A stretch of DNA of 64,000 bases from Pseudomonadota bacterium (GTDB taxonomy: Bacteria > Pseudomonadota > Alphaproteobacteria > Rhodospirillales > Magnetospirillaceae): NCBI GenBank assembly GCA_021848545.1, contig JAJZUL010000001.1, positions 1 to 64,000 on the forward strand. The letters run 5' to 3'. How positions within the stretch are numbered: the stretch's first letter is position 1; each line of letters starts with the position of its first letter. The notes under the pieces were generated by a model. That model was not told the origin of the DNA, did no database searches, and saw only the letters and a list, made by a program, of their open reading frames with translations. Of the stretch, positions 1 to 64,000 are shown piece by piece. Position numbers and translations under genes: made by a program.

Positions 1-125
1 GCCATGGCGGCCTGCAAATGGGGGTTTTCTGCGCTTCCGCTGCTCACGTACATAAAGTACGCTCCGCTGCGGTTCTCGAAAACCGCCATTTTCGGCTCAC
101 CCTGGCGATTTTCGGGTCGGGCTCT
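1..125. repeat. Dispersed palindromic repeat, family A, copy 1 (left end cut by window)
   Basis: This stretch is nearly identical to 22140-22266. The two copies share CTGCTCACGTACAT, AAGTACGCTCCGCTGCGG and CGAAAACCGCCATTTTCGGC. The right arm ends in a GGGCTCT terminus. The complete copy is a long imperfect hairpin, so this is a truncated view of a REP/BIME-like element. It lies immediately downstream of the stop codon of the NDUFAF6-like gene. Confidence 0.85.
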
Positions 126-138
126 TACGGGGTAAGCG

Positions 139-1044
139 CTAAAAGCGGTTGAGCAACGCATTGATGGCAAGCATCACCGGTCGTGTCGCCGGCCGGGCGA
201 TGACGGGGTCAAAAACATCCCACCGACACCGTTTCAAACGCCGTAAATGACCGGAAGCCAGGGTGGCGGCCAGAGTGACGGCCCGGGTTTCCGGCTGGGG
301 ACGTGTGGTCCGCGCCTGGGCCAGATGGGCTTCGGCTCTCATGGCAATTTCCTTCACGGCCATCGCCAGACGGTCGCGCGGGGCTCTTCCGTTCAGGTAG
401 CTGGCAACGGGAATGGCGGCACGCTCCAGACAATCGACCGGCACCGTGAAACGTCCCATCGCCCCGTGAAACGGCATTGCCCGCAATAAACCGACCAGAC
501 CATAGCCGGTCCCGACCGCGCGCGCCGTCGCCAGACCGGATTCTCCGTGACCGCCCAACATGGAAAAAGCGGCTTCGGACAGACTTGCCGACGTCGCCGC
601 CACATAAGCTTCCAGGGATTCCATATCCGGATAGGGTTCGGCGGAAAAATCCTCCTCCCGTCCATCAAGCAGAACGACAAGGGGCGCTTGGGCCACCGTC
701 CCCTCCCCCAGCAATTGCCGCAAGGGCCGGGCTATGGGATGACGCAGAATCTCGTCTTCCGGCCGCTCGCCGGTTATGACTTCCCGCCACCATTGCCGGC
801 GAATGGCCCCGGCCAGGGGCTCATGAACGCTTTCGCGAATCCGCGCGACTTCCACATTGAAGGCGTAAAGCACCATCAACGCCTCGCGGCGGGCGGGCGG
901 CGCGAACAGGGCCGTGACGAATCGTTCGCGATCGTAACGATGCACCAAAGCCGCGCAATGGGACAGGCCGGAAGCGATCAAGGCACGACGGGGGCTGGAC
1001 GCGGGGAAAGCGGGGTGAAAAAATATCATATCAAGTTTATACAT
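139..1044 (-). CDS. Squalene/phytoene synthase-fold protein, NDUFAF6-like complex I assembly factor homologue
   Basis: This 301-residue protein belongs to the squalene/phytoene synthase superfamily. Its signature segments (YDRERFVTALFAPPARREAL, AFNVEVARIRESV, QWWREVI) match the NDUFAF6 branch and not HpnC or HpnD. The aspartate-rich motif expected in real prenyl synthases is absent: where DxxxD should sit there is AFNVEVARIRE. A catalytic role is therefore unlikely. In mitochondria the family helps assemble respiratory complex I, and a similar membrane-complex role here is inference. Start is the ATG at 1044; an ATG at 1029 is the alternative. It is divergent from hpnC, about 30 bp apart. A NDUFAF3/Mth938 homologue lies nearby at 4565. 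Confidence 0.8.
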   Translation of the reverse strand: MYKLDMIFFHPAFPASSPRRALIASGLSHCAALVHRYDRERFVTALFAPPARREALMVLYAFNVEVARIRESVHEPLAGAIRRQWWREVITGERPEDEILRHPIARPLRQLLGEGTVAQAPLVVLLDGREEDFSAEPYPDMESLEAYVAATSASLSEAAFSMLGGHGESGLATARAVGTGYGLVGLLRAMPFHGAMGRFTVPVDCLERAAIPVASYLNGRAPRDRLAMAVKEIAMRAEAHLAQARTTRPQPETRAVTLAATLASGHLRRLKRCRWDVFDPVIARPATRPVMLAINALLNRF

Positions 1045-1074
1045 TTCCCGTGCATCCGCCACCTGGAGACCGTC

Positions 1075-1908
1075 GTGTCCGTCCTGACCGCCCCGTTTGA
1101 CGCCCATTCCCCTGCCGACGAGGCGATGCCATGGGGTGCGCTGCTGATACCGGCGCGGGCGCGGCGTCAGGTGATGGCCTTTTACCGTTTCGCCATAGCG
1201 GCCGATAATCTGGCCGACGCCCCGAACCTGTCGCCGGAAGAGAAACTGCTGGGCCTGGATGGCATGGAGCGCGGGCTGGCAGGCGGGATCGGGCACCAGG
1301 CGGCGACCCGTTTGCGCCAGGCGCTGGGTGGCGACGAAATCCTGCTCGACCATGCGCGCCAATTGCTGCAGGCCTTTCGTCGCGACGCCGTTTGCGATCA
1401 TTGCCGCGATTGGGCGGATATGATGACCTATTGCCGGTTTTCGGCGGTGCCGGTGGGGCGCTTTCTATTGGACATCCTGGATGAAGCGCCCCAGGCGGCA
1501 TCGGCCCTTGATTCCTTATGCGCGGCTTTGCAGATCCTCAACCATGTGCAGGATTGCGGAATCGATTACCGCAAGCTGGGACGGGTCTACCTGCCCCGTA
1601 ACCGCCTGTTGCAAGCCGATATCGCCATCGACGTCCTGGCGGGCGCGGAATCACCGGCTGAATTGCGTCGCGTGCTCGACGGCGTGCTTGACGGCGTCGA
1701 TGGTCTGATCCATCTCGCCCGCCCTCTGCCGGAAATTTTGCGGGAACGGCGCCACCGGGCCGAAGCCGCCGCGGTCATCGAATGGGCTCAGCGCCTGACC
1801 CACCGTTTGCGGGTCGCGGACCCCCTGTTCCGTCCCGTCCGTGCCGGTTTCAGCGATTACGTCGCCGCCGTCGGCGCGGCTTTGTGCGGTTGTTTCCGCC
1901 AAGAATGA
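1075..1908 (+). CDS. hpnC: HpnC, presqualene diphosphate to hydroxysqualene synthase
   Basis: This 277-residue squalene/phytoene synthase-family enzyme is expected to convert presqualene diphosphate to hydroxysqualene in the bacterial three-step route to squalene for hopanoids. It shows the family core: FYRFAIAADNLAD near the N-terminus (first Asp-rich motif), MMTYCRFSAVPVGR in the middle and NHVQDCGIDY as the second Asp-rich motif. The start is a GTG at 1075 with GGAG six bases upstream; longer in-frame readings enter the divergent gene. Its stop overlaps the hpnE start (ATGA), so the two are translationally coupled. HpnD, which makes presqualene diphosphate, is not in the window. Confidence 0.9.
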   Translation: MSVLTAPFDAHSPADEAMPWGALLIPARARRQVMAFYRFAIAADNLADAPNLSPEEKLLGLDGMERGLAGGIGHQAATRLRQALGGDEILLDHARQLLQAFRRDAVCDHCRDWADMMTYCRFSAVPVGRFLLDILDEAPQAASALDSLCAALQILNHVQDCGIDYRKLGRVYLPRNRLLQADIAIDVLAGAESPAELRRVLDGVLDGVDGLIHLARPLPEILRERRHRAEAAAVIEWAQRLTHRLRVADPLFRPVRAGFSDYVAAVGAALCGCFRQE

Positions 1909-3113
1909 CCGGAACTCTTCACGTTGTCGGAGCGGGACTGGCCGGTCTCGCCTGTGCGGTCGCCGCCGCCCGTGCCGGGCGCCATGTGGTTCTCCACGAA
2001 TCCGCCGGCCATGCCGGCGGCCGCTGCCGGTCGTTCGAGGACGATTCCACCGGACGTCTGATCGATAACGGCACGCACCTCCTTTTGGGAGTCAACCAGA
2101 CGGCGCTCGCTTATGCCGGCGCCATAGGCGGGCTGGACTCCATGTCTTGTCGCACGCCCCGCTTCCCCTTCGCCGACCTGACCGACGCCCGGCGCTGGGT
2201 GCTGACCCCGGCGGGATTGATGAGCCGGCCCTGGGATCTCATTCGCGCTTTGGGGTTCCCGGCCTTGCGATCCGACGAGACGGTCGCCGGACGATTGGGC
2301 AAATCGCCACGTTTCCACGATGTCTGGGAACCGTTGTGCGTCGCGGCCCTCAACACCGCGGCCGAGGAATCCTCGGCGCCGATGTTCGCCCGCCTGTTGC
2401 GCGCGACATTGGCGGGCGGCGCCAAGGCGTTGCGGCCGTGGTTGTTCACCAAAGGGTTGTCAGCCGCCCTTGTCGAGCCCGCCCTGCACACCCTGGCCAG
2501 CCGGGGTGCCGAGTTGCGGTTTCACCATCGCCTGACCGGCGTAGCGGAGGATCGTCTGTCGTTCGACGGCGGCGATGTGGCGCTCGGCCCGGCGGACCGC
2601 GCCGTTCTGGCCCTGCCGCCCTGGCGGCTGGAACGGGTAATGGCGAACGTGCCGTCCATGCCCACCCGCGCCATCGTCAATGCCCATTTCCGGCTCGATG
2701 GAATGCCGGCGCTGCCCGGTGGGCTGCCATACCTGGGGACCACCGGGGGACATAGTCAGTGGCTGTCGGTCAGGGACGACGTCGTCTCGGTTACCGTTTC
2801 GGCGGCGGATCGACTTGCGGCGCGGTCGGCCGATGATATCGCCGCCATTCTATGGCGCGAAATCGCGCCCTTGCTGGGGCCGGCGAATGCCGCCCTGCCC
2901 GCCCACCGCATCGTCAAGGAACGCCGCGCCACCCTGGCCCATACGCCGGCCGCCATCAGCCGGCGATGGCCGGCGACGACCGGGTGGCCAAAAATTCATC
3001 TGGCCGGGGATTGGCTGGCGGGCCCTTGGCCCTGTACCATTGAGGCTGCGGTCGCTTCAGGTCTTAGCGCGGCCCGTCTGGCAACGGACAGATCCGACCT
3101 CGCCTTCACCTGA
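1905..3113 (+). CDS. hpnE: HpnE, hydroxysqualene dehydroxylase (FAD-dependent)
   Basis: This 402-residue flavoprotein should reduce hydroxysqualene to squalene, the last step of the HpnC-HpnD-HpnE route. The N-terminus begins with the dinucleotide-binding fold [12 protein letters not shown], followed by [10 protein letters not shown], the GG-R-C/S motif of the amine oxidase/phytoene desaturase superfamily. The C-terminus [20 protein letters not shown] is the usual FAD-contacting end. The ATG overlaps the hpnC stop, giving tight coupling. Length and motifs are normal for the family. Confidence 0.9.
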
Positions 3114-3115
3114 TC

Positions 3116-3143
3116 GAGAACGCTCTCTTCACAAGAGCGTCTC
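3116..3143 (+). terminator. Possible terminator hairpin after hpnE
   Basis: ACGCTCT and AGAGCGT form a 7 bp stem around a short loop, extended by GAG/CTC across one bulge. It begins three bases past the hpnE stop. The tract after it is not U-rich, so termination is uncertain. Confidence 0.4.
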
Positions 3144-3213
3144 GGGACCTTATGTTAGCTGCGGTTTTAGACCGTTTCCAAACTCAGGCATTCCAGACCG
3201 AAAGAGAGACGCC

Positions 3214-3810
3214 ATGGCCTTTGAACTTCCCCCCCTGCCCTATGCGAATGACGCGCTGGCCCCCCATATCTCGGCGCGCACGCTGGAATTCCATCACGGC
3301 AAGCATCACGCGGCCTATGTCAACAACCTCAATGGATTGGTCAAAGACACTCCCCTGGCTTCCGCTTCCCTGGAAGAGGTGATCAAGGCCGCCGCGGCCG
3401 ATCTGCCGGCCAAGCAGGGTGTCTTCAACAACGCCGCCCAGGTGTGGAACCATACCTTCTTCTGGCATTGCATGAAGAAGGGCGGTGGCGGCAAGCCGTC
3501 GGGCAAGCTGCTTGCGGCCATCGAGTCCGATCTCGGCGGCTTCGACAAATTCAAGGAAGATTTCAAGAACGCCGCCGTCACCCAGTTCGGCTCGGGCTGG
3601 GCCTGGCTGGTCGTAGAGGGCGGCAAGCTCAAGATCGTCAAGACCGCCAATGCCGACACGCCGCTGGCCCACGGGCAGAAGGCGCTGCTCACCGTCGACG
3701 TCTGGGAGCACGCGTATTATCTCGACTACCAGAACCGCCGCCCGGATTTCGTTCAGGCATTCCTGGACCATCTGGTGAACTGGGACTTCGCGGCTCAGAA
3801 TCTCGGTTGA
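3214..3810 (+). CDS. sodB: Superoxide dismutase, iron type (SodB)
   Basis: This 198-residue Fe-type superoxide dismutase converts superoxide to peroxide and oxygen in the cytoplasm. Metal ligands are visible in [11 protein letters not shown], in NHTFFWHCM and in [24 protein letters not shown] and [10 protein letters not shown] are the signatures of the Fe class as opposed to the Mn class. Start is the ATG at 3214 behind GAGAG. The gene stands alone between a hairpin and a strong intrinsic terminator, suggesting its own promoter in the 100 bp after hpnE. Confidence 0.95.
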
Positions 3811-3837
3811 TATCCGGCTTGCGGCCTCATACAGTGA

Positions 3838-3867
3838 CCCCCTCCCCTCGTGGAGGGGGTTTCTTTT
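3838..3867 (+). terminator. Intrinsic terminator of sodB
   Basis: CCCCCTCC (3838-3845) pairs perfectly with GGAGGGGG (3852-3859) around a six-base loop and is followed by TTTCTTTT. It lies 28 bases after the sodB stop. Confidence 0.9.
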
Positions 3868-4000
3868 GTCGAGTACCTGTCGTGCTCTTCGTTTTCCGAC
3901 CGCGTCATCATCCGGTTTGTTCTCCGTCCCACTTTTCGGCCCCAGCCGGCGATCGCGGCGCAGCACTTTTTTGATCGTCCCCACAGCCAACACAAGGTCC

Positions 4001-4558
4001 ATGACCATGCGTCGTCACTACGCTCCCCTTGCCCTCGCCCTTCTTCTGGCGCTCGGCGCCTGTTCCACCAGCGGACAAAACAGCGGAACGGCCTCCGGGG
4101 CGGGCAGCGCCATGTCCGCCCAATCCGCCATGACCGGCCAGCAGGGCCAGGGCATGGGCAACAATTACGGACCGTTGACGGCCAGCAAATTGGCCGCGGC
4201 CAAACAGCACCTTGTGTCGATCGGCGATCGCGTCTTTTTCGCCACCGATTCCTCGTCCCTGTCGGCGACCGGCGAGCAGACCTTGAACCGGCAGATCGCC
4301 TGGCTGAACGCCAATCCCGAAATTGATCTGGTGATCCAGGGCAATACCGACGATCGCGGCACCCGGGAATACAATCTGGCGCTGGGCGCGCGCCGCGCCC
4401 AGGTGGTGAAAAACTATATGGTGGATCACGGAATCTCCGCCAACCGGCTGCGCACCATCAGCTACGGCATGGAACGCCCGGTGGCCCTGGGCAACAATCC
4501 CGCCGCCTGGGCGCAAAACCGTCGCGCCGTCAGCGTCATCGACCTTTATCGACACTGA
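4001..4558 (+). CDS. Pal-like OmpA-family outer-membrane lipoprotein
   Basis: This 185-residue lipoprotein has a short signal and lipobox (LLALGAC, then STSG), a low-complexity Ser/Gly/Ala linker and a C-terminal OmpA peptidoglycan-binding domain. The domain carries VFFATDSSSLS and GNTDDRGTREYNLALGARRA, the Pal/OmpA consensus for diaminopimelate binding. It should tether the outer membrane to peptidoglycan. Pal usually sits in a tol-pal operon, but here there is no tolB or ybgF beside it, so it may be a paralogue. AAGG precedes two candidate ATGs, 4001 and 4007. It converges on the Mth938-like gene, six bases away. Confidence 0.8.
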   Translation: MTMRRHYAPLALALLLALGACSTSGQNSGTASGAGSAMSAQSAMTGQQGQGMGNNYGPLTASKLAAAKQHLVSIGDRVFFATDSSSLSATGEQTLNRQIAWLNANPEIDLVIQGNTDDRGTREYNLALGARRAQVVKNYMVDHGISANRLRTISYGMERPVALGNNPAAWAQNRRAVSVIDLYRH

Positions 4559-4564
4559 TCGACA

Positions 4565-4942
4565 TCACACCGCGATGAGGGCCGCCGCAACCCGGCGGTC
4601 CTCACTCAGCAAGATATTGTATGTGCGGCACGCGGCGCCCGTATCCATCGCCTCGATCACCACCCCGTGGGCGCGCAGGGCTTGGCGCACCGCTCCCGGC
4701 ACGATGGCGATGCCCCCGCCACAGCCTAAAAGCAGGATTTCCGGCCGCAAGTCGGGATTGTCCGTCACTTCGCTGAAGGATTGGGCGTCGATATCTGCGA
4801 AAGCGCGGACGGCCCAGGGCTTGGTCACGGTCGGAAAGACCAGGACCGACTGATCCCACCGTTTATCGGTTATGATGAAGCCGCCACCGCCATAGACGCG
4901 GATGAGCTGACGGCCGGCCGGTATGATGGGAGTGATATCCAT
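4565..4942 (-). CDS. Mth938-like (NDUFAF3 homologue) protein
   Basis: This 125-residue single-domain protein of the Mth938/DUF498 family is homologous to mitochondrial complex I assembly factor NDUFAF3. Characteristic segments are YGGGGFIITDKRWDQSVLVF, PEILLLGCGGG and EAMDTGAACRTYNIL. No catalytic residues are assigned for the family. In alphaproteobacteria this gene often follows secD-secF, as it does here (about 140 bp downstream of secF, same strand). Its co-occurrence with the NDUFAF6-like gene suggests a shared role in respiratory complex assembly, which is inference. Confidence 0.85.
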   Translation of the reverse strand: MDITPIIPAGRQLIRVYGGGGFIITDKRWDQSVLVFPTVTKPWAVRAFADIDAQSFSEVTDNPDLRPEILLLGCGGGIAIVPGAVRQALRAHGVVIEAMDTGAACRTYNILLSEDRRVAAALIAV

Positions 4943-5081
4943 ACCGTCTCAAGGTGGGTGGCTTAACCGTCGCGGTCAATGACCGCAGCGCGGTAAAGCC
5001 GCTAGAGGTTTTTATATCAGCCCTCTGCCCAAGCGGGCGCTTGGAGCGTCGTGCGTCAGTGAAGCATGACGCTCCGTCCGG

Positions 5082-6029
5082 TCACGATGGCGCGGAGCGC
5101 GACGCCTCCTTGTCCGCCGCAGCGTTGCCGCCGGGCCTCAATTTGAAATAAATCAAAACCGGCATCGCCACGTAAACCGACGAATAGGTGCCGATGAACA
5201 ATCCCCACAGCATGGCGATCGAGAAACCGCGCAACACCTCGCCGCCGATTCCCACCAGCGAAAGAACGGTCAGAAAGACGGTGGACACGGTAAGGATGGT
5301 TCTGGCCAGCGTTTCGTTGACCGACAAATTCAGCAGGTCGTAAAGCGACATGCTTTTGTATTTTCGTAAGTTCTCCCGGACCCGGTCGTATTCGACCACC
5401 GTGTCGTTCACCGAATAGCCGGCAATGGTCAAAATCGCCGCGACGCTGGTCAAATTGAATTCCATTCCGGTAATGGAAAACAGACCGAACGTGGTTATGA
5501 CGTCGTGAAAAGTGGCGATCAGGGCGCCGACGCCGAACTGCCATTCGAAACGGAACCACACATAGGCGGCGATGGCGAGAACCGCCAGGGAAACGGCCAT
5601 GATCCCGTCCCGCTTCAATTCCTTGCCGACCTTGGGGCCGACCAGATCGACCCGCCGATAATCGTAACTGGGACCGAGCGCAGCCTTCACCTTGGTCAAG
5701 GCCACCATCTGTTCCTTGTCGTTGCCGGGCTGACGCGGCACGCGGATCAGGACGTCATTGTTGCCCCGGCCGATTTGTTGCAGCGATACTTGGCCGACGC
5801 CCAGTCCGTCCAGGGTCGAGCGCATTTTCGCCAGATCGGCCGGCCCCTGGGTTTTCACTTCGATGACGATGCCGCCGGCGAAATCAATGCCGAAATTGAA
5901 TCCCTTGGTCGCCATCGAGGTGAAGGAGCCCAGGATCAGAACGGCGGTGATGCCGAAAGCGAAAAACCGCAAACGGATGAAATCGAAACGTGGTGTCTTA
6001 CCGATTAGGCGGGCGTAGAGGCTGCTCAT
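5082..6029 (-). CDS. secF: Protein translocase subunit SecF
   Basis: This 315-residue inner-membrane RND-type subunit works with SecD to use the proton gradient to pull exported proteins through SecYEG. There is a TM helix at about 23-42, a periplasmic loop containing GIDFAGGIVIEVKT, and then five TM helices. The fourth helix carries the SecF signature SVNDTVVEYDRVREN at about 200-214. A short charged C-terminal tail follows. It lies 13 bases downstream of secD in the yajC-secD-secF operon, with length and order normal. Confidence 0.97.
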   Translation of the reverse strand: MSSLYARLIGKTPRFDFIRLRFFAFGITAVLILGSFTSMATKGFNFGIDFAGGIVIEVKTQGPADLAKMRSTLDGLGVGQVSLQQIGRGNNDVLIRVPRQPGNDKEQMVALTKVKAALGPSYDYRRVDLVGPKVGKELKRDGIMAVSLAVLAIAAYVWFRFEWQFGVGALIATFHDVITTFGLFSITGMEFNLTSVAAILTIAGYSVNDTVVEYDRVRENLRKYKSMSLYDLLNLSVNETLARTILTVSTVFLTVLSLVGIGGEVLRGFSIAMLWGLFIGTYSSVYVAMPVLIYFKLRPGGNAAADKEASRSAPS

Positions 6030-6042
6030 GCCTGACCTTCCG

Positions 6043-7614
6043 TCACAGGGGCAGGGTTTTGGGACGGCGGAACCGTATCCAGGTGCTGACCATCAGCCGG
6101 GTAACCATGATCGCGGTGAACATCGAACTCGACAGGCCCAGGATAAGAGTGACGCCGAAACCGCGAATGGGCCCGCTACCGAAGTGGAACAAGAGAATCG
6201 CCGCGACCAGGGTCGTGATATTGGCGTCCATGATTGTGCTGAAGGCGCGTTCGAAACCGGCATGGACAGCGCTGACGATGGAACGCCCGGCCCTCAATTC
6301 CTCTCGGATACGCTCATAGATCAGAACATTGGCGTCCACCGCCATGCCCATGGTCAGAACGATACCGGCGATACCCGGCAGCGTCAAAGTCGCATCCAGC
6401 AGGGACAACAGAGCCAGCAGCAAAACGAGGTTGAGCACCAGGGCGACATCGGCGAGCAGACCCAGGATTCCGTAGACCAGAACCATAAAGACGACGACGG
6501 TGACCAGACCGATGATGCTCGCCATTTCGCCGGCATGGATCGAATCGGCGCCGAGATCGGGCCCGACGGTCCGTTGCTCAAGAATGGTCAGAGGCGCGGG
6601 CAAGGCGCCGGCCCGCAATAACAGTGCCAGATCCTTGGCCTGCTGAATGGTGAAATTGCCGGAAATCTGGCCGGTTCCGCCCAAAATCGGTTCATTGATG
6701 CGGGGCGCGGAAATCACCTTGCCGTCCAGAACGATGGCCAGCAGACGGCCGACATTATCCTTGGTGGTATCGCCGAACCGCCTTGCGCCTTCGGAATTGA
6801 ACTTGAAATTGACGACGGCCTGGCCGGTGGAATCAAAGGTCGCCTGGGCATTGGTCAACATGGCGCCGCCGACATCGACCCGCCGCCGCACCACATATTC
6901 GTTGGGCAGGCCCGGTTCGCGATCCGCCGCCGGCAGCAATTCCGATCCCGGCGGCAAATGGCCCTGTTCGGCCTGGGCCACCGAGACGCTGTTATCAACC
7001 ATCTGAAAGGTCAATCTGGCGGTCTTGCCCAGCAGCCGCTTGATCCGGTCGGGGTCCTTGACGCCCGGCAATTGAACGACGATGCGGTCGGTGCTTTCAC
7101 GTTCGATGGCGGGTTCGCGCGTCCCCAACTGATCGATACGACGACGGACGATTTCCAACGATTGTTCCACGACCTGGGACAGGCGGTCCGCCATCACCCG
7201 CTGGGGATAGCGAAGCGTGATCATTCCGTTATCGCCGGTCGTGGTGACAGCATCCGGATCAATCTTACGCAAGGCCTGGTAGGCGCGAGAGCGATCCTTG
7301 ACGTCAGGAATACGCACATGAACGTCATCGGTGCCGGCGACACCGAGATCGAGATAACGGAAATGACCGTCGCGCAGAGTGGTCCGCACCGATTCGACCA
7401 GATTCGTCATCTGCTCGTGAATGACGTAATTTCCGTCGACCTGAAGCAAAAGGTACGAACCGCCCTGCAAATCCAGGCCCAGATTGACCGGCTGCAGCCA
7501 TGCGGGAAGATTCTTATCGACCGACTGGGGCAGCATATTGGGCGCCGCCAGCACGATGCCGGCAAGGCTGACCAGCAATACCAGAATGATTTTCCATTTG
7601 GGAAATTGGAGCAT
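6043..7614 (-). CDS. secD: Protein translocase subunit SecD
   Basis: This 523-residue partner of SecF has a first TM near residues 8-26, then the P1 periplasmic domain starting with LGLDLQGGSYLLLQVD. The export-related segment FRYLDLGVAGTDDVHVRIPD and the repeat GKVISAPRINEPI follow. The C-terminal half has five TM helices with GMAVDANVLIYERIREELR, the motif that pairs with SecF. I prefer the ATG at 7614; an in-frame TTG five codons earlier is possible. The gene follows yajC by about 70 bp. Confidence 0.96.
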   Translation of the reverse strand: MLQFPKWKIILVLLVSLAGIVLAAPNMLPQSVDKNLPAWLQPVNLGLDLQGGSYLLLQVDGNYVIHEQMTNLVESVRTTLRDGHFRYLDLGVAGTDDVHVRIPDVKDRSRAYQALRKIDPDAVTTTGDNGMITLRYPQRVMADRLSQVVEQSLEIVRRRIDQLGTREPAIERESTDRIVVQLPGVKDPDRIKRLLGKTARLTFQMVDNSVSVAQAEQGHLPPGSELLPAADREPGLPNEYVVRRRVDVGGAMLTNAQATFDSTGQAVVNFKFNSEGARRFGDTTKDNVGRLLAIVLDGKVISAPRINEPILGGTGQISGNFTIQQAKDLALLLRAGALPAPLTILEQRTVGPDLGADSIHAGEMASIIGLVTVVVFMVLVYGILGLLADVALVLNLVLLLALLSLLDATLTLPGIAGIVLTMGMAVDANVLIYERIREELRAGRSIVSAVHAGFERAFSTIMDANITTLVAAILLFHFGSGPIRGFGVTLILGLSSSMFTAIMVTRLMVSTWIRFRRPKTLPL

Positions 7615-7682
7615 GGCGTGCCCATTCAAACGCCCGGTCTCATGGGACCGGGGCGATCATCCCTCCCCGGCCCGATAACGGG

Positions 7683-8069
7683 TCAGGAATTGTCGGTCTT
7701 GCTGTTTTGCTCTTTGGCGTCGTCGCCGGATGCCTTGGCGGCCACCGGCTCGGTCTTGCCCAGAACCTCGTGAATGGTGCTGCGCACGACCCGCGCCCGC
7801 ACGCCTTCGGCGATTTCGACCACGACTTCGCCGTCGTTGACGACTTTGGTGATGGTGCCGATCAGGCCGCCGGCGGTCACCACGCGATCACCGCGACGCA
7901 AACCCGCCAACAATTCCTTGTGCTGCTTGGCCCGCTTGTTTTGCGGCCGGATCAGCAGGAAGTAAAAGACCACCAGGATCAGGACGATAGGCAAAATCCC
8001 GGTAATGGTGGCAGCCGTCCCGCCGCTCGCAGGTGTCGCGGTTTGGGCGTAGGCGGTCGAAATAAGCAT
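7683..8069 (-). CDS. yajC: Preprotein translocase subunit YajC
   Basis: This 128-residue single-pass membrane protein has an N-terminal TM at about 24-42 (ILPIVLILVVFYFLLIRPQ) ending in the family hallmark RPQNKR. The small cytoplasmic beta domain holds RRGDRVVTAGGLIGTI. The C-terminal tail is longer and more charged than in enteric YajC. It is the first gene of the yajC-secD-secF operon; transcription likely starts in the roughly 200 bp shared with the divergent ATPase gene at 8268. Confidence 0.95.
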   Translation of the reverse strand: MLISTAYAQTATPASGGTAATITGILPIVLILVVFYFLLIRPQNKRAKQHKELLAGLRRGDRVVTAGGLIGTITKVVNDGEVVVEIAEGVRARVVRSTIHEVLGKTEPVAAKASGDDAKEQNSKTDNS

Positions 8070-8267
8070 GGCTGCTCCCCGGCGATAGCTGTCGTCGTAA
8101 AGGTGAGCGGACTATAGCCTCCCCGCTTCCGGATGCAAACCTTTCCTCCTGTTCGGCATGGGCCCCGGCCAGAATCTTGCCCGGGGAAGCGTGGCGTCCT
8201 ATACCGGCGGGCGGGCGCGGAGACGATCCGCCGCCGGCACCCTTTCACCGAACCGACGAGGATGGCG

Positions 8268-9140
8268 ATGGATTCCGATACCGCGACGCGCTTGCTGCCC
8301 GTTCTGACGCGCATCGCCGATGCCCTGGAACGGCTGGCGCCGCCGCCTTTGACCAGCGCCGATATGGATTCCGCGGAAGCGTTCGTCTGGCGCACCGCCC
8401 CGGACCGCCTGGACGCGGTCGCCGCCGTCAGCCGCACCGACATCGCTCTGCTTCAGGGCATCGACCGCCAGCGGCAGTTGTTGCTGGCCAATACCACCCG
8501 CTTCGCCGATGGCTTGCCCGCCAACAACGCTCTGCTCTGGGGGGCGCGCGGCACCGGTAAAAGTTCGCTGATCAAGGCGGTCCATGGGGCGGTCAACGCC
8601 GGACGGACGAACAGCGCGCGCTTGGCGCTGGTCGAGATCCATCGCGACGACATCACCTCCCTGCCCGATCTTTTGCGCCTGCTGCGTGCGGCAAAACGGC
8701 GTTCCATCCTGTTCTGCGACGACCTGTCGTTCGAGAATGAGGATTCGGCCTACAAGGCGCTGAAAGCGATTCTGGAAGGCGGCATTGAGGGACGACCCGA
8801 TAACGTGGTGTTCTACGCCACCTCCAACCGCCGCCATCTCATGCGTCGCGAAATGATCGAGAATGAGCGGGCGGGCGCCATCACGCCCGGCGAGGCCGTC
8901 GACGAGAAGGTCTCCCTGTCCGACCGTTTCGGCCTGTGGCTCGGCTTCCATCCTCTCGATCAGGATACCTATATGGCCATCGTCGCGGCCTACGCGACCC
9001 ATCACCGCCTGGAGATCGAACCTGAAACGCTTCGGCGCGAGGCCAATGAATGGTCCGTTACCCGGGGCAACCGTTCCGGGCGGGTCGCCTGGCAATACAT
9101 CCAGGATCTGGCCGGCCGCCTCGGCCGTCCTCTCACCTGA
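8268..9140 (+). CDS. AAA+ ATPase of the DUF815 family
   Basis: This 290-residue cytoplasmic ATPase has a helical N-terminal region, a Walker A GARGTGKSSLIK at about 93-104, a Walker B ILFCDDLSFE and a sensor-like VVFYATSNRRHL. This is the DUF815 pattern. The substrate is unknown; an old automated annotation as a regulator should not be trusted. The ATG at 8268 has GAGG six bases upstream, better than the ATG at 8262. It is divergent from yajC and its last eight bases overlap the convergent LysM gene. Confidence 0.85.
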   Translation: MDSDTATRLLPVLTRIADALERLAPPPLTSADMDSAEAFVWRTAPDRLDAVAAVSRTDIALLQGIDRQRQLLLANTTRFADGLPANNALLWGARGTGKSSLIKAVHGAVNAGRTNSARLALVEIHRDDITSLPDLLRLLRAAKRRSILFCDDLSFENEDSAYKALKAILEGGIEGRPDNVVFYATSNRRHLMRREMIENERAGAITPGEAVDEKVSLSDRFGLWLGFHPLDQDTYMAIVAAYATHHRLEIEPETLRREANEWSVTRGNRSGRVAWQYIQDLAGRLGRPLT

Positions 9141-10092
9141 CGGGTTGGCGCGGCAGGTACTGAATGGGATCGACCGCCTCCACCCCATGGCGTATTTCAA
9201 AATGCAGTTGGGGACGCCTTACCGCGCCGGTGGCGCCGACGGTGGCGATCACCTGACCGGTGCGGACGACCTCGCCGCGACGAACCAGAACCCGGTCGGT
9301 ATGGGCATAGGCCGTCATCCATCCATCCTCATGCTTGATAAGGATGAGATTGCCGAACCCTTTCAATTGGTTGCCGACATAGACAATGGTCCCGCCATCG
9401 GCGGCGCGGATCGGCGTCCCTTCGGCGGCGGCGATATTGATGCCGTCGTTGTTATGGCCATGGATATGGGGACCGAAACCGATGATGACCCGCCCCCGAA
9501 TCGGCCAGATGAAGGCCGGATGGGTCAATTCCGCCACGTTGGCGGGGGGGCGGCGCCGGGCCGGCTCGGCCGGCGCGAATTCGGCATGGATGGGGCGGGA
9601 CGGACGGGATGGCAGTCCCACCCTCCTGGTCCGCGCATCAACCTCCGCCTCGGCGTGGCGGGCGGCACGGTCGATGGGGATGCGCAACCGTTCACCGACG
9701 AAAATCCGATAGGGCGGCGGCGTGTGATTGGCGGCCACCAGCCGTTGAAACGGAACATGAAAGCGATAGGCCAGGGCCAGCAAGGTATCGCCCCGGCGCA
9801 CCACATACCAGCCGGCGCCGGGTATGACCAACCGCTGTCCCGCCCTCAGCAGAAAGGGCGGCCTCAACCGGTTGGCGGCGATCAGCGCGCGCACCGACAC
9901 GCCGCACCGTCTGGACAGGGTATAGACCGTATCGCCGGCCGCGACCGTCAAACGCGGCGGACAGGCGGGATGGAACCCCGTTCCGTACTCGATGACCGCA
10001 GGCCCGCTATCGGATGCGCAGGCGCCCAGGGCCAGCACCGAAACCAGTGCCAACACCCGCGCACCAACAAGATAGAGTGGTCGCAATCGCAT
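9133..10092 (-). CDS. LysM/LytM-domain lipoprotein, NlpD-like with degenerate active site
   Basis: This 319-residue lipoprotein has a lipobox at LALGACASD, two LysM peptidoglycan-binding repeats (VAAGDTVYTLSRRCGVS and YVVRRGDTLLALAYRFHV) and a C-terminal LytM/M23 domain. The metal-site motifs are altered. The usual GxDIAAP aspartate is Asn (NDGINIAAAEG), and the usual HLHFE pair reads QLHFE. It is therefore probably a non-catalytic activator of cell-wall amidases, as NlpD and EnvC are in enterobacteria. The ATG at 10092 gives the correct signal peptide. It sits downstream of pcm, reproducing the widespread surE-pcm-nlpD order. Confidence 0.88.
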   Translation of the reverse strand: MRLRPLYLVGARVLALVSVLALGACASDSGPAVIEYGTGFHPACPPRLTVAAGDTVYTLSRRCGVSVRALIAANRLRPPFLLRAGQRLVIPGAGWYVVRRGDTLLALAYRFHVPFQRLVAANHTPPPYRIFVGERLRIPIDRAARHAEAEVDARTRRVGLPSRPSRPIHAEFAPAEPARRRPPANVAELTHPAFIWPIRGRVIIGFGPHIHGHNNDGINIAAAEGTPIRAADGGTIVYVGNQLKGFGNLILIKHEDGWMTAYAHTDRVLVRRGEVVRTGQVIATVGATGAVRRPQLHFEIRHGVEAVDPIQYLPRQPVR

Positions 10093-10130
10093 CTGACCAC
10101 TATAAGCGCGCTGTCGGGCGCCCCGCAACG

Positions 10131-10769
10131 TCACCCCTCGGGTATTCCTTCGACCAGGGGCACGAAGCGCACGTCCAGGATGGGGTGGATATCCATTCCG
10201 TCCTCGGTTCGTGTAACCCGCAACAGATCCTGGAAGGATTCGTCGCCCACCGGCAGCACCATGATGCCGCCCGGCTTCAGTTGCTCCACCAAAGCGGGGG
10301 GCACGTCATGGGCCGCGGCCGTAACCATGATGCGGTCGAACGGCGCCTGTTCCGGCCAGCCCCGCGAACCGTCGCCATGTTTGAAGGTGATGTTGTGGAT
10401 ACGCAGGGCCTTGAAGCGCTGTTCCGCCTCTTTGAGCAGAGGACGATGACGCTCGACCGTATAAAGCCGTCGGCACAATTGCGCCAGAATAGCCGATTGG
10501 TAGCCCGATCCCGTGCCGATTTCGAGCACCTTCATGCGGTCGCCGACCCGAAGCTCCTGGGTCATCAGGCCAACCACCAGCGGCTGGCTGATGGTTTGAC
10601 CGCACCCGATCGGCAGTGCGGAATTTTCCCACGCCTGATCCGAAAAAGCCGACGATACGAACATTTCCCGCGGAACCCGTTCGATCGCGCCCAGCACGCG
10701 GGGATCGGTCACGCCCGCCCGCCTCAATTCCATCAAAAGCCGGATGACCCGCGCCTCGGCCGCACTCAT
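10131..10769 (-). CDS. pcm: Protein-L-isoaspartate O-methyltransferase (Pcm)
   Basis: This 212-residue SAM-dependent methyltransferase repairs isoaspartyl residues in damaged proteins. The N-terminal RVPREMF and the post-I region GCGQTISQP bind the peptide. [18 protein letters not shown] is the SAM-binding motif I, and [12 protein letters not shown] is motif III. Length is normal. It follows surE by 15 bp in an operon with a downstream NlpD-like gene, the same trio that occurs in many proteobacteria. Confidence 0.95.
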
Positions 10770-10784
10770 CTGTCCCGTCCGTTT

Positions 10785-11669
10785 TCAGGCGAAAACGTTT
10801 CTCAATGCGCGCAACGCCCGTTCGTCGGTCATATCGATGCACAAGGGTGTCACCGAAATGGCACCGCGATAGACCGCTTCGAGATCGGTTCCGGGGGCGA
10901 ATTCCTCCGCCGTCCGTTGAGCGCCGATCCAAAGATAGGGGTCGCCGCGCGGGTCCAGGCGCTCGGCCAGTTGATCGCCGACCTTGCGCTTGCCCTGGCG
11001 GGCCAGTTCGACGCCCGTCACATGAGTATGGACGACATCGGGAAAATTCACATTGATCAAAACCGATCGGTCCCATCCCACGGACGCGACCCGGCGAATG
11101 ATATCGGGCGCCCAATGTTCGGCGGTCGCCCATTTGACCGGGTGATCCGGATTGAATAACTGGCTAAGGGCGATGGCCGGAACACCAAGAATGACCGATT
11201 CCATCGCCGCCGCCACCGTTCCGGAATAGGTGATGTCGTCACCGAGATTGGCGCCGCGATTGATGCCCGACAAGATCAGATCCGGCCTGCGGTTCCTGAA
11301 AATGTGATTGATGCCCAAAAGAACGCAATCGGTGGGCGTCCCATCGACGGCGAAACGCCGCCGCGACACCTGCCTGATCCGAAGCGGCCGGCGCAAAGTC
11401 AGGGAATGGCCGGTCGCCGATTGTTCGGTTTCCGGAGCCACCACCCATACGTCCTTGGACAGGCTGCGGGCCACCTTTTCCAGCATCTTGATGCCGGGGG
11501 CGTTGATGCCGTCGTCGTTGGTGACGAGAATCCGCGCCGCCGCCAGATCGGCGATAGGGGCAAAGGCCGCATCGGTGCGGGCATGGCCATCGGATAAAGA
11601 CTTTACGGAATTCGGAGCCTGACGCGCGAGGTTGCCCTGCCCGTGTCCCACGCCCTCACCTTCCGTCAT
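10785..11669 (-). CDS. surE: 5'/3'-nucleotidase SurE
   Basis: This 294-residue metal-dependent nucleoside monophosphate phosphatase shows the signature ILVTNDDGINAPGI at about 46-59, the metal-binding SGINRGANLGDDITYSGT and INVNFP near the C-terminus. The only ATG is at 11669, giving about 45 residues before the conserved start. Most SurE proteins begin almost directly at RILVTNDDG. No ATG, GTG or TTG was found closer, so the extension may be real or the start may be unusual. It lies between tatC and pcm. Confidence 0.93.
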   Translation of the reverse strand: MTEGEGVGHGQGNLARQAPNSVKSLSDGHARTDAAFAPIADLAAARILVTNDDGINAPGIKMLEKVARSLSKDVWVVAPETEQSATGHSLTLRRPLRIRQVSRRRFAVDGTPTDCVLLGINHIFRNRRPDLILSGINRGANLGDDITYSGTVAAAMESVILGVPAIALSQLFNPDHPVKWATAEHWAPDIIRRVASVGWDRSVLINVNFPDVVHTHVTGVELARQGKRKVGDQLAERLDPRGDPYLWIGAQRTAEEFAPGTDLEAVYRGAISVTPLCIDMTDERALRALRNVFA

Positions 11670-11683
11670 GGCACCCCTGCCCG

Positions 11684-12511
11684 TCAGTCGTTGAAATCGG
11701 TCTCGTCGGCCATTGCCGGTTCATCAGGCTCGTCATACTCGTCCTGGGCGGCTTGACGTTGTCGTTCCGCCCATTTGGCGGCCAATATCGACACCTCGTA
11801 GAGCAGCACCATCGGCACCGCCAGGGAAATCTGGCTGACCATGTCCGGCGGCGTCACGATGGCGGCGAAAATAAATACGCCGACGATGGCGAAACGGCGT
11901 TTTTGCGCCAATCCCTTGGCGGTCACCAGCCCCGCCCGCGCCATCAGGGTCAGGACCACCGGCATTTGAAAAGCCATGCCGAAGGCGAAGATCAGGGTCA
12001 TGACCAGAGACAGGTATTCGCTGATCTTGGCTTCCAGACGGATCGGCACCCCGTCCTGGACGGTTTGGAAGGACAGAAAGAACTTCCAGGCCAGCGGCAT
12101 GATGACGCTATAGACCAGGGTCGCCCCCAGCAGGAACAGGATCGGCGTGGCGATAAGGAAGGGAAGAAAGGCTTGCCGTTCCCGCTTGTACAGGCCGGGC
12201 GCAACGAAGGCCCAGATCTGGCCGGCCCAGATCGGAAAACAGATGAAGGCGGCGGCGAAGGCCGCCACCTTCATATAGGTGAAGAAGGCTTCGGTCAGGG
12301 CCGTATAGATCATTTTATCGTGCCCACCTTCCTCGGCGAGGATGGTGGCAAGCGGCTTGACCAGAAAACCGTAGATGTCAGTGGCGAAATGGTAGCAACC
12401 GACGAACGCCACAAGAAAAGCGACCGCCGACCACATCAAACGGCGACGCAGCTCGAGCAAATGGTCGAGCAACGGCATGGATTTGTCGTCGAGGGGGGGG
12501 GAAACGCTCAC
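11684..12511 (-). CDS. tatC: Twin-arginine translocase subunit TatC
   Basis: This 275-residue receptor of the Tat pathway binds the twin-arginine signal of folded exported proteins. Six TM helices are evident. LLDHLLELRRRLMWS is the cytoplasmic N-terminal signature, and PIWAGQIWAFVAPGLYKRER with YSVIMPLAWKFF is family-typical. The C-terminus is long and acidic. Translation starts at a GTG overlapping the tatB stop (GTGA), with an internal ATG at codon 12 as the alternative. The operon order is tatA-tatB-tatC. Confidence 0.96.
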   Translation of the reverse strand: MSVSPPLDDKSMPLLDHLLELRRRLMWSAVAFLVAFVGCYHFATDIYGFLVKPLATILAEEGGHDKMIYTALTEAFFTYMKVAAFAAAFICFPIWAGQIWAFVAPGLYKRERQAFLPFLIATPILFLLGATLVYSVIMPLAWKFFLSFQTVQDGVPIRLEAKISEYLSLVMTLIFAFGMAFQMPVVLTLMARAGLVTAKGLAQKRRFAIVGVFIFAAIVTPPDMVSQISLAVPMVLLYEVSILAAKWAERQRQAAQDEYDEPDEPAMADETDFND

Positions 12512-12954
12512 GGCTGGGGCGGATGCGGATGCAGTTCGACGGGAGTGGCGTCCGGCGGATTCACGGGGAGATCAGCGGGCGGCACGGATGTTGCCGGGTC
12601 GGCGTGTGGCGCGTGTTGCTCATCCTCCGGGGGGGCGGGCACCGACTGCACCACGGCGCCATCGGACCCCGCCGAATTCTTATCGAAATCCGCGAAGGAA
12701 TCCATATCGATCGCCGACTGGATCTGGCGCTGCAACGCGCTGGGATTGGCCTTGGCGATCTGATCGCGCATTTCCCGCAGTTCGGCTTCGCGCATTATTT
12801 CCTCGACGCCGCTTTGAAAATCGGCGGCCATGGCGCGCGCCTTGCGGACCCAACGGCCAGCCTGACGCAGCACCACCGGCAAATCCTTGGGGCCGATAAC
12901 GACCAGGGCGACCACCGCCACCACCGCCATTTCGCCCATACCGATGTCGAACAT
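12508..12954 (-). CDS. tatB: Twin-arginine translocase subunit TatB
   Basis: This 148-residue protein has the TatB N-terminus MFDIGMGEMAVVAVVALVV, then GPKDLPVVLRQAGRWV. The glutamate at position 8 and the GPKDLP hinge separate it from TatA. An amphipathic helix and a proline-rich acidic tail follow. AGGGGA lies seven bases before the ATG at 12954. It forms the substrate receptor with TatC. Confidence 0.94.
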   Translation of the reverse strand: MFDIGMGEMAVVAVVALVVIGPKDLPVVLRQAGRWVRKARAMAADFQSGVEEIMREAELREMRDQIAKANPSALQRQIQSAIDMDSFADFDKNSAGSDGAVVQSVPAPPEDEQHAPHADPATSVPPADLPVNPPDATPVELHPHPPQP

Positions 12955-12988
12955 GCTCGTTCCCCTGGGAACCGCCGTCCCGCCGCCC

Positions 12989-13216
12989 TCAGTGTTTGGC
13001 GGTGGTGTCGCGATGTTCGACCGGATGCATCTCGGACTCGATCGCGGACGGGGGTGATTGCGGCGTGGGCGGCTGTTCATCCTCGCGCATTCCGGCCTTG
13101 AAAGCCTTCACACCCTTGGCCATGTCCCCCATCAGCCGCGGTATTCTCCCGGCTCCGAACAGCAGGAAGACGATGATCAGAATGAGAAGCAGATGCCAGG
13201 GGCTGAACAAATCCAT
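12989..13216 (-). CDS. tatA: Twin-arginine translocase subunit TatA
   Basis: This 75-residue pore-forming Tat subunit has a single TM (LLLILIIVFLLFGAGRIPRL), the FGAGRIP hinge, an amphipathic helix (MGDMAKGVKAFKAGM) and a short polar tail. The ATG at 13216 has GAGAG seven bases upstream; an ATG five codons earlier is less likely. It is first in tatABC, so the promoter should lie in the 262 bp before it. Confidence 0.93.
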   Translation of the reverse strand: MDLFSPWHLLLILIIVFLLFGAGRIPRLMGDMAKGVKAFKAGMREDEQPPTPQSPPSAIESEMHPVEHRDTTAKH

Positions 13217-13478
13217 ATCACGTCTCTCCATGTCCGCATGGCGGCAAAAGCCGAATGGGACCACATTGATTCAACCTGGGCGCTAAATCCGGCTCTAACC
13301 CCATGGATTAGAATGCGATACGGACGCCCGGCTGATGCGCCAGAGCGTTAACCTGATGTCATCGCGCCCTGGACCGGCAGCGGATCATCGCAAAACCCGG
13401 CGGCGACCGCAACCGCCCCCTGGGAAAACCCGCCATCCCGATTACGCCGCCCCCCCTTTAACGAGGGCTTGACCGTCC
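13217..13478. other. Intergenic region before tatA with a short dispersed motif
   Basis: No gene is visible. 13287-13299 reads ATCCGGCTCTAAC, a motif also found at 60859 after tyrS, followed by a TTAGA match, so this is probably a remnant of a small dispersed repeat. The tatABC promoter is expected here but no convincing boxes were found. Confidence 0.4.
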
Positions 13479-14111
13479 TCACGGCTCATCCTCGTCTTCG
13501 TCTTCGCCCTCGTCACCGTCTTCGATGTCGACGGGCGGCCCGTCGTCCCTGACCGCCCGGTTGCCATAGGCATCGGCGGCGGGACGCGCATCCAGCAAGC
13601 CGGACGCCTTCAATTCCTTGACGTCCGGCAAATCCTCGATGCTCTCCAATCCGAAATGGTCGAGAAAACCGTCGGCCGTCGCCCATTGCAGCGGCCGCCC
13701 CGGCGTCCGGCGGCGACCACGCGGCCGGATCCACCCCGCTTCCAGCAGGATATCAAGGGTGCCTTTGGATAGAGCCACCCCGCGGATTTCCTCGATTTCG
13801 GCGCGAGTCACCGGCTGGTGATAGGCGACGATCGCCAATACTTCGACGGCCGCGCGGGACAGGCGGCGCGATTCCATGGTTTCCGGGGCCAAACGGTCCG
13901 CCAGATCGATGGCGGTGCGAAAGGCCCATTTGCTTCCCCGCCGCACCAGATTGACGCCGCGCATCTGGTAGTGGATCTGAAGAGCCGCCAACAGGGCGGC
14001 GGCGTCCGCCCCCTCGGGCAAACGGGCGGCCAAATCCTTTTCATCCACCGGCTCGGATGACGCGAACAGGATCGCCTCCATCAGGCGCAAAAACTCGAAC
14101 TCCTCGGTCAT
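13479..14111 (-). CDS. scpB: Segregation and condensation protein ScpB
   Basis: This 210-residue kite subunit of the SMC-ScpAB condensin has two winged-helix domains. The N-terminal one starts LRLMEAILFASSEPV and the second holds VLAIVAYHQPVTRAEIEEIRG, the family signature. The C-terminus is an acidic run of Glu and Asp, common in alphaproteobacteria. It overlaps scpA by four bases (ATGA). Confidence 0.95.
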   Translation of the reverse strand: MTEEFEFLRLMEAILFASSEPVDEKDLAARLPEGADAAALLAALQIHYQMRGVNLVRRGSKWAFRTAIDLADRLAPETMESRRLSRAAVEVLAIVAYHQPVTRAEIEEIRGVALSKGTLDILLEAGWIRPRGRRRTPGRPLQWATADGFLDHFGLESIEDLPDVKELKASGLLDARPAADAYGNRAVRDDGPPVDIEDGDEGEDEDEDEP

Positions 14112-14908
14112 GACCGCCCGCCGACATCAAGGACCTTGACCCGAATGGGGGCGAAAGGCCCCTCCTCCTGGCGCAAGGTGATCCGCCCCTGTCGCGCCAA
14201 TTCCAAGGCGGCGACGAAGGTGGCCGCCATGGCCGACCTGGTCGCCAGCACCTCTCCCTGCGGCGGCGGCAGATAGCGTGCCAGCACCGACCAGTCCGGC
14301 AAATCCCCCAACAGACGTTCCAGCCGCCGCAAGGCGTCATCCACCGACCACAAATCGGCCGCCTCGACCGTAAGCGTCCGCACCGAGGTTCGTACCAGAT
14401 GATCGGCATAGGCCTTGAGAACGTCGTACAGCTCGGTTTCGTAAAGCGGATGCCGTGTGGCCTGGATCGGTTCGGGAGCGCCTCGGGCGAAAAAAGCCAC
14501 CCCGCGCCGGGGCAGCTCCACAAGCCGGGCCCCGACCCGCTGCATGGCTTCCAGCCGGCGCAAGCGAAAGGCCAGGACATCGGCCAGTTCCTCGGCGCTC
14601 GCCTCTTCCTCAGGCTCCGGCACCGGCAACAACAGGCGCGACTTCAGATAGGCGAGCCACGCGGCCATCACCAGATAGTCGGCGGCCAGATCGAGATGGC
14701 GATCCCGTACCCGGGTGACGAAGGCCAGATATTGATCGGCCAGCCGCAAGATCGAGATGCGCGACAGATCGACCTTCTGCTCGCGGGCCAGCACCAACAA
14801 AACGTCGAGCGGCCCTTCGAAACCCTCGAGATCGAGAACCAGACGTTCCGCCGCACCCGCCGATGGCGGGGCGTCTTCCTCGAAATCGGAATCCGGCGGA
14901 CGGGTCAC
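14108..14908 (-). CDS. scpA: Segregation and condensation protein ScpA
   Basis: This 266-residue kleisin subunit of the SMC complex begins its conserved region with LDLEGFEGPLDVLLVLAREQ, followed by ILRLADQYLAFV and AAWLAYLKSRLLLP. I chose the GTG at 14908 because it overlaps the upstream stop as GTGA, the usual coupling. ATGs at 14944 and 14968 would overlap the protease gene by 40-64 bases. Together with ScpB it organises chromosome segregation. Confidence 0.92.
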   Translation of the reverse strand: MTRPPDSDFEEDAPPSAGAAERLVLDLEGFEGPLDVLLVLAREQKVDLSRISILRLADQYLAFVTRVRDRHLDLAADYLVMAAWLAYLKSRLLLPVPEPEEEASAEELADVLAFRLRRLEAMQRVGARLVELPRRGVAFFARGAPEPIQATRHPLYETELYDVLKAYADHLVRTSVRTLTVEAADLWSVDDALRRLERLLGDLPDWSVLARYLPPPQGEVLATRSAMAATFVAALELARQGRITLRQEEGPFAPIRVKVLDVGGRS

Positions 14909-15588
14909 ATCCCGACCATCCGTGCCACCACGCCCATCAACCATTCGACAGGTCCGCTCACCAGCCATCCGAAAACATTGAGATTGATATGCAGCGCCTG
15001 CCCGACCAACGGCAACAGGAACAAGGCCCCCATGATCAACAGCAGCCCCACATTCTCAAGTCTGGCCCAGCGCATCGCCAAAGGCCGCGGCAACAGACCG
15101 ACAACCACCCGGCCGCCATCCAGCGGCGGTACCGGAAGCATGTTGAATACGGCCAATAATATGTTGATGAAAAACAGGTGTTGAAGATTGAGGAGAAGCC
15201 ATTCACGCCCGTAATCCGGCATGGCCGGCATCATCACCATTCCCCAGGCGCCGATGATGGCCAGCACCATGTTCATGCCCGGTCCGGCCAATGCGACCCC
15301 CACCATGCCCAATCGCCGCCCCTTCAGCTTGCCGAAATTGACCGGTACCGGCTTCGCCCAACCGAAGATCACGCCGCCCAGAACCAGCAATATGGCCGGC
15401 AGGATGACGGTGCCGAAGGGGTCGACATGGCGGATCGGATTGAGCGACAGGCGTCCCATCCGGCGAGCCGTGTCATCCCCGAGAAGAAGCGCGGCATAGC
15501 CGTGCGCCGCCTCGTGCAGGGTCACCGCCAGCAGGATCGGCACGGCCCAGACGGTAATGGCTTGGACGATGCCCCCGAAATTCATCAT
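14905..15588 (-). CDS. Site-2 protease family zinc metalloprotease (M50)
   Basis: This 227-residue polytopic membrane peptidase has the zinc motif HEAAH in the first TM (VTLHEAAHGYAAL) and the third ligand region NMLPVPPLDGGRV in a later TM. The NPIRHVDPFGTVILP segment is characteristic of this short S2P subgroup, which lacks PDZ domains. The substrate is unknown. It lies between nagZ and scpA, overlapping both by four bases, an arrangement repeated in many alphaproteobacteria. Confidence 0.92.
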   Translation of the reverse strand: MMNFGGIVQAITVWAVPILLAVTLHEAAHGYAALLLGDDTARRMGRLSLNPIRHVDPFGTVILPAILLVLGGVIFGWAKPVPVNFGKLKGRRLGMVGVALAGPGMNMVLAIIGAWGMVMMPAMPDYGREWLLLNLQHLFFINILLAVFNMLPVPPLDGGRVVVGLLPRPLAMRWARLENVGLLLIMGALFLLPLVGQALHINLNVFGWLVSGPVEWLMGVVARMVGM

Positions 15589-16607
15589 GTCGCATCCAAT
15601 TCGGTCGCCATTCGCTGAAGAACATGGCCCACATCCAACGGCGGGGCGTTTCGTTTCATGGCGCCGGCCCGGGACAGGCGACCCAACGCCTGATCGTCCA
15701 GGCGCCTGGTTCCCCGCGCCACCGCCATCATCTCATCCATGTCGCCATTGCAGTGAAGGACGAGATCGCAGCCCGCGGCAAGAGCCGCCCGCGCGCGTTC
15801 CTCGAACGGACCGCCCAGCGCGCGCATGGACAGATCATCCGAAACCAGCACGCCGGAAAACCCGATGGCGCCGCGGATGATTTCAGCGATCACTTTCGCC
15901 GACAGGGTCGCCGGGGCGTCTGCATCGATCGCCGTATACACCACATGGGCGGTCATGGCCCAGGGCGCGTCGGCCAGGGCGCGAAACGGCGCGAAATCGC
16001 GCTTTTCAAGCGCTTCGTAAGACGCATCGACCACCGGCAGGCGCTTATGACTGTCCGCCGTGGCCCGCCCGTGACCGGGGCAATGCTTGACCACCGGCAG
16101 CACCCCCTCGTCGAGCAATCCATCCATGGCGGCGCGACCAAGCCGCGCCACCCGATCGGGATCGTCGCCAAAGGCCCGATCGCCGATGACGTCATCCGCC
16201 CCCGGTACCGGCACATCGACCACCGGCGCGCAATCGACATCGATACCCAGATCCGCCAGATCGCGACCGATCAGCCGGTAATTCAGCCGCACCAGATCCT
16301 CGGCCGCCGACGGATCGCGAGCCGCCAGCCGTCCAAAAGCCGCCGCCGCCGGCGCCCGCCGCCAGCCGGGCGGCGCCAGACGCTGAACCCGTCCGCCTTC
16401 CTGATCGATCAGAATCGGCGCATCCGCCCGCCCCACCGATTCGCGTAAGCACGCGACCAAAGCGCGCACCTGGGCGGGCGTATCGATATTACGGGCGAAC
16501 AGAATGAAACCAAGGGGGTCGGTCTCGGCGAAAAACCGACGTTCAGCATCGCCGAGAACCGTGCCGGAACAACCGAAAACGGCTGCCGCCGGGGGATGGT
16601 CATTCAT
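15585..16607 (-). CDS. nagZ: Beta-N-acetylhexosaminidase NagZ
   Basis: This 340-residue cytoplasmic GH3 glycosidase removes N-acetylglucosamine from muropeptides during peptidoglycan recycling. The diagnostic loop KHCPGHGRATADSHKRLP carries the Asp-His catalytic pair. SDDLSMRALGG contains the nucleophile Asp. The ATG at 16607 overlaps the end of the SPOR gene by eight bases; a TTG two codons earlier is less likely. anmK, another recycling gene, lies at 58342. Confidence 0.95.
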   Translation of the reverse strand: MNDHPPAAAVFGCSGTVLGDAERRFFAETDPLGFILFARNIDTPAQVRALVACLRESVGRADAPILIDQEGGRVQRLAPPGWRRAPAAAAFGRLAARDPSAAEDLVRLNYRLIGRDLADLGIDVDCAPVVDVPVPGADDVIGDRAFGDDPDRVARLGRAAMDGLLDEGVLPVVKHCPGHGRATADSHKRLPVVDASYEALEKRDFAPFRALADAPWAMTAHVVYTAIDADAPATLSAKVIAEIIRGAIGFSGVLVSDDLSMRALGGPFEERARAALAAGCDLVLHCNGDMDEMMAVARGTRRLDDQALGRLSRAGAMKRNAPPLDVGHVLQRMATELDAT

Positions 16608-17613
16608 GGGCAATGAGGCATCCCTGTCTGCGTTGCGCCAATCGCCGGCAAAGGTCGAGCGCCGCCTGCCGGCTCATGCTGCCGGCGCGCAATCGCCAGA
16701 ACGTCCCCCGGGCTCCGAGATGGACCACCGCGTAGCTGGGCCGCAATCCTCTGAGCAGGGAACCGTTGACCCGCAATTGATGGCGCCATTCCACCTCGGC
16801 GGCGGCGCGGGTGCGCAGGGCCGCCAATTGCACGACGTAATCGCCATGCTCCATCCGCGTTGGCGCCGCCGGCCGGTGCCGGGCCGCGACCTGGCGGACC
16901 GGATGATGCGCAACCGCAACCGCCTTTGCTTTCCCCGCTTCCTCTTTCCGGTGGAAAACCGGCCGGGGCGCGGGGGTGGGGACATATCTTACCGGCGCCG
17001 CCGGCGGCTGAGCCGCGACAGCGGCCGGCGCTTTGGTCTGAGGCTGGGGCGCAACGGTTTGAGGAGCAACGACGGCCTGGGGGGCCGGAGCCGATGGCTG
17101 TATCGCGGTGGCCGCTTGCGGGATGGCCGCACTTGCCGTCTGGGAAGGGGGCGCGACCGCCGGCGCTTGCGCGGCCCGGGACGCGCCGGGATACAAGGTC
17201 TCGGTCGAAGCCGGCGGCGGTGGCGCCGCTGGACCAGCCGGCGGCGCTACCGGCTGTTCAGGCCCCGGCAACAGACGATCGTTCTTGGTATCGGGTCCCG
17301 GCAGGCCTTCCAGCCGCCGATAAACCAGCTTGTTCTGATTGGGAATTTGCATCCCGCCGCGATTTTCCGGGCGTTCCTTGAACGGGCCGTTACTGGCCCG
17401 GATCACCGGAATGCCGCCCGGTCCCGGGCCGCTGCCCTGCACGAAATGCCAAATGGTGGCCACCACCGCGCTGACGCCGACCACGGCCAGCAACATGGCC
17501 AAGGTATTGCGCAGACGATGTCCGCCCTGTTCGTGGTGCGATTCCCCATCGATATCAAAGCGTTCAGGAATGATATCGAGAATATCGTGCTCGTCGCCGC
17601 GACGCTTGGCCAT
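16600..17613 (-). CDS. SPOR-domain membrane protein
   Basis: This 337-residue bitopic protein has a charged cytoplasmic N-terminus, a TM at about 38-56 (TLAMLLAVVGVSAVVATIW), a long Pro/Ala/Gln-rich periplasmic linker and a C-terminal SPOR domain (YVVQLAALRTRAAAEVEW, then FWRLRAG). SPOR domains bind denuded septal glycan, so a role at the division site is likely. It sits between argS and nagZ, directly after argS with one base between. The linker is low-complexity. Confidence 0.88.
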   Translation of the reverse strand: MAKRRGDEHDILDIIPERFDIDGESHHEQGGHRLRNTLAMLLAVVGVSAVVATIWHFVQGSGPGPGGIPVIRASNGPFKERPENRGGMQIPNQNKLVYRRLEGLPGPDTKNDRLLPGPEQPVAPPAGPAAPPPPASTETLYPGASRAAQAPAVAPPSQTASAAIPQAATAIQPSAPAPQAVVAPQTVAPQPQTKAPAAVAAQPPAAPVRYVPTPAPRPVFHRKEEAGKAKAVAVAHHPVRQVAARHRPAAPTRMEHGDYVVQLAALRTRAAAEVEWRHQLRVNGSLLRGLRPSYAVVHLGARGTFWRLRAGSMSRQAALDLCRRLAQRRQGCLIAHE

Positions 17614-17614
17614 G

Positions 17615-19369
17615 TCAGCGCATCTCCTCAACCGGCTCGACGCCGAAAATTGCCAGGCCCGACGCCACCACCATCGCCACCGCCCGAACCAGACCCAGGC
17701 GGGCAAGCGACAAATCCCGATCCTCTTCGACCAGGAAACGGAGACTGGTCTCGTCCCTGCCCTTGTTCCACAGGCCGTGGAAGGCCGCCGCCAGATCGGA
17801 GAGATAGAAGGCGACACGATGGGGCTCGTGCGCCTCGGCGGCGCTTTCCACCAGACGCGGCCAGCCCGCCAGGATACCGATCAAAGCAAGCTCGGCCGGG
17901 TCGGTCAAGCGATGCAGCGGCCCGGCCGCCAGGGCATCGGCCGATATATCGGTATCCGGCCACAACTCCGCCGCATGCCGCAGCACCGAATGGGCGCGGG
18001 CATGGGCGTATTGGACATAGAACACGGGATTGTCGCGCGACTGCTCCAGAACCTTGTCCAGATCGAAATCGAGATGGGCGTCGTTCTTGCGGGTCAGCAT
18101 GATGAAGCGGACCACGTCCTTGCCCACCGCATCGACCAGATCGCGCAAGGTGACGAAGGTCCCGGCGCGCTTGCTCATGCGGTAAGGCTGACCGCCCTTC
18201 AACAGATTGACCATTTGGCACAATTTGACATCCAGCGCGCCCCGGCTGCCGGTGATCGCCTTGACGGCGGCCTGCATCCGCTTGACATAACCGCCATGGT
18301 CGGCGCCCCACACATCGATCATGTCGCCGAAACCGCGGCGAAATTTGTCGAAGTGATAGGCGATATCCGAAGCGAAATAGGTCCAGGAGCCGTCCGACTT
18401 CTTCAGCGGACGGTCCACATCGTCGCCGAATTGCGTGGCCCGGAACAGGATTTGCGGCCGGGGCTCCCAATCGTCGGGCTGTTTGCCCTTGGGCGCGTCG
18501 GGAATGCCTTCGTAAATCAGTCCATCGGCGGTCAGCGTGGACAGGGCCGCGTCCACCTTGCCGGTTTCGACCAGAGCGCGTTCCGAGGTGAAAACGTCGT
18601 GGCGCACGCCCAGGGCGTCCAAATCCTCGCGGATCATCGCCATCATCGCCTCGATGGCCGCGGCCCGGATCGGCGCCAGCCATTCCGTTTCCGGCGCCGA
18701 ACGCCACTTGTCGCCGTGCCGGGCTGCCAGAGCCTCGCCCAGCGGCTTCAGATACTCGCCGGGATACAGGCCTTCGGGAATGGCGTCGATCGCCTCGCCC
18801 AACGCCTCGCGATAGCGCAGATGGGCGGACCGGGCCAGGACATCGACCTGGGCGCCGGCATCATTGACGTAATATTCCCGGGTCACCGCGAACCCGGCCT
18901 TGGCCAGCAGCGACGCCAGGGCGTCGCCGAACACGGCGCCGCGCGCGTGACCGATATGCATGGGGCCGGTGGGGTTGGCCGAAACGTATTCGACGTTGAC
19001 CGCCCGGCCCCCCCCCAGGTCCGACTCCCCATAAGCCGTCCCCGTCCGCAAAACGCCGGCCAGCTGCTGATACCAGACCGCATCCTTCAGACGCAGATTG
19101 ATGAATCCCGGGCCGGCGATCTCGGCCGCGGCGACCAGAGGATGGGCGGCGAGCGCCTCGGTCAGTATTTCGGCCAGAGCGCGCGGCGCCATGCCGGCCG
19201 GCTTGGCCAGCACCATGGCGGCATTGGTGGCGACGTCGCCATGGCTGGGATCACGTGGCGGCTCCGCCGCGACCCGGGCGGTATCAAGCCCGGACGGCAC
19301 CTTGCCCTGCGCCGCCAATTGCTCGATCATCACAAGAATATCGTCGCGAAACGATTTGAAAATATTCAT
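17615..19369 (-). CDS. argS: Arginyl-tRNA synthetase
   Basis: This 584-residue class I synthetase charges tRNA-Arg. The N-terminal Add-1 domain precedes [20 protein letters not shown], which contains the HIGH motif. The KMSKS equivalent is RMSKRAGT, typical for ArgRS. The C-terminal DALR anticodon-binding domain ends in [10 protein letters not shown]. Length matches the family. It heads the long minus-strand run through the SPOR gene and nagZ. Confidence 0.97.
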
Positions 19370-19396
19370 TATTGCTTTGCCCCACCGTGCCAGCAG

Positions 19397-20602
19397 CTAC
19401 GGTTTTTCCTGCATATCAAACAGCCGGCGATGTTCATCCAGCGCCAGACGATCCGTCATGGCGGCAATGTAATCCGCCACCACCCGCGCCGTTTTCGCGG
19501 TCTGCGGCCCATCGGTCAAGCGTCGCCATTCCGGCGGCAAACATTCCGGTTCGGCATGCAGCAACCGGAACAGGTCCTTGACCACGCGCCGCCCCTTGCT
19601 GGTCATGCGGTTGACGGTGAAATGACGGTACATGTTGGCGAACAGGAAACGCTTCAGCGCCGTGTCGTTTTGCCGCATTTCCTCGGAAAATCCCACCAGC
19701 GGCTGCCCCAGAGCCCGAACCGCGGCGGCGCTGTCGGGCTTGAGGCGGGCGACGCGCCGCCTGGTTTCCTCGATCAGATCGACGATCATCACCCCGATCA
19801 ATTGCCGAACCGCCTCGTGGATACGGACCGATTCGTCATGATCGGCGAAATCCCGGGCCACGGCGGCGAACACCGGCCCCACCAGCGGCACGTCCTTGAG
19901 ATCGTCGATGGAAAACAGTCCGGCGCGCAATCCGTCGTCGATATCGTGGTTGTTGTAGGCGATATCGTCGGACAGAGCCGCGACCTGCGCCTCCGGCCCG
20001 GCGAAGGTGGCGATCTCGAGATCGTGGCGGGCGACGTAATCGGTGATGGCGCCGGGAATGCGGGTGGGACGGCCCGCCCCGACCAAAGGCCCCGTCAACG
20101 GCCCGTTATGCTTGACCAATCCTTCCAGGGTCTCCCAGGTCAGATTGAGACCGTCGAAACGCGGATAGCGCTTTTCCAGGCGGGTCACCACGCGCAGGGA
20201 TTGGGCGTTGTGATCGAAACCGCCGTGATCGGCCAGCACGTCCTGCAAGGCGTCCTCGCCGGCATGGCCGAAGGGCGTATGGCCAAGATCGTGGGCCAGG
20301 GCCAGGGCCTCGGCCAAATCCTCGTCCAGCCCCAGTACCCGGCTGATGGAGCGGGCGATCTGCGCCACTTCCAGGGAATGGGTCAGCCGCGTGCGGAAAT
20401 TGTCGCCTTCATGATAGACGAAGACCTGGGTCTTGTATTGCAGGCGCCGGAAAGCCGCCGAATGGATGATGCGATCGCGGTCGCGCTGAAACGCCGTGCG
20501 GGTACGGCTTTCCTGCTCGTCGTGAAGGCGGCCCCTGGACTCCTCCGGCCGGCTGGCATAGGGGGCAAGGGCATGCGAACGCACAAAAGGACTGGCGGTC
20601 AT
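19397..20602 (-). CDS. dgt: Deoxyguanosinetriphosphate triphosphohydrolase-like protein (HD domain)
   Basis: This 401-residue HD-superfamily dNTP triphosphohydrolase hydrolyses dGTP and related nucleotides to nucleoside and triphosphate. The metal-binding residues are in RLTHSLEVAQIA, in the HD motif ALAHDLGHTPFGHAGE and in SDDIAYNNHDIDDGLRAG. RDRDRIIHSAAFRRLQYKTQ is the family N-terminal signature. The ATG at 20602 fits the family start; upstream reading enters the divergent erpA promoter. It is 27 bases upstream of argS. Confidence 0.93.
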   Translation of the reverse strand: MTASPFVRSHALAPYASRPEESRGRLHDEQESRTRTAFQRDRDRIIHSAAFRRLQYKTQVFVYHEGDNFRTRLTHSLEVAQIARSISRVLGLDEDLAEALALAHDLGHTPFGHAGEDALQDVLADHGGFDHNAQSLRVVTRLEKRYPRFDGLNLTWETLEGLVKHNGPLTGPLVGAGRPTRIPGAITDYVARHDLEIATFAGPEAQVAALSDDIAYNNHDIDDGLRAGLFSIDDLKDVPLVGPVFAAVARDFADHDESVRIHEAVRQLIGVMIVDLIEETRRRVARLKPDSAAAVRALGQPLVGFSEEMRQNDTALKRFLFANMYRHFTVNRMTSKGRRVVKDLFRLLHAEPECLPPEWRRLTDGPQTAKTARVVADYIAAMTDRLALDEHRRLFDMQEKP

Positions 20603-20804
20603 GATGCGGGAGCGTACAGAGCCCTTTCGACGAACGCAACCGCACCGGTCCCGCCGGACCACTTGCAGGACGGCCCGTTTATCACCAATTTGTACGGGAT
20701 TGGCGGGCGCGGCGCCCTTTCCACCGTACGGCGCCGATGATACCTTTCCGGCAATCATCATGCGCCGGCATCGACCGGCCCCAGTTTTTGACGAGGACTC
20801 CCCC

Positions 20805-21158
20805 ATGGCCGAGACGGCTCTCGATACCACTCCGCGGGTTGCCCTGACCGAGAGCGCCGCGAAACGCGTGCTTCAGCTCATCGATATGGAAGGCAAGCCC
20901 AACCTGATGCTCCGCGTCACCGTGTCGGGCGGCGGTTGCTCCGGTTTTCAATACGGCATCACGCTGGACGACAACGTGACCGATGGCGATCAGGTGTTCA
21001 CCGAGTATGGCGTCAGCCTGGTGACAGACGAAAGCTCCCTGGAATTGCTGCAGGGATCGGTGGTGGATTTCGTCCAGGACCTGATCGGCGCGTCCTTCCA
21101 GATCCGCAATCCCAACGCATCCTCGACCTGCGGCTGCGGCAGCAGCTTCTCTGTGTGA
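20805..21158 (+). CDS. erpA: Iron-sulfur cluster insertion protein ErpA (A-type carrier)
   Basis: This 117-residue A-type Fe-S carrier hands clusters to apo-proteins such as isoprenoid enzymes and respiratory subunits. The three conserved cysteines are in GGGCSGFQYG and in the C-terminal STCGCGSSF. ALTESAAKRVLQLI is the typical start of the HesB fold. GAGG lies eight bases before the ATG at 20805. The dgt-erpA-xth arrangement is common in alphaproteobacteria. Confidence 0.92.
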   Translation: MAETALDTTPRVALTESAAKRVLQLIDMEGKPNLMLRVTVSGGGCSGFQYGITLDDNVTDGDQVFTEYGVSLVTDESSLELLQGSVVDFVQDLIGASFQIRNPNASSTCGCGSSFSV

Positions 21159-21195
21159 GCCCCCGAACAGGGCACCCGCGCGACGGCGGATCGCC

Positions 21196-21990
21196 ATGAC
21201 GATCCGCATCGCCACCTGGAACGTGAATTCGGTCAAGGCCCGGCTTCCCAACCTGTTGGCATGGCTGGGCGAAGCCGCTCCCGACGTGGTGCTGCTTCAG
21301 GAAATCAAATGCACCGACGACTCCTTTCCGCGCATGGAAATCGAGGCGGCCGGATACCGGGCGGAAACGCACGGGCAGAAGACGTATAACGGCGTCGCCA
21401 TCCTGTCGCGCCGCCCCCTGGCCGTTCGCCGCCGGGGCCTGCCGGGCGATGACGACGATCCCCAGGCCCGCTATATCGAAGCCGACATCCAGGGCGACGG
21501 CGGACGACCGGTTCGGGTCGCCTCCCTCTATCTGCCCAACGGCAACCCGGCGCCGGGGGAGAAATACGATTACAAGCTGGCCTGGATGGATCGCCTGATC
21601 GGCCATGCGGCGACGCTGCTGGCCCAGGAAACCGCGCTGGTGCTGGGCGGCGATTACAATGTCTGCCCCACCGATGCCGACGTCTACGATCCCAAAGGGT
21701 GGCAGGCGGATGCCCTGTGTCGGCCGGAAAGCCGCGCCCGTTTCCGTCACCTCCTCCATCTCGGCTATACCGAGGCTTTTCGCGCCCTCCACCCCGACCG
21801 CGAGCGAGCCTACACCTTCTGGGATTATCAGGCGGGTGCCTGGCCGCGCGATCTGGGCCTGCGCATCGACCATCTGTTGTTATCGCCGCAAGCGGCCGAC
21901 CGCCTGCGCGCCTGCGATATCGACAAGGGACCGCGCGGCGCCGAGAAAGCCAGCGACCACACCCCCATCTGGGTCGAATTGGACGACTGA
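21196..21990 (+). CDS. xth: Exodeoxyribonuclease III
   Basis: This 264-residue AP endonuclease/3' exonuclease acts in base excision repair. ATWNVNSVKARLP, LLQEIKC (metal-binding Glu), GGDYNVCPTDADVYD and KASDHTPIW (catalytic Asp-His) are the standard motifs. It is 37 bases downstream of erpA on the same strand. No anomaly is seen. Confidence 0.96.
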   Translation: MTIRIATWNVNSVKARLPNLLAWLGEAAPDVVLLQEIKCTDDSFPRMEIEAAGYRAETHGQKTYNGVAILSRRPLAVRRRGLPGDDDDPQARYIEADIQGDGGRPVRVASLYLPNGNPAPGEKYDYKLAWMDRLIGHAATLLAQETALVLGGDYNVCPTDADVYDPKGWQADALCRPESRARFRHLLHLGYTEAFRALHPDRERAYTFWDYQAGAWPRDLGLRIDHLLLSPQAADRLRACDIDKGPRGAEKASDHTPIWVELDD

Positions 21991-21998
21991 GAGTTTGT

Positions 21999-22063
21999 GA
22001 AAGAATGCCCATCCGGCGTGAAATCGACGGAAAAACGTCAGCGTTTCCAATGGGCGTTCTTTT
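21999..22063 (+). terminator. Structured hairpin and likely terminator after xth
   Basis: The outer stem AAAGAATGCCCAT pairs with ATGGGCGTTCTTT (one T-G wobble). An inner stem GAAA/TTTC with GACG/CGTC sits inside. A TTTT tract follows within the 3' arm. It lies just after the xth stop. Confidence 0.55.
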
Positions 22064-22121
22064 GCAAGTTCGATTGATTTACAAGCTCTGACCCGTAATA
22101 CCAAATCCCGCGCGGCGCCTG

Positions 22122-22266
22122 AGAGCCCGCCCCGAAAATCGCCAGGGCGGCCTGCAAATGGCGGTTTTCTGCGCATCCGCTGCTCACGTACATGAAGTAC
22201 GCTCCGCTGCGGGTCTCGAAAACCGCCATTTTCGGCTCACCCTGCCGATTTTCGGGGCGGGCTCTG
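22122..22266. repeat. Dispersed palindromic repeat, family A, complete copy
   Basis: GAGAGCCCGCCCCGAAAATCG (left) is the reverse complement of the right end CGATTTTCGGGGCGGGCTCT. Inside, AAATGGCGGTTTTC mirrors GAAAACCGCCATTTT, giving a hairpin spanning about 145 bp with a GTACATGAAGTAC apex. Copies occur at 1-125 and, as one arm only, at 23580. No reading frame is present. Confidence 0.9.
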
Positions 22267-22489
22267 AGCGACGGTATTATGACCAAAGATCCATACCCTT
22301 GTCAGGGGCAGTCCTGGGTTGCGTCCCACCCGGCGCATGCTTACCCTGTCAGCGGGATTTACGCCGGACGCCGTGCCCTGTTCACGATCGCCCGGCGGTA
22401 GGGGCGCCAGGACACTGTCCATCCGACATCGCGCGGATCGGGACCGTTCCGGTTTGGCGTGGCGTCAGCCGTCGGGGATGCGGGGCGGG

Positions 22490-23581
22490 ATGAAACCGTA
22501 TATCGTTGCCATATTCAACCAAAAGGGTGGGATTTCCAAGACAACCACCAGCACGAATCTGGCGGTATGCTTGGCTGCGGCGGGAAAATCGGTCGCTCTC
22601 ATCGACCTTGATTCCCAGGGCGATTCTACCAAAAGTTTGGGCGTCGACCCTGAAATCCGCAAAGGAATTTATGACGCCTTCATTGGCGACGCGGAAATCA
22701 ACGATATCGTTGTCCCGACGGCTTTCGACAATGTGCACATTCTTCCGTCCACCTACAATCTGGCCGGAATCGAGATCAAGCTGTCGGAAATCAAGGATTC
22801 CCAGCGGACCTTGGTCAATATCCTCTCCGGCCATGATCTTAATTGCGACTATGTGATCGTCGACTGCCCTCCGGCGCTCGGCATCCTCCCCATCAATGCC
22901 CTGGCCGCCGCCGACGCGGTGATCATTCCGGTAACGGCGACCCCCTACGCCAATGACGGGCTGATGCGCACACTGCCCTCCATCAAATATGTGCAGGAGG
23001 GATTGAATAAATGCCTGCTGCTCCAGGGCGTCCTGTTCACCATCAACGACCGGAAAAAAACCAACCGCAAAATCAACGCCCTGATCCGCAGCCGTTTGGG
23101 CGGAACCGTGTATCACACCGAAATTCCCCGCGATAACAATGTGATCGAAGCCGCCAGCGCGCATCTCCCGGTTTGCGCCTATGCGCCGCTCAGTCCCGCC
23201 GGTCGCGCCCACCTGAACTTCGCCTACGAGTTCCTGGAACGCCACGCGAAAACGGCGGCCAAAGCCGGCCTCGATCTGCCTCCGCCCCGAACGCAGGAGC
23301 ATGCCATACGAATCTTGGCGTCTTGGCGCGAAAACCACGCCCGAACGATGAATCAACCGCTAACGGAAAACATCAAGGATCAAAAAACAAGGCTCGACAA
23401 AGCCCTTTATGGAAATCACAGCAAAATCGAAAGGCTGCACTTATCACTTGTTCACTTTTTCATAGAAAATCGAGCGGGATTTTTTATTTTCTTGCTTTCA
23501 ATTTTAGCCATTTTTGCAATAGTAATTCGCGCCAGCATATCCGGGATACATATTATTACCGCCTTCATGGGCATAAGCTGA
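22490..23581 (+). CDS. Orphan ParA-family ATPase with C-terminal membrane tail
   Basis: This 363-residue protein has a deviant Walker A FNQKGGISKTTT at about 9-20 (the usual KGGVGKTT has Gly where this has Ser), Walker A' ALIDLDSQGDSTKSL and Walker B VIVDCPPALG. IPVTATPYANDGLM belongs to the ParA/Soj fold. After about residue 270 comes a basic, coil-like extension and then a hydrophobic segment FFIFLLSILAIFAIVI near the C-terminus, predicting membrane attachment. No parB is adjacent. GGGGCGGG precedes the ATG. The tail region (23380-23580) is visibly AT-richer than its neighbours. The gene lies between two copies of repeat A and its stop codon falls inside the second, suggesting acquisition. 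Cargo unknown. Confidence 0.8.
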   Translation: MKPYIVAIFNQKGGISKTTTSTNLAVCLAAAGKSVALIDLDSQGDSTKSLGVDPEIRKGIYDAFIGDAEINDIVVPTAFDNVHILPSTYNLAGIEIKLSEIKDSQRTLVNILSGHDLNCDYVIVDCPPALGILPINALAAADAVIIPVTATPYANDGLMRTLPSIKYVQEGLNKCLLLQGVLFTINDRKKTNRKINALIRSRLGGTVYHTEIPRDNNVIEAASAHLPVCAYAPLSPAGRAHLNFAYEFLERHAKTAAKAGLDLPPPRTQEHAIRILASWRENHARTMNQPLTENIKDQKTRLDKALYGNHSKIERLHLSLVHFFIENRAGFFIFLLSILAIFAIVIRASISGIHIITAFMGIS

Positions 23582-23609
23582 GAGCCCGACCCAAAAGTCG
23601 CCATGGCGG
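23580..23609. repeat. Dispersed repeat family A, single left arm
   Basis: GAGAGCCCGACCCAAAAGTC with the following GCCATGGCGG matches the left arm of the copy at 22122 (GAGAGCCCGCCCCGAAAATCG). The rest of the element is missing. The stop codon of the ParA-like gene overlaps its first bases. Confidence 0.65.
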
Positions 23610-23641
23610 GGGGCACGAACAAACTCCTTGACCCCGGATAA

Positions 23642-23656
23642 GAACGAGAATAGAAC
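23642..23656. promoter_or_regulatory. LexA/SOS box of lexA
   Basis: GAACGAGAATAGAAC is GAAC-N7-GAAC, the reverse complement of the alphaproteobacterial direct-repeat SOS box GTTC-N7-GTTC. It lies 57 bp before the lexA start and indicates autorepression. Confidence 0.88.
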
Positions 23657-23712
23657 ATCATTCAATGTTTTTGGTTTGTTCCATTCGCTCGTTGTCGGGG
23701 GGTGGTGCTGTC

Positions 23713-24420
23713 ATGCTGACGCGCAAACAGTACGAATTGCTGATATTCATCGATCAACGTCTTCGAGCCACCGGCGTTTCTCCGTCCTTCGACGAAATGA
23801 AGGATGCGCTCGATCTCAAATCGAAATCCGGCATTCATCGACTGATCACCGGGCTTGAGGAACGGGGCTTCATTCGTCGCCTCGCCCACCGGGCCCGGGC
23901 GCTGGAGGTTCTGCGTCTGCCGGAAAACTCCGCCGACGTTCCCGCACAGGTCCAACCCCGTTTTTCGCCCACGGTGATACACGGCAACTTCGCCCAGAAC
24001 GCTTTGGCCGGCGCCGTCCCCGTCGCAGCCGCCGCCGAGGCCGTCACCCTGCCCCTCTATGGCAAGATCGCCGCCGGCACGCCGATCGAGGCCTTGCGCG
24101 ACCATGACGACACCGTCGAAATCCCCGCCGCGATGCTGGGAAGCGGCGAGCATTACGCCCTGACGGTGGAAGGCGATTCGATGATCGACGCCGGCATCTT
24201 CGATGGCGACACCGTTCTCATTCGCCGCTGCACCACGGCCGAGGCCGGGACCATCGTCGTCGCCCTGGTCGACAATAACGAGGTGACCCTCAAGCGCCTG
24301 CGGCGCAAAGGGGCCTCCATCGCCCTCGAGGCGGCCAACAAGAAATACGAGACGCGCATTTTCCCGCCGGATCGGGTTCAGGTCCAAGGGCGCCTCGTCG
24401 GTTTGCTGAGGACCTACTGA
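23713..24420 (+). CDS. lexA: LexA, SOS transcriptional repressor
   Basis: This 235-residue repressor has an N-terminal winged helix ([20 protein letters not shown], then [20 protein letters not shown]) and a C-terminal S24 peptidase-like domain. The self-cleavage bond is Ala121-Gly122 in KIAAGTP. The catalytic dyad is Ser156 in EGDSM and Lys194 in TLKRL. The linker is longer than in E. coli, as is usual in alphaproteobacteria. The ATG at 23713 is chosen from the conserved N-terminus. A matching SOS box lies upstream, and another precedes ssb at 41217. Confidence 0.97.
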
Positions 24421-24641
24421 TGCTCACCGCCCTGATCGCCCCCCGCTCGCCCCTGCGCTTCACGTTCACCACCGATGGCCGTCGCGCCGATGATGGTGAA
24501 GGCGACATGTCGGTCACCTATATCGGCCGGATCGATCGCAAGGCCGCCGCCTGTGACGCCAGACGGCGTTTCGAAGCCTGGTCCAACCTTCACAACCCGC
24601 TTGTCCGGCGCTGGCAGGCGGACCAGATCGTTCTGGCCTGA
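24420..24641 (+). CDS. Small hypothetical protein coupled to lexA
   Basis: The ATG overlaps the last base of the lexA stop (TGATG), so the frame is probably translated by coupling. The product is 73 residues, soluble and Arg-rich, with no TM or recognised motif. A C-terminal patch FEAWSNLHNPLVRRW is the most protein-like segment. I do not recognise it. Conservation of this frame next to lexA would decide whether it is real. Confidence 0.4.
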   Translation: MLTALIAPRSPLRFTFTTDGRRADDGEGDMSVTYIGRIDRKAAACDARRRFEAWSNLHNPLVRRWQADQIVLA

Positions 24642-24692
24642 TCGAACGGGCCGCTTATACCGTCGCTCAGGCGTCGCGCGGGCTTGGACCTT

Positions 24693-24719
24693 ATCCCCAT
24701 GAGTCACCCTCATCGGGAT
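24693..24719. terminator. Possible bidirectional terminator between lexA and chemoreceptor genes
   Basis: ATCCCCATGAG and CTCATCGGGAT form an imperfect 10 bp stem with one C-C mismatch, placed between two convergent genes. No long T run follows on either strand. Confidence 0.35.
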
Positions 24720-24725
24720 TTGGCA

Positions 24726-26462
24726 TTACAAGCTCCTTACGCCCTGAAGGAAGTCACCCACCACCCGTTTCAGCATGTCCGCCTCCTCGGCCAGGGACTG
24801 GGCGGAGGAAAGCACCTGGCGGGACGCGGTTCCGGTGGTCGCCGCGGCCTCTCTGACGCCACTGATGTTTTCCATCACCTGTTGGGTGCCCGACGCCGTT
24901 TCCTGGACGTTGCGGGCGATTTCCTGAGTGGCGGCCGATTGCTGCTCCACCGCCGCCGAGATGGCGGCAGCGATATTATTGATTTCATCGATGCGCTGAA
25001 CGATGGCCTGGATGGCGTCCACCGCGCCGCCGGTGGCCTCCTGAACCGCGCCGATCTGGTTACCGATTTCCTCGGTGGCCCGCGCGGTCTGGCTGGCAAG
25101 ATTTTTGACTTCACCGGCGACAACCGCGAATCCCTTACCGGCATCGCCGGCCCTGGCGGCCTCGATGGTGGCGTTCAGCGCCAACAGATTGGTCTGGTTG
25201 GCAATATCGTTGATGAGATCGACCACTTCGCCGATTTTGACCGACGTGTCGACCAGACCGCGGACGGTGGCGTTGGTACGTCCCGCCTCTTCCGAGGCGC
25301 TGGCGGAGATGCGCGAGGAATGCGCCACCTGCCGGCCGATTTCCTTGATGGAGGCGGCCAGTTCCTCGGCCGCCGCTGCCGCCGTCTCGACGCTGGCGCC
25401 GGCCTGTTCGGTGGCGGCGGCCACGGCGACCGCCCTGGTGTTGGTTTGATCGGCACTGTCGGACATGGATTGAGCCGTAGCCTCCAGGGCGGTTCCGGCA
25501 CCCGACACCGTTTCCAGGATGCTGCCGATCTTGGTATCGAAGGATGTGGTCAGGGATTCGATGGCTCTGGCCCGCTGCTCCCGGGCGGCGATTTCATTGC
25601 GTTCACGCTCCTCAAGGTCGCGCTGGGCAAGGGCATTGTCCTTGAAAATGGCGACAATGCGGGCGATGTGGCCAATTTCGTCGGCCCGGCCGCGGTTGGG
25701 AACGTCGACCGATAGATCGCGGTCGGCCAAACGCCTCATCGCCTCGCCCAAAACCATCAATGGCCTGCTGACGCTGAAGCGCACCAGAAGAAAGGCGGCG
25801 ATCAGGGTCACGAGCAGCCCGCCTCCGACCAAAGCGAAGGTCTTGATGACGGTGGCATGGGTGATCGCCCGGGCGTGGGTATCGGCCGTCAGCATATGGG
25901 TGGTGACGGCCCCGGCGATGGCGGCCAGGTTTCGGGCCATCCGGTTCAAGGCCGGGGAGCAACTCGCGCTCATGATCTGGACGGCGTGGGCCTTGATCGC
26001 GGGATTGGCCGACTGGCCGCCGACGATAACCTCGTCACAAGGCCCGTCGATGGCAGTCTGCCAGATATCGCTGACTTTTGAGAGATCGTCGATGCGATCG
26101 GGCAGCATTCCCATCGCCTCGTTGAGATGAACGAGGAAATCCTGGCGTGATCGGACGATCCGGTTCATGGCGCCTTGATTGCTGGCCTGCGACGTCTGGG
26201 TGGTCAACAAAAGCAAAGCCTGGCCCAGGCGGTAGACGTCGGACCGGACCGCTTCCACCGCGGCCAGCCCTTTCACCGGGCCGGCCAGCAACTGGCCATA
26301 GGTGTGATCGAGCTTGCCCATGCCGATGGTGGCGAACGTGGTGGCCCCCACGGCGAAAGTGGCCATGACGGCGACGACGGAAATGACTTTGGCGCCCATA
26401 CTGAGGCGCGAGAAAGAGACGCGTTTCACGGCGTTGCGGAGACGCCCAGGCAGGCTCGACAT
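24726..26462 (-). CDS. Methyl-accepting chemotaxis protein
   Basis: This 578-residue transmembrane chemoreceptor has TM1 at about 25-48, a helical periplasmic sensor region at about 50-205, and TM2 at about 207-229 ([19 protein letters not shown]). A HAMP domain follows, then a signalling domain with the conserved tip [20 protein letters not shown]. The ligand is unknown; the sensor has two cysteines (PCDEV, SASCSP). The ATG at 26462 has AAGGGGG six bases upstream. No che genes are adjacent. The upstream region is AT-rich. Confidence 0.93.
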
Positions 26463-26809
26463 TACGTCCCCCTTACATCTGGCAGCACGGGAATACAATG
26501 TCCAAAAACTCACGCGGCATTCATCTGACAATGACTGCGATAAATCATAATTGATATAATTATATCGCCGATTATTGTCTGATTTTTATTTGTATTACAT
26601 TCTGTAGATGCGCACTCAGTGAACGACACTGCGTATGTATAGCGCACAGATCCCACAGACCACTTTATTTAAATGTGATCGTTTTGTTTCATTATTGTCA
26701 CGGAGCTGAAATTCGACGCGGATACGCCATGATTCGGGTCCAGCTCGCCCTGAACCTGAGGACGACCGTTCTCGCACTGAATGTGTCTGGGGGATTTACG
26801 CGAAAAGCT
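26463..26809. other. AT-rich intergenic region between chemoreceptor and tRNA-Lys
   Basis: No gene is seen in about 350 bp. The part near 26540-26620 is markedly AT-rich and contains the palindrome GATATAATTATATC (about 26552-26565). It likely holds the chemoreceptor promoter. The tRNA 3' end and its terminator face in from the right. Confidence 0.5.
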
Positions 26810-26885
26810 TGGTGTGCCCGCCGGGACTCGAACCCGGGACCCCATGATTAAAAGTCACGTGCTCTACCAACTGAGCTACGGGCAC
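26810..26885 (-). tRNA. tRNA-Lys (anticodon UUU)
   Basis: Read on the minus strand, GTGCCCG at the 5' end pairs with CGGGCAC at the 3' end, followed by discriminator A and an encoded CCA. The D arm is AGCTCAGTTGGTAGAGC, the anticodon loop is GACTTTTAATC with TTT, and the T arm holds GGTTCGAGTCC. Length with CCA is 76 nt. Confidence 0.96.
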
Positions 26886-27046
26886 CCCTTGGAGGCGGAT
26901 CAGATCAGACTGAACCGTCCCTGCACAATATGGCGGAGAGCGATCCGATACCGAGCTCGCTCCAGGCAGGGCGCACACCATAGAAAGGTGCCGGGCGCCG
27001 GTCAATCGAAGATGTCGCTCGACCCTCGCGCGCCCTGTCCGTCCTG

Positions 27047-27637
27047 TTATTTCCGCTGCTTCTTCATGACATCGGCGGCGACGCGCATGCGGATGATGCG
27101 GGTTGGATCATCCACCATGCCGTTATTGTCGGGATCGCCGGTGGCGATCTGGTCGACATATTTCATGCCTTTGATGACCTTGCCCCAAATGGTGTACTGG
27201 CCATCCAGGCTGGGGGCCGAGCCCAGCATGATGAAAAACTGGGAATCGGCGCTGTTGATATCCACCGGCGTCCGGGCCATGCCCACCACGCCGCGGGTGA
27301 AATGCCCACCCGAAAATTCCGCCGGCAAGGTCTTGCCCGATCCGCCGGTACCGGTACCAGTGGGGTCGCCCCCCTGTGCCATGAAACCCTTGATCACTCG
27401 AAAGAACGGCGTGCCGTCATAGAATTTCTCACGCACCAACTGCTTGATGCGAGCCACGGTGACTGGCGCCAGATCGGGGCGCATGGCGATCACCACCCGA
27501 CCGAACGGCAAATCCATGAACAGAGTGTTCTGCGGATCGAAAGCCATCGCCGGACGAACCGCCAACACGGTCAACACGGCAACGGCCAGCGCACCGAAAA
27601 TCCACGATGTTTTCCGCGACCTTACGGACATGATCAT
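27047..27637 (-). CDS. Periplasmic cyclophilin-type peptidyl-prolyl isomerase
   Basis: This 196-residue protein has a Sec signal peptide (basic N-terminus, ALAVAVLTVLAV, AMA cleavage) and a cyclophilin domain. Active-site segments are FFRVIKGFMAQGGDPTGTG and FFIMLGSAPSLDGQYTIWG. It should speed prolyl isomerisation during folding in the periplasm. The ATG overlaps the stop of the upstream cytoplasmic cyclophilin gene (ATGA), so the two compartments are served from one operon. Confidence 0.93.
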   Translation of the reverse strand: MIMSVRSRKTSWIFGALAVAVLTVLAVRPAMAFDPQNTLFMDLPFGRVVIAMRPDLAPVTVARIKQLVREKFYDGTPFFRVIKGFMAQGGDPTGTGTGGSGKTLPAEFSGGHFTRGVVGMARTPVDINSADSQFFIMLGSAPSLDGQYTIWGKVIKGMKYVDQIATGDPDNNGMVDDPTRIIRMRVAADVMKKQRK

Positions 27638-28113
27638 TCCTCGACGTCGGCGGCCACGCGCATGGCAACGATCACGTCGGGTTCCTCGACGATTCCGTTG
27701 CGCGAAGACGCGCCCTTTTTGATGGAATCGACGAATTCCATCCCCGATTCAACCTGCCCCCAGATGGTATATTTGCCATCCAGGTGCGACGACGGCTCGA
27801 ACATGATGAAAAACTGGCTGTCGGCGGAATCGGGACTGGATGCCCGGGCCATGGAGCAGGTTCCCCGCACATGCTTCTCCTTGGAGAATTCGGCCTTCAG
27901 ATCCTGGCCGGAGCCGCCCATCCCGGTGCCGGTCGGGTCGCCCCCCTGGGCCATGAACCCGGGAATGACGCGGTGGAACGGCGTACCATCATAAAAGCCG
28001 TCCCGGGTCAATTCCTTGATTCGCGCCACATGGGCGGGCGCCAGATCGGGACGCATGACGATAACCACGCGCCCATCCTTCAAATCCATGTACAAGGTAT
28101 TTTCAGCGTCCAT
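27634..28113 (-). CDS. Cytoplasmic cyclophilin-type peptidyl-prolyl isomerase
   Basis: This 159-residue single-domain cyclophilin has no signal peptide. FHRVIPGFMAQGGDPTGTG carries the catalytic Arg and the substrate-binding residues, and GKYTIWGQV closes the fold. It is a close paralogue of the downstream signal-bearing gene, sharing several segments, so the pair looks like a tandem duplication with a later change of location. It follows coaD by 23 bp. Confidence 0.93.
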   Translation of the reverse strand: MDAENTLYMDLKDGRVVIVMRPDLAPAHVARIKELTRDGFYDGTPFHRVIPGFMAQGGDPTGTGMGGSGQDLKAEFSKEKHVRGTCSMARASSPDSADSQFFIMFEPSSHLDGKYTIWGQVESGMEFVDSIKKGASSRNGIVEEPDVIVAMRVAADVEE

Positions 28114-28136
28114 ACCCTACCCTCGATTCGCCGCCG

Positions 28137-28649
28137 TCATCCGTGGACCGGATTCCGGAATTTATTATCCAACGCGGCCATCACCCGCGGACTCACAAAG
28201 GACGAAATATCCCCGCCCAGCCGGCCGATTTCCTTGACGAAACGCGATGAAATGAACTGGCAGCGTTCCGAAGCCATCAGAAACAGGGTTTCGATGTCCG
28301 GCGCCAGACGCGCGTTCATCCCGGCCATCTGGAATTCGTACTCGAAATCGGAAACCGCCCTCAAGCCCCGAACGATCACCGTCGCGCCGGAGGCCCGGGC
28401 GAAATCGACCAGCAGGGTGTCGAAGGCCTGAACCTCGATACGCGTTCCCTGGCCGAGAACCAGATCGCCGACCTCCTCGCTCACCAGGGCCAGACGCTCG
28501 TCCACATCGAACAGGGGATTCTTGCCGGCATTCAACGCCACCGCCACCACCAGACGATCGACCACCCGGGCGGCGCGGGCGATGATGTCGAGATGGCCGT
28601 TGGTGATGGGGTCGAAGGTTCCGGGGTAAAGGGCGATCCGTTCAGCCAT
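28137..28649 (-). CDS. coaD: Phosphopantetheine adenylyltransferase (CoaD)
   Basis: This 170-residue nucleotidyltransferase makes dephospho-CoA from 4'-phosphopantetheine and ATP, the fourth step of CoA synthesis. [17 protein letters not shown] holds the T/HxGH-type motif, [20 protein letters not shown] is the substrate loop and [11 protein letters not shown] is the C-terminal ISSR motif. GGAGGGG precedes the ATG at 28649, which overlaps the gyrA stop by eight bases. Confidence 0.96.
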
Positions 28650-31326
28650 CCAGCCCCTCCCCTGGCGGCATTTCGCCGGCCGGCTCGCCATCCTCGTCGA
28701 TGCCATCCTCGTCGTCGGAGCCGCTGATATCGCCGAGGCGCGCCGCCGAAACCACCCGCTCGCCGTCGGAGGTGCGCAGCAGCGTGACCCCCTGGGTGCG
28801 GCGGCCGACGATACGGATGTCATCGACGGCCATGCGGATCAGCTTGCCGCCGTCGGTCACCAGCATGATCTCGTCATCATGGCCGATGGGGAAGGACGCC
28901 ATGACCGCGCCGGTCTTCTCGGTCATGTCGATATTGGCGATGCCCTGCCCGCCGCGGCCGGTGATCCGGTATTCATAGGCCGAGGTCCGCTTGCCGAACC
29001 CGTTTTCGGTGACGGTCAGGATGAATTCCTGTTCGGCGGCCATCGCCTCGGACCGTTCGGCCGACAATTCGCCGCGCAGGAAGGCATCCCGTTCCTCGCC
29101 ATCGAATTTCACATGGTGCAGGATCGACATGCCGATGACCTCGTCGTCCTTGTCCAGGCGGATGCCGCGAACCCCAGTCGAATCGCGCCCCTTGAACACG
29201 CGCACATCGGTCGCGGGGAAGCGGATGGCCTTGCCCTTGCGGGTCGCCAGCAGGACGTCCTTGTCCTCGCTGCACGGCGACACGCCGATCAGGCGATCGC
29301 TGTCGCCCAGCTTCATGGCGATCTTGCCGTTGGCCCGGATGCCGACGAAATCCGACAGCAGGTTGCGCCGCACGTCGCCGCCGGCGGTGGCGAACACGAC
29401 GTGGAGATCGCCCCAGCTTTCCTCATCCTCGGGCATCGGCATGATGGTGGAGATGGTCTCTCCCTCGGCGATCGGCAGCAGATTGACCATGGCCTTGCCC
29501 CGCGCCTGGGGCGTTCCCAGCGGCAGGCGATAGACCTTCATCCTGTAGGCGATGCCGGTCGAGGAGAAGAACAGCACCGGCGTATGGGTATTGGCGACGA
29601 ACAGCTCGGTGACGAAATCCTCTTCCTTGATCGCCATGCCCGACCGCCCCTTCCCGCCGCGGCGCTGGGCGCGATAGGTGGAAAGCGGCACCCGCTTGAT
29701 GTAGCCGGTGTTGGTGACGGTCACCACCATGTCTTCGCGGGCGATCAGGTCCTCGATATCGGCCTCGAATTCGCTTTCCTCAATGGTGGTGCGCCGGGGC
29801 GTGGCGAATTGCTGACGCATATCCAGCAATTCGTCGCGCATGACCTCCAACAGACGGGAGCGCGAGGACAGGATCGCCAGCAGATCGCCGATCTGCCGAC
29901 CCAATTCCGTCAGTTCCTGGCCGATCTTCTCGCGTTCCAGACCGGTCAGGCGCTGCAGGCGCAATTCCAGGATCGCCTTGGCCTGAGCCTCCGATAGGCG
30001 ATAAAGACCGTCGTCGGCCAGCATGCCCGGTTCGTCGATCAGGCGGATCAGCGCTTCGACATCGCCCACCGGCCAGGGCTTGGCCATCAACTGTTCCCGC
30101 GCGGTCGCGGCATCGGGAGCGGCGCGGATCAGTTGGATCACCGCGTCGATATTGGCCACGGCGATGGCCAGACCGGCCAGGACATGGGCCCGTTCCCGCG
30201 CCTTGTCCAATTCGTAGATCGACCGCCGCGTAATGACTTCCTCGCGAAAGGCGAGGAAGGCCATGATGATCTGGCGCAGCGACATCTTTTCCGGCCGCCC
30301 GCCATTCAGGGCCAGGGCATTGACGCCGAACGTGGTCTGCAAGGGGGTGAAGCGGTAAAGCTGGTTCAGGACCACGTCGGCGATGGCGTCGCGCTTGACC
30401 TCGATCACCACCCGCACGCCGTCGCGATCGGATTCGTCGCGCAGTTCCGCCACCCCTTCGATCCGCTTGTCGCGCACCAGTTCGGCGATCTGCTCCAGCA
30501 TGCGCGCCTTGTTGACCTGATAGGGGACTTCGGTCACGACGATGGCGTCGCGGTCCTTGCGGATCTCCTCGATATGCACCCGTCCGCGAATGACGATGGA
30601 GCCGCGCCCCTCCAGATAGGCAGATCGGATGCCCGAATGGCCGAGAATGATCCCGCCGGTGGGAAAATCCGGACCGGGCACCAGGTCCATCAGGCGCTCG
30701 TCGGTGATGTCGGGATCGTCGATGGCCGCGCAGCAGGCGTCGATCACCTCGCCCAGATTATGGGGCGGGATGTTGGTCGCCATGCCGACGGCGATACCAC
30801 CGGCGCCATTGACCAGAAGATTGGGGAAACGCGCCGGCAACACCACCGGCTCGGTGGTCGATTCGTCGTAATTGGCGCGGAAATCGACGGTGTCCTTGTC
30901 GATATCCTCAAGCAGGAAATGGGCGGCCCGGGCCAGACGCGCCTCGGTGTAACGCATGGCCGCCGGCGGATCGCCGTCCATCGACCCGAAATTGCCCTGA
31001 CCGTCGATCAGGGGCAGCCGCATGGAGAAATCCTGGGCCATGCGCACCATGGCGTCATAGATCGCGGCATCGCCATGGGGGTGATATTTACCCATGACGT
31101 CGCCGGTGATGCGGGCCGATTTCCGGAACGGCTTGTTGTAATCGAAGCCGCTTTCCTTCATCGCGTAGAGGATGCGCCGATGCACGGGTTTGAGCCCGTC
31201 GCGCACATCGGGAAGCGCCCGGGACACGATCACGCTCATGGCGTAATCGAGGTAGGACCGCTTCATTTCCTCTTCAATGGTAACTGGCGTGATGTCGAAT
31301 TGCGGCGCCGCTGAAGGAGTCGTCAA
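28642..31326 (-). CDS. gyrA: DNA gyrase subunit A
   Basis: This 894-residue type II topoisomerase subunit introduces negative supercoils with GyrB. The catalytic tyrosine is Tyr126 in AAMRYTEAR. The C-terminal beta-pinwheel has the GyrA box QRRGGKG, which separates it from ParC. The residue equivalent to E. coli Ser83 is Ala87 (HGDAAIYD), while the Asp87 equivalent is kept (Asp91). Ala at this site lowers fluoroquinolone sensitivity in some alphaproteobacteria such as Bartonella. The start appears to be a TTG at 31326; the next in-frame ATG would remove conserved residues. The C-terminal tail is acidic. Confidence 0.96.
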
Positions 31327-31597
31327 CGCGTTGTTCCGTTATTGAGGGGAGATTAAGGAAAGATTGGAGACGAAGGGGGGCGCCCGTCATCGCCAGGTGG
31401 GCAAAATCCCGATGGTCGGTTCCCCCTCCGTTCATCAGGGATTTACCGTGACCCCGCCGCGCGGAGAACACTCGTCCGGCAACGGGCACGAAAGCTGTGG
31501 CGGCACGCCGCCGGATGTGCGCAAGGCCCATTGCGACACCACCGCAAACTACCAGATAACAGCCGCAGCGACAACCGAATGAACGGCGCGGAAGATA

Positions 31598-32344
31598 TCA
31601 CCGCCTGACGTTCTTCGGCGATTTTTCCGCCTTCAGATAAGCCGCCAGATCGGCGATTTGCCGGTTGCTCAACGGATTGACCAAGGTGGTCGCCGGCGTG
31701 CCGCGAACGCCGCCGATCAGGCGCGCCACCAGATCGGCGGAAGGCAGGGAGCGGGCCATGGCGAACAGATCGGGCGCGGGCGCGGGCGATGCGGGATCGG
31801 GATAGGCGTGACAGCCCATGCACAGATTTTGATAAAGAGCGCGGCCCGCCTGCAAACGGGCGGGCGCCTCGTTCAGGGGCAATATGCCGGTGGTATCGAC
31901 GGGGTAGCGCCGGCTGAGACGGTCGATGAGCGCCGCCATCTTCGTTTGGTCGCCTTGCCGAAACGCGGTTTGCAGGCGGTCGATTTCCGTCAGCAATCGG
32001 GGATTTCGCCGCCGCAGCTCCTGGAGACGCGCGCGGGCCAGCAGACCGATCACGCCGACGTCGCTGGACAGCTTGGCGCGCAGGCGGGCCCGCGCCACCG
32101 GGGCCAAATCGCCATGGGCCAGGACGCGGGTGTCGATGGCCATATTGGCCAGTTCCACGGCAAAGATCTGGCTGCGCTGGCCAGCCGCCATGGCGCCGGA
32201 GACCGACAGCAGGCCGAACAGGAAAGCGGCCGCGACGACCAGAACGGGCGTCGCGGCCGTATGCTTGGATAAAGGGTTAATCGGTGACCTTCCGCTCGAC
32301 GGGCAGCTTGGTATTACGGGACCATTGGGACATGGACCCTGCAT
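31598..32344 (-). CDS. Exported c-type cytochrome, last gene of the sulfur operon
   Basis: The mature part has a helical N-terminal region and a C-terminal cytochrome c domain with the single haem motif CMGCH. A signal sequence (VLVVAAAFLFGLLSVSG, then AMA) is clear, so it acts in the periplasm. The start is uncertain. The ATG at 32344 overlaps the rhodanese gene by 68 bases and places 30 residues before the signal; no nearer ATG, GTG or TTG was found ahead of the signal. A distal Met ligand is not obvious. As the operon's only haem protein it could accept electrons from sulfur oxidation, which is inference. Confidence 0.78.
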   Translation of the reverse strand: MQGPCPNGPVIPSCPSSGRSPINPLSKHTAATPVLVVAAAFLFGLLSVSGAMAAGQRSQIFAVELANMAIDTRVLAHGDLAPVARARLRAKLSSDVGVIGLLARARLQELRRRNPRLLTEIDRLQTAFRQGDQTKMAALIDRLSRRYPVDTTGILPLNEAPARLQAGRALYQNLCMGCHAYPDPASPAPAPDLFAMARSLPSADLVARLIGGVRGTPATTLVNPLSNRQIADLAAYLKAEKSPKNVRR

Positions 32345-33218
32345 ACAGCCTGGCCTTCTTGTTGCCCAGCAATTCGTAGCTGGTGAACCAGCCCAGCGAC
32401 GCCCAGTGTCCGGTATTGCAGAAGGTGATGACCTCGCCCTTGGTCGGGATTTTGGCCGTCTTGTAGAGCGAGGTCAGCGCCTTGGCCGAGCGGAACGTGC
32501 CGCCGCCATTCTTGGTCACCCATTCCTGCGGCAGATTGCGGGCGCCGGGAATGGTGCCGTTGCGGACATCCACCGCAGGCCGGTTAATGCCCAGATATTG
32601 CGCGGACGGACGGTCGTCGATCAGGGTTACGCCCTTCTTGCCCAATGCCGCCTGAACCTCCTGTTCGGTGGCCAGCAATTGCGGTTGCACATGGGCGACG
32701 AACTTGGCCGGAACCGGCTTGTTGAAACCGCTCTGGACCTTATGCGCCGGCGTTTTGCCGTTGCCCACATAGGCCTTGTAGCCCCCATCCATGATCGAGA
32801 CGTTGTTATCGCCCAGATATTTCAGGGTCCAGAACACCCGGGTGGCGCTGCCCATATCGGTGGAATTGGTGCCGCCGGAATAGATCACCACATGATCGGC
32901 GTTGCTGATCCCCAGACCGCTTACCAGCTTTTCGAGATGGGCGACGGTGGGAACCAGACCGGGGGCGCCATCGACCTTGACCCGCCAGACGCCGTTCTCG
33001 GCGTAGTTGCTATAGACGGCGCAAGGCACATGCCCCTTCAGATAGGCGGTGAGATCGCCCCCCCCGCCGATGGGATTACGGATATCGAGCATCACCACGC
33101 CGGCTTTGCACGCATGGGCCGCCACCCATCCGGGGTTGACCAGAGGCGGTGCCGACGGCGCCGCATAGGCGGTGGCGGAGAACAACAACGGGACCGCATA
33201 GAAAGCTAGTCTTTTCAT
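32277..33218 (-). CDS. Periplasmic tandem-rhodanese sulfurtransferase
   Basis: This 313-residue protein has a signal peptide (MKRLAFYAVPLLFSATAYA) and two rhodanese domains. The second carries the active-site loop CNTGHWAS, whose Cys would hold a persulfide. The first is the usual inactive partner (IYSGGTNSTDMGS at the loop). This is the thiosulfate/3-mercaptopyruvate sulfurtransferase layout. GGGAGGAGG precedes the ATG. It lies between the DsrE-like genes and the cytochrome in the sulfur operon; the sulfur donor is unknown. Confidence 0.9.
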   Translation of the reverse strand: MKRLAFYAVPLLFSATAYAAPSAPPLVNPGWVAAHACKAGVVMLDIRNPIGGGGDLTAYLKGHVPCAVYSNYAENGVWRVKVDGAPGLVPTVAHLEKLVSGLGISNADHVVIYSGGTNSTDMGSATRVFWTLKYLGDNNVSIMDGGYKAYVGNGKTPAHKVQSGFNKPVPAKFVAHVQPQLLATEQEVQAALGKKGVTLIDDRPSAQYLGINRPAVDVRNGTIPGARNLPQEWVTKNGGGTFRSAKALTSLYKTAKIPTKGEVITFCNTGHWASLGWFTSYELLGNKKARLYAGSMSQWSRNTKLPVERKVTD

Positions 33219-33236
33219 GACGTTTCCTCCTCCCTG

Positions 33237-33422
33237 TTAAAGCGTAATGATCAGATCGGACGCCAGTAGTTCATCCAATATCTGATCCCAATCGTGGTTG
33301 CACAAACCGGTCCGGTTCGCCGCACATCGATAGACGTTGTGAAACGGCTCCAACTCGGACAGCGCGTCCTCCATGGTCTCCCGGTCGGGGAACAGGCCGG
33401 TATCCAGCACCGCAATAATCAT
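33237..33422 (-). CDS. Very short DsrE-like protein (61 residues)
   Basis: A strong GGGAGGGA site precedes the ATG. The protein begins with a beta strand MIIAVLDTG and ends LLASDLIITL. This resembles the closing strand of the two DsrE-like products just upstream (EADAVICV and SARIISL), so I read it as a shortened DsrE/DsrH-type fold. Two cysteines occur (RCAANRTGLCN). No family is recognised with certainty. It may be the third subunit of a DsrEFH-like assembly. Confidence 0.65.
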   Translation of the reverse strand: MIIAVLDTGLFPDRETMEDALSELEPFHNVYRCAANRTGLCNHDWDQILDELLASDLIITL

Positions 33423-33440
33423 TGCTTCCCTCCCTTCGGC

Positions 33441-33710
33441 TCAGACGCAGATCACCGCATCGGCTTCGAGCATGGCCATGGACAAGGCGGCGACATCGAG
33501 ATGGGGGATTTCCTGCCCGGCGACGGTGGTTTCGGGTTCGATCTCCGACAATTCCAGCAGTTCCGCCTGCTTTTCGTTTTCCGTGCTCTCCTCCACCGGC
33601 CCCGTCATGAACACCAGCCGCACCTTGTGCCCGGAGATGGTCAGGCCCGCCGCCACCCGCATGGCTTCGGCATGGTCCGCCCGTCCCAGCAACACGATGG
33701 ATTTCTTCAT
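33441..33710 (-). CDS. DsrE-family protein (89 residues)
   Basis: This small Rossmann-like DsrE/DsrF protein starts MKKSIVLLGRADHAEAMRVA, with a strand KVRLVFMT and the terminal strand ADAVICV. DsrE proteins pass persulfide sulfur to TusA-like carriers. The only cysteine is the penultimate residue, not at the usual active-site position, so this subunit may be structural. GAGGGGAGGG lies upstream of the ATG at 33710; a longer reading frame lacks this site. Confidence 0.75.
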   Translation of the reverse strand: MKKSIVLLGRADHAEAMRVAAGLTISGHKVRLVFMTGPVEESTENEKQAELLELSEIEPETTVAGQEIPHLDVAALSMAMLEADAVICV

Positions 33711-33726
33711 CTTCGCAGCCCTCCCC

Positions 33727-34020
33727 TCACAGACTGATGATTCGGGCCGAAACCGCGGCCAGGGCGCTGTTGTCGGTTTGACTGCCCAATTCCGTCGGAC
33801 AGGGCCGCGCCCCATTGAACCGTTCCCACGAATATTCGCAGGCCACCGCCTTATCGGCGTGCGGCAGCAAGTCGGTCACTGCGCCGTCGCTCAGGATTTC
33901 GACCCCGCGACTGGTGAAAAAGCAGGACCAGCTTTTGCCGCGACGGCGACAGGCCCCCATCAGCGCCGCCAGAATCGCCCCCGATTGGGGACGGGATACG
34001 ATGAACAGAATGTCCGTCAT
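33727..34020 (-). CDS. DsrE-like protein (97 residues, cysteine-bearing)
   Basis: MTDILFIVSRPQSGAILAAL is a typical DsrE first strand and helix. The segment WSCFFTSRGVEIL holds a Cys in the second strand, and CEYSW and RPCPTE give two more, any of which could carry sulfane sulfur. The ATG overlaps the stop of the membrane rhodanese gene (ATGA). Only the first 97 codons from the stop belong to the gene; the in-frame stretch further upstream is antisense-like noise over the rhodanese gene. Confidence 0.75.
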   Translation of the reverse strand: MTDILFIVSRPQSGAILAALMGACRRRGKSWSCFFTSRGVEILSDGAVTDLLPHADKAVACEYSWERFNGARPCPTELGSQTDNSALAAVSARIISL

Positions 34021-34976
34021 GCTCGGCTTCTCCCCAGGTGAAACGCGGCCGCCGCCAGAAGCAGACCGATTCCGATCAACACGATGGCCTCGCCGGTGGC
34101 CAGGTTTTGAAAAGCCGGCACGGGCGCCACGTCCGCATCCTCGTAATCGGGATAGGTCTCGGCATCGACCGGCAAGGCGGTATGAGCAGCCCAATCCCGC
34201 CAGCCGGCCATGTAGACGCGGGTCTTGATGCCCGCCAGACGCAGCAAGGCGAAATAGGCGATCGAACGATAGGGATCGGCGCCATAGGCGACGATGTCGG
34301 CGGCACCGGGGCGCACCACCGTTCCCTTGGCCATGGCCAACCGCAGACGATCCATGGGCAGGGGCTGGGCGCCGGGAATATGGCCACCGCGCAAGGCGCG
34401 GATGCGCCGTCCCCAATAAGCGGACAGGGTCCGACCGTCGAGCAGCATCGGCGGATGGGCGCCGTCGATGGCATGGGCCAGCTCGGTGCGCAGAACCACC
34501 AGGCCGGCACGCGGCCAAGCGCCAAAGATGGGATTGCGGATCATGCCCTTGGGCGTACCCGGCGCCGTCTTGACCCCGCGCGCGGCGATCAGGGGGGTCA
34601 AGGGCCGGGTCAGGACCGCGACCTGTTTCTGGCCGGCCAAATACAGCAAGCCGGCAACGAAGTCGCGCCGGTCGGGGCTGTCCCCCGCGACCAGGACCGT
34701 CCCCTTGCCCGACAGCCCGTCCGCGCCCAACACCCACAGGATGTCCCGGAAATCGGCCAGCCGGCCATGGGGTCCCAGAACATCCTCGGGCGACAGGCAA
34801 TGCGCTCCGGCCAGGGAACGCCGGCCGCATACGGACACGGCCCTGGTATCGACGATCACGGCGCCGGCCACCCGCGGATCATGCGGGCTCGTCACCGGAA
34901 AAATACCGGCCATCGCGGGCCGGCCGGCGATCAGGGCCACCAGAACCGCGCCAAGGACGACCAGCGGCCGCACCAT
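34017..34976 (-). CDS. Exported rhodanese-like protein with C-terminal membrane anchor, active-site Cys missing
   Basis: This 319-residue protein has an N-terminal signal (PLVVLGAVLVALIAGRPAMA), two rhodanese-like domains and a C-terminal TM (AIVLIGIGLLLAAAAFHL), placing the domains in the periplasm. Neither expected active-site loop has cysteine: VLVAGDSPDRRDF in the first and VAYGADPYRSIAYF in the second. It may be a binding or scaffold partner of the catalytic rhodanese at 32277. The ATG overlaps the upstream stop (TGATG), so the annotated GTG two codons earlier is unlikely. Confidence 0.8.
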   Translation of the reverse strand: MVRPLVVLGAVLVALIAGRPAMAGIFPVTSPHDPRVAGAVIVDTRAVSVCGRRSLAGAHCLSPEDVLGPHGRLADFRDILWVLGADGLSGKGTVLVAGDSPDRRDFVAGLLYLAGQKQVAVLTRPLTPLIAARGVKTAPGTPKGMIRNPIFGAWPRAGLVVLRTELAHAIDGAHPPMLLDGRTLSAYWGRRIRALRGGHIPGAQPLPMDRLRLAMAKGTVVRPGAADIVAYGADPYRSIAYFALLRLAGIKTRVYMAGWRDWAAHTALPVDAETYPDYEDADVAPVPAFQNLATGEAIVLIGIGLLLAAAAFHLGRSRA

Positions 34977-35245
34977 CAGCACCCGCCGATATGGGTGGGC
35001 TGGGCCGCCGGACCGGCGGCCGCCTTGGGCGGATGCTCGATGTAATTGCCCACCAGATCGGCCATCGACACCGAGCCGTAGGGCGAGCCGAGATTGATGG
35101 ACTTGAAGGATTCCATCGATTGCGGCGTGGTGGCCTGGGCCAGAGCCTCGGGCGTCAGCGCCGCGCCCTGAAACAACAGCGTCAGCCCTCCCAGGGTCAG
35201 GAAAAAGGTCGCGGCACAGAACAGCAGGATCTGCCTTGTACTCAT
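34976..35245 (-). CDS. Small membrane-anchored periplasmic protein (89 residues)
   Basis: An N-terminal TM (ILLFCAATFFLTLGGLTLLF) anchors a short periplasmic domain with SPYGSVSMADLVGNYIEHPP, ending in GGC. AAGGTGG is six bases before the ATG at 35245. The SVSMADLVGNY segment resembles SVDSLVRDYKG in the 80-residue neighbour at 35454, so the two may share an ancestor. I do not recognise a named family. Confidence 0.75.
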   Translation of the reverse strand: MSTRQILLFCAATFFLTLGGLTLLFQGAALTPEALAQATTPQSMESFKSINLGSPYGSVSMADLVGNYIEHPPKAAAGPAAQPTHIGGC

Positions 35246-35327
35246 GCTAACCACCTTTCATTCCGATCGGTCTCCGGCCGATCGTTCGGTATCGTTCGTT
35301 CCAGGACGGGGACGCCGTCGGCGACCC

Positions 35328-35420
35328 TCAGAACACATCCTTGGTAAAAGCGACGTACATCAGGTAGAGCATCACGAAAAACATGACGATCTGAGCCCAG
35401 CTTTGCAAATCAAGATGCAT
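35328..35420 (-). CDS. 30-residue single-span membrane microprotein
   Basis: A complete frame of 30 codons begins with ATG at 35420, six bases after AAGGAA, and ends with TGA at 35328. The product is one hydrophobic helix (IVMFFVMLYLMYVAF) with a soluble N-terminus MHLDLQSWAQ and a charged end TKDVF. It sits between two other small membrane-protein genes in the sulfur operon and fills what would otherwise be a 200 bp gap. Ribosome site, position and composition support a real gene, possibly a small subunit of the YeeE-type permease complex (inference). Confidence 0.7.
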   Translation of the reverse strand: MHLDLQSWAQIVMFFVMLYLMYVAFTKDVF

Positions 35421-35453
35421 GGCGCTTCCTTTCGTTTCTGAGGCGCTTCTATC

Positions 35454-35696
35454 TCAATCCAGACCGGCCGGACCGCCACCACCCGCGCCCTGGCCCTTAT
35501 AGTCTCGGACCAGCGAATCGACGCTCATCGGCTTATTGGTCACGGGATTGATCACCGGCGGGGTGAAATAGGGAACGCCGTTGCGGCTTTCGCGCAGATA
35601 GGCCGGGGGCCAGCCGAGCAGGTAGACGAAACTCCCGATGGTCGCCAACGCGGCGATCACCGCCACCGCCAGCATCTGATTGCGGCCGCTGAACAT
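35454..35696 (-). CDS. Small single-span membrane protein (80 residues)
   Basis: An N-terminal TM at about 9-27 (AVAVIAALATIGSFVYLLG) is followed by a polar domain with PYFTPPVINPVTNKP and SVDSLVRDYKG and a Gly-rich end. AGGAGGGGG precedes the ATG. Not recognised as a named family. It lies directly downstream of the TusA-like gene. Confidence 0.75.
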   Translation of the reverse strand: MFSGRNQMLAVAVIAALATIGSFVYLLGWPPAYLRESRNGVPYFTPPVINPVTNKPMSVDSLVRDYKGQGAGGGGPAGLD

Positions 35697-35705
35697 CGCC
35701 CCCTC

Positions 35706-36014
35706 CTAATTCTTCCGCACGATGACGCGCCAATAGCGATCGACTTTCAGCGTTCCCAGATGGGTCGCGTTCAGTTCCGACATCATCGGCGGTATGGCTT
35801 CCATCGAGGTGGGATTGTCCACCTTCACTTCGATGACGTCGCCCGGCGCCGCCTTGCCCAGGGCCTTTTTGGTCATGAGCTGGGGCCGCGGACAGGAATC
35901 GCCCAGGACGTCCACGACTTGACTGAGCGTATAGGTCTGCCCGTCGATGGCGACGGTCTCGACGGCCGCGGCCTCAGCCGCATCGTCGGCTTTCTTTCTG
36001 CTGAAAAGTCCCAT
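35706..36014 (-). CDS. TusA/SirA-family sulfur carrier
   Basis: This 102-residue protein has about 28 extra N-terminal residues before the TusA domain. VVDVLGDSCPRPQLMTKKAL contains the conserved CPxP motif whose Cys carries persulfide. It is cytoplasmic. AAGGAG lies nine bases before the ATG. TusA proteins commonly accompany YeeE/YedE permeases and DsrE proteins in sulfur uptake or oxidation clusters, and all three types are present here. Confidence 0.92.
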   Translation of the reverse strand: MGLFSRKKADDAAEAAAVETVAIDGQTYTLSQVVDVLGDSCPRPQLMTKKALGKAAPGDVIEVKVDNPTSMEAIPPMMSELNATHLGTLKVDRYWRVIVRKN

Positions 36015-36033
36015 GATCGATTCTCCTTGTTGG

Positions 36034-36645
36034 TCAGCAACCGCCGCTTGGCTTATCCGAACCGCCCCGCGCCTTTTCCTTCTTCAGGATGGCGCGATAC
36101 AGGAACAACAGGCCGGCGAATTGAACGATGCCGAACACGATTGCCGGAACGCCGGTCTTCTGTTGCAGCGTCAGGGCGTCGGCGAAACCCAGTTGCAGGC
36201 CGGCCAGATTGGGCTGGCCGGTCATGGTCGATCCGGCCGGCGGCCAGTAGGTGTAGGACCACAGCAACGACGATACGAACAGGCCGATGATCAGGAACAG
36301 CAGCGCCCACAGGGCGCCGATATTGCCCTCGCCGGTCTTGACCCACGACGACACGGTGCAGGCTCCCGCCAGCACCATGCCGATGCCGAACAGGAACAGA
36401 CCGACGAACTGGTTAAGGCCGACGTCGAAGCGCATGGGATTGCCGTTGCCGACGCTGATGAAGGCGGTGAAGCCCAGCGTCAGGATCATCATCGCCACCA
36501 GCAGCGCCTTGGCGTTGCGAAAGGTCTTGAACAGCATGGCGTCGCGCAACGCCGCCGTGTTGCACCAACGCGACCGCTGCACCAGCAGGCCCACCACCGA
36601 ACCGAACATGAAGGCCGCAACGCATTGCCCCGTCACCGTAATCAT
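36034..36645 (-). CDS. YeeE/YedE-family half-permease (second of pair, PmpB-like)
   Basis: This 203-residue polytopic protein has five TM segments. VLAGACTVSSWVKTGEGN is the conserved Cys-containing helix break of YeeE/YedE, and QRSRWCNTAALRD gives a second conserved Cys. Bacterial YeeE (TsuA) imports thiosulfate through cysteine relays. Here the transporter is split in two genes, as in PmpA/PmpB systems. It starts four bases after the first half's stop. Confidence 0.88.
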   Translation of the reverse strand: MITVTGQCVAAFMFGSVVGLLVQRSRWCNTAALRDAMLFKTFRNAKALLVAMMILTLGFTAFISVGNGNPMRFDVGLNQFVGLFLFGIGMVLAGACTVSSWVKTGEGNIGALWALLFLIIGLFVSSLLWSYTYWPPAGSTMTGQPNLAGLQLGFADALTLQQKTGVPAIVFGIVQFAGLLFLYRAILKKEKARGGSDKPSGGC

Positions 36646-36648
36646 CGG

Positions 36649-37170
36649 TCACGCCTCCATCACTTTTTTGTAGATCAGGGTTCCGACCCAGGCGCCGGCG
36701 ATGATCCCGCTGACCGCCAGATAACCGCCCAGATTCATCTCGGGGGTCAGGCCGAAGAAGGTGCTGACGTTGCACACGAAAGACAGGCGGATACCGATGC
36801 CCATCAGCAGGCCGCCGATGGTGATCATCACCCATTCGGACAGATGCCGCGGCACCCGCCAATAGAACTCGCGGCTGAGCACCGCGCCGACGAAAGCGCC
36901 GAACCCCATGCCAAGGCTGATATAGATCTTCCAATAGGCCCAGCTCGGCTTGAAGACCAGGCTCCAGAACGGAATGCGGGCCAAGGTGCGCGCCCCCAGG
37001 ACGTACTTTCCCACCAGACCGGCGATCATGGTTTCACCGCCGCCGACGGTCCACGCGCCGACGATCAGGAACAGGAAAACGTCGAGCATGGCGATGATTG
37101 AAAGAGCGATTACCGGGTCGAGGGTTCTCTGAAACAGATCGAGTTCCCGGATCTTCCGCAACAGATCCAT
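36649..37170 (-). CDS. YeeE/YedE-family half-permease (first of pair, PmpA-like)
   Basis: This 173-residue protein has about four to five TM segments. RLSFVCNVSTFFGLTPEMN is the counterpart of the conserved Cys loop and GGLLMGIGIRL is family-typical. AAGGAG lies eight bases before the ATG at 37170. It is the first gene after the sigma-54 promoter and so the operon leader. The substrate is probably a small sulfur species such as thiosulfate, by family analogy. Confidence 0.88.
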   Translation of the reverse strand: MDLLRKIRELDLFQRTLDPVIALSIIAMLDVFLFLIVGAWTVGGGETMIAGLVGKYVLGARTLARIPFWSLVFKPSWAYWKIYISLGMGFGAFVGAVLSREFYWRVPRHLSEWVMITIGGLLMGIGIRLSFVCNVSTFFGLTPEMNLGGYLAVSGIIAGAWVGTLIYKKVMEA

Positions 37171-37218
37171 ACGGCATCTCCTTGTATGCTGACCGACGAC
37201 GGCGCCTGCTTTCGACAT

Positions 37219-37234
37219 AGCAACGTCGATGCCA
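37219..37234 (-). promoter_or_regulatory. Sigma-54 promoter of the sulfur operon
   Basis: Minus strand TGGCATCGACGTTGCT matches the -24/-12 consensus TGGCAC-N5-TTGCW with exact GG to GC spacing. It lies about 50 bp before the first half-permease start and just downstream of a gene for a sigma-54 activator with GAFTGA. Confidence 0.85.
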
Positions 37235-37293
37235 TAAGGAGATATTTGCGCCGAAGCGCCGCAAACTGCGAAATCCGAGCTGTTTCGTCCCTT

Positions 37294-37329
37294 GTTGCGC
37301 CGCAACCGAACTGTTCTATTTTGGAACAG
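37294..37329. promoter_or_regulatory. Candidate activator-binding sites upstream of the sigma-54 promoter
   Basis: Two palindromes lie 60-95 bp upstream of the promoter: GTTGCGCCGCAAC (37294-37306) and CTGTTC-N7-GAACAG (37311-37329). This distance suits an enhancer for the NtrC-type regulator encoded next door. Which one is bound cannot be told from sequence alone. Confidence 0.5.
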
Positions 37330-37346
37330 CTCTGTATCGATATGGG

Positions 37347-38672
37347 TCAGTCCAACTCGTCAAGTTTGCGCCGCAACGTTGAGCGACTGATCCCCAGAAT
37401 TCGGGCGGCGACCACCTGATTGCCCCCGTTGGCGGCGAGCACCCGGCGGATGTGTCGCGCCTCCACCGCCGTCAGGCTGAGCGCCGTTTCATCCTCGCGG
37501 GCGGCGGGAAAAGCCCCCAGAGCGATGGAATCGGCATCCAGCACCGATCCGCCGCACAAGGCGAAGCTGCGTTCGAGCACGTTTTCGAGCTGGCGCACAT
37601 TGCCCGGCCAATCGTACAGAACCAGCTTTTGACGAGCCGCCAAGGTCACCGACAGATCACCGCATCCCGAGCGCGCCCGCATCCGTCCCAGGAAATGATC
37701 GATCAGAAACGGTATGTCGTCGCGTCGCTCCCGCAACGGCGGGATATGAATCGGCAACACGTTGAGGCGGAACCAGAGGTCGCTGCGAAAGGTCTTTTCG
37801 GCGACCATCGCCTCCAGATCGCGATTGGTGGCGGCGATCACCCGCACATCCACCTTTATCTCGGCCTGACCGCCGACCGGCCGCACCGTGCTGTCCTGAA
37901 GCACCCGCAGAAGCTTGGCCTGGAGACGGGGGCTGATATCGCCGATCTCGTCCAGAAACAGGGTGCCGCCATGGGCCTGTTGGAACAGGCCGCGCATATT
38001 GGCGGTGGCCCCGGTAAAGGCCCCTTTGACATGGCCGAACAGTTCGGAATCGAGAAGCTCTTCGGGCAGGGCGCAGCAATTGATGGCGACGAAGGGGCCG
38101 CGCGCCCGCCCGCTGACGCCATGAACCGCCCGGGCGATCACCTCCTTGCCGGTGCCGGTTTCACCGCCCACCAGAACGGGAATATCCTGGTTGCGGATGC
38201 GCTCGACCACCCCCAGAATCCGGCGCATGGCCGGGCTGGCGGCGACGATGTCGGTCAGGGCGGACCGGCCGGACAATTCCTGGCGCAGGCGGGTGACCTC
38301 GTCGCGCAAGGATTTCTTTTCCAGAACCTTGTTGACCCGAAGCAGCAATTCATCGGGATTGATGGGCTTGGTCAGGTAATCGTAGGCGCCCAGACGCATG
38401 GCCTCGACGGCGGTCTCGATCGAGGCGAAGGCGGTCATCACGATGCTTTCGGCCGGATGGCCGATGGCCCGCAAATGGGACAACAGGTCGATCCCGTTGC
38501 CCTCTCCCAGGCGCAGATCGGTCACCATCAGATCGACGGGATTGCGCTCCAGGGCCGTCTTGGCGGCCTCCCCCCCCTCGGCCTCGATGACGGCATGCCC
38601 CTCCGAGGACAACAGCATGGCCAGGGTACGGCGGATGGAAAATTCGTCATCGACGACAAGAATCGTGGCCAT
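37347..38672 (-). CDS. Sigma-54-dependent NtrC-family response regulator
   Basis: This 441-residue protein has a receiver domain with phospho-acceptor Asp52 (VTDLRL) and a switch Lys in YLTKPIN. The AAA+ domain has Walker A GETGTGKE and the sigma-54 contact loop GAFTGA. A Fis-type helix-turn-helix ([20 protein letters not shown]) ends the protein. It is cotranscribed with the kinase, six bases away, and points toward the sigma-54 promoter at 37219, its likely target. Confidence 0.95.
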
Positions 38673-38678
38673 GACCGC

Positions 38679-40091
38679 TTACGCCGCCTCCAGGGTAAAG
38701 CTGACTTCGGTGCCGGCGCCGACATGGCTCATGACCTCAAGCCGGGTGCCGTGTTGCATCAGAATGCGCTGAACGATGGACAGACCCAACCCCGTGCCTT
38801 GCTTGCGGCCGGTCACGAACGGCCGGACGATCCGTTCCAGCAGATGATCGGGTATGCCGCATCCGGTATCGGCGATACTGACGCGCACCAGCGCTCCCTC
38901 GCGCACCAGCCGGCAATAGACATCCCCGCCATCGGGCATCGCCTGCACCGAATTCAGGATCAGATTCCAGATCACCTGGCGCATCTGGTCGGGATCGTGG
39001 AGCGTCCGGCAGGGTCGGTCCGCCGATTGGACATGCACCCGCACCGCCCGCGCCTGGGTGTCCTCGCCGATCAGATGGGCGACCTCGTCGATCAGGGCGC
39101 AAATATCGTCCGCGACCGGCCGCGTTTCCCGGATACGGGAAAAATCGAGAAAATCGTTCAGGATTCGTTGCAGACGTTGGGTTTCGGTATTGAGAATACC
39201 GATGGCCTGGGTGCGATCCGCCGCCGTCAGGGACGGATGGCCCAGCAGCTTCACGGAATTGATCACGGCCGACAGGGGATTGCGGATTTCATGGGCGATG
39301 CTGGCCGACAATTCTCCGACGCAGGCCAACCGTTCGGCGTCGGTGCGCTTTTCATGTTCCCGACGGGCCTGATCCGATGTCGCCTCCAGGGATTCGGCCA
39401 TGGCGTTGAAGGCCCCGCCCAGCAACCCCACCTCGTCGCGCGCCCGAATGTTCACCCGCGCCGCCAGATGGCCGCCGCCGATGTCGCGCGCCGCCCCCAT
39501 CAAGGTGTGGAGATTGCGGGTGATCACGTAGGACAGCGCTCCCGCGACCAGACTGCCGGCGACGATGGCCAGCAGGATGAAGGCCACGCCCTGGTCCCGG
39601 GTCTCGGCGATATGGGCGTCCAGGGCGCGGGTGGACATGCCCAACAGCACCGTTCCCACCGGCTGGCCGGCCGCCCGCACCGTGTCGCGCAGATCGAGAA
39701 CATGACTGCGCCGGGATCGGCGCGCCAAATCGATATGATGGCCGACCTGGGCGGGATCGGTACTGGCCAGCACGTCGCCGCGTATATCGACGATGGCGCC
39801 GTAAACCACGTCGGGCTGGCGTTTCACCCGCCCGGTGATCTCGGCCAGGGACCCCAGATTCTCGGACAACAGGGCATTGGTGCTGGCCACCGCCATCAGG
39901 CTGGTCAAGGCATGCGCCCGATTGATCAAATCGGTGCGAATGTTCTCCGATTGCTTGGTGACGGCCAGCCAGACGAAGGCCCCCATCAGGATGGCGTGAA
40001 CCAGCGCCACCGAGACGATCAGCCGGAACCGCAAGGTTTGAAAAAACGAGACTTTCGGTTCCGCCGGCAGGGGATAGACCATATCCGTCAT
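38679..40091 (-). CDS. Membrane histidine kinase, partner of the PhnD-like sensor
   Basis: This 470-residue kinase has two TM segments (about 23-43 and 168-188) around a periplasmic region, then HAMP, the H-box SIAHEIRNPLSAVINS and the ATP-binding G-boxes ADTGCGIPDH and GTGLGLSIV. The ATG at 40091 with GAGGTG five bases upstream is preferred to the ATG at 40118, which would overlap the preceding gene. It lies between the binding protein and the regulator as a three-gene unit. Confidence 0.92.
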   Translation of the reverse strand: MTDMVYPLPAEPKVSFFQTLRFRLIVSVALVHAILMGAFVWLAVTKQSENIRTDLINRAHALTSLMAVASTNALLSENLGSLAEITGRVKRQPDVVYGAIVDIRGDVLASTDPAQVGHHIDLARRSRRSHVLDLRDTVRAAGQPVGTVLLGMSTRALDAHIAETRDQGVAFILLAIVAGSLVAGALSYVITRNLHTLMGAARDIGGGHLAARVNIRARDEVGLLGGAFNAMAESLEATSDQARREHEKRTDAERLACVGELSASIAHEIRNPLSAVINSVKLLGHPSLTAADRTQAIGILNTETQRLQRILNDFLDFSRIRETRPVADDICALIDEVAHLIGEDTQARAVRVHVQSADRPCRTLHDPDQMRQVIWNLILNSVQAMPDGGDVYCRLVREGALVRVSIADTGCGIPDHLLERIVRPFVTGRKQGTGLGLSIVQRILMQHGTRLEVMSHVGAGTEVSFTLEAA

Positions 40092-40098
40092 CGGCACC

Positions 40099-40923
40099 TC
40101 ACGGCTTGACCCCGTCATATTCCCGGTTGGTGGCGGCGACGAACCCCTGCTTGAACCCGAGATGGTCCAACACCCGCCGTCCCTGGGCGCTGTCGGTCAG
40201 GTGGGTGAGCAGATGGCGCAAGCGGGCCGCCACCCGGGGCGGCATGTCGCTGCGAACCGCAATGGGCATTTGCGGCTGCGGCGGCGTTTCGGCGACCACC
40301 CGAAGATCGCGCCGCACCTTGGCCGGCATCGAACGCAAAGAGGGAAACCAGGTACCGGCCATATCCACCAGCCCGTAATAGACCGCCATCAGGGCCGAAT
40401 CCTGCGACCCGAAATAGCGGACCTTGAAATCGCGCTTCACCGACAGGCCCAGCGAGCGCATGTACTGACGGACCATGACCGTGGCGGCATAGGCGTTGGG
40501 ATCGGGGAAGCCGATCTTCAGCCCCTTGGGCAGGCCCTTGCCGCCCAGATGGCGGATACGGCTGTCCTTCCGCACCACGACGATGCCGGTGAACGGCTCG
40601 CCCGCGACCTTGACGATGACACGGTATCCGGCCTTGCGGGCCCGGGTGTAAAGCAACGGATTGAGATAGATGATGTCGTATTCGCCGCGCCGCACCCGGC
40701 GCATGAAACTGGCGAAACTGGGCGCGGTCACGAACTCGACGGGATGATCGAGCCCCCGCGCCAACGCGTCGGTCAGGGGCAGAAACATTTTGGCCAGCAT
40801 GGTCGGGCTTTGCAGGGGCAGAACCCCGAACCGGTAGTATCGCGCCTCCGCCGCCCGCGCGCCGCCCCATCCCGCCCAGAGCAGGATAACCGCCACCGCC
40901 AGTCGCCACGCCGCGCGCCGCAT
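40099..40923 (-). CDS. PhnD-like periplasmic substrate-binding protein, probable ligand sensor
   Basis: This 274-residue exported protein (signal LAVAVILLWAGWGGARA) has the PhnD/PBP2 fold: RFGVLPLQSPTMLAKMFLPL, EYDIIYLNPLLYTRARKAGY, GFPDPNAYAAT and GLVDMAGTW. There is no ABC permease nearby; it is followed by a kinase and regulator. In the tetrathionate system the sensor kinase TtrS has a PhnD-type domain, so a sulfur oxyanion ligand is plausible (inference). GAGGAGG precedes the ATG. Confidence 0.88.
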   Translation of the reverse strand: MRRAAWRLAVAVILLWAGWGGARAAEARYYRFGVLPLQSPTMLAKMFLPLTDALARGLDHPVEFVTAPSFASFMRRVRRGEYDIIYLNPLLYTRARKAGYRVIVKVAGEPFTGIVVVRKDSRIRHLGGKGLPKGLKIGFPDPNAYAATVMVRQYMRSLGLSVKRDFKVRYFGSQDSALMAVYYGLVDMAGTWFPSLRSMPAKVRRDLRVVAETPPQPQMPIAVRSDMPPRVAARLRHLLTHLTDSAQGRRVLDHLGFKQGFVAATNREYDGVKP

Positions 40924-41001
40924 CCCGCCTCCTCGTCTCGTCGGGGGACGACAAGTGGATCACGGCCCGGGTCTGGAAGGAAGGGGTCTGTTCCCCCATC
41001 C

Positions 41002-41183
41002 CAGAGGAATCGGGTGAACCCGCTTCCCCTGCCTTATGTATATTTCCCTCGCCGGGCGGGCGCGTCCGCGCCCTGGGCTATCCTCGCTTGCGCTCCGAGG
41101 CCCCATTGGGGCCTCTCCGCACGCTGCGGCGGCCTCAGCGGCCTAGTCGCTCCGCTCCAACTCGTCTTAACCCGATTACCCTG
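41002..41183. repeat. MITE-like dispersed repeat, family B, copy 1
   Basis: This 182 bp unit is very similar to 63472-63657. The ends are imperfect inverted repeats: CAGAGGAATCGGGTGAA at the left and TTAACCCGATTACCCTG at the right. Shared inner segments include CTATCCTCGCTTGCGCTCCG and GCCTAGTCGCTCCGCTCCAA. There is no coding capacity. It fills most of the 340 bp between the PhnD-like gene and ssb. Confidence 0.85.
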
Positions 41184-41216
41184 CCCCCACCCAAAAGACT
41201 CTTGCGACGCCCCGGC

Positions 41217-41231
41217 GTTCCGATAAAGTTC
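41217..41231 (+). promoter_or_regulatory. LexA/SOS box of ssb
   Basis: GTTCCGATAAAGTTC is an exact GTTC-N7-GTTC box 31 bp before the ssb start, predicting LexA repression and DNA-damage induction. Confidence 0.88.
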
Positions 41232-41262
41232 CCATTCGAAAACGCGAGCGGAGACGGCAAAT

Positions 41263-41760
41263 ATGGCGGGCAGCGTCAACAAGGTCATTCTATTGGGCAA
41301 TCTCGGCCGCGATCCCGAGGTCAGGACCTCCCAGGACGGCTCCAAGATCGTCAACCTGTCGATCGCCACGTCGGAAAACTGGAAGGATCGCAACACCGGC
41401 GAGCGCAAGGAAAAAACCGAGTGGCACCGGGTGGTGATCTTCAACCCGAATCTGGCCGATATCGCCGAACGCTATCTGAAGAAGGGCAGCTCGGTCTATG
41501 TGGAGGGCGCGCTGCAGACCCGCAAATGGACCGACCAGAGCGGCGCCGAGAAATATTCGACCGAAGTGGTCATCGGCCGGTTCAAGGGTGAATTGACCCT
41601 GATCGGCGGCCGCGGCGAAGGGCCGGGTGAAAGCGGCGGTTACGGCGGCGGCGCCCCGTCCAGGGCTCCGGCCGGTCGCGGCGGCCCGGCGGAAGGCGGC
41701 CCCTCCGGCGGCAGCGGCTGGGATGCGCCAGCCGATTTCGACGACGAAATCCCGTTCTGA
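41263..41760 (+). CDS. ssb: Single-stranded DNA-binding protein
   Basis: This 165-residue SSB has an OB fold beginning [17 protein letters not shown], with [20 protein letters not shown] and [12 protein letters not shown] Gly/Pro-rich linker follows, and the acidic tip DFDDEIPF docks repair and replication partners. The start ATG at 41263 fits the family N-terminus. An SOS box lies immediately upstream. Confidence 0.97.
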
Positions 41761-41855
41761 CCCGGTTTGGGGCGGCGCCTCCATGTCTCGCGGAGTGGAC
41801 GCGCCGTGCCCCGGGACGCCGTTGACAGCACCGGCCGATTCATTTATCCCCAAAA

Positions 41856-42015
41856 ACGTTCAGTATCCCGGAACACGGTGTAATTCCGTGGCGGTCCCGC
41901 CGCTGTAATCGGGGACGTCGGCTGCACGGCGACAAGCCGGCCACTGAGGGGGCACACCCCCTCGGGAAGGCGCAATCCGATGGACGATCCGAGAGCCAGA
42001 AGACCTGCTGAACAC
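41856..42015 (+). ncRNA. Cobalamin (B12) riboswitch
   Basis: The conserved core is present in order: GGAACACGGTGTAATTCCG, GGTCCCGCCGCTGTAATCGG, GCCACTGAG, GGGAAGG and the B12 box AGCCAGAAGACCTGCTG. Closing helix P1 is GTTCAG (41858-41863) with CTGAAC (42008-42013). It should lower expression of the downstream peptide and radical SAM genes when adenosylcobalamin is plentiful. Confidence 0.95.
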
Positions 42016-42049
42016 ACGCGACGAAGGGCGGAATCCGATGGAAAGGGTT

Positions 42050-42085
42050 CCGGCGGGCGATATGCCCTGCCGGCGTCCTTTGTTT
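42050..42085 (+). terminator. Expression-platform terminator of the B12 riboswitch
   Basis: CCGGC plus GGGC pairs with GCCC plus GCCGG across one bulged T and a five-base loop (42050-42073). CCTTTGTTTG follows. It lies between the riboswitch and the peptide start, as expected for transcriptional control. Confidence 0.6.
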
Positions 42086-42109
42086 GTGTCGACACATCGG
42101 AGCAATGTC

Positions 42110-42244
42110 ATGAAACAGACCGCCCTCGACAAGCCCCAGCCGGCCCAACCGCGGCCGGAGATCATCGCCGTCCGCAAGACCTGTGATGCCGAAGGCACCG
42201 GCCTTTCCCATTACATCCTCATGGATAAGCGGGTGAAACGGTGA
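42110..42244 (+). CDS. cbpA: CbpA-like RiPP precursor peptide (44 residues)
   Basis: This short gene has GGAG seven bases before its ATG and its stop overlaps the radical SAM start (GTGA). The N-terminal half is Pro/Gln-rich (KPQPAQPRPE) and leader-like. The C-terminal half RKTCDAEGTGLSHYILMDK looks like a compact core with one Cys, Ser, His and Tyr. A short peptide between a cobalamin riboswitch and a radical SAM/SPASM gene is the defining layout of the predicted family 'modified peptide precursor CbpA'. That assignment is from memory, not a search. The modification and function are unknown. Confidence 0.8.
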   Translation: MKQTALDKPQPAQPRPEIIAVRKTCDAEGTGLSHYILMDKRVKR

Positions 42245-43629
42245 GCCTGATACCGGCCGCCAAGGAAGAGGGCTCCGCCGCTGGTCCTCTTCCGCCGTTC
42301 CACACCATCGACATCGGCCACGCCACCCATGTCGCTCTGGTCGAACCCGATACGGCCTTTTGGGGCCTGGTCCGCAAAGACCGGCTGGCCGACCCGACCG
42401 CCGTGGCCCAACTGGGAGACATTTATCGAGTCCAGGCGGATGGCTTCGCCCGCGAAATGGACATGCTGCGCTTTCACCTGCGGCCGTCCGCCGTCTATTT
42501 CAATCCGACCGAGCGCTGCAACCTCAACTGTTCGTACTGTTATATTCCAGAGGATATGCGGCGAAACGGCGAGCATATGACCGCGGCCGCCATGCTGGAC
42601 GCCCTTGAACGCCTGCACACCTACTTTCGCGGCCACATGCCGGAAGGACGCCTGCCCCAGGTCATCTTTCACGGCGCCGAACCCCTCATCAATCGTCGGG
42701 TCGTCTTCGCCGGCATCGAAGCCTTCGCCGACCGCTTCCGCTTCGGGGTGCAAACCAACGCCACCCTGCTCGATGACGAAGCGGTGCGTTTCCTCACGGG
42801 GCACGGCGTCGGCATCGGCCTTTCCCTTGACGGCCCGGAGGCGGAAATCGCCGATCGAACGCGCCGCCGCTGGAACGGCACCGGCGTTTACGACCATGTG
42901 GTGCGAGCCATGGAGCGACTGGACGGATATGCCGGCTACAACGTCATCTGCACGATGACCACCGAGAACCTGCCCCATCTGACCGAACTGGTGGCGTTCC
43001 TCCATGCCCACCGGGTCCCCGCCTGCATGCTCAACGTCACCCGCTGCACACTGCCGGGCGCCCGTCGGATCAATGGCGGCGACGAGGCGATGGCCGGGGC
43101 CTACATCGCCGCCCTTGAACGGACGCACGAGCTGTACCGCGAAACGGGGCGCAAGCTGGTGGTGGCCAATTTCGCCAATATTCTCATCGCCATCATGGCC
43201 CCGACGGCGCGGCGCCTGATGTGCGACATTTCGCCCTGCGGCGGCGGACGGAGCTTCTTCGCCCTGGCGCCGAACGGCGACCTGTTCCCGTGCAGCGAAT
43301 TCATCGGCCTGCCCGCCTTCAACGGCGGCAATCTTTTCCGCAACCCGATCGATGATGTTCTGGCCAGCCCACCGTTCAAATTGGTCAGCGGCCGCAAGGT
43401 CGAGGATATCGCCGGTTGCGCCACCTGCGGCATTCGTCACTTCTGCGGCTCGCCCTGCCCCGCCGAAGCGCACGAAATGAACGGCGGCATGAACCGCAAG
43501 GGAGCCTTCTGCGCGTTCTACGAAGAACAGGTACGCTACGCTCTACGTTTGATCGCCGATGGCCGCCACGAAGATTTCCTGTGGGACGGCTGGGACGAAG
43601 ACGCCGAAACGCTCTACTCGATCGGCTGA
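42241..43629 (+). CDS. cbpB: CbpB-like radical SAM/SPASM peptide-modifying enzyme
   Basis: This 462-residue protein has about 90 residues before the radical SAM cluster motif C93-N-L-N-C97-S-Y-C100, suggesting a peptide-recognition region. A TIM-barrel part follows (FHGAEPLINR, GIGLSLDGPE). A C-terminal SPASM region (about 325-425) carries many cysteines: CDISPCGGG, LFPCSEF, CATCGIRHFCGSPCP and FCAFYEE. These should bind auxiliary Fe-S clusters. The GTG start overlaps the peptide stop. It probably crosslinks or otherwise modifies the CbpA core. It has no B12-binding domain, so B12 control is through the riboswitch, not cofactor use. Confidence 0.9.
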   Translation: MSLIPAAKEEGSAAGPLPPFHTIDIGHATHVALVEPDTAFWGLVRKDRLADPTAVAQLGDIYRVQADGFAREMDMLRFHLRPSAVYFNPTERCNLNCSYCYIPEDMRRNGEHMTAAAMLDALERLHTYFRGHMPEGRLPQVIFHGAEPLINRRVVFAGIEAFADRFRFGVQTNATLLDDEAVRFLTGHGVGIGLSLDGPEAEIADRTRRRWNGTGVYDHVVRAMERLDGYAGYNVICTMTTENLPHLTELVAFLHAHRVPACMLNVTRCTLPGARRINGGDEAMAGAYIAALERTHELYRETGRKLVVANFANILIAIMAPTARRLMCDISPCGGGRSFFALAPNGDLFPCSEFIGLPAFNGGNLFRNPIDDVLASPPFKLVSGRKVEDIAGCATCGIRHFCGSPCPAEAHEMNGGMNRKGAFCAFYEEQVRYALRLIADGRHEDFLWDGWDEDAETLYSIG

Positions 43630-43656
43630 TTTTAAAAACTCGGGGCCGTTTCCGCT

Positions 43657-43705
43657 TTGGAGTGTGATGCCCTAAATATGCATCACACTCCAAGCCGTTT
43701 TGTTT
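43657..43705 (+). terminator. Strong hairpin with T-rich tail after cbpB
   Basis: TTGGAGTGTGATGC (43657-43670) pairs perfectly over 14 bp with GCATCACACTCCAA (43680-43693). GCCGTTTTGTTTTT follows. It likely terminates the riboswitch-cbpA-cbpB transcript. Confidence 0.75.
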
Positions 43706-43757
43706 TTCCCTCTGCCGCTCGCTCAATGCTCGCCGGAGCGACGCGTCCAAGATTTAG

Positions 43758-43916
43758 CCCGATCTATTCATGGGGCCGCGAGGTGATGGCGCAGGGATTT
43801 GATTTGGATGGGATTTTTCGCGGACGCCGCCAATACCGGGGTATTGGCCAGGCCGCAAAAAGCCCAGGCGGATCAAAGACCAAGCCAGCGCCCGCCGGAA
43901 CCGTGAATAGATCGGG
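43758..43916. repeat. Short element with perfect 13 bp terminal inverted repeats
   Basis: CCCGATCTATTCA (43758-43770) is the exact reverse complement of TGAATAGATCGGG (43904-43916). The 159 bp unit has no reading frame and occupies the gap between cbpB and the acyltransferase gene. A GCCAATACCGGGGTATTGGC palindrome lies inside. Only one copy is in the window, so mobility is inference. Confidence 0.6.
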
Positions 43917-44035
43917 TTAGCCAGACGTTTCAGATTTGAGGCGCGTCGCCGTCTTCATCGTCGCCACACCGTCTGGGGCTCAATCGAGTCCGGCCTCCAG
44001 GGCGCGGAATGGATGCAACGGGGCGGGAAAATCCC

Positions 44036-47000
44036 TCACATCCCCGATTCCGTCGCCAAAAGCGCCGATATCTCCCGCTCCAGCGCCACGTAATCGACCT
44101 TGCCGGTAGCCAGAAGCGGCAGGGACGAACGCGCCAACACGGTTTGAGGTCGGGCCAGATCGGGAAGGCCGCGCGCGGAAAGAGCGGCGGCCAGGCCGAT
44201 CCGATCGATACCCGTCGCCGTGGTCGCCAGCAGCAGCCTTTCCCCTTTGCGGGGATCGGGCGCCGCCACCACCGCATGCAACCCATCGGGCCAACGGGCC
44301 GCCACCGCTTCCTCCACCGCGCCCAGACTGACCATTTCACCGGCGATCTTGGCGAAGCGCCGGACCCGCCCGACGATGGTGACGAACCCGTCTTCGTCCA
44401 GCCGGGCGATATCGCCGGTATCGAACCAGCCCTCGGCCGGCGCCGTCCAGTCGCCCGGTCGGCCGGCGTCAAGATAGCCCAGCATCACATTGGGCCCCCG
44501 AACCCACAACCGGCCGCCCTGATCGATGCCCGGCACCGTCTCCAGGCGCGTCTCCACGCCGGGCAGCAGCCGTCCGACGGTTCCGCTTTTGTAATAATGG
44601 GGGGTGTTGACCGCCACCACCGGCGCCGCCTCCGTCACCCCGTAGCCTTCCAGCAGACGCAGGCCGAATTTCTCACCCCACAGGCGGCGTGTTTCGTCGC
44701 GCACCCGTTCACCGCCGGCGAACACATGACGCAACGACCGGAAATCCAGCGGATGGGCGAAACGCCCGTAGCCCGCCAAAAACGTATCCGTGGCGAACAA
44801 AATGGTGGCGCCCGAGCCATAGACCTGTTCGGGCACCCGCCGGTAATGCAGGGCGTTGGGATACAGAATCGAACGGACGCCCCATAGCAGGGGCAGCAAC
44901 AGCCCCCCCAGCAAACCGAAGGCGTGGAACAGAGGCAAAGGCGCGAACACCGTATCAGCGGCGGTGAGGTCGACGATGGAAGCCACCTGATGGCAATTGG
45001 CCAGCACGTTGCGATGGGACAGGACCACGCCCTTGGGCACCCCCTCCGATCCCGACGTGAACAGGATCACCGCCGGCCGGTCCGGATCGGCCATGGGCCG
45101 ACGCCGGAACCGCCGTCGTCCCGCCAGATAGCGGATCAGCCCCCGCATCCGGTCGAAAACGCCAAGATCGCGGCGGAGCGACTGAAGATCGATAATGGTC
45201 ACGGTCTCGCTCAGCGCGTCCCGTACCCGCTCCAGACGGGCGGCTTCGATAAATCGCGCCGAAGTCAGCACGGTTTTGATCCCGGCGGTGTGGCACGACG
45301 CGGTCAAAGCGGAGACGCCCGCCGTATAGTTCAGCAGAGCCGGAACCCGCCCGAACATTTGCAGGGCCAGCATGGTGATGGCGGTACCGGCGGCATTGGG
45401 CAGCATGATGCCGACGCTTTCTCCCGGCGCCGTGGACCGGGCCAGATGCCGCCCCAGCACCAGGGCGGCGATCAGGATCTGGCGCAGGGACAGGGGCCGG
45501 CGATCCATATCCTCCAGGACGGGACGACCGGCGCCGTGACACGCCGCCGCGTCCCACAGGGCGTCGGGCAGGGTCCGGTCCAGGTCGGCGGCGGCCATGG
45601 CCATATCGATCATGCGATCGTAAAGCCAGCGCCCGGCGGCCTGGCGCCTTTGCCGCCCCCGCACCATTCCCAATCCTTCCAGGCGCCGCGGCGGCCCGAT
45701 GGTCAGAGTCAGGGCGGGAAATGGCCGGCGCCGTATTTTCCCGCCCATATAGGAAAACGGCGTCCGCTCCGCTCCGGCGATATGCACCGGCACCACGGGC
45801 GCCCCGGTGCGGTCCAGGATCAGCCCCGGACCGTTATAAAGCTTCATCAAGCCGCCGGTCACGGTGATGCGCCCCTCGGGGAAAATCACCACCTTCCGCC
45901 CCTCTTCCACCCGGCGGACCATGGCGCGCACCGCCATCGGGCTGGTGGGATCGACCCTCAACACATCGACGAAACGCAAAAAGGGGGCGACCCACCACCA
46001 GTCCGCCACCTCCGTATCGACGACATAGGTGGGCCGTCCCGGCAGGAAGGCCGCCAGCAACAACCCGTCCAGCAGGCTGACATGGTTGGCGACGATGAGC
46101 GCGCCCCCGTCCACGGCAACCAGGTTTTCACCCCCCCTGACCTGGATTCCGTACACCAGTCGCAGCAGCCCGGCCAGCAGCCGCCGGCCCACCGGCACGG
46201 ACAAAAAGGCCAGCACCGCCATTCCGGCCACGGCGATGGTGGCGGCGCCCAACGCCACAAACACGCCGGTCAGCGACAGACCGGCCGCCAACAGGCCGAT
46301 GGTGGCGACGGACCCCGCGACCATGAACACGGCGTTGTAGACGTTGTTGGCGGCGATGGCCCGCGCCCGCATATCCTCGGGCGCGCGGGCCTGGATCATG
46401 GCGTACAGGGGAACGGTATAGAAACCGCCGCAGATCGACGCCCCCAACAGATCGCCGACGATCCGCCACCCCTGCCAATGGGCGAGAAAAGCCGAAATGC
46501 CGCCCAGCCCCGGTCCCGCCAGGGCGGCGCCTGGAACCGCCAGGGCGAAATCGATGGTGAACAGGCCGATCCCCAGGGCCGCCGCCGGCAGAATCCGGGG
46601 AGAAATCTCGCCTTTCATCAGCCGCGCCGCGCCCAGGGACCCCAGACCGACGCCGATGGAGAACAGCGCCAGGAACAAGGTGACGACCCGGTTGTCGGCG
46701 TGGAGCGTCCCCTTGGCGATGGCGGCGAATTCCGCCAGATAAACGGCGCCCACCAGCCAGAACCAGGAAATCGCCAGAATCGACAGATGAACGTCGCGCC
46801 GGGCGCGACCGGCCGCCAGCAAATCGCGGAGCGCCGCCGCCATGTTGCGCCGGATCGGCAATCCCGGCGCCGCCGCCACGGTGGCGGGAATGAAGCGACT
46901 GGCCAGATAACCGAAGACGGCCAGCAAAACGAGCGCCGCCGAGACGATGGCCGTCCCGCCCGGCAGACCGATCAACAGGCCGCCGGCGATGGTCCCCAGC

Positions 47001-47470
47001 AGAATGGCGACGAAGGTCCCGGCCTCGATCACGCCATTGCCGGTCACCAGATCGTCGGTATCGAGATGCTCGGGCAGAATGGCGTATTTCAGCGGCCCGA
47101 AAAAAGTCGCCTGGGTTCCCAGCAGGAACAGGATGCTGAGCAAGGCCCAGACCTGTCCGGTCACGAACGCCGCGCTGGCCAAGGTGGCGATGACGATTTC
47201 GGCGATCTTGATCCGCCGGATCAGCATGGCCTTGTCGTAACGGTCCGCCACCTCGCCGGCGGTGGCCGAAAACAGGACGAAGGGCAGAACCAGCGACGCC
47301 GCGGCCAAGGTGCTGACCACGGGCGCCGCCATGCCGCCGCCGGCCAACCGATACACCACCAGGACGATCAGCGCGTTCTTGAACAGATTGTCGTTGGCCG
47401 CCCCCAGGAACTGGGTGGCGAAAAGCGGCCCCAGCCTGCGGCTTCGCAGCAAAGCCAATGGCTTGTGCAC
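44036..47470 (-). CDS. Three-domain acyl-[ACP]-phospholipid O-acyltransferase (MFS-PlsC-AMP ligase)
   Basis: This 1144-residue fusion has an N-terminal MFS lysophospholipid flippase like LplT (about 1-410, twelve TM segments, starting [16 protein letters not shown]). A PlsC acyltransferase at about 430-610 carries NHVSLLDG and [12 protein letters not shown]-terminal AMP-binding acyl-ACP synthetase holds [18 protein letters not shown] and GYGVTEAAP. It matches Aas joined to LplT and should import lysophospholipid and re-acylate it. It is transcribed divergently from uvrA. Confidence 0.93.
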
Positions 47471-47586
47471 CCCGTCCCCCTTTCGCTTTGCGCGGCCGCC
47501 CCTTTGAGGGCAGGCGGCACTTTATCACGGGCGGCAAACCCTCTACCATCCGCCGGCTGACGCGGCAGACCCAGGACGGACGGTAC

Positions 47587-50430
47587 ATGAGCGGATTCAT
47601 TCGCGTGCGCGGGGCGCGCGAACACAACCTCAAGACTGTCGATGTCGATTTGCCGCGCGACCGCCTGGTGGTCATCACCGGCCTGTCGGGATCGGGAAAA
47701 TCGTCGCTGGCCTTCGACACCATCTATGCCGAGGGCCAACGGCGCTACGTCGAATCCCTGTCGGCCTATGCCCGCCAGTTTCTGGAGCTGATGCAAAAGC
47801 CCGATGTGGACAGCATCGAGGGGCTGTCCCCGGCCATTTCCATCGAACAAAAGACCACGTCCCGCAATCCGCGCTCGACCGTAGGGACGGTGACCGAGAT
47901 CTACGATTACATGCGCCTGTTATGGGCGCGGGTCGGCATCCCCCATTCGCCCGCCACCGGCCTGCCCATCGAAAGCCAGACGGTCAGCCAGATGGTGGAC
48001 CGCATCGAGGAAATGGCCGAGGGAACGCGCCTGTTGCTGCTGGCGCCCTATGTGCGCGGCCGCAAGGGCGAATATCGCAAGGACCTCCAGGATCTGCAGA
48101 AAAAAGGGTTCCAGCGCGTCAAGGTGGACGGAACCCTGTACGAGATCGACGCGGTCCCCCCGCTCGACAAAAAGAAAAAGCACGATATCGAGGTGGTGGT
48201 CGACCGCCTGGTGGTCCGTCCCGGTTTGGGCAACCGGGTGGCGGATTCCCTGGAAATCGCCCTGTCCCTGGCCGACGGCCTGTGTTTCGCCGAAAACGCC
48301 GATAATGGCGAGCGGACCACTTTCTCGTCCAAATTCGCCTGCCCGGTCTCGGGCTTCACCATCGAGGAAATCGAACCCCGCCTGTTCTCCTTCAACAATC
48401 CCTTCGGCGCCTGCCCGGTCTGCGATGGTTTGGGGATCAAGCTGTATTTCGATCCGGCCCTGGTGGTGCCCGATATCGACCTGTCCCTGCGCGACGGCGC
48501 CGTGGCGCCCTGGGCCAACGCCTCGTCCCATTATTACCTTCAAACCCTGGAAGGTCTGGCCCGCCATTACGGCGCCGACATCTACACGCCCTGGCGGCGC
48601 CTGCCCACCACCCTGCGCGATGCCATTCTGTATGGCTCCGGCGCCGAATCCATCCGCATCCGCTATGAGGACGGAAGCCGCGCCTACGACACCGAGAAGC
48701 CGTTCGAGGGCGTCATCGCCAATATGGAGCGACGCTATCGCGATACGGATTCGGCCTGGATGCGCGAGGAGCTGTCGCGCTATCAGGCGACCCAGCCCTG
48801 CGAAGCCTGCCATGGCGCGCGGCTGAAGCCGGAAGCCCTGGCGGTCAAGATTCGCGGCCAGGACATTTCCTCGATCACCGCCCTGTCCATCGCCGAGGCC
48901 CGCGACTGGTTCGACACCCTGTCTCCCGCGCTTCGTCCCAAGGACCGTGACATCGCCCGGAGAATTTTAAGGGAAATCAACGACCGCCTGGGATTCCTTG
49001 TCGATGTCGGGCTCGATTACCTGACGCTGGCGCGCAATTCCGGCACCCTGTCGGGCGGTGAAAGCCAACGCATCCGTCTGGCCAGCCAGATCGGCAGCGG
49101 CCTGACCGGCGTGCTGTACGTTCTCGACGAACCATCCATCGGCCTGCACCAGCGCGACAACGACCGCCTGCTGGGGACGTTGAAGCGCCTGCGCGACATC
49201 GGTAATACGGTCATCGTCGTCGAACATGACGAAGACGCCATCCGCGCCGCCGATTATCTGGTGGATATGGGGCCGGGCGCCGGCATCCATGGCGGCGAAA
49301 TCATCGCCGAAGGCACGCCCGAGCAGGTGATGCATCATCCCGACAGCCTGACCGGCCAATATCTGACCGGCCGGCGCTTCGTACCGGTTCCCGAAACCCG
49401 GCGGCCGGGCAACGGCAACCGGCTGGCCATCAAGGGCGCCAGCGGCAACAACCTTCAATCCGTCGATGTCGAGGTACCGCTGGGAACCTTCACCTGCGTC
49501 ACCGGCGTTTCCGGCGGCGGCAAATCGACCCTGGTGATCGAGACCCTGTACCGCGCCCTGGCCCGGCGGCTGATGGGCGCGCGCGAGCATCCGGCCCCGT
49601 TCGAGCGCATCGACGGCATCGAACATCTGGACAAGATCATCGATATCGACCAGTCGCCGATCGGGCGGACCCCGCGTTCCAACCCCGCCACCTATTCCGG
49701 CGCCTTCACCCCCATCCGCGAATGGTTCGCCGAATTGCCCGAAGCCAAGACCCGCGGCTACAAGGCCGGCCGCTTCAGCTTCAACGTCAAGGGCGGACGC
49801 TGCGAAGCCTGCCAGGGCGACGGCGTAATCAAGATCGAAATGCACTTTTTGCCGGATGTCTATGTCGAATGCGACGTTTGCAAGGGCAAGCGCTATAACC
49901 GGGAAACCCTGGAAATAACATTTAAAGGCAAATCGATATCCGACGTTCTTGATATGACGGTCGAGGAAGCCGCCTTGTTTTTTCAGGCGGTTCCCGCCAT
50001 CCGCGACAAGATGGAGACCTTGCGCCGGGTGGGGTTGGACTACATCCATCTCGGCCAGCAGGCCACCACCCTGTCCGGCGGCGAGGCGCAGCGGGTCAAG
50101 CTGGCCAAGGAATTGTCGCGACGGGCCACCGGCCGCACCCTGTACATCCTCGACGAACCCACCACCGGCCTGCATTTCGAAGATGTCCGCAAATTGCTGG
50201 AGGTCCTGCAGGCCCTGGTCGAAAGCGGCAACACGGTTCTGGTCATCGAACACAATCTGGAAGTCATCAAGACCGCCGATTGGGTGATCGACCTCGGACC
50301 GGAGGGGGGATCTGGCGGCGGCCGCGTGGTGGCGGCGGGCACGCCCGAGGCGGTGGTCGTCTGCCACGACAGCCATACCGGCCGCTATCTGGCCCCCGTT
50401 CTGGAACGCCGGCTGTCGATCCCGGCCTGA
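47587..50430 (+). CDS. uvrA: Excinuclease ABC subunit A
   Basis: This 947-residue damage-recognition ATPase of nucleotide excision repair has two ABC modules with Walker [11 protein letters not shown] and [10 protein letters not shown]. Zinc-binding cysteine pairs are at [16 protein letters not shown] and CEACQGDG, and the signatures are LSGGESQRI and LSGGEAQRV. Length is normal. The ATG at 47587 matches the family N-terminus. No SOS box was seen in the 116 bp shared with the divergent gene, although uvrA is often LexA-controlled. Confidence 0.97.
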
Positions 50431-50497
50431 GTTTCATGTGGAAAAATCGGCCGCGGCGCGGCTATGGTGCGCTTTTTCCCGTTACCGGAGCCTGTCC

Positions 50498-50824
50498 ATG
50501 CCCTCCCCCTCCTCTATCCGCGCCTCCCATATCCTGCTGATGTACAAGGGGTCCATGCGCTCCAGCGCGACCCGCAGCGCCGAAGAGGCGCGCACCGAAA
50601 TCGAAACGATGAGAAATGAAATCGCCGCCGGCGCCGACTTCGCCGATGTGGCCCGCGATCGCTCCGATTGCCCGTCCGGCAAGGAAGGCGGCGATCTCGG
50701 CGAATTTTCGCGGGGAGCGATGGTGCCGTCCTTCGAAGTCGCCGCTTTCGCCCTTCAGCCCGGCGAGGTCAGCGACGTGGTCGAAACCGATTTCGGCTTC
50801 CATCTCATCAAGCGCACCGCCTGA
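50498..50824 (+). CDS. Single-domain parvulin peptidyl-prolyl isomerase
   Basis: This 108-residue protein is a bare PpiC/rotamase domain. IRASHILLMYKGS, DCPSGKEGGDLGEFSRGAM and VVETDFGFHLIKRT are the family motifs. With no signal or TM it is cytoplasmic. GGAG lies seven bases before the ATG at 50498. It follows uvrA by 67 bp. The insertion between SHILLMYKG and the next helix is short and basic. Confidence 0.93.
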   Translation: MPSPSSIRASHILLMYKGSMRSSATRSAEEARTEIETMRNEIAAGADFADVARDRSDCPSGKEGGDLGEFSRGAMVPSFEVAAFALQPGEVSDVVETDFGFHLIKRTA

Positions 50825-50843
50825 ATACGGACTGGGCGGTCTG

Positions 50844-51257
50844 TTACGGTTGGGCCGCCCGTCGCCGTTCCTCGATATCCTCTTTCGTGCACAGATCGTA
50901 GCGGATCAGCGCCGAATCCACCGTCCGCGCCGCCAATTCCCGCCATTTGGCCATGGCAGACTCGTGGTCGAAAGGCCCGTAAACCTCCAGCGGATGGCCG
51001 GGCGCCATGCGAATGAAATCGGTTTCGGCATATTCGCCGCCGGTGACGTACCAGTTCTCGCCGGCCCTTTTGTCCTCGGCGCGGATGAAATAGCGGACCA
51101 TGGCGTTGTCCACCGTCTTGCCGGTCAGCGCCCGCCAGCATTCATGGGCGGCGCGCTCATCGAACGGCCCGAACCGTTCCTCGCCGTGACCGATCGCGAA
51201 TTCGGTGAAGGTGGTGTCGGCGTATTCCCCACCGACCACGAAATATCTTTTGGTCAT
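50844..51257 (-). CDS. Tandem DUF4170 protein
   Basis: This 137-residue protein is made of two copies of the DUF4170 domain. The first runs YFVVGGEYADTTF to VDNAMVRYFI and the second WYVTGGEYAETDF to VDSALIRYDL. Each includes a YGPF or FGPF turn. DUF4170 is an alphaproteobacterial family of unknown function, usually with one copy. The product has no TM or signal. It converges on the parvulin gene, with 19 bases between. Confidence 0.85.
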   Translation of the reverse strand: MTKRYFVVGGEYADTTFTEFAIGHGEERFGPFDERAAHECWRALTGKTVDNAMVRYFIRAEDKRAGENWYVTGGEYAETDFIRMAPGHPLEVYGPFDHESAMAKWRELAARTVDSALIRYDLCTKEDIEERRRAAQP

Positions 51258-51427
51258 GGCACCCCGCTTTCCGCCCGGGACATCTTATTATCCGGGGCGG
51301 AAAAAATCTCCCGGTGCGGCCGACGGCGGCAAATTTTTCCGACCTATCCAGCCGAAAACGCCGGATTTGATGGCAAAATCCTGGCACGCGCCTTGCGTCT
51401 TCATGGCCAAACCACCAGGAGACGATC

Positions 51428-51694
51428 ATGAATCCCGTGCCGTCGATACCACCGCAGATTCTGCTTCAGCCCATGCGCCAGGGCAACAGCCACTCGATCA
51501 ATCCCCCCAAGGGCGACGCCACCGAATCGGTCTTCGCCAATTACGCTTTCGGCCCGCTCAAGCCCGACAATGGCCGGGGCACCAAGGGCGCCGCCCCGAT
51601 CGACCCCTTCGGCAAGCCGGCCGCCGCCGCGCCGCCGGCCTCGACCGCCTGGATCGCCCAATTGCAGGCCAGCAGCAGCACCAACAAGGGCTGA
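51428..51694 (+). CDS. Small hypothetical protein (88 residues)
   Basis: AGGAGA lies six bases before the ATG, a strong site. The protein is Pro/Ala/Ser-rich and probably disordered, with segments PPQILLQPMRQGNSHSINPP and YAFGPLKPDNGRG. No TM, signal or known domain. It lies in the otherwise empty 500 bp between the DUF4170 gene and trmFO. I do not recognise it. Confidence 0.55.
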   Translation: MNPVPSIPPQILLQPMRQGNSHSINPPKGDATESVFANYAFGPLKPDNGRGTKGAAPIDPFGKPAAAAPPASTAWIAQLQASSSTNKG

Positions 51695-51755
51695 CACTTT
51701 TCGCCGGCACCGGCAGCCACTGGACAGAGTCCGCGGGCCGGGGTAAGTCGAGGGC

Positions 51756-53087
51756 ATGAATCGTCCCCTTCATGTCATCGGCGGTGGTCTGGCCGGCTGC
51801 GAAGCGGCCTGGCAGATCGCGCGTGCCGGTCTGCCGGTGGTGCTGCACGAAATGCGGCCGCACCGCACCACCCCCGCCCACGCCACCAGCCATCTGGCCG
51901 AACTGGTCTGCTCCAACAGCTTCCGTTCCGACGACAGCGCCCATAACGCGGTCGGCCTGCTGCATGAGGAAATGCGCCGGGCCGGTTCCCTGATCCTGGC
52001 CACGGCCGACGCCCATCGCGTTCCCGCCGGCGGCGCGCTGGCGGTGGACCGGGACGGCTTTGCCCAAGGGGTCGAAACGGCGCTGGCCGCCCTGCCCAAT
52101 CTGACCATAGAGCGGGAGGAAATAGCCGGTCTTCCCCCGTCCGACTGGGAACAGACGATCATCGCCACCGGCCCCCTGACCTCTCCGCCTCTGGCGGAGG
52201 CCTTGCGGACGATCACGGGTGAAGACAGCTTGGCGTTTTTCGACGCCATCGCTCCGATCGTTCACCGCGATTCGATCGATTTCGACAAGGCCTGGTTCCA
52301 GTCGCGCTACGACAAGGGCGAAGGATCCGACTATATCAACTGCCCCCTGACCCGCGACCAGTACGAAGCGTTCATCGACGCCCTGCTGGGCGCCGAAACC
52401 GTGCCGTTTCGCGATTGGGAGCGGGATACCCCCTATTTCGAAGGCTGCCTTCCGATCGAGGTGATGGCGGCGCGCGGTCGCCAGACCCTGGCCTTCGGGC
52501 CGATGAAGCCGGTGGGATTGACCAATCCCCACGGCCCCAAGCCCCATGCGGTGATCCAGTTGCGCCAGGACAACGCGCTCGCCACCCTGTTCAACATGGT
52601 GGGGTTCCAGACCAAGCTTCGCCACGGCGCGCAGATAGAGGTCTTCCGCACCATACCGGGACTGGAACAGGCCGAATTCGCCCGTCTGGGGGGGCTGCAC
52701 CGCAACACCTTCGTCAACGGCCCCAAGGTTCTGGACGAGCGCTTGCGCCTGCGCGCGGCGCCGCATATACGGCTGGCCGGCCAGATCACCGGTTGCGAAG
52801 GCTATGTGGAAAGCGCGGCCCTGGGGCTTCTGGCCGGCCGTTTCGCCGCCCGTGAACGCCTGGAGCGGCCGCTGGTTCCCCCGCCGTTGACCACGGCGCT
52901 GGGCGCGCTGCTGGGCCATGTCACCGGTCTGGCCGAGGCCGAGACCTATCAACCGATGAACATCAATTTCGGCCTGTTCCCCCCGCCGCCCGAACGCGAC
53001 GAAAACGGCCGCAAGATCAAGGGCCGCGACCGCAAGGCCCTGTATTCCGCCCGCGCGCTGACCGACCTGCAGGCGTGGCTGGACTAA
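51756..53087 (+). CDS. trmFO: Folate/FAD-dependent tRNA (uracil-54-C5)-methyltransferase TrmFO
   Basis: This 443-residue flavoenzyme methylates U54 in the T loop of tRNA using methylene-tetrahydrofolate. [19 protein letters not shown] is the FAD-binding site, [14 protein letters not shown] and the conserved Cys in [11 protein letters not shown] follow, and [14 protein letters not shown] is near the end. Length is normal for the family. The ATG at 51756 fits the conserved start. Confidence 0.96.
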
Positions 53088-53135
53088 ACCGGTCCCAGCG
53101 CCCCCCCATACCGCGCCTTTATCGAAGGAAATCCC

Positions 53136-53903
53136 ATGGTCGCCAGACTTGCCGCAATCCTGATCCTGCTCGCCGGTCTGGCCGGAACCGCCAGAGCCCA
53201 GGACGGCGCGCCGCTGACCCCCCGTCAGGTCCAGGACGTCCAGCAGATCATCCGCTCCTATCTGACGGCGCACCCGGAGATCATCGCCAACGCCATGGAG
53301 GCGTTGCGCGAAAAGATGCAGGCCCAGGCGGCAGCCGCCACCCGCCAGGCGATCAGCGCCCATAAGACGGAATTGTTCGACGATGGGAACGACCCGATCG
53401 CCGGCAACCCCAAGGGCGATGTGACCATCGTCGAATTCTTCGACTACAATTGCGTCTATTGTCGCGCATCGACAAAGGCGCTGCTCGACGCCGTCAAGGC
53501 CGATGGCGACGTCAAGGTCGTCTATAAGGAATTGCCGATCCTGACGCCCAGTTCCGTAGTGGATTCACGCATGGCGCTGGCGGCGATGAAACAGGGAAAA
53601 TATGAAGCGCTTCACCGAGCCTTCATGGCGGTCCGCGGCCTGTTGGACGCGAAAATGGCCTACGGCATCGCCCGCGGAACCGGTCTCGACATGGCGCGCC
53701 TCAAAAAAGATATGAAATCGGCTGCGGTCACCGAAGAAATCCGCCGCAACAAGGAATTGGCCAGCGCGCTGGGAATCGACGGCACGCCGACATTCGTGAT
53801 CGGGGATATGATGTTTGCCCAGGCCCTGGATGCGGCACAATTCACCGAGCTTTTCCACGCCGCCCGCGCCGACGAGAAGGTCGGCTCTCAATCGGAAAAA
53901 TAG
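53136..53903 (+). CDS. DsbA/Com1-family periplasmic thiol-disulfide protein
   Basis: This 255-residue protein has a signal peptide (LAAILILLAGLAGTARA), a helical N-terminal segment that may mediate oligomerisation as in ScsC, and a thioredoxin-fold DsbA domain. The active site is C106-V-Y-C109 (DYNCVYCRAS). The cis-Pro loop is GIDGTPTFVIGD. It could act as oxidase or isomerase in the periplasm; the partner DsbB/DsbD is not here. It follows trmFO by 48 bp. Confidence 0.9.
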   Translation: MVARLAAILILLAGLAGTARAQDGAPLTPRQVQDVQQIIRSYLTAHPEIIANAMEALREKMQAQAAAATRQAISAHKTELFDDGNDPIAGNPKGDVTIVEFFDYNCVYCRASTKALLDAVKADGDVKVVYKELPILTPSSVVDSRMALAAMKQGKYEALHRAFMAVRGLLDAKMAYGIARGTGLDMARLKKDMKSAAVTEEIRRNKELASALGIDGTPTFVIGDMMFAQALDAAQFTELFHAARADEKVGSQSEK

Positions 53904-53910
53904 ACGAATC

Positions 53911-55479
53911 TTAGTTCTGCAGGTCGCGCGCCGTCATCAACATCTGATTGGCGGCCCTGAGGACTTCGGCGTTACTGGCATATGCCTTTTGCGTCAGAAT
54001 CATGTCGGTGAATTGGGTTCCCAGATCGACATTGGATTGTTCCAGGGACCCGCCGACGATGGTGCTGTTATTGCCGATCTGATTGACGCCCTGCACCGTC
54101 ACCGTTCCCGCATTCTGGGTCAATTGGAACATATTGCCGCTGGTCGGATTGAGATTGTCGGGTGCGGTGAAGGTGGCGACCGGCACCTTGAACAAGGTCC
54201 GGCTTTGACCGTTGTCGTAGGTGGCGTTCAGATTGCCCTGGGTGTCGAACTGATAGCTGCTCAGATGGCCCGAGGGATAGCCGTTCTGCTGGCTGCTGGC
54301 CACCTGGATTTGGCCGTTGCTGACATACTGGGTCAATTTGCTGAGATTGATGTCCACCGATGACGTGGCGCCATCAGCCCAGGTCGCGTTCACGGTCGTC
54401 GATGTCGGGGAAATGATGTTGCCGGCCCCGTCGAAGGTTATGGGCACGGGCGCCGTCGAAATCGAGGCCCCCGACTCGCTGGTGCCGAAATGAAGGTACC
54501 AGCTGTTGGCCCCGGACTTCTCGAATTCCAGGGACAGGTTATGCGCCCCCGATTGGGAATCATAGACCGGGATGGTCGTGCTCTGGGTGGAATAGCTGGG
54601 ACGATAAGTGGTGAGATTGACGCTTGGTGTCGTAGTTCCCGGCACCCCCCAATTGACGGAAAAGGCCTGGGTGGCCGGCGACGGCGAGGTGATGGCGCCG
54701 GTATTGTCCATGGTGACCGTATAGCTGCCGCTGGGGGTGCCGCCGCCGGTGGCGCCGGTGGCGGCGACCGTCCAGGTATTGCCGCTGGACCGGGTCCAGG
54801 TCAGGGTCAAATTCTGGGGATTGCCGCCGGCATCGGTGATCGGCACCGTACTGGTCTGAGGGTCCTGGGTGATCGCGGCATCGGCCGGAACGTTGGCGAC
54901 CAGGCTGGCCGCCGTGGTCGCCACGGCCGGCATGGCGGTGGTGGGCGTGATATAGACCGGTTGCAGTGTCTGGGTGGCGCTGCTGGAAATCGTTCCCGTT
55001 TTGGGATCAGGCATCCACCCCATCAGATAATTGCCGCCGGAAGTGACGAAATAGGATTTGCCGGTACCATCCGCCAGTTGGGAAAAGGAGCCGTCACGGG
55101 TGTAGGCGGTACTGGTGCTGGTGGCAAGACTGGTGGGCGCCGTCGGCGCTCCGCCGGTCGAGCTCGGCGGCTCGGTAATGAAGAATCCGGAACCGTTGAT
55201 GGCGATGTCGCTGTACTGGTTGGTGGAGAGGAGATTGCCCTGAGTGCTGATCTCGTAGGTATTGACCGGCTGAACGCCGAAGACCTGGGTCGAACCGGTA
55301 TCGCCCGTATTGGGATTGTTCGGCGTCGCCAATTGTTCCGACAACTGGGTCTGGAATGTGGTGTTTTCAGTCTTATAGGCGGTCGTATTGACGTTCGCGA
55401 TGTTCTGGCTGATGGTCCCCAGCTGAACACTCATCGAATTCATACCCGACGTGGCGTTGGCCAACGCACCCCAAAGCAT
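53911..55479 (-). CDS. flgE: Flagellar hook protein FlgE
   Basis: This 522-residue axial protein has conserved termini: NSMSVQLGTISQNIANVNTT at the N-end and DLGTQFTDMILTQKAYASNA with LRAANQMLMTARDL at the C-end. These form the D0 coiled coil. The middle is Ser/Thr/Gly-rich and lacks cysteine. AGGAGG lies six bases before the ATG at 55479. No other flagellar gene lies beside it, which is unusual for flgE. Confidence 0.9.
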   Translation of the reverse strand: MLWGALANATSGMNSMSVQLGTISQNIANVNTTAYKTENTTFQTQLSEQLATPNNPNTGDTGSTQVFGVQPVNTYEISTQGNLLSTNQYSDIAINGSGFFITEPPSSTGGAPTAPTSLATSTSTAYTRDGSFSQLADGTGKSYFVTSGGNYLMGWMPDPKTGTISSSATQTLQPVYITPTTAMPAVATTAASLVANVPADAAITQDPQTSTVPITDAGGNPQNLTLTWTRSSGNTWTVAATGATGGGTPSGSYTVTMDNTGAITSPSPATQAFSVNWGVPGTTTPSVNLTTYRPSYSTQSTTIPVYDSQSGAHNLSLEFEKSGANSWYLHFGTSESGASISTAPVPITFDGAGNIISPTSTTVNATWADGATSSVDINLSKLTQYVSNGQIQVASSQQNGYPSGHLSSYQFDTQGNLNATYDNGQSRTLFKVPVATFTAPDNLNPTSGNMFQLTQNAGTVTVQGVNQIGNNSTIVGGSLEQSNVDLGTQFTDMILTQKAYASNAEVLRAANQMLMTARDLQN

Positions 55480-55639
55480 TCTTGCCTCCTGACCCCACGG
55501 ACACGCGTCCATCCAGGTTGATGCAAGTGTCGGGCCAAATGAAGGGCCCAGGATTTCCGGGAGATTCGCGCTTATATGGGCAGATTCTGCCGGGTAGCCC
55601 GGAAGTCACCGGCACCTTTTGCCGATCGGCAAATGCCGC

Positions 55640-55671
55640 AGCGCGCGACGGGCTTGAACCCGTCGCGCGCT
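55640..55671 (-). terminator. Perfect GC hairpin downstream of the decarboxylase
   Basis: AGCGCGCGACGGG and CCCGTCGCGCGCT form a 13 bp stem with a six-base loop, 27 bases past the decarboxylase stop. No T run follows, so it may be an mRNA 3' stabiliser as well. Confidence 0.55.
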
Positions 55672-55697
55672 GAACTGGTGAAAACCGATGGCAGCGA

Positions 55698-56828
55698 TCA
55701 GATGTAATACGCCTTGAGCGGCGCGAAGCCGTTGAAATTGACGGCTGAATAGCTGGTGGTATAGGCCCCCGTGGCCATGATCCGCACCCGGTCGCCCACC
55801 GCGAGGCCCAGCGGCATTTCGTACCCGGCCTTCTCGTACAGGATATCGGCCGAATCACAGGTGGGACCGGCCAGCACCACCGGACCGGTGGCCTCGCTGT
55901 CGCGATCGGTTTCGATGCGGTATTTGATGGATTCGTCCATGGTTTCGGCCAGCCCGCCGAACTTGCCGATATCGAGATAGACCCAGCGCACCTCCTCGCC
56001 GTATCCCTTCTTCGAAATCAGCACCACTTCGGCTTCGAGAATGCCGGCATCGCCCACCAGGCCACGACCCGGCTCGATGATCATGGTCGGCAGATCATTG
56101 CCGAAATGACGGGTCATGGGATGCATGATGGCGTCGGCATAGCGATCCACGCCCGGAACATCGGTACGATAGCGGGCCGGCAGACCGCCGCCGAGATTGA
56201 CCATCTTCAAGGTGATTCCGACAGCGTTCAGGGCGGTGAACAGCATCGCCGTCTTGCCGACCGCCACGTCCCATTGGTCGAGATCGGTCTGCTGGCTGCC
56301 CACATGGAACGATACGCCGTAAGGCACCAGCCCGCGGTCGCGGGCGGCCACCAGCAGGTCGCGGGCCATGTCGATCTCGCAGCCGAATTTGCGCGACAGC
56401 GGCCATTCCGCCCCTTCGCAGGTCATCAACAGGCGGCAGAACACCCGGGCGCCGGGCGCGGCTTCGGCCAGCTTGTCCAATTCGGCCTCGGAATCGAAGG
56501 CGAACAGCCGCACGCCCTGCTCATAGGCAAAGGCGATGTCCGCCTTTTTCTTGATGGTGTTGCCGAAGGACAGGCGATCGGGCGTCGCCCCGTTGGCCAA
56601 GCACAGTTCGATCTCAGGCCGGCTGGCGACGTCGAAGCTGGAGCCCATATCGGCCAACAGGCGCACGATTTCCGGAGCGGGATTGGCCTTGACCGCGTAA
56701 TAGACCCGCGCCAACGGCAACCAGTGACGCAGGTTCAGGTAGTTGTTCTTGATGACGTCGAGATCCACCACGACGCAGGGGGTGGGCGGGCGAACGTCTT
56801 CGAGGAAACGGGAAATCTTGGCGGTCAT
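55698..56828 (-). CDS. Ornithine (or lysine/ornithine) decarboxylase, PLP fold III
   Basis: This 376-residue type III decarboxylase has the PLP lysine in VYYAVKANPAPEI, the glycine loop VNLGGGLPARY, the phosphate-binding EPGRGLVGDAG and the catalytic cysteine region GPTCDSADIL. It should make putrescine from ornithine; lysine activity cannot be excluded. A probable leader peptide and attenuator precede it (56905-57085), consistent with polyamine feedback. Confidence 0.93.
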   Translation of the reverse strand: MTAKISRFLEDVRPPTPCVVVDLDVIKNNYLNLRHWLPLARVYYAVKANPAPEIVRLLADMGSSFDVASRPEIELCLANGATPDRLSFGNTIKKKADIAFAYEQGVRLFAFDSEAELDKLAEAAPGARVFCRLLMTCEGAEWPLSRKFGCEIDMARDLLVAARDRGLVPYGVSFHVGSQQTDLDQWDVAVGKTAMLFTALNAVGITLKMVNLGGGLPARYRTDVPGVDRYADAIMHPMTRHFGNDLPTMIIEPGRGLVGDAGILEAEVVLISKKGYGEEVRWVYLDIGKFGGLAETMDESIKYRIETDRDSEATGPVVLAGPTCDSADILYEKAGYEMPLGLAVGDRVRIMATGAYTTSYSAVNFNGFAPLKAYYI

Positions 56829-56904
56829 GACGGATGCTCCAAGCGGAACCCGGAGCGGGCTTCGCTCTCGGGGACAGGAAAGAATGCCGAACCCGAAGGC
56901 GCGG

Positions 56905-56936
56905 CTAAAACCAAACGGCCGATAGGGGGGGGCCGT
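56905..56936 (-). terminator. Leader attenuator hairpin upstream of the decarboxylase
   Basis: On the minus strand, ACGGCC pairs with GGCCGT around a ten-base loop and is followed by TTTGGTTTTA. It begins at the stop codon of a short leader frame and ends about 75 bases before the decarboxylase start. Confidence 0.6.
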
Positions 56937-57085
56937 CAGTCCCGCTTGGACATACTTCGTCTATCACCCCACAACACGGCCCAGGCCTGCCGTGGACGGC
57001 AATCCGTGGTCCCGATCGACGGGGCAAACGCCAGAGAATAAGAAATACCGCGACACGACAGCGCGTGCGCAACAGCCACGTTCAT
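56936..57085 (-). CDS. Putative leader peptide (49 codons) for the decarboxylase
   Basis: An ATG at 57085 with AGGGGA eight bases upstream opens a 49-codon frame ending exactly at the base of a terminator hairpin. The product is MNVAVAHALSCRGISYSLAF at the start and rich in Arg toward the end (WGDRRSMSKRD). The layout recalls the speFL arrest peptide that senses ornithine in E. coli, and an RNA motif called speF is known upstream of alphaproteobacterial decarboxylase genes. I could not verify the motif by eye. Confidence 0.5.
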   Translation of the reverse strand: MNVAVAHALSCRGISYSLAFAPSIGTTDCRPRQAWAVLWGDRRSMSKRD

Positions 57086-57129
57086 AGCTCGATCCCCTAA
57101 GCACCGGAGGAGTTCAACCTCCATCGCAC

Positions 57130-57384
57130 CCAGAAGACGCCTCGGACGTCGTTACGTAACCAACCTTAGGGTCAGAGGCACGTGCGCTGTACGTCTAGAG
57201 CCGCTATATACTCTGATTTTCAGCCGAGAAAAGAGGAATTTCGCGAGCGGGGGGAAAAAAATTTGCGCCTGCGGAAAAATCCCATGTTTTCAAGTCTCTG
57301 CTTATTTTCTTCAAAAGGCGCCACGGGCCGCGCCCCCCCACCAATAGCGTCACGATCTCTACGGCGCCCACCATTAGCGGGGGG
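57130..57384. other. Intergenic region between decarboxylase leader and Panacea gene
   Basis: No gene or clear repeat is seen. The part near 57200-57320 is relatively AT-rich with runs of A and probably holds the decarboxylase promoter. Confidence 0.4.
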
Positions 57385-57933
57385 CTATCGCCCGGCGACT
57401 CCCTTGGGGGTCCAGCTGGTCACCGCCACCGCCTTGCCGCTTTGCGAGCGCAGCATGCGCGGCCGGATGACCTTGTCCACCGATGGCGCGCCGCGACGCT
57501 GGGCGGCTTCGCTGGCGCAATAAGCGACCATGGCATCGAAGGGAATTTCCTCGCCCCGCCCCTTGGCCATCGCCTCCATCACCGGCGCGTGCTGGGCGAC
57601 CTTGCGGGTCAGCTGCTCCGCCGAGGCATTGCCGAAACGACGCCACAGCCCGTCGAGAAAATGAGAGGCGGTTTCGGACAGGGCATTGGATTCCAGCATA
57701 TGGGGGCGGCCATACGCGAACGCCTGATACACATTGGGTTCGATCGGGCCGAAATCATCGGTGACGAACACCGCCGGCATCAGCTTGGACCGCGGATAGG
57801 CGACGGTGAAATAAGCCTGGGCCAGGTAAAGCAGCCGATGCAATTTCTGCGGCTGGAGGTACTCGCCGTCCCCCAACGCCCGATCATTGAACCACACCAC
57901 CACGTCCAGACATGATCCGACCGCGAAGGGCAT
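57385..57933 (-). CDS. Panacea (DUF4065/SocA-like) domain protein
   Basis: This 182-residue protein has the Panacea hallmark LQPQKLHRLLYLAQAYFTVA followed by DDFGPIEPNVYQAF. SocA, in Caulobacter, is a proteolytic adaptor antitoxin of this family, and other members neutralise varied toxins. No toxin gene adjoins it: the neighbours are a decarboxylase leader and an exported protein. It may be a solitary regulator. The C-terminus is basic. Confidence 0.8.
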   Translation of the reverse strand: MPFAVGSCLDVVVWFNDRALGDGEYLQPQKLHRLLYLAQAYFTVAYPRSKLMPAVFVTDDFGPIEPNVYQAFAYGRPHMLESNALSETASHFLDGLWRRFGNASAEQLTRKVAQHAPVMEAMAKGRGEEIPFDAMVAYCASEAAQRRGAPSVDKVIRPRMLRSQSGKAVAVTSWTPKGVAGR

Positions 57934-58006
57934 ATCTCACCACGCTCCCGTTCGATTCCGCCCGGTTCGGATCATAGCGCCGCGGCGACCCTGGCGCCAC
58001 ACCCGG

Positions 58007-58330
58007 TCATTGCGCGCAATTGGCCCCGCCCAGAAGACGCCAGTACCGGGGGTCGCTGCTCTGGTGGACGCTGTTCAGATCGATGATCTTCACCATGAAA
58101 ATCCGTTCGTGGAACGGCACCACCATCTTGCAAAGAATGCTGGCGTATTGGTTCCACGACACCCGATTGTCGGGAACCACGGACACCCAAAGATTGCCGG
58201 CGTTATCGGCGACGGCATTGACGACGCGGGGCTGCCGCAGAATGAACTCGACCGCCGGTGGGGCGGCCAGGGCGGGAATCGCCGTCATCACGGCGAGAAG
58301 ACAGGCGATCGCCAGTGCCGCTGGACGCAT
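58007..58330 (-). CDS. Exported hypothetical protein (107 residues)
   Basis: A signal peptide (LAIACLLAVMTAIPALA) precedes an 80-residue mature domain with VNAVADNAGNLWVSVVPDN and HERIFMVKIIDLNSV. Two cysteines (ILCKM and GGANCAQ) could form a disulfide. GAGGAGG lies six bases before the ATG at 58330. It is 11 bases downstream of anmK on the same strand. No family recognised. Confidence 0.7.
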   Translation of the reverse strand: MRPAALAIACLLAVMTAIPALAAPPAVEFILRQPRVVNAVADNAGNLWVSVVPDNRVSWNQYASILCKMVVPFHERIFMVKIIDLNSVHQSSDPRYWRLLGGANCAQ

Positions 58331-58341
58331 GGATGACCTCC

Positions 58342-59421
58342 TCAGGATTTCGGCTGGTGAAGACGACCGCCCAAAGAGGGGCCGGACCCACCGGTTGTTT
58401 CGGGAAAGGTAAGCGGCAATCCGCGCAGGGAGCGAACGGCGAGAAAGGCGAAGGCCTGCGCTTCGAGGGCGTCGCCGTCCCAATCCACCGATTCGACCGC
58501 GTCCACCGGCCCGATCAATTCCGATGTCAGCGCCGTCATAATGGCCGGATTATGGCGGCCGCCGCCGGTGACCAGCCAGCGCAACGGCGGTCGGGGAAAA
58601 TAATTGGCGGCCAAAGCCACCCCGCGGGCGGTGAACGCGGTCAGGGTGGCGGCGCCATCGGCCGGGGATCGCCCGGCCACCAAAGCGGCGGAGAATTCCC
58701 CGAAATCGTCGCGATCAAGCGATTTCGGCGGCATCCGTCCGAAATAGGGATGGCCGGAAAAGGCGGCGAGAGCGGCCTGATCGACTTGGCCGGCACCGGC
58801 CAAGGCCCCGTCCGCATCCATCGGCCGGCCGGTATGGGCCATGATCCAATCGTCGATCAGGGCATTGCCCGGACCGGTATCGAACGCCAGCAGACGGTCA
58901 TCCTCGCCGATCCAGGTGACATTGCCGACGCCGCCCAGATTGACCACCGCCAGAGGCCGGTCGAGCCCGGCGGCCATGGCGCGATGGAATACCGGCACCA
59001 GCGGCGCCCCCTGCCCGCCCGCCGCCACGTCGGCGCTACGGAAATCGTTGACCACGGGAATGCCGGTTTCCCGAGCCAACAAGGCGCCATCGCCGATCTG
59101 CCGGGTCTCACCCGCGTCGGGACGATGCAGAATGGTATGGCCATGGAACCCGATGACATCGATTTCCGCCGGGCTCAGGCCGTTCTCGTCCAACAACCGC
59201 CGGACCGCCTGGGCATGGATCAGGGTCAGGTCGCGTTCGACCGGAGCGACGGCGCCACCGCCGCCCAGAACCCCGCGAATCGCTTCGCGCAACGGAGCCT
59301 CGTAGGGCACGGTCAAGGCCGGCCCCAGCCGCTCGACCGCCACGCCATCGGTCACCACCAGAGCCGCATCCACCCCATCCAGAGAGGTCCCGCTCATCAG
59401 TCCCAAGGCAAGCATGGTCAT
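58342..59421 (-). CDS. anmK: Anhydro-N-acetylmuramic acid kinase (AnmK)
   Basis: This 359-residue kinase converts anhydroMurNAc plus ATP to MurNAc-6-phosphate in cell-wall recycling. [39 protein letters not shown] and [13 protein letters not shown] are the ASKHA-fold signatures. GAGGAG precedes the ATG at 59421. It is divergent from tyrS. With nagZ at 15585 it marks an active recycling pathway. Confidence 0.96.
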
Positions 59422-59548
59422 AAACCGGCGCTCCTCATATCCTGCTTATCCTGCCCCAGCCAGGAAAACCGCGGAAACGACACGCCGGTCGGGGACAGCG
59501 CTCCCCGATTGTGCTAAATCCAGCCGCCAGTCCGCAAGCATGGGACGA

Positions 59549-60832
59549 ATGATGACCAGTTTCCGCTCCGACTTCCTCGCCACTGTCGCCGAACGCGGCT
59601 TTCTGCACCAATGTACCGACGTCGACGCTCTCGACCAGCGTCTGGCCGCCGGTCCGCTGACCGCCTATATCGGTTTCGACTGCACCGCCGACAGCCTGCA
59701 TGTGGGGTCCCTGCTGCCGATCATGCTGTTGCGCTGGTGGCAGAAGACCGGCAATCGCCCGATCGTGCTGATGGGCGGCGGCACCACCCGGATCGGCGAT
59801 CCGTCGGGAAAGGACGAATCGCGCAAGCTGTTGGGGAATGCGGACATCGCCGCCAACATGGCGGGCATCCGGGGCATCTTCACCCGTTATCTGGATTTCG
59901 GCGACGCGTCCTCCGACGATCTTGGCAACGCGTCCTCCGACGCGGTGATGGTCAATAACGCCGACTGGCTGGATCATCTGAATTACATCGACTTCCTGCG
60001 CGATTACGGCCGCCATTTCACCGTCAATCGGATGCTGTCCTTCGAGTCGGTCAAGCTGCGTCTGGAGCGCGAGCAGCCGCTGACCTTCCTTGAATTCAAC
60101 TACATGATCCTCCAGGCCTACGACTTCCTGGAATTGCGCCGCCGGCAAAACTGCCAGCTGCAAATGGGCGGTTCCGACCAATGGGGCAATATCGTCAATG
60201 GTGTCGAACTGACCCGGCGCATCGATCAGCAGGAGGTGTTCGGTCTGACCGTGCCGCTCCTGACCACCGCGTCGGGGGCGAAGATGGGCAAAACCGCCCA
60301 GGGCGCCGTCTGGCTGAATGCCGAACGGCTGTCGCCTTACGATTTCTGGCAATACTGGCGCAATACCGAGGACGGGGATGTCGGGCGCTTCCTGCGCCTG
60401 TTCACCGAATTGCCTTTGACCGAGATCGCCCGGCTGGAAAAGCTGGACGGGGCCGAGATCAACGAGGCGAAAAAGATTCTGGCCACCGAGGTCACGCGCC
60501 TGGCCCATGGCGACGAAGCCGCCCGGGAGGCGGCGGAGACCGCGCGCAAGACCTTCGAGGCCGGCCAGGTGGCCGAGGCCCTGCCCACCGTGCGGATCGA
60601 GGAAAGCGCCTTGGCGGCCGGCGTGGCCGTGGTGTCCCTGTTGGTGCAAAGCGGGCTTGCCGCCTCGAACGGGGAAGCGCGCCGGTTGATCAAGGGCGGC
60701 GGCGCGCGCATCAACGACGCGCCCATCGCCGATGACCGGCAAACGCTCACCGCCGCCGACATCCGGGATGGAATCGCCAAATTGTCGGCCGGCAGGAAGC
60801 GCCACGCTTTGATCCGAATCGGCCCCGGCTGA
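59549..60832 (+). CDS. tyrS: Tyrosyl-tRNA synthetase
   Basis: This 427-residue class I synthetase has [16 protein letters not shown] with the HIGH-like [14 protein letters not shown] for tyrosine binding, and AKMGKT as the KMSKS loop. A C-terminal S4 domain starts near [18 protein letters not shown]. Three close ATGs are possible (59540, 59549, 59552). Inside, ACGCGTCCTCCGACG occurs twice, 24 bp apart (59904 and 59928), adding eight codons before the conserved [10 protein letters not shown]. Confidence 0.96.
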
Positions 60833-60855
60833 CCGAATTCCCCGCCGAAACCGGA

Positions 60856-60944
60856 CGCATCCGGCTCTAACTTATTGTTTTAGAGGCGGATTCAGCGATC
60901 AGGTGGAATCGCGGAGCGATCCAGCCTGATCGCATCCGGCTCTA
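60856..60944. repeat. Short repeat unit after tyrS
   Basis: CGCATCCGGCTCTA occurs at 60856-60869 and again at 60931-60944. Between them lie CTCTAACTTATTGTTTTAGAG and the inverted pair GATCAGG/CCTGATC. A related motif is at 13287. This resembles small extragenic palindromes scattered in alphaproteobacterial genomes. Confidence 0.6.
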
Positions 60945-61068
60945 TTGACCTGCACGCTCGGATATTGGGAACATATAGCGAACGAACAACGGTCAAAGCA
61001 TGCCCGATGGAAACCCTGCCTCTGTTTCCGGCGATCGATCCCGCTTTATACCGCCGCGCGCGGCGGTA

Positions 61069-62103
61069 TTACGGCTGATCCAGTTGCAGCTCGATCCGCC
61101 GGTTTTTCGCATAAGCGGCCGGGGTGTTGGCGGTATCGATCGGATGATATTTCCCGAACCCGGCGGCGGCGAGATGATCCGGCGACACGCCGTCGGCCAT
61201 CAGGGCGCGCACCACGGTAATCGCCCGGGCGGAGGACAATTCCCAATTGGACTTGAATTGGCTGTTGGAGATCGGCCGCTTGTCGGTATAGCCGTCCACC
61301 CGCACGATCCAAGGCAAGGATTTGGGAATTTCCTTCTCCAATTCCTTCACGATGGTCGCTACCTTGGCCAGTTTCCGGAGCCCCGCCGGTTCCAGCTGGG
61401 CCGAGCCGGTGGGGAACAGCAATTCCGCCTGGAAGACGAAACGGTCGCCTTTCACCAGAACGCCCTTGCGCCCCCCCAGCACCTCGCGCAGCTTGCCGAC
61501 GAATTCCGAACGGTATCGCCTCAATTCCAGGACCTTGTTGGCCAGAGCCAAATTCAGCTTGGCGCCCAAGGTCGAAATCTTCACCTTCTGGCTGGAAATC
61601 GTCTTGTTGGAGACATCCAGGGCGGCGGCCACCTTGGCCAGTTCCTGCTTGAGCGCGGCGATCTGCTGGGACAAAAGCGCCCGCTCGGCCTCGGCGGCCA
61701 TCCCCATCGTCTTGATCTTGCCCTGGGCCGTCCCCAGCTTGCCGTTGAGGGCCGCGATCTTGGCCTCCAGCTCCGCTTTCAGGGCCGACAACGCCGCCAC
61801 GTCGTGACTGAGCGCGGCCTGTTTCTCGGTGCCGGCCTGAAGCTGCTGGGACAACACCGCCAGATTGCTGTGCAGCGACGCGTTGCTTTTCCGCTCCAAC
61901 GACAACTGGCCGGTCAGTTCCGCCAATTGGTGCGCCAGACGCAGATTGGCCTTCTGGCTACCCGACAGGGCGTTGCCCAGAAAATACTGGTCGAGCACGA
62001 ATACCATCAGCACGAAACTGATCACCATCAGCAGGGTCGACAAGGCGTCGACGAAGCCGGGCCAGATATCGAGAGTGCGGCGTTTGCGGCGGGCCAGGGG
62101 CAT
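61069..62103 (-). CDS. MotB/OmpA-domain membrane protein with coiled coil
   Basis: This 344-residue protein has an N-terminal TM at about 16-41 containing an Asp (FVDALSTLLMVISF) as in MotB-type proton channels. A long coiled coil (about 50-215) follows, and then a C-terminal OmpA peptidoglycan-binding domain with DGYTDKRPISNSQFKSNWEL and GFGKYHP. It pairs with the MotA/ExbB-like gene upstream, 23 bases away. It is a motor-like stator of unknown task; it differs from flagellar MotB in its coil. Confidence 0.85.
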   Translation of the reverse strand: MPLARRKRRTLDIWPGFVDALSTLLMVISFVLMVFVLDQYFLGNALSGSQKANLRLAHQLAELTGQLSLERKSNASLHSNLAVLSQQLQAGTEKQAALSHDVAALSALKAELEAKIAALNGKLGTAQGKIKTMGMAAEAERALLSQQIAALKQELAKVAAALDVSNKTISSQKVKISTLGAKLNLALANKVLELRRYRSEFVGKLREVLGGRKGVLVKGDRFVFQAELLFPTGSAQLEPAGLRKLAKVATIVKELEKEIPKSLPWIVRVDGYTDKRPISNSQFKSNWELSSARAITVVRALMADGVSPDHLAAAGFGKYHPIDTANTPAAYAKNRRIELQLDQP

Positions 62104-62126
62104 GGATCAGCACTCCGTCCCGCCGG

Positions 62127-63260
62127 TCACGGCGCCTCGTCCGCGACAGCGGCGATGGTGCGCGCCAGCAGTTTGAATTCCGAGCGCAATTCGCCCACCA
62201 CCTCGTCCCGGCTGCGCACCGTCTCTTCCACCAGACGGGCCAGAGAGGTATCCATGTTGCGGATATGGGAGCGCATGGTCTCGTCGATACCCCCGCCCAT
62301 CTGGGCCGTATCGCTCAACCGGGCCAGCAGCGGACGGATCTCCAACTGGCTTTCGCCCAACTTGATCATCAGAGCCTGTTCCGTCCGCATATGGTCGGTC
62401 AGGGCCGACATCTTGTCCATCAGCCCGTGCAGGGCGGCATTGGTGGCCACCCGGCCCTCCTCGCCGCTTTTGACCACGCGCTGCAATTCGTCGATGGAAT
62501 CGGCGGTCTGTTCCAGCAGCGCCTGAAGATAGGCCGGCACCGGCTGGTCCTCGCCGACCGCCAACGATCCACCACCGCCAAGCTTGGTCTGACTGGCCAG
62601 CCATTCCTCCAGATCGTTGTAAAAGGCGTTCTGCGCCTGCCCCGCCTGAAGATCGAGGAAGCCGACCACCAGCGACCCGGCAAGACCGAACAGCGAGGTG
62701 GAAAAAGCGGTGCCCATGCCCCGCAACGGCGACGCCAGACCGGCCTTGAGCTTGGCGAAAGCGGCCACCGCGTCGTTGCCCGACACCGACAGCGAACGGA
62801 TCACCTCCCCGATCGAACCGACCGTGTGGGACAGCCCCCAGAAGGTGCCCAGCAGACCCAGAAAAATCAGCAATCCGACGAAATAGCGCCCGAAATCGCG
62901 CTGTTCCTCCAGCCTGGCCGCGATCGAATCGAGCAGGGAACGCAGCCCCATGGCCGACAGGTTCATGCGGTCGCGACGCTCGCCCAGCATGCTCGCCATC
63001 GGCGCCAGCAGCCGCAATTTCCCGCCCGACACCGGCTGACCGCGTCGCCAGCCATCCAGCCACTCGACCTCCGGCCGGAGAATCAGGACCTGGCGGAAAT
63101 TGATAATGACCCCGGTGATGAACACTCCCAGGATCAGACTGTTGAGACCGGGATTGGCGTGAAAAGCATGGATCAACCCGCCGCGCAGGACGACGGCGAC
63201 GATTGCGACCACCACCAGGAAGATCGCCATGCGAATGAGGAAATGGTTGGAACGGCTCAT
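62127..63260 (-). CDS. MotA/ExbB-like proton-channel family protein
   Basis: This 377-residue protein has about three to four TM segments (residues about 9-26, 41-59, 125-150, 190-215), with LLIFLGLLGTFWGLSHTVGS and GMGTAFSTSLFGLAGSLVV carrying the MotA/TolQ/ExbB channel signature. A long helical C-terminal region follows. It is encoded directly before the OmpA/MotB-like partner. The pair is conserved in alphaproteobacteria but its force-using function is not established. Confidence 0.85.
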   Translation of the reverse strand: MSRSNHFLIRMAIFLVVVAIVAVVLRGGLIHAFHANPGLNSLILGVFITGVIINFRQVLILRPEVEWLDGWRRGQPVSGGKLRLLAPMASMLGERRDRMNLSAMGLRSLLDSIAARLEEQRDFGRYFVGLLIFLGLLGTFWGLSHTVGSIGEVIRSLSVSGNDAVAAFAKLKAGLASPLRGMGTAFSTSLFGLAGSLVVGFLDLQAGQAQNAFYNDLEEWLASQTKLGGGGSLAVGEDQPVPAYLQALLEQTADSIDELQRVVKSGEEGRVATNAALHGLMDKMSALTDHMRTEQALMIKLGESQLEIRPLLARLSDTAQMGGGIDETMRSHIRNMDTSLARLVEETVRSRDEVVGELRSEFKLLARTIAAVADEAP

Positions 63261-63471
63261 GGCTGCCTGACACTCGTCCAGAAAAGCCTACGACACGCGA
63301 CGGCATCCATATCCCGACGCACGCGACCGGGCGCTTTGGTGCCCTGCCATGGTGAAGGCGCGTATCTCACCACGTTTTCGCCTTCCATGGGCCGCCCGGA
63401 CATCACGCCCCGGCGTCAGCGCATTGGTATCACGAATTGCGCCGCCGCAACAGCGACGATCCCGGCTACCC

Positions 63472-63657
63472 CAGGGGAATCGGGTGAACCCGCTTCCCCT
63501 GCATTATGTATATTTCCCTCAATCGCCGGGCGGTCGCGTCCGCGCCCTTGGCTATCCTCGCTTGCGCTCCGAGGCCCCGATGGAGCCTCTCCGCACGCTG
63601 CGGCGGCCTCAACGGCCTAGTCGCTCCGCTCCAACGCGCCTTCACCCGATTACCCTG
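63472..63657. repeat. MITE-like dispersed repeat, family B, copy 2
   Basis: This 186 bp unit has near-perfect 17 bp ends, CAGGGGAATCGGGTGAA and TTCACCCGATTACCCTG (one mismatch), and is highly similar to 41002-41183. No coding frame. It sits seven bases past the stop of the OmpA-domain gene that enters from the window end. Confidence 0.9.
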
Positions 63658-63663
63658 CCGGCG

Positions 63664-64000
63664 TCACCGCGCCGTCAGAACCGCGTCCACGCGGTTCGGC
63701 GGTCCACCGCCCTCCAGCATGTTGCCCAAGGCCCGAATATCCATTCTGGTCGAGCTGATTCCCTGCTTCATCAGGTAGCGGCGAACCTCCAACGCCCTGG
63801 ACAGCGACAAGCGACGGGCCCGGCTGACATCGTTGGCCGATCCCTCGGCATAGCCGAGGATCTGCAGACTGATATCCTGGTTTTTCTTCATGCGCGCCGC
63901 CAAAGCGTCGAGAGCGTCATAGGCTCCGGCGGGCACATTGGTGCCGTCCGCGGTGAACATCACCGACAAGGTGTCGCCCTTTTGCTCCACCACCGGCGGC
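63664..64000 (-). CDS. OmpA-domain protein, partial (runs off the window)
   Basis: The C-terminal 110 or so residues of an OmpA-family protein are visible and the frame stays open to the window end. VMFTADGTNVPAGAYDALDAL, ILGYAEGSANDVSRARRLSL and RMDIRALG are the peptidoglycan-binding motifs. The usual conserved Asp of the TDxxG/S region is replaced (YAEGSAND). The N-terminus and localisation cannot be seen. Confidence 0.85.
   Translation of the reverse strand, partial: PPVVEQKGDTLSVMFTADGTNVPAGAYDALDALAARMKKNQDISLQILGYAEGSANDVSRARRLSLSRALEVRRYLMKQGISSTRMDIRALGNMLEGGGPPNRVDAVLTAR

Follow-up and report, generated by a model that had tools for sequence, protein, structure and literature searches.

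What does a cell do with a peptide of 44 residues, the gene of which stands behind a cobalamin riboswitch and runs directly into the gene of a radical SAM/SPASM enzyme? The question is raised by one locus in the stretch of 64,000 nucleotides analysed here (the window), for which a first-pass annotation had proposed a modified peptide serving under cobalamin or cobalt scarcity, perhaps as a metallophore or a signal. The locus consists of the following features.

41870–42004, forward strand: cobalamin riboswitch aptamer, core part (RF00174; cmscan 77.2 bits, gathering threshold 31.5, E 2.8e-17)
42042–42081, forward strand: hairpin, presumed expression platform (centroid fold -24 kcal/mol; terminator-like pattern at 42050–42073)
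42099–42102, forward strand: ribosome-binding site GGAG, read directly, 7 bases 5' of the ATG of cbpA
42110–42244, forward strand: cbpA, precursor peptide of 44 amino acids (TIGR04164, 55.7 bits, cut-off 35)
42173–42229, forward strand: conserved core RKTCDAEGTGLSHYILMDK of CbpA, residues 22–40 (core of the same kind beside CbpB in 132/137 distinct loci)
42241–43629, forward strand: cbpB, radical SAM/SPASM peptide maturase, 462 codons (TIGR04163, 703.6 bits, cut-off 375)
43657–43707, forward strand: terminator, 14-pair stem at 43657–43693 and T-rich tail to 43707

The cobalamin riboswitch, which had been called full, scored above the gathering threshold; the word "full" was slightly too strong, since the match aligns with model positions 47–167 of 189 only. 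The identity of this switch is given by homology, and its direction, i.e., off in the presence of B12, would correspond to the usual behaviour of the riboswitch class. A terminator-like hairpin had also been described; the hairpin is stable, but the 68-nt stretch containing it showed a z value of only -1.33 and is not stable beyond shuffled sequences, and the T run on its 3' side is weak. The 44-codon gene indeed has a good ribosome site, and cbpB starts with GTG, which overlaps the stop codon of cbpA as GTGA at 42241–42244 (read directly), as had been noticed before. The terminator is real (z -4.92; 0 of 200 shuffles were equally stable), but it is located just beyond position 43629, where the cassette had been thought to end, and it was absent from the output of a pattern scan for terminators. 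A simple scan for a sigma-70-like promoter yielded none.

The layout had been likened to the predicted families CbpA/CbpB, and the NCBIfam search agreed, with scores over both cut-offs. Judged by its sequence, the locus is thus a member of a family already named by NCBI (TIGR04164/TIGR04163), with the two genes adjacent and behind a cobalamin riboswitch; nothing essential differs. "Undescribed" is therefore right in one sense only, since the family has names, while no description of, or experiment on, CbpA/CbpB was found in the literature covered, which included few subscription papers and had bioRxiv outside its scope.

Comparison of the precursors confirmed the conserved core. Neither of the two outcomes which the first-pass annotation had named as refuting it, a riboswitch score under the threshold and a lack of conservation of the peptide frame in relatives with the enzyme, was observed. 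The peptide frame with a core R-x-x-C…GLSHY adjoins CbpB in 132 of the 137 distinct loci, which excludes chance for the observation in the window; the five misses are situated at contig ends, with <230 bases upstream, and in one of them (L113) the end of a core is visible. The conserved part of CbpA can be written as [VI]I[AS]xR[KRY]xC…G…GL[STA]H[YF][IVL][LM]. Since the search pattern already demands R and GL[STA]H to some extent, their invariance is partly a product of it; the real test of the core is that it matched wherever a distinct locus had 230 or more bases upstream. All but one of the 132 precursors contain the core Cys. The exception, an elusimicrobial CbpA (L120, 9855–9968), carries Ser at the position of the core Cys and Thr at that of the core Ser and counts against the explanation preferred below; it scores 26.8 bits against the TIGR04164 cut-off of 35, and the adjoining CbpB has all eleven invariant Cys. 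A supposed second precursor with Ser for Cys (L042) was an artefact of the pattern and was discarded, so that L120 alone remains. Two positions after the core Cys, 104 of 131 cores have Ala or Pro, and the CbpA of the window contains one Cys. The leader is short and variable, and inspection of CbpA by eye showed no signal sequence. The stretch from Cys to GL is up to two residues longer in some loci around L099, and the distance between cbpA and cbpB ranges from overlap to well over 100 bases across loci.

Nine divergent precursors were compared with TIGR04164; six were below the cut-off and one exactly at it, so that some family members escape the model as it stands. The CbpA variants in L189, L190, L194, L207 and L209, for example RYTCAPHGDQVGLSHY and RRRCRKLGDSTGLSHY, are all below the cut-off and will thus be missed by annotation based on this model. 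Two gammaproteobacteria (L093, stop at 1354; L111, 2234–2464) have precursors with two complete tandem cores each, and this suggests the core as the unit.

Rfam scans were carried out for 86 of the 137 distinct loci, and RF00174 was found directly 5' of the pair in 73 of them (17/20, 11/11, 6/8, 4/7, 15/20 and 20/20 in the successive batches); this rate is not flattered, since the first four batches were mostly loci in which a crude pattern had found nothing. The 13 loci without a switch directly upstream count against the preferred explanation. Two of them, L112 and L114, have RF00174 far upstream, heading the operon; the remaining 11 are L083, L103, L104, L107, L119, L121, L130, L138, L139, L157 and L158. 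Four of these (L121, L130, L157, L158) are embedded in cbi operons, and two (L138, L139) are truncated by the end of a contig (in the tabulation of B12-gene context, L130, L157 and L158 bear the numbers L140, L186 and L187). The genome of the window contains two RF00174 matches in all, and the position of the second, in front of a nickel/cobalt permease, counts in favour of the preferred explanation:

L126 (contig G000:C16), 9748–9966: second cobalamin riboswitch (RF00174) of the window genome, followed by a NicO permease at about 10200–11137

Three further genomes (G002, G036, G053) also have two RF00174 matches each, one just 5' of CbiM, and a switch precedes cbpAB as well. At least 20 of 22 CbpB carriers with CbiM, among the relatives and the matches listed, have a switch within ~100 bases 5' of CbiM; such switches occur also in relatives without CbpB, which counts against the preferred explanation. 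Some further RNA elements were observed. Near the cobalamin riboswitch of cbpAB, the opposite strand carries another one in L056 (836–1020, reverse strand), L063 (5604–5786, reverse) and L105 (9289–9495, reverse). G025, a carrier relative listed as 100% complete, has 17 RF00174 matches and no CbiD match. In L154, an Acido-Lenti-1 RNA match (RF01687, 46.2 bits; 1237–1281, reverse strand) is situated upstream of cbpB, on the opposite strand.

The pair is found across many bacterial groups. CbpB was over the cut-off in 25 of 99 relatives, the own genome included, and CbpA in the identical 25, once per genome. Within the phylum of the window, CbpB was found in 11 of 299 genomes (own included), around L112 in 12 of 337 and around L099 in 36 of 395 (both including previously known carriers), and over the cut-off in 0 of 14 control genomes. 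Loci with the core bear 14 phylum labels among the named ones, where the labels follow record titles, and one copy resides on a Methylovirgula plasmid, annotated as cbpA/cbpB. From the scan of named genomes the best 80 of 176 relatives were kept, and 79 of these, together with the window, formed the rows of the tree. The window fell, with support of 98/87, into a group of 17 rows made up of 15 Pseudomonadota, one row with the label Acidobacteriota, and the window itself. Elsewhere in the tree the phylum labels are mixed, with 24 label changes where 13 would be the least possible; this suits horizontal spread, although with binned genomes it is no proof.

Genes for B12 or cobalt were found within 1 kb of the pair in 17 of 126 loci, which include some near relatives of each other; one of the loci (L124, genome G062) had been added after CbiD was seen on its contig, and with this locus removed 16 of 125 remain. 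Such loci were also the source of the B12-gene queries, which did not include CbiO, and matches <60 bits were discarded. No B12 gene was present within 1 kb in the other 109, some of which have shorter flanks, and this counts against the preferred explanation. The nearest B12 or cobalt gene was in the first kb in 20 of 236 flanks, and in each further kb in 0–2 flanks (of 70 to 194); this sharp fall beyond the first kb points to a link with the pair itself, not with the region. The gene order in L112 and L121 is cbiC-cbpA-cbpB-cbiM-cbiN-cbiQ; cbiX stands between cbpB and cbiM in L186 and L187, and L114 has cbiM upstream and cbiX downstream of the pair. Directly after cbpB, cobT was found in 4 of the 126 loci (L081, L085, L092, L141), and cbiB, cbiA or other B12 genes adjoin the pair in L082, L093, L111, L140, L099, L105 and L063. 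The pair in G062 has bolA, dnaJ and two cobaltochelatase genes, cobS and cobT, as neighbours. CbiM, CbiQ, CbiX, CbiC, CbiD, CbiB, CbiA and the CobT phosphoribosyltransferase were confirmed by Pfam in representatives, whereas the labels CobU, CobA, CbiN, CbiL, CbiF, CbiH and CbiJ derive from the reading of one operon and similarity to it. Together with the second switch of the genome, in front of NicO, this operon context under several phylum labels supports the link to cobalamin or cobalt scarcity which the first-pass annotation had drawn.

A wider scan covered 130 of 489 neighbour proteins, mostly from loci outside the Alphaproteobacteria and excluding those encoded in the main B12-operon loci. 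It gave no shared partner gene; among the 25 of 192 families listed, none occurred in more than 4 of the 130 proteins. Transport families among the matches listed were HlyD_D23 (4), HlyD_3 (4), ACR_tran (2) and ABC_tran (2). By similarity clustering, genes for RND pumps and/or HlyD-type adaptors occur near cbpAB in L078, L089, L102, L117, L063 and L087. In the window, frames resembling a periplasmic binding protein, a sensor histidine kinase and an NtrC-type regulator (37347–40923, reverse strand) and frames resembling a TusA-type protein with YeeE/YedE-like membrane proteins (35706–37305, reverse strand) were recognized by eye.

The capacity of the carriers for B12 synthesis varies. Among the 50 carriers reached via loci, CbiC was present in 31 and CbiF over the cut-off in 29, and both were missing in 17, with partial CbiF matches counted as present; in the full set of 80 carriers tested, 55 had CbiF over the cut-off and 67 had CobS. 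Nine of the 17 kept CobS (G401, G402, G404, G408, G409, G417, G418, G422, G426), and by this gene content some carriers look like corrinoid salvagers. Many carriers are binned genomes for which completeness is not given, and genes of the CbiC/CbiF type cluster, so that single absences may be gaps. G426 is doubtful as a salvager, since its own locus (L105) contains CbiA- and CbiP-like genes. In two apparent salvagers, the hosts of L081 and L085 (no CbiC/CbiF, CobS kept), cobT follows right after cbpB. A universal role as a pure cobalt-chelatase chaperone was dropped on account of the 17 carriers without CbiC and CbiF, as cobalt insertion could then not be the need in every carrier, unless the bins are incomplete. 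Co-occurrence was also discarded as evidence: CbiD was present in 23 of 25 carriers and 57 of 74 non-carriers among the 99 relatives, which is too weak, and the figures for CbiM (22/25 and 40/74 of the same 99) are confounded by kinship; the window genome itself is without CbiM.

As to the enzyme, Pfam gave Radical_SAM and SPASM over their cut-offs and Fer4_12 below its own. No B12-binding domain was found in CbpB by Pfam, in line with the first reading. Both the CX3CX2C motif and the SPASM Cys set of radical SAM/SPASM maturases are present, and eleven Cys are invariant in 51 of 51 aligned CbpB sequences, namely the CX3CX2C trio (93, 97, 100) and eight auxiliary ones (328, 333, 351, 393, 396, 402, 406, 424). 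The closest solved structures by sequence were CteB (121.8 bits) and then anSME (107 bits). The AlphaFold model of CbpB had a mean pLDDT of 89.3, with residues 1–16 and 329–333 under 50; its fold matched CteB with Z 34.8 and rmsd 3.2 over 377 aligned residues, and anSME with Z 33.5 and rmsd 2.5 over 343. Residues 21–78, considered as a possible RRE leader-binding domain, form three short strands and one long helix in the model of the whole protein. CteB (PDB 5wgg/5why), a thioether maturase for ranthipeptides (SCIFF), is thus the best match in PDB by sequence and fold; SCIFF precursors, which we take to be Cys-rich with six Cys, differ from CbpA with its one Cys.

With anSME (PDB 4k36–4k39), CbpB shares the fold and the pattern of auxiliary Cys, and it could be imagined that the core Cys is turned into formylglycine, as by anaerobic sulfatase maturases, with no thioether being formed; such a reaction would be compatible with any role of the peptide. 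The prevailing Cys-x-Ala/Pro of the CbpA cores resembles the sulfatase motif, which we assume to be CxPxR/CxAxR, L120 has Ser in place of Cys, and the eight invariant auxiliary Cys of CbpB are presumably spaced as in anSME, the fold of which is near. Against this stand a score of 107.1 bits for TIGR03942 (anaerobic sulfatase maturase; cut-off 349.45), by which CbpB is not a member, the slightly better values for CteB, and the residue Ser352, invariant in 51 of 51 CbpB, at the position aligned with the Asp after the third auxiliary Cys of anSME, an Asp which we take to be catalytic. Formylglycine formation appears unlikely, and we would lean towards a Cys-based crosslink.

The explanation which we prefer, at a probability of roughly 45% for the whole, is that of an intracellular modified peptide of cobamide or cobalt supply, switched by B12. 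When cobamides become scarce, the riboswitch would permit expression of cbpA and cbpB, which would form a minimal two-gene RiPP system within the B12 regulon. CbpB, with Cys for three clusters, would modify the conserved core of CbpA; the pairing is seen in the genomes, the reaction we infer. The modified site would most likely be the near-invariant Cys, and the product would probably be crosslinked and keep the invariant His. It should remain inside the cell, as the absence of a signal sequence by eye and of a common adjoining exporter gene suggests. There, judging from the genomic context, the peptide may help to secure the supply of cobamides; its most likely task would be to hold cobalt or corrinoid intermediates or to hand them on. 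The occurrence in carriers both with and without corrin-ring genes is better accommodated by a role in cobamide supply overall than by cobalt insertion alone. That the peptide itself is a working part of B12 supply, either as a cobalt- or corrinoid-handling peptide or as a peptide cofactor, we hold to be quite conceivable, at somewhat less than even odds.

Other roles have to be weighed against this. A redox cofactor made from the peptide, comparable to PQQ or mycofactocin and acting for example in the reduction or activation of corrinoid cobalt or for a B12-sparing enzyme, would account for the strong conservation of the core, the two-gene cassette with no common third partner (among the families listed), the presence in B12 makers as well as apparent salvagers, and the double-core precursors of L093 and L111. 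Among the families listed, however, neither a dedicated peptidase nor a dedicated dehydrogenase recurs often next to the pair, and the conserved stretch of about 19 residues seems longer than a cofactor derived from one or two residues would need; we regard such a cofactor as rather improbable. The metallophore or signal which the first-pass annotation had considered, i.e., a modified peptide which leaves the cell, binds cobalt and is then reimported, would go well with the B12 switch ahead of the pair, the adjoining cobalt importer genes in L112, L121, L114, L186 and L187, and the Cys and His of the core. HlyD-type adaptors, the most frequent neighbour transport family among the matches listed (4/130), and RND pumps of the ACR_tran type (2/130) could serve export, and the RND/HlyD genes of L078, L089 and L117 were checked by Pfam. 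Yet transport genes are present in few loci, and three of these (L078, L089, L102) lie close together in the tree. Among the 25 of 192 neighbour families listed, no further transporter, receptor or peptidase was prominent, and carriers without corrin-ring genes fit badly with a cobalt scavenger. A secreted metallophore or signal is not supported by these data and seems quite improbable.

A still smaller likelihood is assigned to a contribution to late cobamide assembly, in which the peptide would furnish a component or ligand, such as a precursor of the lower ligand for use by CobT. The loci with cobT right after cbpB gave rise to this thought (Pfam for L081, L085 and L141), two of them in the hosts without CbiC/CbiF which kept CobS; but these are only four of 126, and elsewhere the neighbours are cobalt import, cbiB, cbiA and cbiX. 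It is very improbable, finally, that the peptide is a mere translated leader for the riboswitch or for translational control and never becomes modified. A small gene right after the switch, with a stop-start overlap into cbpB, would look like this in the window, but the amino acids are conserved under many phylum labels, and cbpB may overlap the peptide gene or begin well over 100 bases after it. Moreover, codon changes in 106 cores, relative to the window, were 553 synonymous and 255 not, versus 70 and 756 in the +1 frame, a count biased by the search pattern, which fixes some residues.

Among known systems, CobW, CbiX/CbiK and others supply cobalt for B12 synthesis (PMC7689651). These are protein chaperones and chelatases and not modified peptides, and cbiX adjoins some of the cbpAB pairs. 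A study from 2004 on B12 elements in delta-proteobacteria reported cbiMNQO and cbiX in the B12 locus of Geobacter (PMC545781). CbpA/CbpB are not named in the portions of PMC545781, PMC9062424 and PMC7689651 examined.

If the preferred explanation is true, the role of the CbpA/CbpB peptide would span many phyla and include B12 makers as well as apparent salvagers. We know of no earlier RiPP with a role in cobamide metabolism, and CbpA/CbpB would then be the first. The pathway accounts of cobamide metabolism, in the parts consulted, contain no such peptide. A core conserved under many phylum labels, together with a B12 switch and with B12 operons in several lineages, would point to a part of this metabolism which those accounts lack. 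The system consists of two small genes only, and its product and role should be directly testable in a laboratory host.
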